Shown here piece by piece: positions 1 through 33,468 of a stretch of 33,468 bases of DNA (positions within the stretch are counted from its first letter, which is position 1; every line of letters starts with the position of its first letter). The translations under genes were made by a program, and so were the position numbers. The notes under the pieces were generated by a model. The model was not told where the DNA came from. It searched no databases and saw nothing but the letters and a program-made list of their open reading frames with translations. This stretch comes from a virus, in the IMG/VR virus record IMGVR_UViG_3300020394_000761, positions 1-33,468 of that record. One strand, 5' to 3'.

Positions 1-303
1 GTCAGACAGCTAGTAATCAATGCGCATGGATCCAACAACGAAGGCACATCTGAAGAGCGCAGGCTCAATCGAGAGCGAAACGAAAATATCCATCTGCTCT
101 ATGGTCTGGTGAAGGCGACAGATAAAAGCCTGTCGCTGCTAAGAGATCGGCGTGATAGGGCGCGAGACAACCCGCGCATATCTGAAGCTGAAAGAGATCT
201 CCAGCTAGAGGCTATACAGGAAAGAATGGATGACCAAATAGATTCCTTCAACCTTCGCTACAAGCGGCACTTAGAGAAGCAGCGCCAGCGTGTTGGGGGA
301 TAA
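1..303 (+). CDS. C-terminal end of a large phage protein (5' truncated by window)
   Basis: The frame is open from base 1 to the TAA at 301-303 (100 residues visible), so this is the tail of a gene that begins outside the window. An internal GTG at 109 is not needed as a start. The visible part is highly charged and helical, with a pattern (L..LRDRR...N..ISEAERD...E.I.ERMD) like the C-terminal helices of large polyvalent or internal virion proteins of podoviruses; that is a resemblance, not an identification. It is followed 26 bases later by a membrane protein gene. The long gene at the right edge is in the same frame when the two window ends are joined, so the two could be one gene or parts of the same virion module. 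Confidence 0.6.
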   Translation, partial: VRQLVINAHGSNNEGTSEERRLNRERNENIHLLYGLVKATDKSLSLLRDRRDRARDNPRISEAERDLQLEAIQERMDDQIDSFNLRYKRHLEKQRQRVGG

Positions 304-329
304 GGGCAGTAGCCAAGTGAGTTTATTTA

Positions 330-803
330 ATGGAACCAATCAGCACTACATTAGCTATGGCAACGACTGCCTTCAATGGCGTAAAGCTATTGGTTGGGAA
401 AGGGGCAGAAATTGAGCAGGTAGCGAATCAGCTAGGCAAATGGTATGGCTTGATTGCAGACTGCAAAGAGCGTGAAAGAGAGATAGAAAAACCCCCTCTG
501 TTTAAGAGGATCATGCCAGGGCAAAGCGTCGAGGCTGAAGCCCTGAACATCGTGATAGCCCGACGCAAATGGGAGCAGCAAGAGAAGGAGGTTCGAGAGC
601 TGCTGCTTTACGCATACGGGCAAGAGACTGTTTCTGAGATGTACCAACTGCGAAAACAGATCAGGGCAGAAAGAGAGCGGTCTGTATATGCGCAGAAACG
701 GCGCAGGCAGAACATGATTGACGCCGTATTTGTGATGATAGCGGTCGGGGTTTCGGCAGCGATCATATACTGGACGATAGAGTTTATTAAGAGTTATCAA
801 TAA
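330..803 (+). CDS. Phage protein with C-terminal membrane helix
   Basis: 157 residues. It begins MEPISTTLAMATTAFNGVK, followed by an amphipathic segment, a charged helical middle (residues about 45-125, many Glu/Arg/Lys) and one clear hydrophobic helix near the C terminus (about residues 128-152) with a short tail. The arrangement suggests a protein anchored in the membrane by its C terminus with the charged part in the cytoplasm. I recall similar proteins next to virion genes of marine podoviruses but know no function. The stop overlaps the next start (TAATG at 801-805), so it is probably coupled to the two tiny membrane genes that follow. A role in lysis timing or superinfection exclusion is only a guess. 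Confidence 0.75.
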   Translation: MEPISTTLAMATTAFNGVKLLVGKGAEIEQVANQLGKWYGLIADCKEREREIEKPPLFKRIMPGQSVEAEALNIVIARRKWEQQEKEVRELLLYAYGQETVSEMYQLRKQIRAERERSVYAQKRRRQNMIDAVFVMIAVGVSAAIIYWTIEFIKSYQ

Positions 804-979
804 TGAACGAGTGCTCTAATGAGGTGGAGGCAGCTTTAGACGGCATCTGGGAGATCCTAGCGCTGCACCCGTGGGATCTTATCTATCTTTCAATACCAAT
901 GAGCATTCTCGCTTTTTATGCTTTATCCATTTACGCAATGTTTAAATACATTCAAAACAAGTACAGAGGTGAACAATGA
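803..979 (+). CDS. Small membrane protein, 58 residues
   Basis: The ATG at 803 overlaps the stop of the preceding gene, and the TGA at 977-979 overlaps the next ATG. The product has an acidic N terminus (MNECSNEVEAALDG), one hydrophobic stretch of about 24 residues (around 24-48, rich in Leu, Ile, Tyr and Phe) and a short basic tail ending KYRGEQ. By the positive-inside rule the C terminus would be cytoplasmic. It sits between two other membrane proteins in a coupled trio. Holin or antiholin activity is possible, but the clear lysis genes are at 13921-15710, so I leave the function open. Confidence 0.65.
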   Translation: MNECSNEVEAALDGIWEILALHPWDLIYLSIPMSILAFYALSIYAMFKYIQNKYRGEQ

Positions 980-1113
980 ATTTCAATATCGTAAAGACTA
1001 TCGGCAAAATCGTTCGGTCAAAGGTTCAGGATCTAACTGAAGCTCAGGCTGGCGTGTTCTCTATTGCCGCGCTTATCGTGTTTATCTTCCTTGCTGCTGC
1101 AGCGTTTTCATAA
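976..1113 (+). CDS. Small membrane protein, 45 residues
   Basis: The start codon overlaps the previous stop (CAATGA at 974-979), which argues for translational coupling. The product has a basic amphipathic N-terminal half (MNFNIVKTIGKIVRSKVQ) and one hydrophobic helix (about residues 26-45, alanine and isoleucine rich) that ends the protein at Ser45. It is the third member of a run of three membrane-associated small proteins. No family is recognised. Confidence 0.6.
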   Translation: MNFNIVKTIGKIVRSKVQDLTEAQAGVFSIAALIVFIFLAAAAFS

Positions 1114-1123
1114 GTAGCGCGTT

Positions 1124-1555
1124 GTGAAACCTTCCTATACATACTCGGCTACCATTCTTAGGTGGATCGACGGCGACTCATGCGAAGTCATGTTTCAGCT
1201 AGGCTTTTCTATTGCGGTCAAGCAGTCAATCCGGCTGTGGGGTATAGACACAAGCGAGCTGCGCGGCGGCACCCCAGAGCTCAAGTACCTGGGTATGCTG
1301 GCTAAACAATACGTTGAAGAGATGGCCCCCGTGGGAACGGAAGTAACAATCGTCACCCACAAGAAGGGCAAGTTCGGCAGGTACCTTGGAGAGATATATC
1401 AAGGCAGCGACGCTTCTTTAAGTCTGAATGAAGCGCTCAAGCTGCAGCGGCTGGCTGTAGATTATTTCGGTCAATCCAAGTCAGAGGTTCTTGCAGCGCA
1501 CCAGCAGAACGCAGAGTTTCACGCGCAGCAAAGAGATAACGAAGCCAAAGAATGA
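1124..1555 (+). CDS. Staphylococcal-nuclease-like (thermonuclease) endonuclease
   Basis: 143 residues with a GTG start at 1124; no strong ribosome site. The SNase OB-fold signature is complete. The WIDGDS segment carries Asp16 and Asp18, the IRLWGIDTSE segment carries Arg37, Asp42 and Glu45, and GKFGRYLGEIY carries Arg86. Aligned to S. aureus nuclease these match Asp21, Arg35, Asp40, Glu43 and Arg87, so the calcium-dependent active site looks intact. No signal peptide is visible, so it should act in the cytoplasm. It could degrade host nucleic acid or process phage DNA. It is short for the family (no long C-terminal extension), and its stop overlaps the next small ORF. Confidence 0.88.
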   Translation: MKPSYTYSATILRWIDGDSCEVMFQLGFSIAVKQSIRLWGIDTSELRGGTPELKYLGMLAKQYVEEMAPVGTEVTIVTHKKGKFGRYLGEIYQGSDASLSLNEALKLQRLAVDYFGQSKSEVLAAHQQNAEFHAQQRDNEAKE

Positions 1556-1758
1556 GGCACTGCTACAGGTGCAATAAGGCCGGTGTGCCTATTGCAAGAG
1601 CGCTTTGCCATGACTGTCATGCTGTTATTGGGGGAGCGTCTTGGAAACCATTGTGCTCGCCCTTGTCCTCGACACCTACGTCTACACTTGGTTTCCAAAT
1701 TCAAGAACCAGACTCGGATCGTTTCGTCTTTGCGTGTACAAAGAGGTTAAGCCTGTAG
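1552..1758 (+). CDS. Possible small zinc-ribbon protein
   Basis: The ATG at 1552 overlaps the nuclease stop (AATGA), the usual junction here. The first 28 residues contain two CxxC knuckles (CYRC and CHDC, 12 residues between the pairs), a plausible zinc ribbon. After residue 30 the sequence becomes low quality (Ser/Thr/Pro rich) and overlaps another reading frame that looks more protein-like from 1641 on. Either this is a short zinc protein with a long overlap, or the true product shifts frame at the G run at 1630-1634. The start is well supported; the C-terminal half is doubtful. Confidence 0.4.
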   Translation: MRHCYRCNKAGVPIARALCHDCHAVIGGASWKPLCSPLSSTPTSTLGFQIQEPDSDRFVFACTKRLSL

Positions 1759-1853
1759 TCGATCCAGACAAACGATACCGCTGGTACCTGTATCCATACC
1801 TGCACACCCACTGCGATCCCTATGTGATCTATCCGGTTCCTATTGAGCCGTAG
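1641..1853 (+). CDS. Small unknown protein, aromatic-rich
   Basis: 70 residues if it starts at the TTG at 1641, which has a GGGGGAG stretch just upstream as a ribosome site. The N terminus is hydrophobic (LETIVLALVLDTYVYTWF) and the rest is rich in Tyr, Pro and His (RYRWYLYPYLHTH). It overlaps the zinc-knuckle ORF at 1552 in a different frame by about 118 bases, so only one may be real beyond that point, or they form one product through a -1 frameshift. The 3' end overlaps the stop of the convergent gene at 1840. No family is recognised. Confidence 0.45.
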   Translation: METIVLALVLDTYVYTWFPNSRTRLGSFRLCVYKEVKPVVDPDKRYRWYLYPYLHTHCDPYVIYPVPIEP

Positions 1854-2124
1854 TCCAGTTCTTCCACACCCGCTTCTTAGAAGGTCTGTCATGGACATTG
1901 CGCTCGATAATCTCATGTCGAGGGCTAAATCCCATCCGTCTCAAGCAAGTAATAAAGCTCTCCGCTTGGTTTGCCGGAAGATCAACACTGTCCCTGTCAT
2001 TCATTGTCTCTGACAAGCGCTGCCACTTTCCTTTGTAGGGCGCTGATTGTGGAGAGGGCGTGAGCCCCGACGTGATTGTGTACCCGTGGGACTCTCGCTG
2101 TGATACTTCTTCAGTCATTGTCAT
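1840..2124 (-). CDS. Unknown phage protein, 94 residues
   Basis: Last gene of the leftward recombination block. The ATG at 2124 lies inside the end of the DUF3310-like gene (overlap 2111-2124). The C-terminal half is basic and probably helical (DLPANQAESFITCLRRMGF, then KKRVWKNW), which would suit nucleic-acid binding, but I see no defined motif. Its stop overlaps the convergent rightward ORF by 14 bases. No function is assigned. Confidence 0.65.
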   Translation of the reverse strand: MTMTEEVSQRESHGYTITSGLTPSPQSAPYKGKWQRLSETMNDRDSVDLPANQAESFITCLRRMGFSPRHEIIERNVHDRPSKKRVWKNWTTAQ

Positions 2125-2500
2125 CCTCCATAGTTTCGAGAAGAGCTGCCGCTGCTTCTAGGTGAAAGATTGCTTTCCTAAGATCCTGCGATCCATTCTT
2201 CTTCAACGCTCGCATTAAGTATTTATTGGCGTCCTTTATGTCGCAAGCGAGCATACCGTCCAGCCCGTCAACCAGGGCTTCGTGTATAAGCCGCGCCTCT
2301 ATCGGATGGCTGCAGTTAGGGCAGTCCGTGATGTGATAGTGAGGTGGGCTATTTACTAGGTCAGCATCCGGCTTTGTTACCCACTTGTTAAATACCGCAT
2401 AAGGATCTTTCTCTGGGGCATTCATTCGATCTATCCTCTGTTGCACTGTCAGGATTGCTTCTCGGCGCTTCGCCGCCTTCTCTTCAGAAAGGGATGTCAT
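2111..2500 (-). CDS. DUF3310-like protein
   Basis: 129 residues. The segment VNSPPHYHI, then IEARLIHEALVDGLDGMLAC, then ANKYLMRALKKNG and DLRKAIFHLEAA follows the DUF3310 pattern (VNxPxHY, then a helix, then the KYLxRxxxKNGxxDLxKAxxxL region) found across many phages. The family's biochemical role is not established, although some members are annotated as nucleotide kinases. A CPNC pair at about residue 60 is an added feature. The ATG at 2500 overlaps the end of the SSB gene by 17 bases, so it belongs to the recombination transcript. Confidence 0.72.
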   Translation of the reverse strand: MTSLSEEKAAKRREAILTVQQRIDRMNAPEKDPYAVFNKWVTKPDADLVNSPPHYHITDCPNCSHPIEARLIHEALVDGLDGMLACDIKDANKYLMRALKKNGSQDLRKAIFHLEAAAALLETMEDDND

Positions 2501-2873
2501 CTTCTGGGAGCTCTATCGTCTGCGCCGGCGTAGGAGACTCTGACGCTGCGGCTTGTGTTGACTCGCTCTTAGAATCAAGCATTTCCAGATCGCTCACAAT
2601 AATCTCTGTGCGGTATTTCTTCTCTCCGTTCTGATCCCAGCTACGGGTTTTAAGGCGCCCTGTTACAGCAACCTTGCTCCCCTTCTTTACATACTGCTCG
2701 ACAACACCGACGATACCTTCTCGGTTTACCTTGCAGTTATGCCACTCCGTATAGTTCCCGTCTTTAGCCCACTCCCTTGTTGCGAGGCTAAACTCTGCGA
2801 CCTTGCCGCCATTGTCGAAACTTCTTATTTCTGGGTCTTTGCCCAAGTTACCAACCAGATTAACTACGTTCAT
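2484..2873 (-). CDS. ssb: Single-stranded DNA-binding protein (SSB)
   Basis: 129 residues. It opens MNVVNLVGNLGKDPEIRSF and has the OB-fold hallmarks in order: EFSLATREW, then WHNCKV, then GSKVAVTGRLKTRSW, then the YRTEIIVSDLEML strand. A Ser/Ala/Pro linker leads to the acidic tip EDDIPF, the conserved C-terminal peptide that recruits partner proteins. It should bind ssDNA as a tetramer during phage replication and recombination. It overlaps the YqaJ gene upstream by four bases (ATGA) and the DUF3310 gene downstream. Family length is normal. Confidence 0.95.
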   Translation of the reverse strand: MNVVNLVGNLGKDPEIRSFDNGGKVAEFSLATREWAKDGNYTEWHNCKVNREGIVGVVEQYVKKGSKVAVTGRLKTRSWDQNGEKKYRTEIIVSDLEMLDSKSESTQAAASESPTPAQTIELPEDDIPF

Positions 2874-3829
2874 TTTTTGTTCCTTCTAACTGAGTAAGTG
2901 GTACTACCTGAAGAGCGATACTTCTCGAAGCAGGTGTCGCTAGGTAACAGATCGGAGCAGGCTTTGTGCCACGCTATCTCTCCAGACCTATTAACAACAC
3001 TGACCTGCCATGTATTGCCTTTTACTGCCTTTCCCCCAGAATACTTCTTGGTTTCCGGATCTAACTCGACGCCGGCATATTCCAATGCCCTGTCACGCGC
3101 CGCCTTTTTTACTCCCTCCCAGTACTTCAGATTCTCATCAGCCTCATCGAGCAAGCGCTCGATCTCCTGAAACTCCGGATCATCTTTGGCGGGAGAATAC
3201 TCTTTGAGATCTTTTGCGAATTGTATCCAGCCGTCTACCAGCAGCCGCTGCTTCATTGGCTCATGGTGATAATGAAAGCTAGACATATTGGACTCTGTGC
3301 CGTCGGAGGTAACAAACCAGCACTCCTTTGCACCGCTGACTAGCATCTGGTGCTCTATCTGCCAGACGATATAGTCCGGTAGCTTTCCGTCATCTATTGC
3401 TGCAAACAGAATCTTGTTATCGAGCTTGTGCTCGAACAGCAGTAAGCCGTCCTCCGTCAAGCCGTCGAATGACGCAGCCAACCCCATGCCATAGTCTTTG
3501 AAGAACGCAGCGTCCGACGGATCCGGATAATCTGCATCCTCCGCAGCCGCTACCCTGGGCGCAAAAGTAATCGGCCTGCCGAACAGCTCGCTGGCTTGCG
3601 CCTCTGCGATAGGCCGAGCTGCTTCCTCTGCAGCGTCGCCCCTGTCAAACAGCTCTTGCGTGTATTGGTTTACGGGGGCTTTGGTGCCGGAGTCATAAAA
3701 GTCCAGCAGCTCCAGACGCGAGGTGTGGGTAGACGCGCCCATCATTGCCGGCGCGTTAGATGCAGTGAACACAGTAGTGCGCCACTCTTTCCATTCAGGC
3801 GATTTCTGAGGCAGATCTATTATCTTCAT
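2870..3829 (-). CDS. YqaJ-type (lambda exonuclease family) recombinase nuclease
   Basis: 319 residues from the ATG at 3829, which overlaps the preceding stop (ATGA) and has AGGT upstream; longer upstream extension is not needed. Motifs of the PD-(D/E)xK exonuclease fold are present: SPEWKEWRTTVFTASNAPAMMG near the N terminus, Asp122 in AASFDG, Glu133-His-Lys135, and the WQIEHQ motif near 156-161. In this family the enzyme digests dsDNA 5'-3' and hands ssDNA to an annealing protein. The adjacent SSB and candidate annealing gene fit that pairing. The C-terminal ~120 residues (coiled region plus a beta part) extend past the core and are typical of phage versions. Confidence 0.88.
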   Translation of the reverse strand: MKIIDLPQKSPEWKEWRTTVFTASNAPAMMGASTHTSRLELLDFYDSGTKAPVNQYTQELFDRGDAAEEAARPIAEAQASELFGRPITFAPRVAAAEDADYPDPSDAAFFKDYGMGLAASFDGLTEDGLLLFEHKLDNKILFAAIDDGKLPDYIVWQIEHQMLVSGAKECWFVTSDGTESNMSSFHYHHEPMKQRLLVDGWIQFAKDLKEYSPAKDDPEFQEIERLLDEADENLKYWEGVKKAARDRALEYAGVELDPETKKYSGGKAVKGNTWQVSVVNRSGEIAWHKACSDLLPSDTCFEKYRSSGSTTYSVRRNKK

Positions 3830-4527
3830 TGCGCACCTGCCTGATCCCAAGCATCTTGTGCTTGCTTGATCTTGCTCGACTGTTCTTGTGTTGGAGCCCA
3901 CCCCTGCGATTCAAACCACTTCTGGCACTGCTCCATCGAGCGCTTGCCGGAGCCGACCCAGCCCAACACATCTGCTAGGTTAGTATCTGGCACTGGGGGC
4001 TTGGGCTTTTGCTTTGCAGGTGCCTTAGCGGGGGCTCTCTTGGCGGGTGTGCGAGCAGCAGCTTTTTCTTCGTTGGCAGCAGGATCCGCAGCTTGCGTAG
4101 CAGGATCCTTTGGCTTGTCTATAGGATTATCTGCTGTATCTTCCAGCTCATCATCTGAGTAGACGTAGCCGTGCAATCCGACCAGCTTGAGTATGACGCG
4201 ATCTTTTGCTCGCTTCTCTGCCATAGCTAGCGGGAATTTGTTTTTACAGTTCTTGTCAGATGCTTCGCCGTATGACCACTCGCTGCGATCATTCAAATGG
4301 CCCCGCACCCATACTGCTGCATAGCCAACATTGCCATGCGTTAGGTCAACGGTGATTACCTGCGGGTCATCAAACGTCACGCCTTGTGCTGCAGCGATTC
4401 GCTCTAGCGCTTTGTGGTAAACACAGAGCGTCCCGTGACAATCCCACAACGCGCTTTCCGCTGTTTCACCTATCTCTTTCAGCTTCTCCCCAACAATCGA
4501 AGGGTAGTTAAGTTTCTTCTTAGCCAT
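3826..4527 (-). CDS. Candidate single-strand annealing protein (recombinase)
   Basis: 233 residues from the ATG at 4527, chosen because AGGAGG lies nine bases upstream; an ATG at 4536 would sit on top of that site. The N-terminal domain (1-130) has WDCHGTLCVYHKALERIAAA, VWVRGHLN, then WSYGEAS and PLAMAEKRAKDRVILKLVGLHG. I associate this pattern with phage proteins that sit beside YqaJ exonucleases. A low-complexity Ala/Pro/Lys/Asp linker (about 130-190) and a short helical C-terminal domain (about 192-233) follow, an architecture seen in ERF and RecT-like annealing proteins. The function is inferred from position between SSB/exonuclease and the promoter-proximal gene; no annealing motif is diagnostic. 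Confidence 0.6.
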   Translation of the reverse strand: MAKKKLNYPSIVGEKLKEIGETAESALWDCHGTLCVYHKALERIAAAQGVTFDDPQVITVDLTHGNVGYAAVWVRGHLNDRSEWSYGEASDKNCKNKFPLAMAEKRAKDRVILKLVGLHGYVYSDDELEDTADNPIDKPKDPATQAADPAANEEKAAARTPAKRAPAKAPAKQKPKPPVPDTNLADVLGWVGSGKRSMEQCQKWFESQGWAPTQEQSSKIKQAQDAWDQAGAQ

Positions 4528-4843
4528 CGAGCTCATCCTCCTGCAGCCAGTGAATTGGGCATGGTGCTTGAGCTTGCATTTGCTCTGCAAACACATAAGA
4601 AAAGCCGTAGCCCTTTTCGTAGTACTCGCCCTGGCTTCGCTCTCTACCGCACTGGTAGTCGCCGTATCCCCTGAGCCATTCACGCAATGCGATAGATGGC
4701 GACGGTGCAAGTCTGATCGCGTCTAGGCAGGCGCGTACCGCGCAGTCACCTAATAGGTGTAGCTGCAACATCTGATCTGCAAACGCACTGGCTTGCATAT
4801 ATTCCTCTGGTGGTTCGATGAATTGAGTTATATCAACTGACAT
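4520..4843 (-). CDS. Unknown first gene of the recombination block
   Basis: 107 residues from the ATG at 4843, preceded by GGAGGATAAA, a strong ribosome site; a longer reading to 4915 would place the start inside the promoter. The product is acidic, helical and rich in Gln, Ala and Tyr, and contains CGRERSQGEYYEKGYGFSY near residue 70-90. It is the first gene after the leftward promoter and overlaps the next start by eight bases. No family is recognised; promoter-proximal small genes of this kind are often takeover or recombination accessory proteins. Confidence 0.7.
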   Translation of the reverse strand: MSVDITQFIEPPEEYMQASAFADQMLQLHLLGDCAVRACLDAIRLAPSPSIALREWLRGYGDYQCGRERSQGEYYEKGYGFSYVFAEQMQAQAPCPIHWLQEDELDG

Positions 4844-4883
4844 TTTATCCTCCCTGCGGCCTGTTAGTAGGCGGCTTATTTGC

Positions 4884-4912
4884 ATTATTGTCCAACGCAA
4901 TCTGATAATCAA
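4884..4912 (-). promoter_or_regulatory. Leftward sigma70-like promoter for recombination block
   Basis: On the minus strand TTGATT (4912-4907) and AATAAT (4889-4884) are separated by exactly 17 bases, 4/6 and 5/6 matches to -35 and -10. It lies 41 bases upstream of the ATG at 4843. A short inverted repeat TGATAATCA (4903-4911) covers the -35 box and could be an operator. I found no equally good rightward promoter in the same gap; the best is an extended -10-like TGCTATGTT at 4965-4973. Confidence 0.55.
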
Positions 4913-5048
4913 CACTAAAATCGAACGAAATCCATTGAGACTTCGAGGCGTTTTTCGTGCAGATTGCTATGTTTTTTTGCGCTGAATGCTAAAAAAGTTA
5001 GACATCCACGGGCGATTTGAGATAGCCTCGCCGGAGGGAGGATAAGAA

Positions 5049-5459
5049 ATGGATCATATTATAGGTAAGCTCCGCAAAGCTAAGTACTCTGGGATAAGCA
5101 ACAAGGGATATAGATATTGGAAGGCGTGTTGTCCGGCGCATGATGACAACACGCCAAGCCTAATGGTTACTGAGGCGGATAATGGGGCATTGTTCTATTG
5201 TCTTTCGGGCTGCTCGCAAGACGCTATTCTCTCCGCTCTGCAGCAGCTCGGCCTCAGACCAAGTGACCTGTTCTGGGATGACGGTTGGAAGCCGCAAGAA
5301 AAACCTATCTTTGATGACATTAGCCGCATGATTACCGTGATCGGGCGGCATGACGTTCGCAAGTGTCAAGCTGAAGGCAGGAAGATCTCTGACAAAGATC
5401 GGGCCGATCTGAAAAAGGCGTTGATGTTGGAGCATATGTCAAAGAGAGCGTCGGCATGA
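5049..5459 (+). CDS. Primase-type zinc-binding domain protein
   Basis: 136 residues behind a strong GGAGGGAGGATAAG ribosome site. It contains a CHC2-like zinc domain: CCPAHDDNTPSL (Cys28, His31) then ALFYCLSGCSQDAI (Cys51, Cys55) and a helix ending LGLRPSDLF. In full-length primases this domain reads the template, followed by a TOPRIM catalytic domain. Here no TOPRIM follows; the remainder (80-136) is a charged helical tail. It may help a host primase (DnaG) load or act with the initiator and helicase encoded next. Its stop overlaps the next ATG (ATGA). Confidence 0.82.
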   Translation: MDHIIGKLRKAKYSGISNKGYRYWKACCPAHDDNTPSLMVTEADNGALFYCLSGCSQDAILSALQQLGLRPSDLFWDDGWKPQEKPIFDDISRMITVIGRHDVRKCQAEGRKISDKDRADLKKALMLEHMSKRASA

Positions 5460-6184
5460 GCTTCGACCTGCAGGCTAAAGTTTGGAACATCGACTTCATC
5501 AAACCAGCCAGCCATAAGTATGTTCTCTTATGTCTGGCCCATAGAGCAAACAAGGCCGGCGTCTGCTGGCCTAGCATTGCCACTATATCCAAAGACACTG
5601 GACTATCTTTGGGTACAGTGCGCTCTGCGATAAAGACCCTGGACGCAGACAACTGGATTTCACTAGATCGACGCTCAGGACAGAGCACTCGCTTCATGCT
5701 CAACGTGCAGCATATCGAGGAGTGGGGGGTAAATACCCCTACTAATTTTGATAGAGGTACCCATACCAGAATTGATAGGGGTACCCCTGATAAAACTGCT
5801 ACCCCACCCCTACCAGAATTGGTAGATGACCCCTCCCAAAACTGTAAGCCGAACAAGGAAAGAACCAATCAAGAACAAGTAACAAAGCAGATGGTTTACG
5901 AACGAGATGGTGCGGGTGCGTTTATGGCGGAGCTCGCAGAGATCCCAGAGGACTGGGAGCCGAGCGATAAAGTCAGGGAGTGGGCGGCAGCGCAAGGTAT
6001 TGGTGAGGAAGATTTCAAAGCTCACGCGGAGGCGTTCAAGCGGAAGTGCAGGAAGCGGCGGTATAAATACTATTGCTTCGATGCGGGACTCGAGGACGCA
6101 ATCATTCAAAACTGGGCCAACATAACGCCAGATCAAAGCCAGTTTATGAGGGCCGGCGTTTATGTTGCTGGGAGGAACGCATGA
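5456..6184 (+). CDS. Replication initiator with helix-turn-helix (lambda O-like)
   Basis: 242 residues. The N-terminal winged HTH reads KYVLLCLAHRANKAGVCWPSI, then a TISKDTGLSLGTVRSAIKTL recognition segment (about residues 20-70). A low-complexity linker (about 93-135) is encoded by a palindromic repeat array. The C-terminal domain (EIPEDWEPSDKVREWAAAQG... FKRKC... NWANI) resembles the DnaT-like/O-type C terminus that contacts the helicase or loader. Placement before a helicase gene matches lambda O-P. The repeats within the gene are a likely replication origin bound by the HTH domain. ATGA overlaps occur at both ends. Confidence 0.8.
   Translation: MSFDLQAKVWNIDFIKPASHKYVLLCLAHRANKAGVCWPSIATISKDTGLSLGTVRSAIKTLDADNWISLDRRSGQSTRFMLNVQHIEEWGVNTPTNFDRGTHTRIDRGTPDKTATPPLPELVDDPSQNCKPNKERTNQEQVTKQMVYERDGAGAFMAELAEIPEDWEPSDKVREWAAAQGIGEEDFKAHAEAFKRKCRKRRYKYYCFDAGLEDAIIQNWANITPDQSQFMRAGVYVAGRNA
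5726..5829 (+). repeat. Iteron-like palindromic array, candidate replication origin
   Basis: Three GGTACC-centred palindromes recur every 24-26 bases: GGGGTAAATACCCC (5726-5739), GGTACC (5756-5761) and AGGGGTACCCCT (5777-5788, perfect). Between them lie cores TACTAATTTTGATAG (5740-5754), TACCAGAATTGATAG (5764-5778) and TACCAGAATTGGTAG (5811-5825); the last forms the perfect inverted repeat CTACCA-GAAT-TGGTAG (5810-5825). The 24-base period is a codon multiple, so the initiator linker tolerates it. Lambda-type phages place the origin iterons inside the O gene in the same way, so I propose this as the origin; no experimental support is visible. Confidence 0.6.
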
Positions 6185-7197
6185 ATCAATTTACACCGGA
6201 CATAAAAGACTATCGAGATATTGACGCGCAAGAAGAGCTATCAGATAGCGAGATCGACAGACTCATATCCCCTAAGTTTCTGGTAGACAGACTGCAGGAT
6301 CGCAGGGAGGCACGGGTTCATGGTATCGAGCTGCCATTCCAGCAGCTCAAAGATACGGACTTCCGGCTGCATGAAGGCACTCTTAATATGATCGGCGGGT
6401 ATACAGGTCACTTCAAGTCGACCATAGCTAGCCAGATCGCGTTGCGAGCGCTGCGTAAAAACATCAAGGTTGGTGTCGCCAGTTTGGAGCTGTTCGCGGA
6501 AGATGTGCTCGAACATCTGACAGAGATCGCTAACTGCAAGACTGCTCCGCTAAATTATGTGGAGGCATTTGCAGAGTGGGCTAACGAAAAGCTGTTCATT
6601 TACGACCGCATGGAATCTATCGACCCAGAAGAAGCGGTGCAGATGTGCATAGCGCTAGCCAAGTATTGCGGCTGCAAGCTGATCGTTCTCGATAGCTTGA
6701 TGATGATAAACGGGGTCAGTGGAGACACCGCTATCGAGCAGCGGTTCAGTCAGACACTGGCAGCAGTGGCGAGAAAGTTCGATACCTGCATATTGCTAGT
6801 ACACCATGTTCGGAAGCCAGGGGCAGAAGGCGAGGCCAAGGTACCTGGCAAGTATGAGTTTTTGGGCAGCAGTCACCTTGCAAACATTGCAGCGTCGATC
6901 ATGGTTGTCTGGCATGACAAGGTGCAGAATGAAATGCGCACGTCCGATGAGCTCGGGCGCAAGGCAGCACACAGGATGAATGTGCCGCACGTTTCCAATC
7001 CAGAGTACAAACCGCATCTAGCCGATATGGTGTTCAAGGTTGTAAAGAACCGATACTCGCGGTATGAAGGATCTATCGAGCTATGGAGACATGATGATTG
7101 CCGTGGATTTACCAGTGATTCTGGTCGTTTTCTGACGCAGTTCACGATACAGGACTTGCTGAAGGAGCAGGGCGATCATCTTAGAGAAGTGATATGA
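6181..7197 (+). CDS. Replicative helicase, RecA-fold (DnaB-like)
   Basis: 338 residues from the ATG at 6181 that overlaps the initiator stop (ATGA). Walker A is GGYTGHFKST (residues 72-81, Lys79), Walker B is LIVLDS (Asp171), and LLVHHVRKP (His208-His209) matches the post-Walker-B H motif of DnaB/RepA family helicases. It has no DnaB N-terminal domain, only about 60 residues before the ATPase core. The Gly normally before the P-loop Lys is Phe78, a variant. It should be a hexameric ssDNA translocase that unwinds the fork, loaded through the adjacent initiator. Confidence 0.85.
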   Translation: MNQFTPDIKDYRDIDAQEELSDSEIDRLISPKFLVDRLQDRREARVHGIELPFQQLKDTDFRLHEGTLNMIGGYTGHFKSTIASQIALRALRKNIKVGVASLELFAEDVLEHLTEIANCKTAPLNYVEAFAEWANEKLFIYDRMESIDPEEAVQMCIALAKYCGCKLIVLDSLMMINGVSGDTAIEQRFSQTLAAVARKFDTCILLVHHVRKPGAEGEAKVPGKYEFLGSSHLANIAASIMVVWHDKVQNEMRTSDELGRKAAHRMNVPHVSNPEYKPHLADMVFKVVKNRYSRYEGSIELWRHDDCRGFTSDSGRFLTQFTIQDLLKEQGDHLREVI

Positions 7198-7625
7198 GCA
7201 CGTCATACGCGCTGCAGAAGCGAGAGCAAGTAGACTTCATGGCGGAAGAGCTTGGTAATCTAGTCGAGAAACATGGCTTGGTTACTGTCGATTACAAGGT
7301 TGGCAGAACCAGATCCGCCTTTCAGCAGGCAGCGCTAGAAGTTTGGTGCCGGCAGGTGGCTGAGTTTTTTAACGATCAAGGCATCGACAGGGCGGTGAAG
7401 AGCCCGATCTTTAAGAAGGGCGAGATGTCTGCGCCGTGGAGTAGGGAGTCGGTCAAGAATGAGATCTGGCGACCGATCCAAAAAGCACTGACTGAGCATG
7501 AATCTACAACCAAGCCCACGCCGCAGGAGTATGTCGAGATCTTTGATTTTATTGTGAAGGCGTTTGGCGAGAAGGGTTTGACCCTACCGGCATGGCCCGT
7601 CAGGAGAGACAATGGCAGCACTTAA
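7194..7625 (+). CDS. NinB-like recombination protein
   Basis: 143 residues starting at an ATGA overlap with the helicase. The pattern VDYKVGRTRSAFQQAALEVWCRQVAEFFND, then SRESVKNEIWRPIQKALTEHESTT, then EYVEIFDFIVKAFGEKGLTLPAWP resembles a NinB-related phage family (RS.xQ.xA...W...A, then W.P.Q...ST, then a final PxP). Lambda NinB (Orf) binds SSB-coated ssDNA and loads recombinase. The gene directly precedes a NinG-like gene, the order seen in lambda's nin region, which supports the call. The similarity is at motif level only. Confidence 0.62.
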   Translation: MSTSYALQKREQVDFMAEELGNLVEKHGLVTVDYKVGRTRSAFQQAALEVWCRQVAEFFNDQGIDRAVKSPIFKKGEMSAPWSRESVKNEIWRPIQKALTEHESTTKPTPQEYVEIFDFIVKAFGEKGLTLPAWPVRRDNGST

Positions 7626-8031
7626 ACGGACGCCTGCTGACATAGCCTTCAGTCTTTGTATTCGTGAGCGCAGCGACTGGACTTGTGAGCGCTGCGGCAC
7701 AAAGTATGAGCCTAACAGTCGGGGGCTGGAGTGCTCCCACTATCACACGCGAGGCAAGTGGGGGGTGCGTTTTCATAGCCTGAATGCTGAAAGTCTATGC
7801 ACCGGCTGTCATTTTCTTGAGGGTGGGCTGAAGCGAGCGGATGGCAATCTGACTGAGTTTCAGCTCGATGTGCTTACAGATCTGGTCAATGACACTGGCC
7901 TCGGCAAAGAGATTAGAAAAACGAAAGGCAAAGGAGAGATCGCAAAGCATTTCAGAGAGCAGCACAAGCTCATGCTAGAAAAGCGATCCCAGGGTGTGAA
8001 GGGCAGGCTAGAGTTCGAGGACTGGATATGA
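7612..8031 (+). CDS. NinG/Rap-like or HNH-type zinc nuclease
   Basis: 139 residues with GGAGAG seven bases before the ATG. Zinc-site residues appear in order: C25-x2-C28, then LECSHYHTRGKWGVRFHSLNAESLCTGCH with Cys41, His43, His45, Cys63, Cys66 and His67. This matches the NinG/Rap and HNH-like treble-clef pattern, in which the enzyme cuts branched DNA such as recombination joints. The C-terminal half is basic and helical (KTKGKGEIAKHFREQHKLMLEKR). It overlaps the NinB-like gene by 14 bases and the next gene by four. An ordinary HNH nuclease remains the alternative. Confidence 0.75.
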   Translation: MAALKRTPADIAFSLCIRERSDWTCERCGTKYEPNSRGLECSHYHTRGKWGVRFHSLNAESLCTGCHFLEGGLKRADGNLTEFQLDVLTDLVNDTGLGKEIRKTKGKGEIAKHFREQHKLMLEKRSQGVKGRLEFEDWI

Positions 8032-8441
8032 AGCTGAATAGCTGGGAGAGTTTGCTGGCTGAGCTGAAGCGCAAGCCGGAAGATACATACGAACAACGCA
8101 TTGATCGAATTACTGCCCCTCGAAGGGAGAAGGGAATAACTCGACGTCGGATGGGTACCGCTGGCATGGATCCTGAGCTGCCGCCAGTCCCGAACGTCAG
8201 GGATTACAAAGAATCTGAGCTTACTCCAGAAGCGAGGACGCAACCTACGCAGCAGTGGCTGTCTGGCATGGTTGCGAGAAAGGAAACAATGGAGATCGCT
8301 ATCGAGGCGCTGCAGCGGCAGTGTCGAAGTGGCTTGGGTGCTGAGACGCTCGATGCGCAGCGTCGCCTGACGATTATTAGGGAGGTTTACGCGAGGCACT
8401 ACGGTAATGATGCAAAAGCATTTGGCAAAGCACTTACTTAA
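8028..8441 (+). CDS. Unknown protein of the replication block, 137 residues
   Basis: It starts at an ATGA overlap with the NinG-like gene. The product is basic, with arginine-rich segments (APRREKGITRRRMG) then a Pro-rich linker and a helical C-terminal region (residues about 85-137) containing LQRQCRSGLGAETLDAQRR. The C-terminal end overlaps the start of the next gene by 35 bases. No conserved motif is recognised. Position suggests a regulatory or recombination accessory gene. Confidence 0.65.
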   Translation: MKLNSWESLLAELKRKPEDTYEQRIDRITAPRREKGITRRRMGTAGMDPELPPVPNVRDYKESELTPEARTQPTQQWLSGMVARKETMEIAIEALQRQCRSGLGAETLDAQRRLTIIREVYARHYGNDAKAFGKALT

Positions 8442-8742
8442 ACAGTGGGCTAACCATGAAAACAGAGAGCTCACAAAAATAGACTTTCCGCCGGTATCTC
8501 CCATGTTCAGGGATTACACGGCAGGATACAGAACGTCGTTCGAGGAAACTGAAAGAGATCGAGCAGCGGAAAAGGTAGGGCAGGCGCTCGCAATCATGCA
8601 GCCTGCCCTGGCTGGTGTGCTCAAAAAGGTTTACTTGGATAGGGCAAGGCTCCCCCGAAAGATCCATGACATTGCGTTACATGGGTTCCAGAGGAGCTGG
8701 GAGTCACTTGAACAGCCTAGCGAGAGTTCTGCAATCGTCTGA
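8407..8742 (+). CDS. Small helical protein, candidate late regulator (Q-position)
   Basis: 111 residues from the ATG at 8407, with GAGG about ten bases upstream. After a basic N terminus it reads RTSFEETERDRAAEKVGQAL, then PALAGVLKKVYLDRARLPRKIHDIALHGFQRSWESL, a helix-turn-helix-like C-terminal pattern. It is the last gene of the rightward block after NinB-like and NinG-like genes, where lambdoid phages place the antiterminator Q; a terminator stands at the head of the late block (13267-13299). The role is inferred from position and fold impression. Its 3' end overlaps the convergent gene by 39 bases. Confidence 0.55.
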   Translation: MMQKHLAKHLLKQWANHENRELTKIDFPPVSPMFRDYTAGYRTSFEETERDRAAEKVGQALAIMQPALAGVLKKVYLDRARLPRKIHDIALHGFQRSWESLEQPSESSAIV

Positions 8743-9360
8743 GCAGTACTTGATCCGGCGATCTTCCGTGCATATGTCCACGCCGCAGCGCTTGCACTTC
8801 ACGTCGAGCACGGGCTTCTTCCGCCTCGCGTAACGATCAGCCTGCTTGCAGCGGTTGCTGCAAAACTTAGCCTTCACGTCTAACGCTTCAAACTCTGTGC
8901 CGCATACGGCGCAAGTAACCTTCCGCTTTTTCCTGAACCGATGCAGAGGCGCCTCTTTTTTTGGATGGACAACCCGCAGAACCGGCTTAGAACTTACCGG
9001 CTCGGGGTCTGCCGATGCAGTGTCAGAAGCTGCCGGTGTAGTGTCATACTCCGTCGGCATCTTCTGGATAACCGTATCAGGCAGATCGGCTTTATCGACA
9101 GTCCATCCCTCGGTTCTGGGTGCGCAGCCTAACCGCAAAGTGATCTGACAGTGCAAAGTCTCGGCCTGTTCTGCCTCGACAACTGTACCGTCATCTAGCT
9201 GCACCGCTACTTTGAGCGAGTCGGGCAGCGCTAGCGGTTCTCGCGCCTGCTCCTGAATACCTGCGCAGTACAGCCCAAAGGTAGCCATAGTCAGTCCTCG
9301 ATCCATGTATACCCTGGTTGCGGAGATCTCTATAGGATCTGGTGTCATCGTTAATATCAT
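8704..9360 (-). CDS. Double zinc-ribbon protein
   Basis: 218 residues starting at an ATGA overlap at 9360. The N-terminal ~105 residues are probably beta-rich and unrecognised; a Ser/Pro/Asp linker (about 105-128) follows. Then come two zinc knuckles with identical spacing, C150-x2-C153-x13-C167-x3-C171 and C189-x2-C192-x13-C206-x3-C210, separated by basic stretches (RFRKKRK, RYARRKK). The C-terminal half looks like a nucleic-acid-binding module formed by internal duplication. It is the last gene of the accessory block. No known phage regulator matches. Confidence 0.72.
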   Translation of the reverse strand: MILTMTPDPIEISATRVYMDRGLTMATFGLYCAGIQEQAREPLALPDSLKVAVQLDDGTVVEAEQAETLHCQITLRLGCAPRTEGWTVDKADLPDTVIQKMPTEYDTTPAASDTASADPEPVSSKPVLRVVHPKKEAPLHRFRKKRKVTCAVCGTEFEALDVKAKFCSNRCKQADRYARRKKPVLDVKCKRCGVDICTEDRRIKYCSDDCRTLARLFK

Positions 9361-9560
9361 TGCAAAGTCCTCTCTCTGTGCCGCTCGATCAGGTACTCGT
9401 CGGCTTTGTCGTAGTCCATATCCTCGACGGGGATCCCGTTGTATTTGGCTATGGCCTCTATCTCCCAGAACTGGGCGCCGTCCTCTTTCCAGCCGTGCAA
9501 AGAGGACTCGCTCCAGTCGAGATCGTTGGCGTCTACTTCGATTGTGATGCAGATTTTCAT
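9357..9560 (-). CDS. Small acidic protein, 67 residues
   Basis: The start chosen is the ATG at 9560, which overlaps the stop of the 27-residue membrane peptide (ATGA); an ATG at 9572 has no ribosome site. The product begins MKICITIEVDANDLDW and is strongly acidic, with a predicted beta strand then helices (FWEIEAIAKYN... DYDKADEYLIERHR). Small acidic proteins in early phage operons often bind host proteins, but I have no evidence for a target. It is coupled to the double zinc-ribbon gene downstream. Confidence 0.65.
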   Translation of the reverse strand: MKICITIEVDANDLDWSESSLHGWKEDGAQFWEIEAIAKYNGIPVEDMDYDKADEYLIERHRERTLQ

Positions 9561-9640
9561 GGCATACCCCATAGCAGCAGAATCACTGCGGTGATAATCA
9601 CGGTTAGCAAAAGTGACAAGATCGCTTCATTGACTTCCAT
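9557..9640 (-). CDS. 27-residue membrane peptide
   Basis: A tiny ORF, MEVNEAILSLLLTVIITAVI then LLLWGMP. The ATG at 9640 overlaps the preceding stop (TAATG) and has GGAGAT eight bases upstream. Its TGA overlaps the next ATG (ATGA). About 20 hydrophobic residues form one transmembrane helix, with an acidic N terminus. Coupling on both sides and a proper ribosome site make it credible despite its length. Confidence 0.6.
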   Translation of the reverse strand: MEVNEAILSLLLTVIITAVILLLWGMP

Positions 9641-10068
9641 TACACGATCTCCGGTCTAGGCAGCAGGCTCGGCAGCAGGTGCTCAGGAAAAGTAAAGCTG
9701 CGCCCCGATCCGGTTTTCACCTTGAGCAGCCGCCGCCATTGTTCTCCAACCCACTCGGCCTTGATCTGATCCTTCTCGCCCTCCCAGATCTCAGGCTCCA
9801 TGTCTCGAAGAGAGTGATAGGCGTCAAGCTCAGTGAGCACGTCATGGATGTGATCGCCTAGTCGAGAGAGTGATCGCAGCGTCTGTGTTGCTGCGGCATT
9901 GGCGTCCATTACGACCAGAGTTTCTGAGAGCTGCGTGTAGGCTACGTCGCTCATTGGCCGCTCCCCCTGATCCAGTCGCTCTTGGTAAATCTCAAAGAAC
10001 GCCTGAATAAGCGTCAATTTTTTGTCGGCTGCTCGCTGCTGGCACGATTTGATGGTTATGGGTTTCAT
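9640..10068 (-). CDS. Unknown accessory protein, 142 residues
   Basis: The ATG at 10068 has GGAGAC upstream (spacing about six). The product is largely helical, with a basic N terminus (MKPITIKSCQQRAADKKLTL), a middle rich in Leu/Asp/Thr, and a Trp-rich segment IWEGEKDQIKAEWVGEQWRRLL. The C-terminal end FPEHLLPSLLPRPEIV is Pro/Leu rich. No family is recognised. It lies between the winged-helix-like gene and the membrane peptide in the coupled accessory block. Confidence 0.68.
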   Translation of the reverse strand: MKPITIKSCQQRAADKKLTLIQAFFEIYQERLDQGERPMSDVAYTQLSETLVVMDANAAATQTLRSLSRLGDHIHDVLTELDAYHSLRDMEPEIWEGEKDQIKAEWVGEQWRRLLKVKTGSGRSFTFPEHLLPSLLPRPEIV

Positions 10069-10071
10069 GGT

Positions 10072-10605
10072 TTAGTCTCCTATTGGGTTTGCTTCTGTGG
10101 CGTACTGAGGCCGATACTTCCAGCCCTTCGATACGTCGGTTATAAAAATGGTTTCGTCTGAGTACCTGACGGGCTCTCCTCTGAAAGTCCAGACAGACTT
10201 GGGCATCTCGATCTCGCCGGATATGAAACGCATACCGTTGTCAGTGATTGCCCATGTCCCGCCCTTGCCTTCAGCGTCTCCGATCTTCTTAATCAGGTGC
10301 CAGTACTTGAGCTTCTGGAAATTGCAGCGCTGGTTGTAGTTCAGCCTCATATCCTTGATCTGGTGCGGCTTCGTGTCTCCGAATTGAGTCGCTACCACTG
10401 CCAGAGTTTTGCATAGCGCTCGGCTGAGCCCGTGCTTGTATTCGACCAGCTTCGCGCCACAAGTGGAGCAGGCGCCGTCCTCGCCTTCCCTTTTGAGCTC
10501 TGCTGCCAGCCTGTTGACGGATGACTGTAGGGCGTCGCCCTCTGGGAAGCTGCCATAGTCGGCTGACATTTGCTCCAGTCGCTTAACGATCTCCAGCAGG
10601 TTCAT
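10072..10605 (-). CDS. Phage protein with CxxC knuckle and winged-helix-like domain
   Basis: 177 residues, ATGA overlap at the start. A helical N terminus leads to ACSTCGAKLVEYKHGLSRAL (Cys46, Cys49), then RLNYNQRCNFQKLKYWHLIKK, followed by GGTWAITDNGMRFISGE, a wing-like hairpin, and VWTFRGEPV. The pattern NFQKLxYWxLIxK plus GGxWxITxxGxxFxxG is one I know from many phage hypothetical proteins and reads as a winged helix. DNA binding is likely but the target is unknown; only one CxxC is visible, so zinc binding is uncertain. Confidence 0.72.
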   Translation of the reverse strand: MNLLEIVKRLEQMSADYGSFPEGDALQSSVNRLAAELKREGEDGACSTCGAKLVEYKHGLSRALCKTLAVVATQFGDTKPHQIKDMRLNYNQRCNFQKLKYWHLIKKIGDAEGKGGTWAITDNGMRFISGEIEMPKSVWTFRGEPVRYSDETIFITDVSKGWKYRPQYATEANPIGD

Positions 10606-10826
10606 TGCTGAGTCTCCTTGTATGGGGCGTCGAACAGAAAGAAGTGCGACAGGCTAAAGTTAAACCAGCCGGCGATCTCTCCCTCGCTGCTGATCGCTGA
10701 CTTGGGGAACCAAGCGGAGCTGCAGTTTCCGCCCAGCTTGATCGCCTTCTCTGTTTCGCTCAGCACTCGCACGACTGTCTCGCCGTAGGATGGGGTGCTG
10801 ATTGTCATGGTCTTAACATCGGTCAT
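10602..10826 (-). CDS. Small unknown protein, 74 residues
   Basis: The ATG at 10826 is preceded by GGAGG with eight-base spacing. The product appears beta-rich (MTDVKTMTISTPSYGETVVR) and contains the segment KAIKL then SSAWFPKSAIS and GWFNFSLSHFFLF, a pattern found in small phage proteins of unknown function. It overlaps the next gene by four bases. Nothing indicates catalysis. Confidence 0.65.
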   Translation of the reverse strand: MTDVKTMTISTPSYGETVVRVLSETEKAIKLGGNCSSAWFPKSAISSEGEIAGWFNFSLSHFFLFDAPYKETQQ

Positions 10827-10829
10827 CGG

Positions 10830-11687
10830 TTATGCCTCCAAAGTCAAAATGAGTTGAGCCTGTGCTGCCGTGGCTTCCCGCTGCTCAGGTAGCCGGCGTC
10901 CGTTCTTGAAGTACTGTTCCCACTCGTCGACGCTGAGCTGCCGACCGTTCTTCTTGCGCACAAACAACCGCTGGCCTTCCGCCCAGGGGTCTTTGCGCCA
11001 GTGGCCGGCGTTGCATCTGCCGCCCTTGTTCAATGGCTTGCCGGCGTCGATCCATGCTTGGTGTTTCTTGCTGCTCTCCTCTGCGAAGCGCTGCTCGACT
11101 AGCTTGATGGTCTGCCATGCCTCCGGATCAAATCGCATTTCAGAGATCTCTTCCTCGGACATAAACGGGCAGTACACGCAGCTCGACTTGCCGACTTCGA
11201 TCTCGCGGGTGTCGAGGTAGGCGATGCAAGCTGCGCGATCCCAGCCCATGTCGACAAGCGGGTATTCGTACTCATTGGTATCTGATGCCGGCTTGGTGAA
11301 CCGTGCGGTGCGATGGCCTTCGTTCTTCTCGATGCCGATCAGGAAGGTGATCTGTTCGTCGGGGTAGGCGTCGCGCACCCACTTCTGAATCACGTCGCCC
11401 TTAAACTTCTTGCTGCAGACATGGGAGCCGCCGGCCATGACTGGCACGATCCCGAGGCGCGTGACCCATTCGGTAAGCGTCTCGCCTTCCTTGCGCACGA
11501 CGGTAAAGGGCAAGTCGTAGTGCTCGCAGAGCTCCCTGAAAAACTCGACGTTGCGGTATGTATCGGCTGACTCTGCGCCGGTATCCGCAAAAACTACATG
11601 GTCGATCTTCAGGTTCTCTTCAAACAAGTGATAGGCGAGGATCGCGCTGCTGTCGACACCGCCGCCAAAGCTGAGTACGCGCTTCAT
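10830..11687 (-). CDS. PP-loop ATPase, PAPS-reductase-like
   Basis: 285 residues with AGGAGA upstream of the ATG at 11687. The PP-loop reads SFGGGVDSSA (residues 6-15), followed by VVFADTGAES. Cys91 lies in HVCSKKFK and a C170-x2-C173 pair in SSCVYCPFMS; Trp/Arg-rich segments follow. PP-loop enzymes of the CysH/DndC superfamily adenylate or reduce sulfur or nucleic-acid substrates. Phage members are usually annotated phosphoadenosine phosphosulfate reductase with no tested activity. The cysteine pairs could hold an iron-sulfur cluster. Its place among small early genes, with no other sulfur genes, makes nucleic-acid modification as likely as sulfate assimilation. Confidence 0.82.
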   Translation of the reverse strand: MKRVLSFGGGVDSSAILAYHLFEENLKIDHVVFADTGAESADTYRNVEFFRELCEHYDLPFTVVRKEGETLTEWVTRLGIVPVMAGGSHVCSKKFKGDVIQKWVRDAYPDEQITFLIGIEKNEGHRTARFTKPASDTNEYEYPLVDMGWDRAACIAYLDTREIEVGKSSCVYCPFMSEEEISEMRFDPEAWQTIKLVEQRFAEESSKKHQAWIDAGKPLNKGGRCNAGHWRKDPWAEGQRLFVRKKNGRQLSVDEWEQYFKNGRRLPEQREATAAQAQLILTLEA

Positions 11688-11968
11688 TGCTGGATCTCCT
11701 GTCGGATGGATTCGTGCTGCTCCCGTGTCTCTGCGTCCCAGAGGCGCTGCCGGTGATCGTGGAGCTGCTGCTTAGCCAAAGGCATGAGGAATTGCGGGGT
11801 GTAGTCTGTGGAGCGCAGCACGGGTGCAATGCTGCAGACACTGACGCCTTCCTCGATGAGCTCGTCATAGCGCTTGTTGGCTTCCTCAAGCGTCTCGAAG
11901 GCTGCGTACTGGTCAGCCTCTTGTCGAATAGCCTGAAGCGGCCAGCGGTTCCAGATAACTAAAAACAT
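11684..11968 (-). CDS. Small unknown protein, 94 residues
   Basis: The start is the ATG at 11968, which has AAAGGAGA at good spacing; a reading to 12004 would run through the leader. The product begins MFLVIWNRWPLQAI and has a helical, acidic segment FETLEEANKRYDELIEEG, then a C-terminal Gln/Arg/Glu-rich coiled region (DAETREQHESIRQEIQQ). The N-terminal part resembles small DUF-type alpha/beta proteins with an EEAxxRYxELI helix, unassigned. It shares a conserved leader with the gene starting at 12991. Confidence 0.66.
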   Translation of the reverse strand: MFLVIWNRWPLQAIRQEADQYAAFETLEEANKRYDELIEEGVSVCSIAPVLRSTDYTPQFLMPLAKQQLHDHRQRLWDAETREQHESIRQEIQQ

Positions 11969-11996
11969 GGTGTTGTCTCCTTTCGGTTTGATTGAA
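11969..11996 (-). repeat. Conserved 28-base leader, copy A
   Basis: On the minus strand TTCAATCAAAC (11996-11986) is followed after 17 bases by the ATG at 11968. The gene at 12991 has the same 11-mer, the same 17-base distance and GGAG at the same position. The repeated unit carries the ribosome site and so may be a shared translational enhancer or binding site for a regulator. Confidence 0.6.
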
Positions 11997-12006
11997 ACTC
12001 TCACAG

Positions 12007-12030
12007 ATGCCCACCCCGAAAGGTGGGCAT
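12007..12030 (-). terminator. Perfect 9-bp hairpin without U tract
   Basis: ATGCCCACC (12007-12015) and GGTGGGCAT (12022-12030) are perfect inverted repeats around a six-base loop. It sits between the stop at 12042 and leader copy A. No T run follows on either strand, so it may be a pausing, processing or stabilising hairpin for the downstream message and not a complete intrinsic terminator. Confidence 0.5.
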
Positions 12031-12041
12031 GGTCAGAGCTC

Positions 12042-12428
12042 CTAAGCAGCTTCGACTTCGACGTCCTCGAACTGATCCGCGAACACTGTGCGCACTGCAG
12101 CTTTAGAGGCTTTCGCCTCTGACCAGCGCCGCTGCTTGGCCGTGTACTTGGGGGTAAGGGTTCGGCTGAACTGCAGAGGCTTCAGCGCATCGTCGCTGTA
12201 CTCGCTGGGGCCGATCTGCCCATACAGGCCGGTGTGATCGGCATACCATCCGTCAAACTCGGTAACGTCGTAGATCGCTGAGTAGACGTTCTTCTCTGAC
12301 AGATCGTAGTAGGTTGTCCAGTCTGTCAGACCCATTAGCATCTGCTCGACTGCCTCGCATGGTGTGTCGCCTGTACCCCAAGCGCTGCCGCCGCCGATTG
12401 AAACGAAAGATAGATATTCAGTAGTCAT
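12042..12428 (-). CDS. Unknown acidic aromatic-rich protein, 128 residues
   Basis: The ATG at 12428 has GAGAGGG upstream. The product is rich in Tyr, Trp, Asp and Ser (DWTTYYDLSEKNVYSAIYDV, then GWYADHTGLYG) and ends in a basic helix and an acidic tail (FADQFEDVEVEAA). It looks like a soluble, compact protein. I do not recognise a family; the strongly acidic surface is compatible with a DNA-mimic or host-protein inhibitor, which is speculation. Confidence 0.66.
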   Translation of the reverse strand: MTTEYLSFVSIGGGSAWGTGDTPCEAVEQMLMGLTDWTTYYDLSEKNVYSAIYDVTEFDGWYADHTGLYGQIGPSEYSDDALKPLQFSRTLTPKYTAKQRRWSEAKASKAAVRTVFADQFEDVEVEAA

Positions 12429-12431
12429 GGC

Positions 12432-12740
12432 TTATGCCCTCTCGATTATGATGCGGTTAGTAGAGAATCGTACCTGCAGCGCGTCGCCTGCCTCGAACAC
12501 CGTGCCAACAGACTTATTGGACAGGTCGATGATCGGGCGAGGCTTGCCGTTGCGGGTGGACTTGGTGACACGCTTCTTGCTTGTGGGCTCGAAGTCGAGT
12601 CGGATCTGCTGACGCTGCACGTCATAGCAGGTTGAGTATGGAGTGTCAGGCGGGAAGCCTGCTGCCGAGAGCTTGTCGCCCTCGATCCAGATGCGCAGAG
12701 ATCGTGCCGTCTGCTTGCAGGTTGTGTGAGTGATGCTCAT
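12432..12740 (-). CDS. Possible double swapped-hairpin (AbrB/SymE-like) protein
   Basis: 102 residues with ATGA overlap at the start and GGGGG upstream. The segment SLRIWIEGDKLSAAGFPPDT followed by QQIRLDF resembles the SymE/AbrB swapped-hairpin pattern (I.L.G.WL..AGF..G....V...G.I.I). A second segment, ARGxx-like PIIDLSNKSVGTVFEAGDAL then VRFSTNRIIIE, has the same strand-turn-strand rhythm. So it may hold two such units. This fold binds DNA or RNA in known members. The identification rests on pattern only. Confidence 0.55.
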   Translation of the reverse strand: MSITHTTCKQTARSLRIWIEGDKLSAAGFPPDTPYSTCYDVQRQQIRLDFEPTSKKRVTKSTRNGKPRPIIDLSNKSVGTVFEAGDALQVRFSTNRIIIERA

Positions 12741-12991
12741 CGAGTCACCCCCAGATTGTCGAAGAATGACTGGGGCATCTCTTCAGCTTTCAGATCGCCT
12801 AACCACTTGTTGATGTGGCGGGTTGTGGTGCGTGACCACTTGTGAGAAGTGCGAACGACTGTACACCACTCGTCCTTGCCTTCTGGCGCGTGACGAAGGA
12901 TTGCTGCCACTGGTGTGCTGTACGAGAAAAAGATCTGGCCGTCTACCGTTGTGACAACCGTTTGGTTTCGACCTATCGGATTTAGCTTCAT
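12737..12991 (-). CDS. Small phage protein (DUF8033-like pattern), first gene of accessory block
   Basis: 84 residues from the ATG at 12991, which has CGGAGT upstream within the conserved leader; a longer reading to 13168 would span the promoter. The pattern MKLNPIGRNQTVVTT, then GQIFFSYSTPVAA, then KWSRTTTRHINKWL is one I know from many aquatic phages (I recall the name DUF8033), with no known function. It is promoter-proximal in the leftward accessory transcript and overlaps the next gene by four bases. Confidence 0.72.
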   Translation of the reverse strand: MKLNPIGRNQTVVTTVDGQIFFSYSTPVAAILRHAPEGKDEWCTVVRTSHKWSRTTTRHINKWLGDLKAEEMPQSFFDNLGVTR

Positions 12992-13019
12992 GTTTCTTAC
13001 TCCGTTTTGTTTGATTGAA
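12992..13019 (-). repeat. Conserved 28-base leader, copy B
   Basis: TTCAATCAAAC (13019-13009 on the minus strand) followed by 17 bases to the ATG at 12991, matching copy A at 11969-11996 in element, spacing and GGAG position. It lies just downstream of the leftward promoter, so this copy is in the 5' UTR of the whole block. Confidence 0.6.
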
Positions 13020-13020
13020 T

Positions 13021-13039
13021 ATCCCGATACAACTGGGAT
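13021..13039. promoter_or_regulatory. Inverted repeat at promoter start, candidate operator
   Basis: ATCCC and GGGAT flank nine bases (13021-13039), just downstream of the leftward -10 box (13052-13047), about where +1 to +20 of the transcript falls. A second inverted repeat, ACACC-attgc-GGTGT (13058-13072), lies between and over the promoter boxes. Either could bind a repressor or activator; neither is proven. Confidence 0.35.
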
Positions 13040-13046
13040 AAATGCG

Positions 13047-13075
13047 AATTTACGCCTACACCATTGCGGTGTCAA
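13047..13075 (-). promoter_or_regulatory. Strong leftward sigma70-like promoter (accessory block)
   Basis: On the minus strand a perfect -35 TTGACA (13075-13070) and TAAATT (13052-13047, 4/6) are separated by 17 bases. Directly upstream lies an AT-rich tract (13084-13115, nearly all A/T) in the position of an UP element. The first gene starts 56 bases beyond the -10. This is the best promoter in the window and should drive 12991-8704. Confidence 0.7.
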
Positions 13076-13135
13076 CCCCCTGTAAAAATAATTAATAAAT
13101 CGAATTAAAAGATTTGCTGTCGGGATCGCGTTCGG

Positions 13136-13399
13136 TTGACAATCGACACCGGCAAAGCTGCGTCTCAATTTCCTCCCGAGCCGGAGCGGTTGCCATCGAG
13201 ATCGGTTTCAACTCCCTTGCCGAGCTCGATCAGGTTCGATGGTTTTGTGGCACTCCTAGAGTCATGGCCCCGCTGGTTATCTGGCGGGGTCTTTTTTTTG
13301 GGGCAGCGATGGCAACGACTGGCAGCGCAGCAGCACCCGAAAACCAGGGGCAGGCCGCATACTTTTTACAACAGAATCAACGACTTGATCTGGCGCTGA
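13136..13399 (+). CDS. Possible 87-residue protein at the head of the late block
   Basis: It is open from a TTG at 13136 to TGA at 13399, with no good ribosome site. The C-terminal half reads like a real basic protein (FFLGQRWQRLAAQQHPKTRG then RPHTFYNRINDLIWR), which could be a DNA-binding helix pair. Against it: the start is weak, and a textbook intrinsic terminator (13267-13299) lies inside. A second frame is also open here, so coding is uncertain. If real, its transcript would need antitermination to be completed. Confidence 0.35.
   Translation: MTIDTGKAASQFPPEPERLPSRSVSTPLPSSIRFDGFVALLESWPRWLSGGVFFLGQRWQRLAAQQHPKTRGRPHTFYNRINDLIWR
13267..13299 (+). terminator. Intrinsic terminator (rightward) upstream of late genes
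   Basis: CCCCGC (13268-13273) pairs with GCGGGG (13284-13289) around a ten-base loop and is followed by TC and eight T residues (13292-13299). It points rightward, toward the late genes, with no complete convincing gene in front of it. In lambda the late promoter is followed by a terminator overridden by Q, and this layout fits that scheme. Confidence 0.7.
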
Positions 13400-13403
13400 C
13401 GCC

Positions 13404-13610
13404 ATGATCGAGGAATCGAGGATCCCAGACTATGAGCTCAGGAACGGCAGCGAGTGTGCTTGCCCTACCTGTAGTCGCGTGTTCGCCTCTGAGAGAGCGT
13501 TCGACGCCCACCGCATAGGCGACTATGCCTCGGGCCGTCAATGCGCTGCTGACCCCTCTGGGGAGGGTCTGGAGCTCGACAACAGGGGAAGGTGGCGGAT
13601 CAAGCGATGA
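13404..13610 (+). CDS. FDxHR-type putative zinc-binding protein
   Basis: 68 residues. The segment CACPTCSRVFASERAFDAHRIG followed by Cys47 gives Cys20-x2-Cys23, then FDAHR with His36, then Cys47: a C2H2-like finger of the FDxHR family known from phages and actinobacteria. The rest is short and ends in a basic RWRIKR tail. It is the first unambiguous gene of the late rightward block. DNA or RNA binding is inferred. It overlaps the next gene through ATGA. Confidence 0.75.
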   Translation: MIEESRIPDYELRNGSECACPTCSRVFASERAFDAHRIGDYASGRQCAADPSGEGLELDNRGRWRIKR

Positions 13611-13921
13611 GTGACAACAGGGTTACAGGGCTGCTCAAGCGGCACCGGCTGAAGGGCGTCAACAAGCCCAAGAGGACGCCGGATCACCCAACCAAGTCGC
13701 ATATGGTGCTAGCGTCGGAAGGCGGCAAGACGAAGCTGATACGGTTCGGGCAACAGGGCGTCAAGACCAATCAGACTGCAGGGCAGCGGGAGGCTTTCAA
13801 GTCGCGCCATGCAAAGAACATCAAGCGGGGCAAAATGTCTGCAGCGTACTGGGCCAACAAGGTCAAGTGGAGCCCGAGCAAAACGAAGTCATCCTCGAAG
13901 AAGTGGAAGAAGGGCAGCTAG
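13607..13921 (+). CDS. Basic phage protein (DUF6321-like pattern)
   Basis: 104 residues from the ATG at 13607, which overlaps the preceding stop; an upstream GTG at 13592 is the alternative. It is strongly basic. The pattern GVNKPKRTPDHPTKSHMVLA, then KLIRFGQQGVK, then FKSRHAKNIKRGKMSAAYWA is one I know from many marine phages under DUF6321. It is probably a nucleic-acid or virion DNA-associated protein, but that is unproven. It ends in a Ser/Lys-rich tail. Confidence 0.75.
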   Translation: MSDNRVTGLLKRHRLKGVNKPKRTPDHPTKSHMVLASEGGKTKLIRFGQQGVKTNQTAGQREAFKSRHAKNIKRGKMSAAYWANKVKWSPSKTKSSSKKWKKGS

Positions 13922-14067
13922 TGTTCGGCGGCGGTAGAGACGATCCGGTCGAGACGGCTGCAGCGCTCTTTCTGCTGATCGCCGTTATTGCGGTGATGAT
14001 ACCCCTAGCGATCCTGACTGCAGCGGTAGTGGGATTGGTGACATTCAGCGAAGCATTATCGTTATAA
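13921..14067 (+). CDS. Small membrane protein, possible holin
   Basis: 48 residues from the GTG at 13921, with AAGGG six bases upstream and a one-base overlap with the prior stop. A GTG at 13867 in the same frame would add 18 acidic residues but overlaps the upstream gene. It has a short polar N terminus (FGGGRDDPVE) and a hydrophobic run of about 30 residues, which can form one long or two short helices. It sits 200 bases ahead of the lysozyme gene, so holin or antiholin is plausible. Confidence 0.55.
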   Translation: MFGGGRDDPVETAAALFLLIAVIAVMIPLAILTAAVVGLVTFSEALSL

Positions 14068-14088
14068 AACAAGAGGTTACGGTCTATC

Positions 14089-14262
14089 ATGCCAGGGTTA
14101 ATGAAGCGCGGCTTGTACGAGAACATCCACCGGAAGCGAGAGCGGATAAAGCGCCAGAAGGCAGCAGGCAAGACGCCTGAGCGAATGCGGAAGAAAGGCG
14201 AAGAAGGCGCACCGTCTGAAGAGGATTTCGAGAACGCTGCAAAGACAGCAAAGAAGCGGTAG
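14089..14262 (+). CDS. Small basic PGLMKRGLY-type phage protein
   Basis: 57 residues from the ATG at 14089: MPGLMKRGLYENIHRKRERI, then basic helix and GEEGAPSEEDFENAAKTAKKR. This pattern (PGLMKRGLYxNIxxKRxRI ... KMRKxGxxGAPxxxxFxxAAKTAK) recurs next to structural genes of marine phages. Function unknown. It probably binds nucleic acid or packs in the virion, given its charge. It lies just upstream of the lysozyme gene with only four bases between. Confidence 0.7.
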   Translation: MPGLMKRGLYENIHRKRERIKRQKAAGKTPERMRKKGEEGAPSEEDFENAAKTAKKR

Positions 14263-14266
14263 CGCA

Positions 14267-14695
14267 GTGGTCGGGGAAGCCAGCACAGATCCAGAGCTGC
14301 TGGAGCGGATCAAGGAGCACGAAGGCTACCGGCGACACGTCTACGAATGCAGCCTCGGCAGGCTGACCGTGGGCTACGGCACCATGCTAGAGCAGGGCGG
14401 TCATGGGGTGCCAGAGTACATAGCAGAGCTACTGCTGCGGGACTACCTGCAGACTATCGAGTCTCGGCTGAAGGTGCATGACTGGTACAACGATCTATCG
14501 ACGGCACGGCAGCACTGCATTCTTGAGATGGCCTATCAGATGGGCGTCGAGGGCGTCATGGGCTTCGGCAACATGATTGCAGCGCTACAGCGCGAGGATT
14601 ACGAGACGGCGGAGTCAGAGGCGCTGGATAGCCTCTGGGCTAAGCAAACGCCGGCTAGGGCAAAGGATGTCGCAGGAAGGCTGCGAGCTGGGTGA
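14267..14695 (+). CDS. Endolysin, GH24 (T4-type) muramidase
   Basis: 142 residues with a GTG start. The catalytic region is EHEGYRRHVYECSLGRLTVGYG: Glu19, then Cys28 nine residues on, then Thr34. These match T4 lysozyme Glu11, Asp20 and Thr26, with Cys in place of Asp; the E-8aa-C-5aa-T version is known in phage muramidases. A second lobe carries QHCILEMAYQMGVEGVMGFGNM. It hydrolyses the MurNAc-GlcNAc bond of peptidoglycan. No signal peptide or SAR segment is seen, so release should depend on a holin. It is part of a cassette with the holin-like and spanin-like genes downstream. Confidence 0.92.
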   Translation: MVGEASTDPELLERIKEHEGYRRHVYECSLGRLTVGYGTMLEQGGHGVPEYIAELLLRDYLQTIESRLKVHDWYNDLSTARQHCILEMAYQMGVEGVMGFGNMIAALQREDYETAESEALDSLWAKQTPARAKDVAGRLRAG

Positions 14696-14990
14696 CGCTG
14701 CAGAGCTGCTGATCGCCACATTCGCAGAGGCTGCACGGGAGCTAGGCGCTACACAGCGACAGGCACACCGGCTGCAGCGCAGGCTAAGACACAAGGCAGT
14801 AGGTCTAGGGGCTGCACCCCCGACAGGCAGCAGGGCTGATACAGGCTCTAGGGCAGGTCGTATAGGGTACAGCGACAACAATTCACGGCTATCGGGAGCC
14901 CACAAGCGGATCCTCGGGGCCATGCTTCAAGAGGTCGAGCGTCACTGTTATGGCAATGAGCGCGTTGATAGGAAAGATATTCGGGTCTGA
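14667..14990 (+). CDS. Arginine-rich unknown protein in the lysis cassette
   Basis: 107 residues from the ATG at 14667, overlapping the lysozyme end by 29 bases and the holin-like start by 41. An acidic/hydrophobic N-terminal helix (DAAELLIATFAEAARELG) is followed by an Arg/Gln-rich helix (TQRQAHRLQRRLRHK), a Gly/Ser/Arg linker and a short C-terminal helix. Long overlaps on both sides lower confidence, but the open frame and helix make it plausible. No motif identifies it. Confidence 0.5.
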   Translation: MSQEGCELGDAAELLIATFAEAARELGATQRQAHRLQRRLRHKAVGLGAAPPTGSRADTGSRAGRIGYSDNNSRLSGAHKRILGAMLQEVERHCYGNERVDRKDIRV

Positions 14991-15408
14991 GAAGGCCATA
15001 GGCGCAGCGGTAAGCGGCATCTCTAACAGTCTGGATGCGTTGGTATACACCGACGAAGAGAAGGCGCAGGACGCAGCGATCGAGCGACAGAAGGCTCGAT
15101 CTATGGTTATCGACTGGATGCAGGCCACCAGTGGGCAGGCACTAGCCAGAAGGTTGATTGCAGTATCCATTACGTTTGTATGGCTAATGCAATACATCTT
15201 TGGGTGGGTCATGGTCATAGCGGCGATCTTTGTAGAGCCAGAGATTGCGGAGCGCATGAGAGAGGCGTCGGATCTGACGCAGGAACACGCCGACGGTATG
15301 ACCGGCGCAGTTATGCTAATACTGAGCTTTTACTTCGCAGCGCCACATCTCGACAAGGTTGTAGGCCCAGCAATGGAGCGGTTTGCGAAAGGCGGCAAGA
15401 AAGAATGA
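14950..15408 (+). CDS. Holin of the 3TM (gene-transfer-agent) type
   Basis: 152 residues. The N-terminal part is amphipathic (GKIFGSEKAIGAAVSGISNS), followed by a charged helix (EEKAQDAAIERQKARSMVID), two clustered hydrophobic helices (about 77-105) and a third (about 125-140), ending in a basic tail. The order and the QAxARRLIAVSITFVWLMQY pattern match GTA_holin_3TM-like proteins. It should make the inner-membrane pore that lets the endolysin through. It directly follows the endolysin and precedes a spanin-like gene, which supports the call. Confidence 0.72.
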   Translation: MAMSALIGKIFGSEKAIGAAVSGISNSLDALVYTDEEKAQDAAIERQKARSMVIDWMQATSGQALARRLIAVSITFVWLMQYIFGWVMVIAAIFVEPEIAERMREASDLTQEHADGMTGAVMLILSFYFAAPHLDKVVGPAMERFAKGGKKE

Positions 15409-15710
15409 AGTTATCTGTAGATCCGTCTCTAAGCTGGGGCGATATTGTTATGACGGCCAGCTTGGTCGTTGCTGGGCTATTGGCATTTAGTGACGTGTCA
15501 AAAGGCGTAGCGCTGAATGCCAGCTCTATTGAGGTTGTCGAGGTAGATCTTGTCGCGCTGACTGATGTGCATCGAGAGCGGATGCGGCAAGAGCGCGAAG
15601 ATAGAGAGCGTATGCGAGAAGAGATGCGACAGGATCTGAAAGCGATTAGCGACAAGCTGGATCGCCTAATCGAGAGCAGGCTGCTAGGCAACGCGGAGGA
15701 TGGCGCCTAA
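15405..15710 (+). CDS. Membrane-anchored coiled-coil protein, candidate i-spanin
   Basis: 101 residues from the ATG at 15405, overlapping the holin-like stop (ATGA). An N-terminal membrane helix (about residues 12-30) is followed by a long heptad-like, charged coiled coil (HRERMRQEREDRERMREEMR...LDRLIE, 53-92). This type II membrane plus periplasmic coiled coil layout is that of Rz-like inner-membrane spanins. I found no lipobox-bearing outer partner nested inside or beside it, so the spanin role is inferred from layout and neighbours. Confidence 0.6.
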   Translation: MKLSVDPSLSWGDIVMTASLVVAGLLAFSDVSKGVALNASSIEVVEVDLVALTDVHRERMRQEREDRERMREEMRQDLKAISDKLDRLIESRLLGNAEDGA

Positions 15711-16060
15711 TGAGCTTGCTTGCTAGCGCATTTAATCCTGTAACGCTTGCGGCTAATGGCCTGTCATACGGGCTAACCGGCAAGACTCTGCTGGCAAATG
15801 TAGCAGACGAGATCCTGAAGCGATCTGGATCTAACATGACTACGGCAGACGCTACACGTCAGGCGCAGGAAGCCATACGTCAGGCGATTGCTAATCCTAG
15901 ACCGGCAGCGCAAAGCTACACCCCGCAGCAGGAAGTCGGGGCGTCAGCAGGCCCAACGAGGCCAAATAAAGACGATTTAATCAAACCAACCAGCAGCCCT
16001 ATGCGATTTAACGAAGATGTTGTATCCCGCATAGAGCCGCGTCCACCGGCTATGAGATAG
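15710..16060 (+). CDS. Unknown protein, 116 residues
   Basis: It starts at a one-base overlap with the preceding stop. N terminus MSLLASAFNPVTLAANGLSY is mildly hydrophobic; a helix rich in Ala/Gln follows (TTADATRQAQEAIRQAIANP), and the C-terminal half is a disordered Pro-rich tail. No cysteine is present, so it is not a lipoprotein spanin. It precedes the packaging genes. Function unknown. Confidence 0.6.
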   Translation: MSLLASAFNPVTLAANGLSYGLTGKTLLANVADEILKRSGSNMTTADATRQAQEAIRQAIANPRPAAQSYTPQQEVGASAGPTRPNKDDLIKPTSSPMRFNEDVVSRIEPRPPAMR

Positions 16061-16066
16061 AGACAA

Positions 16067-16294
16067 ATGGCTAATCGAGCACCATTCGTGCCTGCATACG
16101 GCGGCGTTACACAGATGAGGATGATGGCCCCGACTGCGCCTATGAGCAACAACGCCCAAGGTGTAGCAAACATGGGGCAGCAGGCGTTGCCGGAGCAGCT
16201 TAGAGCACAGTCCCAGAATGTGATGGGTGTGCCAGCTACGCCCACGAAGGGCTTGCTGAAAAGACCGATGCCAGGGTTGAAGAATGGAAGATGA
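16067..16294 (+). CDS. Small Pro/Met/Gln-rich protein
   Basis: 75 residues, low complexity, with MAPTAPMSNNAQGVANMGQQ and a basic C-terminal end (KGLLKRPMPGLKNGR). It lies immediately before the terminase small subunit and overlaps its start by eleven bases, so it is part of the packaging transcript. No domain is seen and its size and composition suggest a disordered peptide. Confidence 0.5.
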   Translation: MANRAPFVPAYGGVTQMRMMAPTAPMSNNAQGVANMGQQALPEQLRAQSQNVMGVPATPTKGLLKRPMPGLKNGR

Positions 16295-16595
16295 TTGGGA
16301 CGATGACTTTGAAGCTGAAGAGGATGCCCCCAAGCGCAAGCGGGGCCGTCCGAAGGGCAGCTATAGCAAGGCATCGAAAGCACAGATCGAGCGAGTTACG
16401 TCAGACGGCGGTTTGAGTCCTCTGGAGTATTTGGCGTCGATCTACCAGAACGCAGCAGAAGATCAGAAGTTACGAATCGAAGCTGCGAAGGCCGCAGCGC
16501 CTTACGTTCACGCTAGGTTAGCGTCTACGGAGGTCAAAGCCGCCTTGTCTGCAAGAGAGGTTTCTCAAGAGGAATGGCTGGACAGCTTGAACTGA
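16284..16595 (+). CDS. Terminase small subunit
   Basis: 103 residues. After an acidic start (MEDDWDDDFEAEED) comes an AT-hook-like KRKRGRPKGS (about residues 18-27), a DNA-binding motif. The C-terminal helices GLSPLEYLASIYQNAAEDQK and RIEAAKAAAPYVHARLAS match the oligomerisation region of phage small terminases. It recognises the packaging site and regulates the large subunit encoded next, whose ATG it overlaps by 22 bases. Confidence 0.78.
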   Translation: MEDDWDDDFEAEEDAPKRKRGRPKGSYSKASKAQIERVTSDGGLSPLEYLASIYQNAAEDQKLRIEAAKAAAPYVHARLASTEVKAALSAREVSQEEWLDSLN

Positions 16596-18097
16596 CCCGA
16601 CAGAAGCTCAAGGATGATTTCGAGTTTTACTCTCGCAACTGCCTAAGAGTCCGGTCAAAGTCAGGTGACATAAAGCCCCTGCAGCTAAACAAGGCGCAGA
16701 GGTTTATTCACGACTGCATCGAAGAGCAGCGCCGCAAAACAGGCCGCGTTAGAGCGATCATACTCAAGGGTCGGCAGCAGGGCGTGTCAACGTATGTCGA
16801 GGGCCGGTACTACTGGCAGACTACGCACAGAAAGGGCGTTAGGGCATTTATCCTGACGCATGAAGCGGATTCGACGTCAGCGCTGTTTGAGATGGTAGAG
16901 AGGTACCACGAAGAAGCGCCGGCGTTTGTAAAGCCGGTAACTGGTGCGAGCAACGCCAGAGAGCTGATATTCAGCAAGCTGGATAGCGGCTACAAGGTTG
17001 GTACTGCCGGAAACAAAAGCGTAGGTCGAGGAACAACGATCCAGTACTTTCACGGATCGGAAGTAGCGTACTGGCCTAATGCAGCGGAACACGCCAAGGG
17101 CATATTGCAGGCTATACCGGACGAACCGGACACGGAGATCATTCTGGAGTCTACGGCTAACGGGGTAGGTAATTACTTCTACCAGCAGTGGCAGCAGGCA
17201 GAGGCCGGCACAAGCCCGTTTCAGGCGATCTTTGTACCTTGGTATTGGCAAGACGAATACATCAAGTTTGGTCTGAACCTACAGCCCTCTGAAGAAGAGG
17301 ACAGGCTTGTAGAGCTCTACGGCCTAACCAAAGAGCAGCTAGCATTTAGGCGATCAAAGATAGCCGAGCTTTCTGCTGACGGCATAGACGGTGAGTTTGC
17401 TTTCCGGCAAGAATATCCGCTAACCGCGCAAGAGGCGTTCCAAGTCTCTGGCGGCGACAGCCTGATACGGCCTGAGCTTGTTGTACAGGCTAGACAGAAC
17501 AAGGTGCTGGCGATTGGGCCTTTGATTATAGGCGTTGATCCAGCACGGTTTGGCGATGACCGAACGGCAATAATCAGGCGAAAAGGTCGATCTGTTTACG
17601 ATCTCGAAGTGTTCGAGAAGCGATCCACAATGGAGATCGCTGGCATAGTCCATTCGATTATCAGAAACGAAAAACCAGATCAGGTAGCCGTGGACGTAGG
17701 CGGATTAGGCGCCGGCGTTGTTGACCGGCTGATCGAGCTTGGACACGACAGTGTAGTAGCGCCAATAAACTTTGGCAGTGCGTCGTTAGATCCGCAGCGG
17801 TTTGTAAACCGGCGAGCGGAAATGTGGTGGAACCTGCGAGATTGGCTAGATGGCGATATGCCAGTAATGATTCCCGATAGGGATGACTTGCATACTGATC
17901 TCTGCGCACCGCAATACAAGTACGACTCTAACTCGCGGCGCAAACTAGAAAGCAAAGACGAAATCAAGAAGCGCGGATTCCGGTCGACGGACTGCGCAGA
18001 CGCCCTGGCTTTGACGTTTGCAGAGCCTCTGGTAATAGACGAATTTGACATAGAAGAGCCTCGCCCCACTGTGGTAGACAAGGTTGCGGGTTACTAA
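16574..18097 (+). CDS. terL: Terminase large subunit (packaging ATPase-nuclease)
   Basis: 507 residues. ATPase: Walker A GRQQGVST (66-73) in ILKGRQQGVS, Walker B with Glu163 in YFHGSEVAYW, and coupling motif in ILESTANGVGNYF. Nuclease (RNase H fold): Asp322 in IIGVDPARFGDDRTA, Asp374 in AVDVGGLGAGV and Asp473/Asp476 in STDCADALAL. It docks on the portal, cuts concatemeric DNA and drives it into the capsid. The set of motifs is complete and the length is typical. It follows the small subunit and precedes the portal gene, the expected order. Confidence 0.95.
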   Translation: MAGQLELTRQKLKDDFEFYSRNCLRVRSKSGDIKPLQLNKAQRFIHDCIEEQRRKTGRVRAIILKGRQQGVSTYVEGRYYWQTTHRKGVRAFILTHEADSTSALFEMVERYHEEAPAFVKPVTGASNARELIFSKLDSGYKVGTAGNKSVGRGTTIQYFHGSEVAYWPNAAEHAKGILQAIPDEPDTEIILESTANGVGNYFYQQWQQAEAGTSPFQAIFVPWYWQDEYIKFGLNLQPSEEEDRLVELYGLTKEQLAFRRSKIAELSADGIDGEFAFRQEYPLTAQEAFQVSGGDSLIRPELVVQARQNKVLAIGPLIIGVDPARFGDDRTAIIRRKGRSVYDLEVFEKRSTMEIAGIVHSIIRNEKPDQVAVDVGGLGAGVVDRLIELGHDSVVAPINFGSASLDPQRFVNRRAEMWWNLRDWLDGDMPVMIPDRDDLHTDLCAPQYKYDSNSRRKLESKDEIKKRGFRSTDCADALALTFAEPLVIDEFDIEEPRPTVVDKVAGY

Positions 18098-18106
18098 AGG
18101 AAGCAT

Positions 18107-20362
18107 ATGCACGAAGCACTGAAAGACAGCGAGATGATGCAGGCTCCTAATAGAGAGGAGTATGAGCTCGAAATAGCAGAGCGTTTGCACATTTTCGCAT
18201 CTAGGCTGAACCGCCTATGCTCTGAGCAGGTGGCAAAGAAGAACCAGATCGAGCAACGATGGCTCGATGATCTGCGCCAATATCATGGTGAGTATGCTGC
18301 CGACGAGTCTGCAAAGCTCGCTAGGCAAAAGGGCTCTGAGGTATTTGTAAACATTACTCGGAACAAGACCAATGCAGCAGAGGCACGGCTGCAGGATATG
18401 CTGTTTCCAACAGATGATCGTAACTTTGGGTTATATGCAACGCCGGTTCCAGAGCTAGATTACATAAGCAAACAGCAGCCGGAAGCGCCAGATGAAGAAG
18501 AGCCGATCCAGCAGGCGAGAGAGATAAAGGCTGCAGCAACAGAAGCAGCACTTGCCATGCAGGAGGTTATAGACGATCAGCTTTTAGAGTCTCGGTACCA
18601 CATCAAAGCTAGGGACGTGATACATGACGCTTGCCAGCTAGGTACCGCAGTCATAAAAGGGCCAATCATTATTGGCAGAACCAAAAAGCGATGGGACGTC
18701 ATGCCGGATGGCATGAGCGTGTTGCAGATCGTTGAGGCGCTAGAGCCTACTATCGAGCGCGTAGATCCGTGGGATTTCTATCCGGATATGAGCGCCAAAA
18801 ACGTAGAGGAAGCAGAATTTGTATTTGAACGTCGCAGGCTGTCAAAGAAACAGCTTAGGGACATGGCACAGCTACCTGGGGTATTAGTCTCTCAGTTAAG
18901 GGAGATTGTTAAGTCAAGCGCAAAAGACACTCATATTGCTAAAGATTTTACAGATGACATCCGAAACATTACGGGTATCAATACTGTGGGCGAAGGCAAT
19001 AAGTATGAGATCTGGGAGTATCACGGCCCGATCTCTAAGTCTGAGCTCGCGGATGCCATGTCCATGTCTGACGAGCAAATGGATGAAGAAGAGATTGACG
19101 AGCTCGATGACGAGATAGAGGCGACAGTATTTTTCTCTGGCAATAACGTCATCAAGGTTGCCATCAATCCTATGGATTCTGATGACAGACCTTTTGCAGT
19201 GTTTAACTGGGAAAAGGACGAGTCATCAATTTTTGGATTTGGTGTGCCGTGCCTAATGCGCAGCGCACAGAAAGTTATCAACGCATCATGGCGTATGATG
19301 ATGGATAACGCCGGCCTGTCGGTTGCAGATCAGTTAGTTATCAACAAAGAATTACTGTATCCCGCAGACGGATCTTGGGACATGACGCCCAAGAAGATCT
19401 GGTATCTGCGAGACAAAACCCGATCTGTACAGGAAGCCTTTTCATCTTTTTCAACGCCAAGCCATCAAGTAGAGCTTGCCAACATCTTTGGTATGGCTAG
19501 GCAGCTTGCTGATGAAGAAACGAATTTGCCGCTAATCGCCCAGGGTGAGATGGGGCCGCACACAACTAAGACGTCATCTGGCATGGCTATGCTGATGAAC
19601 AGCTCTAACATTGTGCTGCGCAAGGCGGTTAAAAACTGGGATGACGATATTACCCGCCCACTGATTACCAGATTCTACGACTGGAATATGCAATACAACG
19701 AGAAAGCCGAAATCAAAGGCGATTTCAGTATTGAGGCCCGAGGATCCGGCGCTCTGCTTGTGCGAGAGAAGCAACAAGAGAATTTAATGATTTACTCGAA
19801 CCTATCTATGGCTATCCCAGAGTTCGCTAAGAGGCGCGATTGGGCAGAGCTAGATAGGGAGATAGCTAAATCGCTAGAGGTACCGTATGACCGCATAACG
19901 CTTGGCGACGAAGAAATCGCTGAGATGGAGGCGATGCAGGCCGAGATGATGAGCGCTCAGCAGGTAGATCCTAGAGCGCAAGAAATGCAGATGAAGATGC
20001 AACTCAAGCAGATTGAGCTGCAGCTAGACCAGAGCCGGTTCGAGTTAGACGCGCAAAAGGCTGCTGCTGACGCCCAGATGGATCAGCAGGAGCTGCAGTC
20101 TAAGATGGCGCTAGAGTCAGCAAAACTGGCGCAGATAGAGCGTTTGGAAATGCTGAAGCTGGAGTATCAGGAGCGTATAGAGCTCGCTAGGCTGCAGACC
20201 AAGTTTAGATCCGAAAGCGACTCGACACAGACTAGGGCCGCGATTGACGTCGAAAAGATTAGGACTGACCGCGACAAAGCGGCAGCTAATGTAAATGCAA
20301 AGCTGACAGAAGCCCAGCTCAAGACTCAAAACCTAGCGCTTGGCTATGACACCTTTGGATAA
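18107..20362 (+). CDS. Portal protein
   Basis: 751 residues behind AAGGAAG. The N-terminal region has VNITRNKTNAAEARLQDMLF, then the CQLGTAVIKGPIII block and DPWDFYPDMSAKN, a pattern common in podovirus portals of 600-800 residues. The middle has WRMMMDNAGLSVADQLVINK and SGMAMLMNSSNIVLRKAV. The C-terminal ~120 residues are a Met/Gln-rich coiled coil (about 615-735), consistent with the internal barrel or crown. It forms the dodecameric vertex ring that holds the motor and later the tail. Its position between terminase and scaffold genes fits. Confidence 0.9.
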   Translation: MHEALKDSEMMQAPNREEYELEIAERLHIFASRLNRLCSEQVAKKNQIEQRWLDDLRQYHGEYAADESAKLARQKGSEVFVNITRNKTNAAEARLQDMLFPTDDRNFGLYATPVPELDYISKQQPEAPDEEEPIQQAREIKAAATEAALAMQEVIDDQLLESRYHIKARDVIHDACQLGTAVIKGPIIIGRTKKRWDVMPDGMSVLQIVEALEPTIERVDPWDFYPDMSAKNVEEAEFVFERRRLSKKQLRDMAQLPGVLVSQLREIVKSSAKDTHIAKDFTDDIRNITGINTVGEGNKYEIWEYHGPISKSELADAMSMSDEQMDEEEIDELDDEIEATVFFSGNNVIKVAINPMDSDDRPFAVFNWEKDESSIFGFGVPCLMRSAQKVINASWRMMMDNAGLSVADQLVINKELLYPADGSWDMTPKKIWYLRDKTRSVQEAFSSFSTPSHQVELANIFGMARQLADEETNLPLIAQGEMGPHTTKTSSGMAMLMNSSNIVLRKAVKNWDDDITRPLITRFYDWNMQYNEKAEIKGDFSIEARGSGALLVREKQQENLMIYSNLSMAIPEFAKRRDWAELDREIAKSLEVPYDRITLGDEEIAEMEAMQAEMMSAQQVDPRAQEMQMKMQLKQIELQLDQSRFELDAQKAAADAQMDQQELQSKMALESAKLAQIERLEMLKLEYQERIELARLQTKFRSESDSTQTRAAIDVEKIRTDRDKAAANVNAKLTEAQLKTQNLALGYDTFG

Positions 20363-20365
20363 CGA

Positions 20366-20563
20366 ATGATTGACCCGCACTCACTTACTTGGAAAACCGT
20401 ACTGAAATTTATAGAGTCTGAGCGGCAGGATTGCATAGACTTTTTAATTGCAGACCGTGAATCAGAAAGACAGAGAGGCGCGTTAATTATTCTTGACAAG
20501 CTGGAGCGTCTAGCTGCTGATGAAACTCAGCCTGACATTACAGCGCCACTAAAGAGTGTATAA
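20366..20563 (+). CDS. Small unknown protein between portal and scaffold
   Basis: 65 residues from the ATG four bases after the portal stop. It contains SLTWKTVLKFIESERQDCID then a helical RESERQRGALIILDKLERLA, a pattern I recall from short genes next to podovirus portals. Length and helical content suggest a small accessory of head assembly. Nothing identifies catalysis. Confidence 0.65.
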   Translation: MIDPHSLTWKTVLKFIESERQDCIDFLIADRESERQRGALIILDKLERLAADETQPDITAPLKSV

Positions 20564-20610
20564 CTCTTACTGACTAAAGCCGCTCGATGTTTGAGCCGCC
20601 GAGGATTACC

Positions 20611-21498
20611 ATGACCGAGAAAGATGAAGAGCGATCCTTTGAGGATCACTTTGATGAGCTGGCGGGTGACGCTGTTCCGGAAGCCCCCCTTGAAATGTCA
20701 ATCCCTGATGAAACTGATGAAGGAGAAAGTCATGCCGCACAAAAAGAAGAAAAAGAAGAAGAGCAAACCTTACGGGTACTAGAGCCGGAAGGTGAGGAGG
20801 AGCCCGAGCCAGAGCCAGAGGCTCCAGAAACTGACACGCCTAGCCTAGAGGAGCAGCTTACTTTAACAAGAGCTGAGCTTCAGAAAGAACGGCATAGGTA
20901 CAATTCAGATCTGGGAAGGCAAAACGCCTTCAAGCGACAGATCAAAGAGCGGGACGAGCAGATAGCGCAACTGCAGCGCCAAATACAGAACGCCGTCCCG
21001 CAACAAAAAAGCGCACTGCATGAGGATTATCCCGACATAGCGGAGGGAGCTCAGCAGTTAGTGGGTTCAGCGCTTGATCCCGTAAATCAGCGTATTGCCC
21101 AGATGGAGCAGTCGATAGCGCAGTTTCAAGCTAACGAGCACAATAACTTCATCCAGGGTCAATTCGCGGAGCTAGAAGCAGAACATCCAGACTGGAACGA
21201 CATAGCAGAGTCGCCAGAGTTCAGGCACTGGATTACCCAGCAGCCCGAGCAAGTACAAGCAATGTACGAAAGTGATATGGCAACTGATGCCATTTATCTC
21301 ATTCGTAGCTACAAGAGTGAGGTTATGCCTGCACAACAGCAGGATAACTCAGCACTGAAGCAACGCCGTGAAAAGCAGCTTCGACAAGCGCAGAACGTGC
21401 CTTCTCGCGGAGGTCGTTCACAGCAAATCGCGCCGCCTGATGATGATTATGAGGCCGCGTTCGATTACTTTGCTGAATTGGACGAGCGCCGTAACTAG
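20611..21498 (+). CDS. Scaffolding protein
   Basis: 295 residues from the ATG at 20611, chosen for GAGG six bases upstream; an ATG at 20587 has no such site. The N-terminal ~90 residues are extremely acidic (Glu/Asp/Pro). A coiled coil follows (SLEEQLTLTRAELQKERHRY... QIAQLQRQIQ), then DPVNQRIAQMEQSIAQFQAN and a helical domain around ALEHPDW-like EAEHPDWNDIAESPEF. The C-terminal part is short, basic then acidic. Charge, coiled coil and place between portal and capsid are typical of scaffolds. Confidence 0.85.
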   Translation: MTEKDEERSFEDHFDELAGDAVPEAPLEMSIPDETDEGESHAAQKEEKEEEQTLRVLEPEGEEEPEPEPEAPETDTPSLEEQLTLTRAELQKERHRYNSDLGRQNAFKRQIKERDEQIAQLQRQIQNAVPQQKSALHEDYPDIAEGAQQLVGSALDPVNQRIAQMEQSIAQFQANEHNNFIQGQFAELEAEHPDWNDIAESPEFRHWITQQPEQVQAMYESDMATDAIYLIRSYKSEVMPAQQQDNSALKQRREKQLRQAQNVPSRGGRSQQIAPPDDDYEAAFDYFAELDERRN

Positions 21499-21558
21499 AA
21501 ACGTCCTGCAACCTGACACACACCTAACACAAGCGACGTTAAGGGATCGCTGCCGCCG

Positions 21559-21574
21559 TGTTCCATGTGGAACA
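21559..21574. promoter_or_regulatory. parS-like palindrome upstream of the capsid gene
   Basis: TGTTCCATGTGGAACA: perfect 7-bp arms around TG. It differs by one base from TGTTCCACGTGGAACA, a bacterial ParB (parS) palindrome variant (consensus TGTTTCACGTGAAACA). It lies in the 174-base gap between scaffold and capsid genes. No parA/parB gene is in the window, so any ParB would be from the host or encoded outside. Confidence 0.5.
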
Positions 21575-21672
21575 TTCGCCGCAGTTAGATTCTGGTACCT
21601 CCCCTTGAGCGGTGATTTGTCAATTACTTAAACCCTAATTGCCAATCTCTCATTCAATAGGAGGAGACTACT

Positions 21673-22662
21673 GTGGCATCTACTACTTACTCCAACCTTT
21701 CGCAGCGTACTAATGCCTATGCCGCGAAAGAAATGTTGGCCCACGCTGAGCCCATTGCGTGTCTCAGCAAATTCGGCATGACCAAGCCTATGCCAAAGAA
21801 CAAGGCGAACACTGTAAAGTTCCGTCGCCCTGTACCCTTGGCTGTGGCTACAACCCCTTTGACTGAAGGCACACCGCCCACGTCACAGGCTCTCGGCTAC
21901 GAAGATGTAACAGTCGCGCTTAGCCAGTACGGTAACGTCGTTGAAATCACTGACGTCGTGAACGATCTGGCAGAAGATCCAGTGTTGAAAGACGCTGCGA
22001 TGATGTGCGGCGAGCAGGCTATGGAAACGATTGAAACCCTTATGTGGGGTGTCATTCGTGGCGGAACTAATGTCGTTTACGCCAATGGCTCTGCGCGTAA
22101 TGCTGTCAACTCGGTTCTCACGTTGAACAAGCAGCGAGCGATTACTCGCACGTTGAAGAACAATCGTGGCAAGAAAGTTACTCAAATGCTTTCTAGCTCG
22201 GTTAAGTTCAACACTGAAGCTGTGGCGGCTGCATACATTGCATTTGCCCACACTGACCTAGAAGCCGATATTCGCGGTTTGGCTGGCTTTACCCCTACTG
22301 AGAAGTACGGATCAATGAAAGCCATTCCTTACGAGATCGGTAAAGTAGAGGACGTTCGCTATGTGCTGACTCCTGTACTCGATTCTTTTGCTGACGCCGG
22401 CGGTACTGCTGGCAGCATGATCTCTACTAGCGGATCTGCTGCTGACGTTTACCCCATCGTCTATGTAGCAAAAGATGCGTATGGTCACGTTGCTCTCAAA
22501 GGCGCAGAGGCTATCACTCCCACGATCATTAACCCTGGTCAATTAGACAAGTCTGATCCCCTCGGTCAGAAGGGCATGGTTGGTTGGAAGTGCTACCACA
22601 AGAGCTTTATCGCCAACCAGTCTTGGATGGTGAGAGCAGAAGTAGCAGCTACCGCGCTGTAA
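21673..22662 (+). CDS. Major capsid protein, N4-gp56 family
   Basis: 329 residues with a GTG start behind a very strong AGGAGGAG site, as expected for the most abundant virion protein. Recognisable pieces: TYSNLSQRTNAYAAKEMLAH at the N terminus, TVKFRRPVPLAVATTPLTEG, then VTVALSQYGNVVEITDVVND, and SGYTPTEKY-like AGFTPTEKYGSMKAIPYEIG. This is the HK97-fold N4-gp56 family. The N terminus shows no long scaffold-like delta domain. A terminator follows the gene directly. Confidence 0.9.
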   Translation: MASTTYSNLSQRTNAYAAKEMLAHAEPIACLSKFGMTKPMPKNKANTVKFRRPVPLAVATTPLTEGTPPTSQALGYEDVTVALSQYGNVVEITDVVNDLAEDPVLKDAAMMCGEQAMETIETLMWGVIRGGTNVVYANGSARNAVNSVLTLNKQRAITRTLKNNRGKKVTQMLSSSVKFNTEAVAAAYIAFAHTDLEADIRGLAGFTPTEKYGSMKAIPYEIGKVEDVRYVLTPVLDSFADAGGTAGSMISTSGSAADVYPIVYVAKDAYGHVALKGAEAITPTIINPGQLDKSDPLGQKGMVGWKCYHKSFIANQSWMVRAEVAATAL

Positions 22663-22681
22663 GCAGTAACTAGCGGTAAAC

Positions 22682-22705
22682 GGGGGGCTTCGGCCCCCTT
22701 ATTTC
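22682..22705 (+). terminator. Intrinsic terminator after the capsid gene
   Basis: GGGGGC (22683-22688), TTCG loop (22689-22692), GCCCCC (22693-22698), then TTATTT. A UUCG tetraloop on a GC-only stem is very stable. It probably sets the dose of downstream tail messages below that of capsid, or stabilises the capsid mRNA 3' end. Confidence 0.82.
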
Positions 22706-22738
22706 ATTTAAGCCGCCCTCGGGCCGCAGGAGAACAAA

Positions 22739-23140
22739 ATGTCAGAGATCAACCTCTATAACCTCAGTATTGACGAGCTCAAGGAGCAAGCACGGATACT
22801 TGGCATTGCCATTCGTGGCAACCCAAGCGCCGACACTCTGAGAGAAAAGATCCGTCAAGCCGTTAATATCGAACCTGCAGAAAGCAGCAAGCCTGCTGAT
22901 GTAGACGATTCTGACCGCAAAAAGGGCTGGATCACCATTGTCATATCGGAGGATGAGAACGATCAGCAACCAGTTTATGTAGGCGTGAATGGCAAGTCCT
23001 ACTTTATACGGCGCGGAGAACCAGTAGCTGTGCCTCCTGAAGTAGTGGGCGTGTTGACTGACGCTAAGCAGACTGTACCAACAGGTAAAGATGGTGCCTT
23101 TAAAACCATCCAGACGTATCCATTTAGCATAGAGAAGTGA
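22739..23140 (+). CDS. Unknown virion-region protein with SAP-like N-terminal motif
   Basis: 133 residues with AGGAG upstream. The N-terminal NLYNLSIDELKEQARILGIA then NPSADTLREKIRQAV resembles a SAP or HeH-type helix-extension-helix, which binds DNA in other proteins. The C-terminal half is beta-rich (GWITIVISEDE, then QPVYVGVNGKSYFIRRGEPV and VLTDAKQTVP), as in small head proteins with an N-terminal helix bundle. It lies between capsid and adaptor, so a head-completion or decoration role is likely. Confidence 0.7.
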   Translation: MSEINLYNLSIDELKEQARILGIAIRGNPSADTLREKIRQAVNIEPAESSKPADVDDSDRKKGWITIVISEDENDQQPVYVGVNGKSYFIRRGEPVAVPPEVVGVLTDAKQTVPTGKDGAFKTIQTYPFSIEK

Positions 23141-23141
23141 C

Positions 23142-23765
23142 ATGAACTTTCTTGATCTTTGCCAAAGGCTTGTCAGAGAGACAGGCATTGCCGATGACGG
23201 GCCGGCTACTGTGACGGGCCAAATTGGGGATTTTGGCAGGGTCGTAGATTGGATAAATGACGCTTGGCTAAAGATCCAGTCAATTCGTGCAGACTGGAAT
23301 TGGGCGTGGAGTACCGGCACCGCTACTCTCACGGCTAGCACTAACACAATTACCCTGCCCTCGACGGTAGAGACAATTAAAAGAGTCTCTATTGGACAGG
23401 GCTATCTACAATCAGAGGATTACAACGATTTTGCTGATGCGTATCGTTTAATTCAAGACGGTGATCCTAGTGTCTGGACTATAAAACCAGACGGAACACT
23501 GTGCTTTAACTCGAAGCCAACTGAAAACAAAACAGTGACCTTCGAGTCGTATGCCACTCCGTCAGCGCTGGTTAATGGTACAGACGTGCCAGCCATGCCA
23601 GAGCGGTACCATATGCTTATTGTTTATGAGGCGCTGCGTTGTTATGCGCAGTTTGACGAGGCGCCCGAACTAGAACAACGGGCATTTCTGTATTACGAAG
23701 AAATGCTTGCTGATTTAGAGCGGGATCAGCTCGCTCGGATAGTGGCGCCAGAGTCCCTTGCATGA
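23142..23765 (+). CDS. Head-tail adaptor protein
   Basis: 207 residues. Starts MNFLDLCQRLVRETGIADDG then VDWINDAWLKIQSIRADWNW, the helical opening of a phage adaptor family common in podoviruses. The body is beta-rich with the loop WTIKPDGTLCFNSKP, and the C-terminal helix pair (YHMLIVYEALRCYAQFDEAP... LADLERDQLA) is typical. It should form the ring below the portal. It overlaps the next gene by four bases, as expected for connector components. Confidence 0.78.
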   Translation: MNFLDLCQRLVRETGIADDGPATVTGQIGDFGRVVDWINDAWLKIQSIRADWNWAWSTGTATLTASTNTITLPSTVETIKRVSIGQGYLQSEDYNDFADAYRLIQDGDPSVWTIKPDGTLCFNSKPTENKTVTFESYATPSALVNGTDVPAMPERYHMLIVYEALRCYAQFDEAPELEQRAFLYYEEMLADLERDQLARIVAPESLA

Positions 23766-25255
23766 CCATAAAGCTAGAGTACTTTCCGGCAGCAGGCGGC
23801 TTGAACCAAGAAGCGCCTCCGCTTTCCCTAAACCCTGGGGAGCTAGTGGATGTCGTTAATTATGAGTGTATGCCTAACGGCGGCTACCGGCGCATATTTG
23901 GCTATGCGCTTTTTGACGGCCAAAGCACTGCTACGCAGTCAGTCCCAGGGTCAGGCCCAGTAAAGGGGCTGCACATATACAAGGGCAATGTATACGCGAT
24001 CAGAGAAGATGGCACTAATGGCCGTATGTATAAGGCCACATCAACCGGCTGGGTAGAGGTTAATTCTTCTAAAACGTGGTCGCTGGGCGGAACGTACCGT
24101 TTTTGTAACTACAATTTTGGCGGTCAGGACGATGACGAAACAATGTACATCGTCAACGGAATTGACAAGGCCACGGAGTTTAACGGCACAGTTTTCACGC
24201 TAATCACTACGGGAGCGCCATCTACGGCTGATAACCCGTCATATGTGGTTGGGTACAAAAAGCATCTTGTTCTCGGTGTTCAGTCATCTCTTCAAATATC
24301 AGAGATCGGCAACCCGAACGGCTATACAGCCGCCGGTGGAGCAGCGGAAATTGCGGTAGGAGATACCGTAACCAACTTGAAAGAGCATTCTAGTGCTTTG
24401 ATCGTTGGCTGCGAGGATTCAACAAAAACCTTATATGGTGAATCGGCTGCAAACTGGCAGCTCGATGATCTGAATAAGGCCGGCACTTACTCTGGCACAA
24501 TGGAGTCCATTGGTGGTCAGGTTGTCGGGTTAGATCGGCAAGGCTTGATGAGTCTAGCTGCAGCGCAGCAGTACGGAAACTTTGCTTACGCATCTTTATC
24601 TGGGAAGGTAAAGACTTTAATAAAAGAGTTTGGCACTGCTAGCGTCAGCGTTCTTAATAGAGCCACTGGTCAATACAGGCTTTTTAATGGCAAGGACGGG
24701 TTGTATTTTTCCTTCAACGGCCCTGATTTGATCGGGGTTACGAAAACCAGATTTCCTGACGAAGTAAAGTGCGCAGCGTCTGCTATTGATGAGACAGAAA
24801 CTGAGATCAGTTTTTTCGGAGCGCAGGACGGTAAAGTCTACAAAATGGACACTGGCTATAGATTTGGCACTACAAACATCTATGCCTTTGTTTTGACTAA
24901 CTTCACGGCCTACGGTGGCCCCACGCAGAGAAAGCGATACAGGCTGGTGCAGCCAGATATTCGTGTAGAGGGCGCACCGATCTATATAAACATAAGGGCT
25001 ACAACAGAATATGGACTTGGTGAGTCATCGAGAGGGCTATCAAATCTTTTATATACAGCCCCTGGCTCCCTATGGGATGTTTCAGAGTGGAACGAGTTTT
25101 CATGGGGATCCGCGTATTCAAATGACGCAAAAGTAAGAGTTTCTGTTACCGGCGCAAATATGGGCGTGTATATAGCAACAGATGGCACTGAAAACTCAGT
25201 ACATACAATTCATGGAGTCACACTCCATTATTCACCACGGAGGCTTATGCGGTGA
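23762..25255 (+). CDS. Tail protein, probably nozzle/beta-propeller type
   Basis: 497 residues, ATGA overlap. Starts with a conserved N-terminal segment FPAAGGLNQEAPPLSLNPGELVDVVNYECMPNGGYRRI, which is typical of tail proteins that sit just after the adaptor. The rest is a long chain of beta strands with repeated motifs such as GKDGLYFSFNGPDLIGV and GAQDGKVYKMDTGYRFG, suggesting a propeller. Such proteins usually form the tail nozzle. The last ~100 residues carry SSRGLSNLLYTAP and NEFSWGS-type segments. Confidence 0.7.
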   Translation: MTIKLEYFPAAGGLNQEAPPLSLNPGELVDVVNYECMPNGGYRRIFGYALFDGQSTATQSVPGSGPVKGLHIYKGNVYAIREDGTNGRMYKATSTGWVEVNSSKTWSLGGTYRFCNYNFGGQDDDETMYIVNGIDKATEFNGTVFTLITTGAPSTADNPSYVVGYKKHLVLGVQSSLQISEIGNPNGYTAAGGAAEIAVGDTVTNLKEHSSALIVGCEDSTKTLYGESAANWQLDDLNKAGTYSGTMESIGGQVVGLDRQGLMSLAAAQQYGNFAYASLSGKVKTLIKEFGTASVSVLNRATGQYRLFNGKDGLYFSFNGPDLIGVTKTRFPDEVKCAASAIDETETEISFFGAQDGKVYKMDTGYRFGTTNIYAFVLTNFTAYGGPTQRKRYRLVQPDIRVEGAPIYINIRATTEYGLGESSRGLSNLLYTAPGSLWDVSEWNEFSWGSAYSNDAKVRVSVTGANMGVYIATDGTENSVHTIHGVTLHYSPRRLMR

Positions 25256-26697
25256 GCAATAACTATGTGCCAAATGTAACTGACCTTTTGGCCGGCGAGC
25301 TGGCTAGGGCGACAGACATAAACCTGCGCTACAGTTATGTAGTATCAGGATTTGACAAGCTGCCTACCCCATTATCAGGCGGTGGCGGTTTTTCCGTTCC
25401 GGTTCCGGTTGGCGAGCCCACTCAGGCGTCCCATGCTGCGACCAAAAATTACATGGACACTACGGTGGTGTCTGCTGCGCAAACTGCAGCAGTCCCTGCG
25501 GCAGAGACAGCAGCTCTCGCAGCGGTTGCACCAGAAGTGGCAGCGGCTGCTGCGTCGGCCACCCAAGCAGCAAACAGTGCTACGGCATCGGCTGGATCAG
25601 CGACCACCGCCAGCAATCATGTGGCGACGGCATTAACCCATGCAAATACGTCGCTGACGCACTCGAATACTTCATCTACCCACGCGGCAACGTCGCTTAC
25701 ACACGCCAATACGTCTTTAGGACACGCTAATAACGCGCAATCTTCTCTTAATAGCTTTCAGGCTATTTATTTAGGAGAACACGCTACAGCCCCATCAACG
25801 TCTGGCGTTGGTGAAGGCTCGCTGTATTGGAACAGTACGCAGAATCAACTGTACGTTCTGGATAGCGGATCGTGGAATCAAGCGGCATTTAATGTATCGG
25901 GCGCTGTAATTGCCGCTAACAACCTTAGTGATCTGGCTGACGCAGAAACGTCAGTTACAAATCTAGGTTTGGCGTATAACAAAATTACTGTGACTGTCGC
26001 GGGTGGCAAGTTTTTACTTGATGGCACGGCTCAGCAGAAAAGCACACTGACGCCATCAGTTAAGTACCGATTCGATCAGTCGGACTCGTCTAATGCTGGG
26101 CATCCGATCAAGTTTTCTACAACGAACGACGGCACCCATGCCGGCGGAGCTGCGTTCACAACCGGCATAAATAGCGTTGGTGTGCCAGGGCAAGCCGGAG
26201 CGTACACAGAGATCACTGTAGAGCAGGACTCAGCAGTCCTGTATTACTACTGTCAAAATCACGCTGGCATGGGTGCTAGGGCGTATGCTAAGGCATCTAG
26301 CGGCGGTAGCGGCGGCGCTAGCGCCTCTACCGGCGACATGACCGGCTACTACGTTGTAGCTAGTCCTCCAGACAACATCGTTTTTAAGCCGACTTACACA
26401 GTGATGCCAACTGACTTTACCGTCGTAGGCACATTTCAGGGGTTTAGCGGAGAAACAACAGAGCTTCATATAACAGATCTAACGTCCATAGAATCAGACG
26501 GATCTTATGTTGCTGAAGATACAACCATCTCTGGAGGACATTTTTTTTACAAGCTGTACCATATTGCAGATGGCAAAACGGTCACTGTAGGCGCGACAGA
26601 CATGATCCACGGTGTCGGAGAAGTGCCAATAGGCGGAGCGGTAGCGGTAGACGCAACGCGATCCAGTGGCGAACTAATTTACTTCGGAGATTTATAG
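25252..26697 (+). CDS. Tail fibre with Ala/His repeat stalk and cupredoxin-like domain
   Basis: 481 residues, ATGA overlap. Domain order: short N-terminal module (LPTPLSGGGGFSVPVP, then GEPTQASHAATKNYMD) that probably docks to the tail; an Ala-rich stalk (about 70-128) ending in five heptads such as LTHANTS (129-163); a GEGSLYWNSTQNQLYV region; a cupredoxin-like domain (about 244-350) with His284, Cys334, His337 and Met340; a Gly-rich hinge; and a beta-rich C-terminal domain (356-481). It is a trimeric fibre by inference. The copper-ligand set is rare for a fibre. Confidence 0.75.
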   Translation: MSNNYVPNVTDLLAGELARATDINLRYSYVVSGFDKLPTPLSGGGGFSVPVPVGEPTQASHAATKNYMDTTVVSAAQTAAVPAAETAALAAVAPEVAAAAASATQAANSATASAGSATTASNHVATALTHANTSLTHSNTSSTHAATSLTHANTSLGHANNAQSSLNSFQAIYLGEHATAPSTSGVGEGSLYWNSTQNQLYVLDSGSWNQAAFNVSGAVIAANNLSDLADAETSVTNLGLAYNKITVTVAGGKFLLDGTAQQKSTLTPSVKYRFDQSDSSNAGHPIKFSTTNDGTHAGGAAFTTGINSVGVPGQAGAYTEITVEQDSAVLYYYCQNHAGMGARAYAKASSGGSGGASASTGDMTGYYVVASPPDNIVFKPTYTVMPTDFTVVGTFQGFSGETTELHITDLTSIESDGSYVAEDTTISGGHFFYKLYHIADGKTVTVGATDMIHGVGEVPIGGAVAVDATRSSGELIYFGDL

Positions 26698-26706
26698 AGG
26701 GCTCTC

Positions 26707-28293
26707 ATGGCTTCAAGAATATCCACATCGGTGACAAAAGGCCAAGGCGCTCGCCTTTATCACAATGATTCGACAAAAGCGCAGCTCGTTACGATTCACG
26801 GTATATCGAACTCTACGACGCTGAATCCAGCGGTTACGTTGATATTAAACACTAATGCTAATGCCTCTCTTAATTTCGAGACGCAGGTTTATACCCTAAC
26901 CACCTCGACGGGAACCATAACCAATATCGACCCTCGGTTTCTTGGTACGCAAGCATGGAGGATTAATCAAGCTGGCCCTTCGTACCTGCAGGATTTAGCA
27001 GGTACTAATTATGCTTCACAAAGTCAGTGGAGGAGAAGATTCCAGATTATTGATCCGTGGATGCTTGTGAAGCCGTCTGAGTATGGCAATAAGTCAGACT
27101 CAGTGTGTGCGTTTGTTGGATCGTCAAGCAGCACCGGATACGCAGCGGCGTGGAATGACATTTTCCCTCTGATAGATGGTGGTGCAACCATTAAAGATCT
27201 TATGTCAGAGCAAAACTCATCCTACACTCAGCACGTCAGTATGAGCTACTACAACAGAGGAATGTGCTACGACCAGCACACCCTGTCAGTAGTGAGTGTT
27301 AATAACTCTGCGTATATGTCATCGTCCTGCTATCGAATGGGGCAAAGTAATAACTGGCTTAGTCAGCAAAATCGCACCAGCGATAGCGTGTCTTACTCAT
27401 GGGGCGTTGGAGCTACTGACCCTGGCAGTTATCCGGTTAGCGGCGACTTTGGCAATAGCTGGAGTCCGGCAATGATGGCTGATGGCGGGATCTTTATTTT
27501 TAATCAGCATCGTTACAACAACTCCTCACACAGAACCCTGATTCTCCCTGCTGGTCGGGCATATCATGGGGGTACGCTGCCAACTGACCACTCGTCAACT
27601 GACTCTTCTGCGGTTACGGGCAGCGGCAATATACAACCCTCCGACATGACTTATGCGAACAACACTAGGACGGCGTACATTGTTGCCACCGATGGCGATG
27701 AATTTCAGTGGATGAAATGGAACAAAGCCAATGATAAGTATTACTTGTGCTGGAGGAGCGGTGCCAACAACACCAACCGATCAGGCATATTTGAAATGGA
27801 ATATGCCACTTGCATAGAAAACGGTAACGGTGATGCGGGAATTACGGGTCACGGTATAAACAATGGTGTTCGTCAAGACCAGTACGCAGGCTTTACAAAG
27901 GTAGCGGATTATCCTGTAGGCGAGACAACGCGCATGACTATCCCTCAAAAAGTAGGTGATAGTCTCTGGCTTTCCTATACCGATTCGGGTGCTGGCTATT
28001 ACAGCCAAGATCTTAAAACATGGACGGCAGCGTCGAGCTTTATTGAGGGCGGGTACGTTATACAGGCTCAAAACAGAAGCAACGTAAATTATTTTGTAAA
28101 GAGCGACAATAGTGTCGTGACTCTAAATGCCGGCATCGACATCATGGATCAGTCCGGCTTACTAGAGAAGGAAACGCCGATAGGAAACTACACCAGAAAT
28201 GGCTTAGTGCTTAACCCTGGTGATTGTCTGTATGCAGAAAATCACGATTCCACGGCTACCGTTTCGTTCACTGTCACAGAGGTTGCAATTTAG
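26707..28293 (+). CDS. Virion protein, candidate tail spike or receptor-binding protein
   Basis: 528 residues, starting nine bases after the upstream stop. It opens RISTSVTKGQGARLYHNDST and is a beta-rich protein heavy in Ser, Asn, Tyr and Gly throughout, with aromatic-rich patches such as YYNRGMCYDQHTLSVVSVNN. The N terminus may attach to the tail; the C-terminal TPIGNYTRNGLVLNPGDCLY resembles phage fibre termini. No enzymatic motif (lyase, hydrolase) is apparent. Position between fibres supports a host-recognition role. Confidence 0.6.
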   Translation: MASRISTSVTKGQGARLYHNDSTKAQLVTIHGISNSTTLNPAVTLILNTNANASLNFETQVYTLTTSTGTITNIDPRFLGTQAWRINQAGPSYLQDLAGTNYASQSQWRRRFQIIDPWMLVKPSEYGNKSDSVCAFVGSSSSTGYAAAWNDIFPLIDGGATIKDLMSEQNSSYTQHVSMSYYNRGMCYDQHTLSVVSVNNSAYMSSSCYRMGQSNNWLSQQNRTSDSVSYSWGVGATDPGSYPVSGDFGNSWSPAMMADGGIFIFNQHRYNNSSHRTLILPAGRAYHGGTLPTDHSSTDSSAVTGSGNIQPSDMTYANNTRTAYIVATDGDEFQWMKWNKANDKYYLCWRSGANNTNRSGIFEMEYATCIENGNGDAGITGHGINNGVRQDQYAGFTKVADYPVGETTRMTIPQKVGDSLWLSYTDSGAGYYSQDLKTWTAASSFIEGGYVIQAQNRSNVNYFVKSDNSVVTLNAGIDIMDQSGLLEKETPIGNYTRNGLVLNPGDCLYAENHDSTATVSFTVTEVAI

Positions 28294-28295
28294 AT

Positions 28296-28988
28296 ATGGC
28301 TAGAACGATAAGGCTAAACACCGCTACTGGTGCTGCAGCAGGAGGAGCCGCCGGACTCACTACCGCAGATGTTGAAAAGGTCGTAGAGGATAAGGCTCGA
28401 TGGATTTTGGATTATGAAAAAGACTACGGAGACTCCATACCATCCGGATGGTTGCCATTGATCCCTGCTATCGACTTCGATAATTGCTTTTCGTACAAGG
28501 TATTGATCCGTGGCTTTGGGCCTAATAGCGGCACCTCAAGAATGGACGTTAGGATTCAGTCTGGTGCCAGTCCAATATCAGGGACAAGCAATTACAACAG
28601 CCAAGGAAATTACAATACTAACGGTTCCAGCAACGGCTTCGGAGCTAATTCAACTTTTAGCAATGGTAATTATCAGCCAAGCTCGGCTACGTATGATTCG
28701 GCTTCTACCGGCGGCGCCCAAAACATGAAGGAGTTTGTATTCTTCTTCAATAGAAGCGACGCCCCTAATACTGGGCGTAGATACTTTTCATTCACATACA
28801 TTGTGTACCCGCCCCAAGCCGGAGGGTATCAGCAGTATGGCTCTCGCAGCACTCACGAAATAATCGCCAGCCAAGATTTTGACAATATCGCTTTTGGCTT
28901 TAGTGGTGGCGCATTTTATAGCCCCACTAGTGCCTCCGTAACACCTGTAATACAGGTGTATAAACAACTTCGCGCCCCCGCGAGTTAA
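28296..28988 (+). CDS. Fibre-associated protein, 230 residues
   Basis: The start is the ATG at 28296, three bases after the upstream stop; a longer reading would overlap the previous gene. N terminus ARTIRLNTATGAAAGGAAGL then a short helix (TTADVEKVVEDKARWILDYEKD), followed by a Gly/Ser/Asn-rich beta domain (NYNSQGNYNTNGSSNGFG). The last residues are VIQVYKQLRAPAS. The C-terminal domain resembles that of the next gene in composition. It is probably a short fibre or base component. Confidence 0.6.
   Translation: MARTIRLNTATGAAAGGAAGLTTADVEKVVEDKARWILDYEKDYGDSIPSGWLPLIPAIDFDNCFSYKVLIRGFGPNSGTSRMDVRIQSGASPISGTSNYNSQGNYNTNGSSNGFGANSTFSNGNYQPSSATYDSASTGGAQNMKEFVFFFNRSDAPNTGRRYFSFTYIVYPPQAGGYQQYGSRSTHEIIASQDFDNIAFGFSGGAFYSPTSASVTPVIQVYKQLRAPAS
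28941..28959. repeat. 19-base perfect odd palindrome inside a fibre gene
   Basis: ACACCTGTAATACAGGTGT is a perfect inverted repeat (9-bp arms, one central base), within the last codons of the preceding gene. It may be an accident of coding sequence, an operator-like site, or the first part of a 3' structure, since a second GC-rich hairpin starts at 28966. Confidence 0.45.
28966..28986 (+). terminator. GC-rich hairpin across the stop codon, possible terminator
   Basis: AACT-T-CGCG pairs with CGCGAGTT around CCCC, one bulge, spanning the stop. The run after it is AATTTCTAAAC, so termination would be weak. It could also protect the upstream mRNA. Confidence 0.35.
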
Positions 28989-29012
28989 TTTCTAAACTAG
29001 AGGAAACTCAAA

Positions 29013-30110
29013 ATGAGTAAGATCATTGTAGATCAAGTCCAGAAGAATGGCGGGGATGTCCTAACACTGCCGTCTACGGACGCAACAGCAAATAATCAAC
29101 CGATGGTTGGTGCAACTAACGGCAACCTGACGTTTTCACCCTTAGCACTGCCGGCTGCAGATGGTGGTGCTAATCATCCAGTAACTACGGATGGTAGCGG
29201 TCAGCTCCAATTTGGCGCGTTCGGCTTGCCAGCAGGAACTGGTGCCAGCGGACAGATTTTGAGCTCTAATGGCACTGACGCTGTTTGGATAGCAGGCCCG
29301 TCATCTGTAGCTGTCGATACGGACTCAGATGAAATTATCGGCACAGTCAGTACCGATACGTCTCGCGGCAACTCATATACTCATGATTGGACGTCATCCG
29401 GCCCTAATAGCACTTGGTATGCGTATCAGGCGCTTGGTGGTTCGTATTCGGATGAGACGTGGAATATGTTTCTAGGGGATGGATACCCTAATGGCACCAG
29501 CAACCTCTTCTACTCCAACAATGACCACGGGAACAACCATCGAGTCATGGAGTTTGCTAACAGGAACAGGGTTGGTCACCAAAACCAATATCGGTACTAC
29601 TACAGAAACCAAACCAGTTATTCTGGTAACTGCTTCAGGGTGCTGCCGATAAGGAATAGCGGATCAGGCAGCATTACTGTGACCGTTAAGTGCTATGCCA
29701 GCTCATACTCCAACAGTCAGTACAGCGGTTCGTGCTTAGGCTATTTCACACCGAGTAACAGCGCCGGCACGGCGTACAGCACTGTAACTGGTGGATCGTG
29801 GAGTGTTATTGCGCAATACGATTCAAGCGACTCAAGCTACAACCTGACTAGCGGAGCAAGCGTTACGGTTCCGGCAGGCAAGACCGTCTTGGTAATGCTG
29901 GTTTCAAGCACGTTCTACCACACAACGTATCAATTCTCAGATACAAACTTCTTCTACGATCTGCATACTACGTTCAGCAACTCAGACATTGTTTGTGATA
30001 TGCGAATGCTTACCGCACTGCAGATGGCTAGATCCACCAGCAATACGTCCACCACCGGCAGTCCGGTTGAAATCTACACCGCCTGTGCAAATCTATTTGG
30101 AGACCGATAA
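29013..30110 (+). CDS. Tail fibre (MSKIIVDQVQK type)
   Basis: 365 residues behind AGAGGAAA. The N-terminal MSKIIVDQVQKNGGDVLTLP is a well-known opening of fibre or baseplate-associated proteins in marine phages and precedes Ala/Gly-rich collagen-like spacing. The middle has GASGQILSSNGTDAVW, then a Ser/Asn/Tyr-rich beta domain with CFRVLPIRNSGSGSITVTVK. The C-terminal domain (FSDTNFFYDLHTTF... ARSTSNTSTTGSPVEIYTAC) likely binds the cell. It precedes a fibre-assembly chaperone gene and overlaps it by one base. Confidence 0.72.
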   Translation: MSKIIVDQVQKNGGDVLTLPSTDATANNQPMVGATNGNLTFSPLALPAADGGANHPVTTDGSGQLQFGAFGLPAGTGASGQILSSNGTDAVWIAGPSSVAVDTDSDEIIGTVSTDTSRGNSYTHDWTSSGPNSTWYAYQALGGSYSDETWNMFLGDGYPNGTSNLFYSNNDHGNNHRVMEFANRNRVGHQNQYRYYYRNQTSYSGNCFRVLPIRNSGSGSITVTVKCYASSYSNSQYSGSCLGYFTPSNSAGTAYSTVTGGSWSVIAQYDSSDSSYNLTSGASVTVPAGKTVLVMLVSSTFYHTTYQFSDTNFFYDLHTTFSNSDIVCDMRMLTALQMARSTSNTSTTGSPVEIYTACANLFGDR

Positions 30111-30484
30111 TGAGTTACGCAATTTTTGATGACGCAGGCAACTGCATGGGTATGTCGGCAGTAGAGCGCGACGGCTATGAAGAAGTCGAGTTCGATCTTG
30201 GCGTGAGCATTAAAAAGGTGGATGGCACTGTCCGTATGATGACGGATGACGAGCTAACTGCCGCAAACACTGCTCGCATCAATGCTGCAGCGGCTGTTGA
30301 TAACCGCCACACCAGAGATCAGTTATTAGCAGATTCTGATTGGGTTGTTACCAAGGCGCTGGAAGCCGGAGACACCGTTCCTTCTGCATGGGCGACATAC
30401 CGCACTGCTTTGCGGGATCTTCCCGATCACTCTGATTGGCCTACTCTGGAAGCTGATGACTGGCCCACAAAGCCAAGCTCTTAA
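30110..30484 (+). CDS. Tail fibre assembly chaperone-like protein
   Basis: 124 residues starting in the one-base TAATG overlap with the fibre gene. The C-terminal segment RDQLLADSDWVVTKALEAGDTV then PSAWATYRTALRDLPDHSDWP matches the phage tail assembly chaperone pattern (RD.LLA.SDW..... W..YR.ALRDL). The N-terminal part (SYAIFDDAGNCMGMSAVERD) is a beta domain that in other systems stays with the fibre tip. It probably folds or remains bound to the fibre encoded just upstream. Confidence 0.8.
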   Translation: MSYAIFDDAGNCMGMSAVERDGYEEVEFDLGVSIKKVDGTVRMMTDDELTAANTARINAAAAVDNRHTRDQLLADSDWVVTKALEAGDTVPSAWATYRTALRDLPDHSDWPTLEADDWPTKPSS

Positions 30485-30510
30485 ATCTGTTTCGTAAAAA
30501 GGAGCTGTAA

Positions 30511-33468
30511 ATGGCACTCACATTAGAGGAGCTATACGCTAGACGGGCGAACCAAAGGCAGGCCCAACGTGGCCTGCTTAATTCCCCTATGGGATCTCGT
30601 CGCGGGATGGCCGGTATGGGCGGTAATGCCATGCGATCAATTCCCAGCATGGCCGAATCGCAGACAGTTATTCCGAGTGATATGCCAGATATTGAGATGG
30701 GTGGTGGCGCGATGCCGCGAGAAACCTATCGTCAAATGATGGACGGTCGCCGCCGTGGTGGTGGTTTGCCGCCCAGGGCAAAACCGCCGGCTATGACTAT
30801 GGGTGGCTCTGGGGCAGATACTCAAGCTGTGTTTGACGGGAATCTGACCGTCAACCCTGAAGTCATAGATATGATGCAGGGCAACGTAGATCCGACCGAA
30901 ACTGCGAGTGTTCGGCCAACTGGATTACCTTCTCGAGAGCAAGTACAAGACGCGCTTAATCGGGCTAACGTGGCAGGTCGCTCTGGCGGTGGATTGCTGG
31001 CATCTAATGTGCCGCTTACAGACGGCGTGGAATACGATGCTTTGGCAGATACAGAGCCAGTGGCTGCGTCAACTCCTTCCACAGCGTCTACATTATTTAA
31101 CAATCTAGGCAACACCGTTACGTCAGTTACCAGTACTCCAGCGGCTGCTGATGCTACCGTCGATAGCGCAGCCGATGCGGATCCAAATGCGCAGGTTGTT
31201 GACACTTCCGACGCTGCTGCAACAGGTTCAGAAACAGCAGCCGGCGATCTCCTTAATACCGTCACCAATGTAACCGATCCTGCCGTTGATGCTTCGGTGA
31301 ATGCGGATGCTACTACTCCGGCAACTAATCAGCCTGCAGCAGCAGAGGATACAGGGGCTGCGGGAGTTACTAACGCAGCGCTCCTTTCCCAAGTAAACGG
31401 GCTGTACAACACATACTTGGGGCGTAATGGAGATCCGGCCAATATGCAGTATTGGGCCGACCAGCTAGCCGCCGGTGTTCCCTTTGCAGACATAGAAAAT
31501 GCGATTGCTAACAGCCCAGAAGGTATAGCGTATGCAGCGTCGCAGCAGGATGGTGGCGCTGGCGACACTACTGAGGATACGGACACAGAGACTACGCCTA
31601 CAGATTTTGATGAAGGCGCGGCTACGTCTGAAATCATCTCAGCGTACCAAACATTATTAGGACGGAGCCCTCAAGCAGAAGGTCTTAACTACTGGCTTGG
31701 CACAATGCGCGATGGCGCAAGTCTGGCAGAAGTTATTAATAACATTCGACAGTCGCCAGAGTTCGGCGGTCGAGTTATGGGATCAGTCCAGCAGATGTTC
31801 CAGCGATACTTGGAAAGAGGCGCGACAGAGGCAGAGGTCAATAACTATCTCCAGCAGGCGCAGTCCGGAGTTCCTTTAGAGCAAATCGAGGCTGAGATAG
31901 CTGCGTTAGCTCCTGACCAAGAGACCGATCCGGATACAGGCGTACCGACTGCTCCACCGCCGTCTGACACGCCCGTGGGATCGCAGGCTGATGTACAAAC
32001 AGCAATAGACAACACGGAAACCTATACCGCCGAAACTGCGGCGCCGTCTGGCACGGCAGAGGCTGTTTCTACTGTGGTGCCAACTAGAACGGTTCAGCCT
32101 GAAGAGACGGCGCAATACCAGCTAAACCAGATACTAGATCCTAACTCTCCGTTAATGCAGAGAGCTCGCACCCAGGGTATGCAATTTGCAAATCAACGCG
32201 GGTTGCTTAATTCATCCTTAGCTGCGCAGGCAGCGCAAACAGCGATGCTCGATGCGGCTGTTCCATTAGCTCAGCAAGACGCTAGAACATTTGCGGAAGC
32301 TGCAGGCCAGATTACTGACATAGAGGGCAGGGCGGGACTGCAAGACGCGGCGTTAGGCACAGACGTTTCCAAGTTTAATGTTTCAGAAACTAACGTAACG
32401 AACAGGTTTAACGCAGAATCTCTGAACCAAGCAGGAGCGTTTAACGCTAATGCAGCGAATACGGCAATACAGAATTTCCTCGAAAGAGAATCCCGCAGGC
32501 TTCTTCAGGATGATGCGCAGCTATTTACGGCAGAGCAAAATCAAGCTGATAGAGAATTGCGAAACTACCTGCAAGAGCGACAATTTGACTTCCAAGGCAG
32601 CGAAAACGCCTTGGACAGAGAGCTCCAAGAAAAGCTGCAACAGAACGATCAGGCATTCAGAAGCTCAGAAGCGCAGCTTGATAGAAACTTTCAATCAACT
32701 GAAAGAGCGCTTGATAGATCGTTGCAGACAAGTGAGGCGGCGCTGGATAGATCGCTTTCTCAACTGCTTTCTAACGATAGAATTGCGTTTGAAACATGGT
32801 CGCAGGAAAATGCGCAGACTTGGAACGCTACTCAGAACGCGCTTCAGCGTGAGTTTGATAGGTATAGAGTGGACGCTCAAACGGCGTCTACGGTCATGTT
32901 CTCAACAATGGAAAGCATTGCGCAGATCTATGCGGATCCCAACCTGAACGCAACGCAAAAGCAGGCCGCGATCCAGAACGTAATGGATTTAGCCACGTCC
33001 ACGCCTGCGCTTGTTAGCCAGATTACGGCAGGCATGAATAGAGATACGCAGAATACGCTGCCAGATGGCGTAGACGCTACGGCGTACACTGATCCGGAGG
33101 CGTTGCTGGGTGATGCGTTTGATCCTGAAGCTAATTACTGGATTGGCCCATTTGGTAGTCAGTATGGCGCGTCGCATCACCCGACATGGATTATTCCTCC
33201 GGAGGCTGGCACAGAGGTTAGCCAAGGCATTGAGCTCCTTACGAATCCAGAGACGGGTCAGATATACATAGCACCAACTGGCGGCTATAGGCTGAGAGGT
33301 GCTGATGATGACTTTACCGATACCGGAGGCGGAGACAGCGGATTACCGGACGGAGTTCCAGACGGTTACACGCCATTTATAAATCCGCAAACCGGACTGC
33401 AGACTGGCAACCTGTTTACTGGCCCTGACGGAAGGCTTTATCGTTTTGATCCAGAGACTCAGGAAATG
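30511..33468 (+). CDS. Very long virion protein with DUF4214-like repeats (3' truncated)
   Basis: 986 codons are open to the window end, behind AAAGGAGC. Order: basic N terminus with RGLLNSPM (20-27); Ala/Thr/Asp-rich disordered region (about 150-290); three DUF4214-like units (about 291-340, 371-420, 428-468) with YLGR...YW pairs in the first two; a second RGLLNSSL (563-570); helical stretch with LDRSLQ-type repeats (about 691-752); then Gly/Pro/Asp-rich C-terminal segments. It lies after the fibre block, where podoviruses encode tail or internal virion proteins. The disordered and helical make-up suggests an internal or ejected protein, unproven. Confidence 0.7.
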   Translation, partial: MALTLEELYARRANQRQAQRGLLNSPMGSRRGMAGMGGNAMRSIPSMAESQTVIPSDMPDIEMGGGAMPRETYRQMMDGRRRGGGLPPRAKPPAMTMGGSGADTQAVFDGNLTVNPEVIDMMQGNVDPTETASVRPTGLPSREQVQDALNRANVAGRSGGGLLASNVPLTDGVEYDALADTEPVAASTPSTASTLFNNLGNTVTSVTSTPAAADATVDSAADADPNAQVVDTSDAAATGSETAAGDLLNTVTNVTDPAVDASVNADATTPATNQPAAAEDTGAAGVTNAALLSQVNGLYNTYLGRNGDPANMQYWADQLAAGVPFADIENAIANSPEGIAYAASQQDGGAGDTTEDTDTETTPTDFDEGAATSEIISAYQTLLGRSPQAEGLNYWLGTMRDGASLAEVINNIRQSPEFGGRVMGSVQQMFQRYLERGATEAEVNNYLQQAQSGVPLEQIEAEIAALAPDQETDPDTGVPTAPPPSDTPVGSQADVQTAIDNTETYTAETAAPSGTAEAVSTVVPTRTVQPEETAQYQLNQILDPNSPLMQRARTQGMQFANQRGLLNSSLAAQAAQTAMLDAAVPLAQQDARTFAEAAGQITDIEGRAGLQDAALGTDVSKFNVSETNVTNRFNAESLNQAGAFNANAANTAIQNFLERESRRLLQDDAQLFTAEQNQADRELRNYLQERQFDFQGSENALDRELQEKLQQNDQAFRSSEAQLDRNFQSTERALDRSLQTSEAALDRSLSQLLSNDRIAFETWSQENAQTWNATQNALQREFDRYRVDAQTASTVMFSTMESIAQIYADPNLNATQKQAAIQNVMDLATSTPALVSQITAGMNRDTQNTLPDGVDATAYTDPEALLGDAFDPEANYWIGPFGSQYGASHHPTWIIPPEAGTEVSQGIELLTNPETGQIYIAPTGGYRLRGADDDFTDTGGGDSGLPDGVPDGYTPFINPQTGLQTGNLFTGPDGRLYRFDPETQEM

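Follow-up and report, generated by a model that had tools for sequence, protein, structure and literature searches.

A putative replication origin, made of iterons and an adjoining candidate GAACC-type repeat tract, inside an HTH_36-type phage initiator gene

Introduction

Why does the gene of a phage replication initiator carry a regular series of palindromes in the middle of its coding sequence? Such a series could be a by-product of the encoded peptide, an operator, a chance cluster, or the place where the phage starts to replicate. We addressed this question in IMG/VR record IMGVR_UViG_3300020394_000761, here called the window, whose 33,468 bp are the whole virus record and encode terminase- and portal-type genes. 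Among 50,697 phage records, megablast gave no near DNA match to bases 1-25000. A first-pass annotation had read palindromes at 5726-5829, within the initiator gene, as a lambda-like origin.

Results and discussion

Initiator protein and gene neighbourhood

The initiator gene lies between a zinc-ribbon gene and a helicase gene (Table 1). Its product matches HTH_36 (PF13730; 7.1e-11, 42.2 bits versus a curated cut-off of 25), and also matches PHROGs of the replication initiation / O-like kind. In the AlphaFold2 model (mean pLDDT 66.6), the protein shows the layout of an HTH_36-type initiator, with the N-terminal HTH_36 followed by a linker and a C-terminal domain, and linker residues 93-157 are left disordered. 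A Foldseek search of the PDB with this model returned mostly winged-helix proteins as best matches, none of them at E<=0.001, and by sequence no solved structure was found either for the window initiator or for lambda O. A match to Phage_rep_O (PF04492) was not reported for the window initiator at E<=0.001, while lambda O scores 5.7e-36. The product, earlier described as an O-like HTH protein, is thus lambda-like in layout; by sequence, it is of the HTH_36 type and not a Phage_rep_O homologue.

Table 1. Features of the replication region, in window positions (+, strand as numbered;., no strand given)
Feature	Position	Strand	Remarks
CHC2 zinc-ribbon (primase-type) gene	5049..5459	+	Zn_ribbon_DnaG 6.9e-6; upstream of initiator gene
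Replication initiator gene, 242 aa	5456..6184	+	winged helix 1-91, disordered linker 93-157, helical C-terminal part about 160-222
Inverted repeat GGGGTA-AA-TACCCC	5726..5739	.	lead-in to first unit; read from sequence
Iteron 1, ACCCCTACTAATTTTGATAGAGGT	5735..5758	+	frame 0
Iteron 2, ACCCATACCAGAATTGATAGGGGT	5759..5782	+	frame 0
Perfect 12-bp palindrome AGGGGTACCCCT	5777..5788	.	at iteron 2/3 junction
Iteron 3, ACCCCTGATAAAACTGCTACCCCA	5783..5806	+	frame 0, weak dyad
Iteron 4, ACCCCTACCAGAATTGGTAGATGA	5806..5829	+	frame 2; holds perfect 6-bp hairpin 5810-5825
Iteron 5, ACCCCTCCCAAAACTGTAAGCCGA	5829..5852	+	frame 1, degenerate; by eye, outside four-copy blind search
Putative unwinding tract, three 11-nt copies GAACAAGGAAA, GAACCAATCAA, GAACAAGTAAC	5851..5883	+	11 bp apart, three reading frames
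AT-rich, A-rich stretch	5853..5892	+	65% AT, 57% A
Helicase gene, DnaB_C/AAA_25	6181..7197	+	immediately downstream of initiator gene; family matches

Regarding the neighbouring genes, the zinc-ribbon gene encodes 136 residues with a CHC2 zinc ribbon, a TOPRIM domain not being reported, and the initiator gene occupies the place of the middle part in a full primase-helicase. Also near the replication module are a YqaJ/RecE-like exonuclease gene (2870-3901, -) and a NinG/HNH-like gene (7612-8031, +). The GC skew, proposed as a check of the origin, does turn near 5 kb; however, gene orientation flips at the same place, so that the skew is not probative.

Iteron array in the linker-coding sequence

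Inside the initiator gene, at 5735-5852, we identified five units of about 24 bp, which are mostly palindromic and of a ACCCCTACCAGAATTGGTAGGGGT-like type. Because their starts (Table 1) are spaced by 24, 24, 23 and 23 bp, the iterons fall in three reading frames; they encode different peptides, namely TPTNFDRG, THTRIDRG, TPDKTATP, PPLPELVD and DPSQNCKP for iterons 1 to 5. The period of about 24 bp is real: copies of 28 nt start at 5735, 5759 and 5806, and a four-copy array at 5735, 5759, 5783 and 5806. Iteron 5 shares 81% identity with iteron 3 over 16 nt at a spacing of 46 nt. The earlier extent of 5726-5829 was thus right in its coordinates and too short, as the array continues to 5852. As had been proposed, the array falls within the predicted disordered linker (residues 93-157).

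The two perfect palindromes noticed previously were both found again, i.e. the 12-mer at the iteron 2/3 junction and the hairpin CTACCAGAATTGGTAG, whose perfect 6-bp arms surround GAAT. Out of 12 possible complementary pairs, iterons 1 to 5 have 8, 8, 2, 7 and 5, so that units 3 and 5 hardly qualify as palindromes. The alternation of GGTACC-type and other palindromes is present as well, but the two classes are one feature rather than separate sites. Head-to-tail palindromic units of 24 bp give a second dyad (GGGGTACCCC) per junction, and the GGTACC centres are therefore not independent sites. On the + strand, a terminator-like hairpin inside the gene (5721-5743) overlaps the lead-in palindrome.

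The array compared with synonymous shuffles

The array finder looked, at any place in a gene, for four 18-mers that resemble one another and follow at spacings of 19-27 bp (maximum score 54). As null model, synonymous codons were permuted within the gene, which keeps protein and codon usage fixed and places mutation bias within the linker outside the model. The window array, with four units, scored 40 of 54 compared with 30.9±1.3 in the shuffles (P=1/2001). In 12 other genes of the record, P ranged from 0.11 to 0.99, thus none was below 0.1. Applied to lambda O, the finder returned exactly the four annotated iterons (P=1/2001), and in P22 gene 18 an array beginning at the annotated origin. The previous statement that coding constraints alone are insufficient is thus borne out for the array, which protein-preserving shuffles fail to reproduce.

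Other statistics of the region were mixed. Three stems of at least 6 bp with loops of 0-4 were observed (P=0.003, synonymous null), and a dyad test summed over the four copies gave P=0.010, two of the five units having weak dyads. Under the same null, neither the 12-mer as longest perfect palindrome (P=0.09) nor the number of perfect 8-mer palindromes (P=0.51) is exceptional by itself. An earlier gene-wide dyad-array statistic, run on 16 of 23 genes, gave P=0.998 for the window and was powerless even for lambda (P=0.25). The array is absent from the list of Tandem Repeats Finder. Elsewhere in the window, positions 28385-28536 contain three 6-bp stems per 104 bp, the same count as the array region.

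Conservation of the array in relatives

Searching with the initiator protein alone gave no close relatives among viral contigs or genome contigs, and relatives were found through the neighbouring helicase. The helicases of two of them, L002 and L003, are 66-67% identical to that of the window, and their initiators 35% and 34%, respectively. Arrays of the type ACCAGTACCAAAAACGGKAC were detected in L002, L003 and L036 (P=1/2001 each), and further arrays in L038, L039, L041 and L042 (P=1/301 each) and in L037 (P=0.010). L002, L003, L036 and L038 share the zinc ribbon-first order of the three genes with the window, and they keep arrays in the linker though the linker peptides differ. Loss of the feature in relatives, which had been proposed as grounds for refutation, was thus not observed at the level of the array. 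By reading, the dyad skeleton TACC-N6-GGTA is found in both the window and L003. In the case of L002 versus L003, only 1 of 11 fourfold-degenerate sites is changed in the array, compared with 24 of 59 such sites outside it; in addition, the two arms of one iteron are altered symmetrically (TACC..GGTA versus TCCC..GGGA).

Some observations lie beside this pattern. In the same four relatives, the gene that precedes the initiator is short and zinc-ribbon-like. In L044, L045 and L046, a similar helicase goes with a different initiator, which in L045 has no Pfam match, and no significant array was found. The linkers of L046 (about 190-270) and L045 contain closely spaced GTCACGGGACA-like words, non-significant in the four-copy test.

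For a wider set, 80 genome and 80 viral loci (4 of the 160 skipped as short or with N) were combined with the earlier genes and clustered at 60% identity; from the earlier matches (94 and 104 records), 19 had been fetched, picked for variety. Of the resulting 44 clusters of initiators, 29 gave an array at P<=0.05, placed in the linker in all except Vibrio_p42, and 15 were without a significant array. Though clustered, these related genes are not independent. Host diversity was read from the titles of genome-contig loci and phage records, not from IMG/VR records.

A GAACC-type repeat tract next to the iterons

Many initiators show a second element, consisting of repeated GAACC words directly 3' of the iterons, at the position of lambda's AT-rich stretch. 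The element is built from 11-mers related to GAACCRTCA, 10-13 bp apart. In the window, the AT peak 3' of the iterons belongs to the top 0.1% of 40-nt windows in the gene, and three copies of an 11-mer begin here (Table 1).

To describe this element quantitatively, a position weight matrix (PWM) was trained on 19 clusters that contain AACC at least three times, the tested cluster always being left out, and three sites 10-13 bp apart were required; L109 was omitted from training by hand despite its three AACC. In the clusters outside the training set, 11 of 25 pass P<=0.05 against synonymous shuffles, the window included (P=0.0024, N=5000). With both strands of the whole record considered, the highest score (21.3) falls at the window tract (5852), next to iteron 5, followed by an independent place with 10.9, and in 15 control genes no P was below 0.27. 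As the strict AACC word does not recur at the window tract (chain length 1), the tract is a degenerate form. The test was not passed by lambda, P22, the L041 clade, L104, Vibrio_p42, VibrioK67 and others. The cluster of L104 with KpF5, KlebP7641 and YeP1 is without tandem GAACC and has, at the corresponding position, GAYCCRTCAG-like words that may represent a tract variant. Overall, the putative origin reaches 3' beyond the array as first noted, into an AT-rich repeat tract with a putative role in unwinding.

Blind scan for the tract

IMG/VR was then scanned for GAACCRTCAN{1,3}GAACCRTCAN{1,3}GAACC without protein information, which gave at least 120 loci, a non-random sample of all matches. 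Among the 120 matches listed, 88 lie inside an open reading frame with an N-terminal HTH of the window family (own profile, E<=1e-3), in the linker. In these 88 listed loci, the tract is always on the same strand as the reading frame and 27-101 residues past the HTH, and in 64 of the 88 its three copies occupy more than one frame. The 88 listed loci form 38 clusters, and in 32 of these an iteron array was detected (P<=0.05 with 100 shuffles); among the matches listed, the tract starts at most 40 nt from the array end in all 32 array-bearing clusters. Between the clusters of listed tract loci the iterons vary, and the tract is common to them. In the open-licence literature searched, we found no description of a tract common to phages with differing iterons.

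As a control, the word CCAAGRTCA of equal composition was found at 28 loci. No HTH of this kind accompanied any of them, and in 25 of the 28 the match length was 29, i.e. both spacings were 12, as expected of in-frame coding repeats.

The 32 of 120 listed loci without an HTH reading frame comprise 18 with 12-mer repeats, 9 cut by contig edges and 5 others. The 18 are simple 12-mer repeats of the GAACCGTCACCG/GAACCATCACCA type and look unrelated. As for the 9 edge-cut listed loci, all five with at least 100 nt upstream show arrays (mononucleotide shuffle). Among the 5 other listed loci, L259 and L305 have a fitting array just upstream. In L305, in a region that spans the match at 4179-4207 (-) and about 200 nt ahead of it, the GAACC tract directly follows a four-copy array, and the open frame over the tract has only 38 residues; a broken gene, an assembly frameshift or a non-coding origin are candidate explanations.

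Relation between HTH and iteron sequence

HTH identity and the similarity of the iterons are correlated across a set of 93 nonredundant array-bearing genes (Spearman 0.42, 4278 pairs), and in the 3345 pairs below 40% identity the Spearman coefficient is 0.15. Left out of this set were lambda, P22, L044, L045, L035part and L046part, and HTH alignments with at least 15 gaps were dropped. After identity correction, the columns that best predict the iterons correspond to window residues 53, 75, 52, 29 and 56. Of these, residues 52, 53 and 56 lie at the start of the recognition helix, 75 belongs to the wing and 29 to the end of an earlier helix. The whole recognition-helix range was not significant as predictor of iterons (P=0.13). 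Because of this group test, and because gene pairs are not independent, the sequence comparison is suggestive only of recognition-helix and wing columns that may track the iterons.

Proposed model and alternative explanations

The array, its DNA-level nature and its position, the layout kept in relatives, the tract beside it and the order of the genes are, in our opinion, best explained by an origin of the phage's own inside its initiator gene, and it is very probable that the initiator binds the iterons and melts the adjoining tract, where the helicase is loaded. The lambda-like reading of the first-pass annotation is thereby supported, since the array lies in the linker of an initiator-type protein with a helicase gene next to it, as in P22 genes 18 and 12. 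How binding, melting, helicase loading and the start of replication might come about can be outlined as follows. Copies of the initiator, probably dimers via the winged-helix domain, would bind the five iterons in the linker-coding DNA. The bound initiators would wrap this DNA into a compact nucleoprotein complex, which would assist in melting the AT-rich repeats that adjoin it on the 3' side. At the opened tract, the DnaB-type helicase that the phage encodes downstream would then be loaded. As the linker peptide is unstructured, its coding sequence would be free to carry the binding sites.

It could also be argued that the array is an operator, by which the initiator binds its own gene to control transcription or translation, not replication. 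Indeed, an initiator bound inside its own gene could hinder its transcription, and the hairpin at 5721-5743, a palindrome followed by a T stretch, resembles a terminator. As a terminator, however, this hairpin is weak: its T run is interrupted, and such sites are expected by chance (4 versus 1.3±1.3 in shuffles of the region). The array moreover occupies the position of the annotated lambda and P22 origins, with the AT-rich tract adjoining it. An operator in place of an origin is thus quite improbable, and the two roles could coexist.

A different explanation would be that the repeats merely follow from a linker peptide that is itself repetitive, with selection acting on the protein. It is true that no part of the array lies outside the linker, and that in-frame repeats of 8 residues exist in some relatives (Vibrio H20). 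In the window, however, the units fall in frames 0, 0, 0, 2 and 1 and encode different peptides, shuffles that preserve the protein fail to give the array (P=1/2001), and the tract copies occupy more than one frame in 64 of the 88 listed loci, which makes this explanation very hard to believe. Chance clustering of short palindromes in an unconstrained region, for which the unremarkable 12-mer (P=0.09) and the blank result of the weaker dyad statistic could be quoted, is the least credible of all, given the array test (P=1/2001), the stem test (P=0.003), the arrays kept in relatives and a tract match at the expected place.

Returning to an origin within the initiator gene, a wider hypothesis can be formulated, which we consider conceivable though somewhat short of likely. 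Origins of HTH_36-type phages may be two-part, with iterons that vary with the recognition helix and a GAACCRTCA opening element, 11-mers 10-13 bp apart, that would be largely shared across phages and prophages of many bacterial groups because it is read, probably single-stranded, either by the initiator through one of its conserved parts or by a conserved replication factor; the window would have a degenerate form. If so, the binding specificity would be swappable and the melting code fixed. It is this generality, rather than an origin of the lambda/P22 plan itself, that could matter. Each such gene holds a DNA-binding domain together with its target sites, so that the 93 nonredundant genes are a natural paired data set on specificity. 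Should the tract prove to be a true opening element, it would provide a sequence handle by which origins of phages could be located in raw metagenomes. It would also allow one to test the way in which DNA is opened by simple initiators, an open question according to the title of PMC5043065.

Comparison with known origins

The lambda origin resembles the putative one of the window in that the iterons, mostly palindromic in the window, lie within the initiator coding sequence, with an AT-rich stretch 3' of them, and in the spacing of the iterons (20/24/23 as annotated in lambda, 24/24/23/23 in the window). In lambda, gene O is followed by gene P, which we take to encode the helicase loader, and in the window a helicase gene follows the initiator gene. 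According to the excerpts of PMC7466680, O binds the iterons of lambda, each of them an imperfect inverted repeat, next to an AT-rich tract; the binding of O and the opening of this neighbour are described there and in the excerpts of PMC5043065. In those of PMC3349717, the iterons are four in number and 18 bp long, and the AT-rich sequence has 38 bp. The window differs from lambda in iteron sequence, in having five units of about 24 bp versus four of 18 bp, and in protein family (HTH_36 versus Phage_rep_O). Its flank is also milder in AT fraction (0.65-0.68 versus 0.78-0.80), and a GAACC-type tract is absent in lambda (PWM P=0.72).

P22 (genes 18 and 12) and phage L (gene 18) likewise have intragenic repeats followed by a DnaB-type helicase gene. 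In the case of P22 gp18, the iterons are different, and the tract test gave P=0.055, its match lying inside the iterons. In SPP1, the origin-binding protein gp38 binds direct repeats in its own gene (oriL), with an AT-rich unwinding element, according to the excerpts of PMC6316719, a layout like that of the window. This likeness is one of description, not of sequence, and SPP1 differs in having a separate helicase loader and a second origin, oriR.

To our knowledge, plasmid iterons are not located within the initiator gene. They are mostly direct repeats that bind monomers, as stated in the excerpts of PMC5043065. Iteron plasmids (13-mers of RK2 oriV, 8-mers of F oriS) nevertheless resemble the window in that, in the excerpts used, the iterons adjoin a short-repeat AT-rich element; their motif TAAACnTTnTTTT differs from GAACCRTCA. 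In RK2, TrfA binds one strand of the repeated 13-mers, all four of which matter, and repeated motifs are mentioned in passing for the AT-rich region of origins, that of lambda included (both from the excerpts of PMC4081077). By analogy, the GAACCRTCA tract may work like the RK2 13-mers. The excerpts of PMC8022706 place different iterons inside the respective initiator genes of lambda, P22 and L, and those of PMC6316719 give intragenic iterons for SPP1, so the intragenic origin layout of the window is of an already known kind, namely the lambda/P22 plan.
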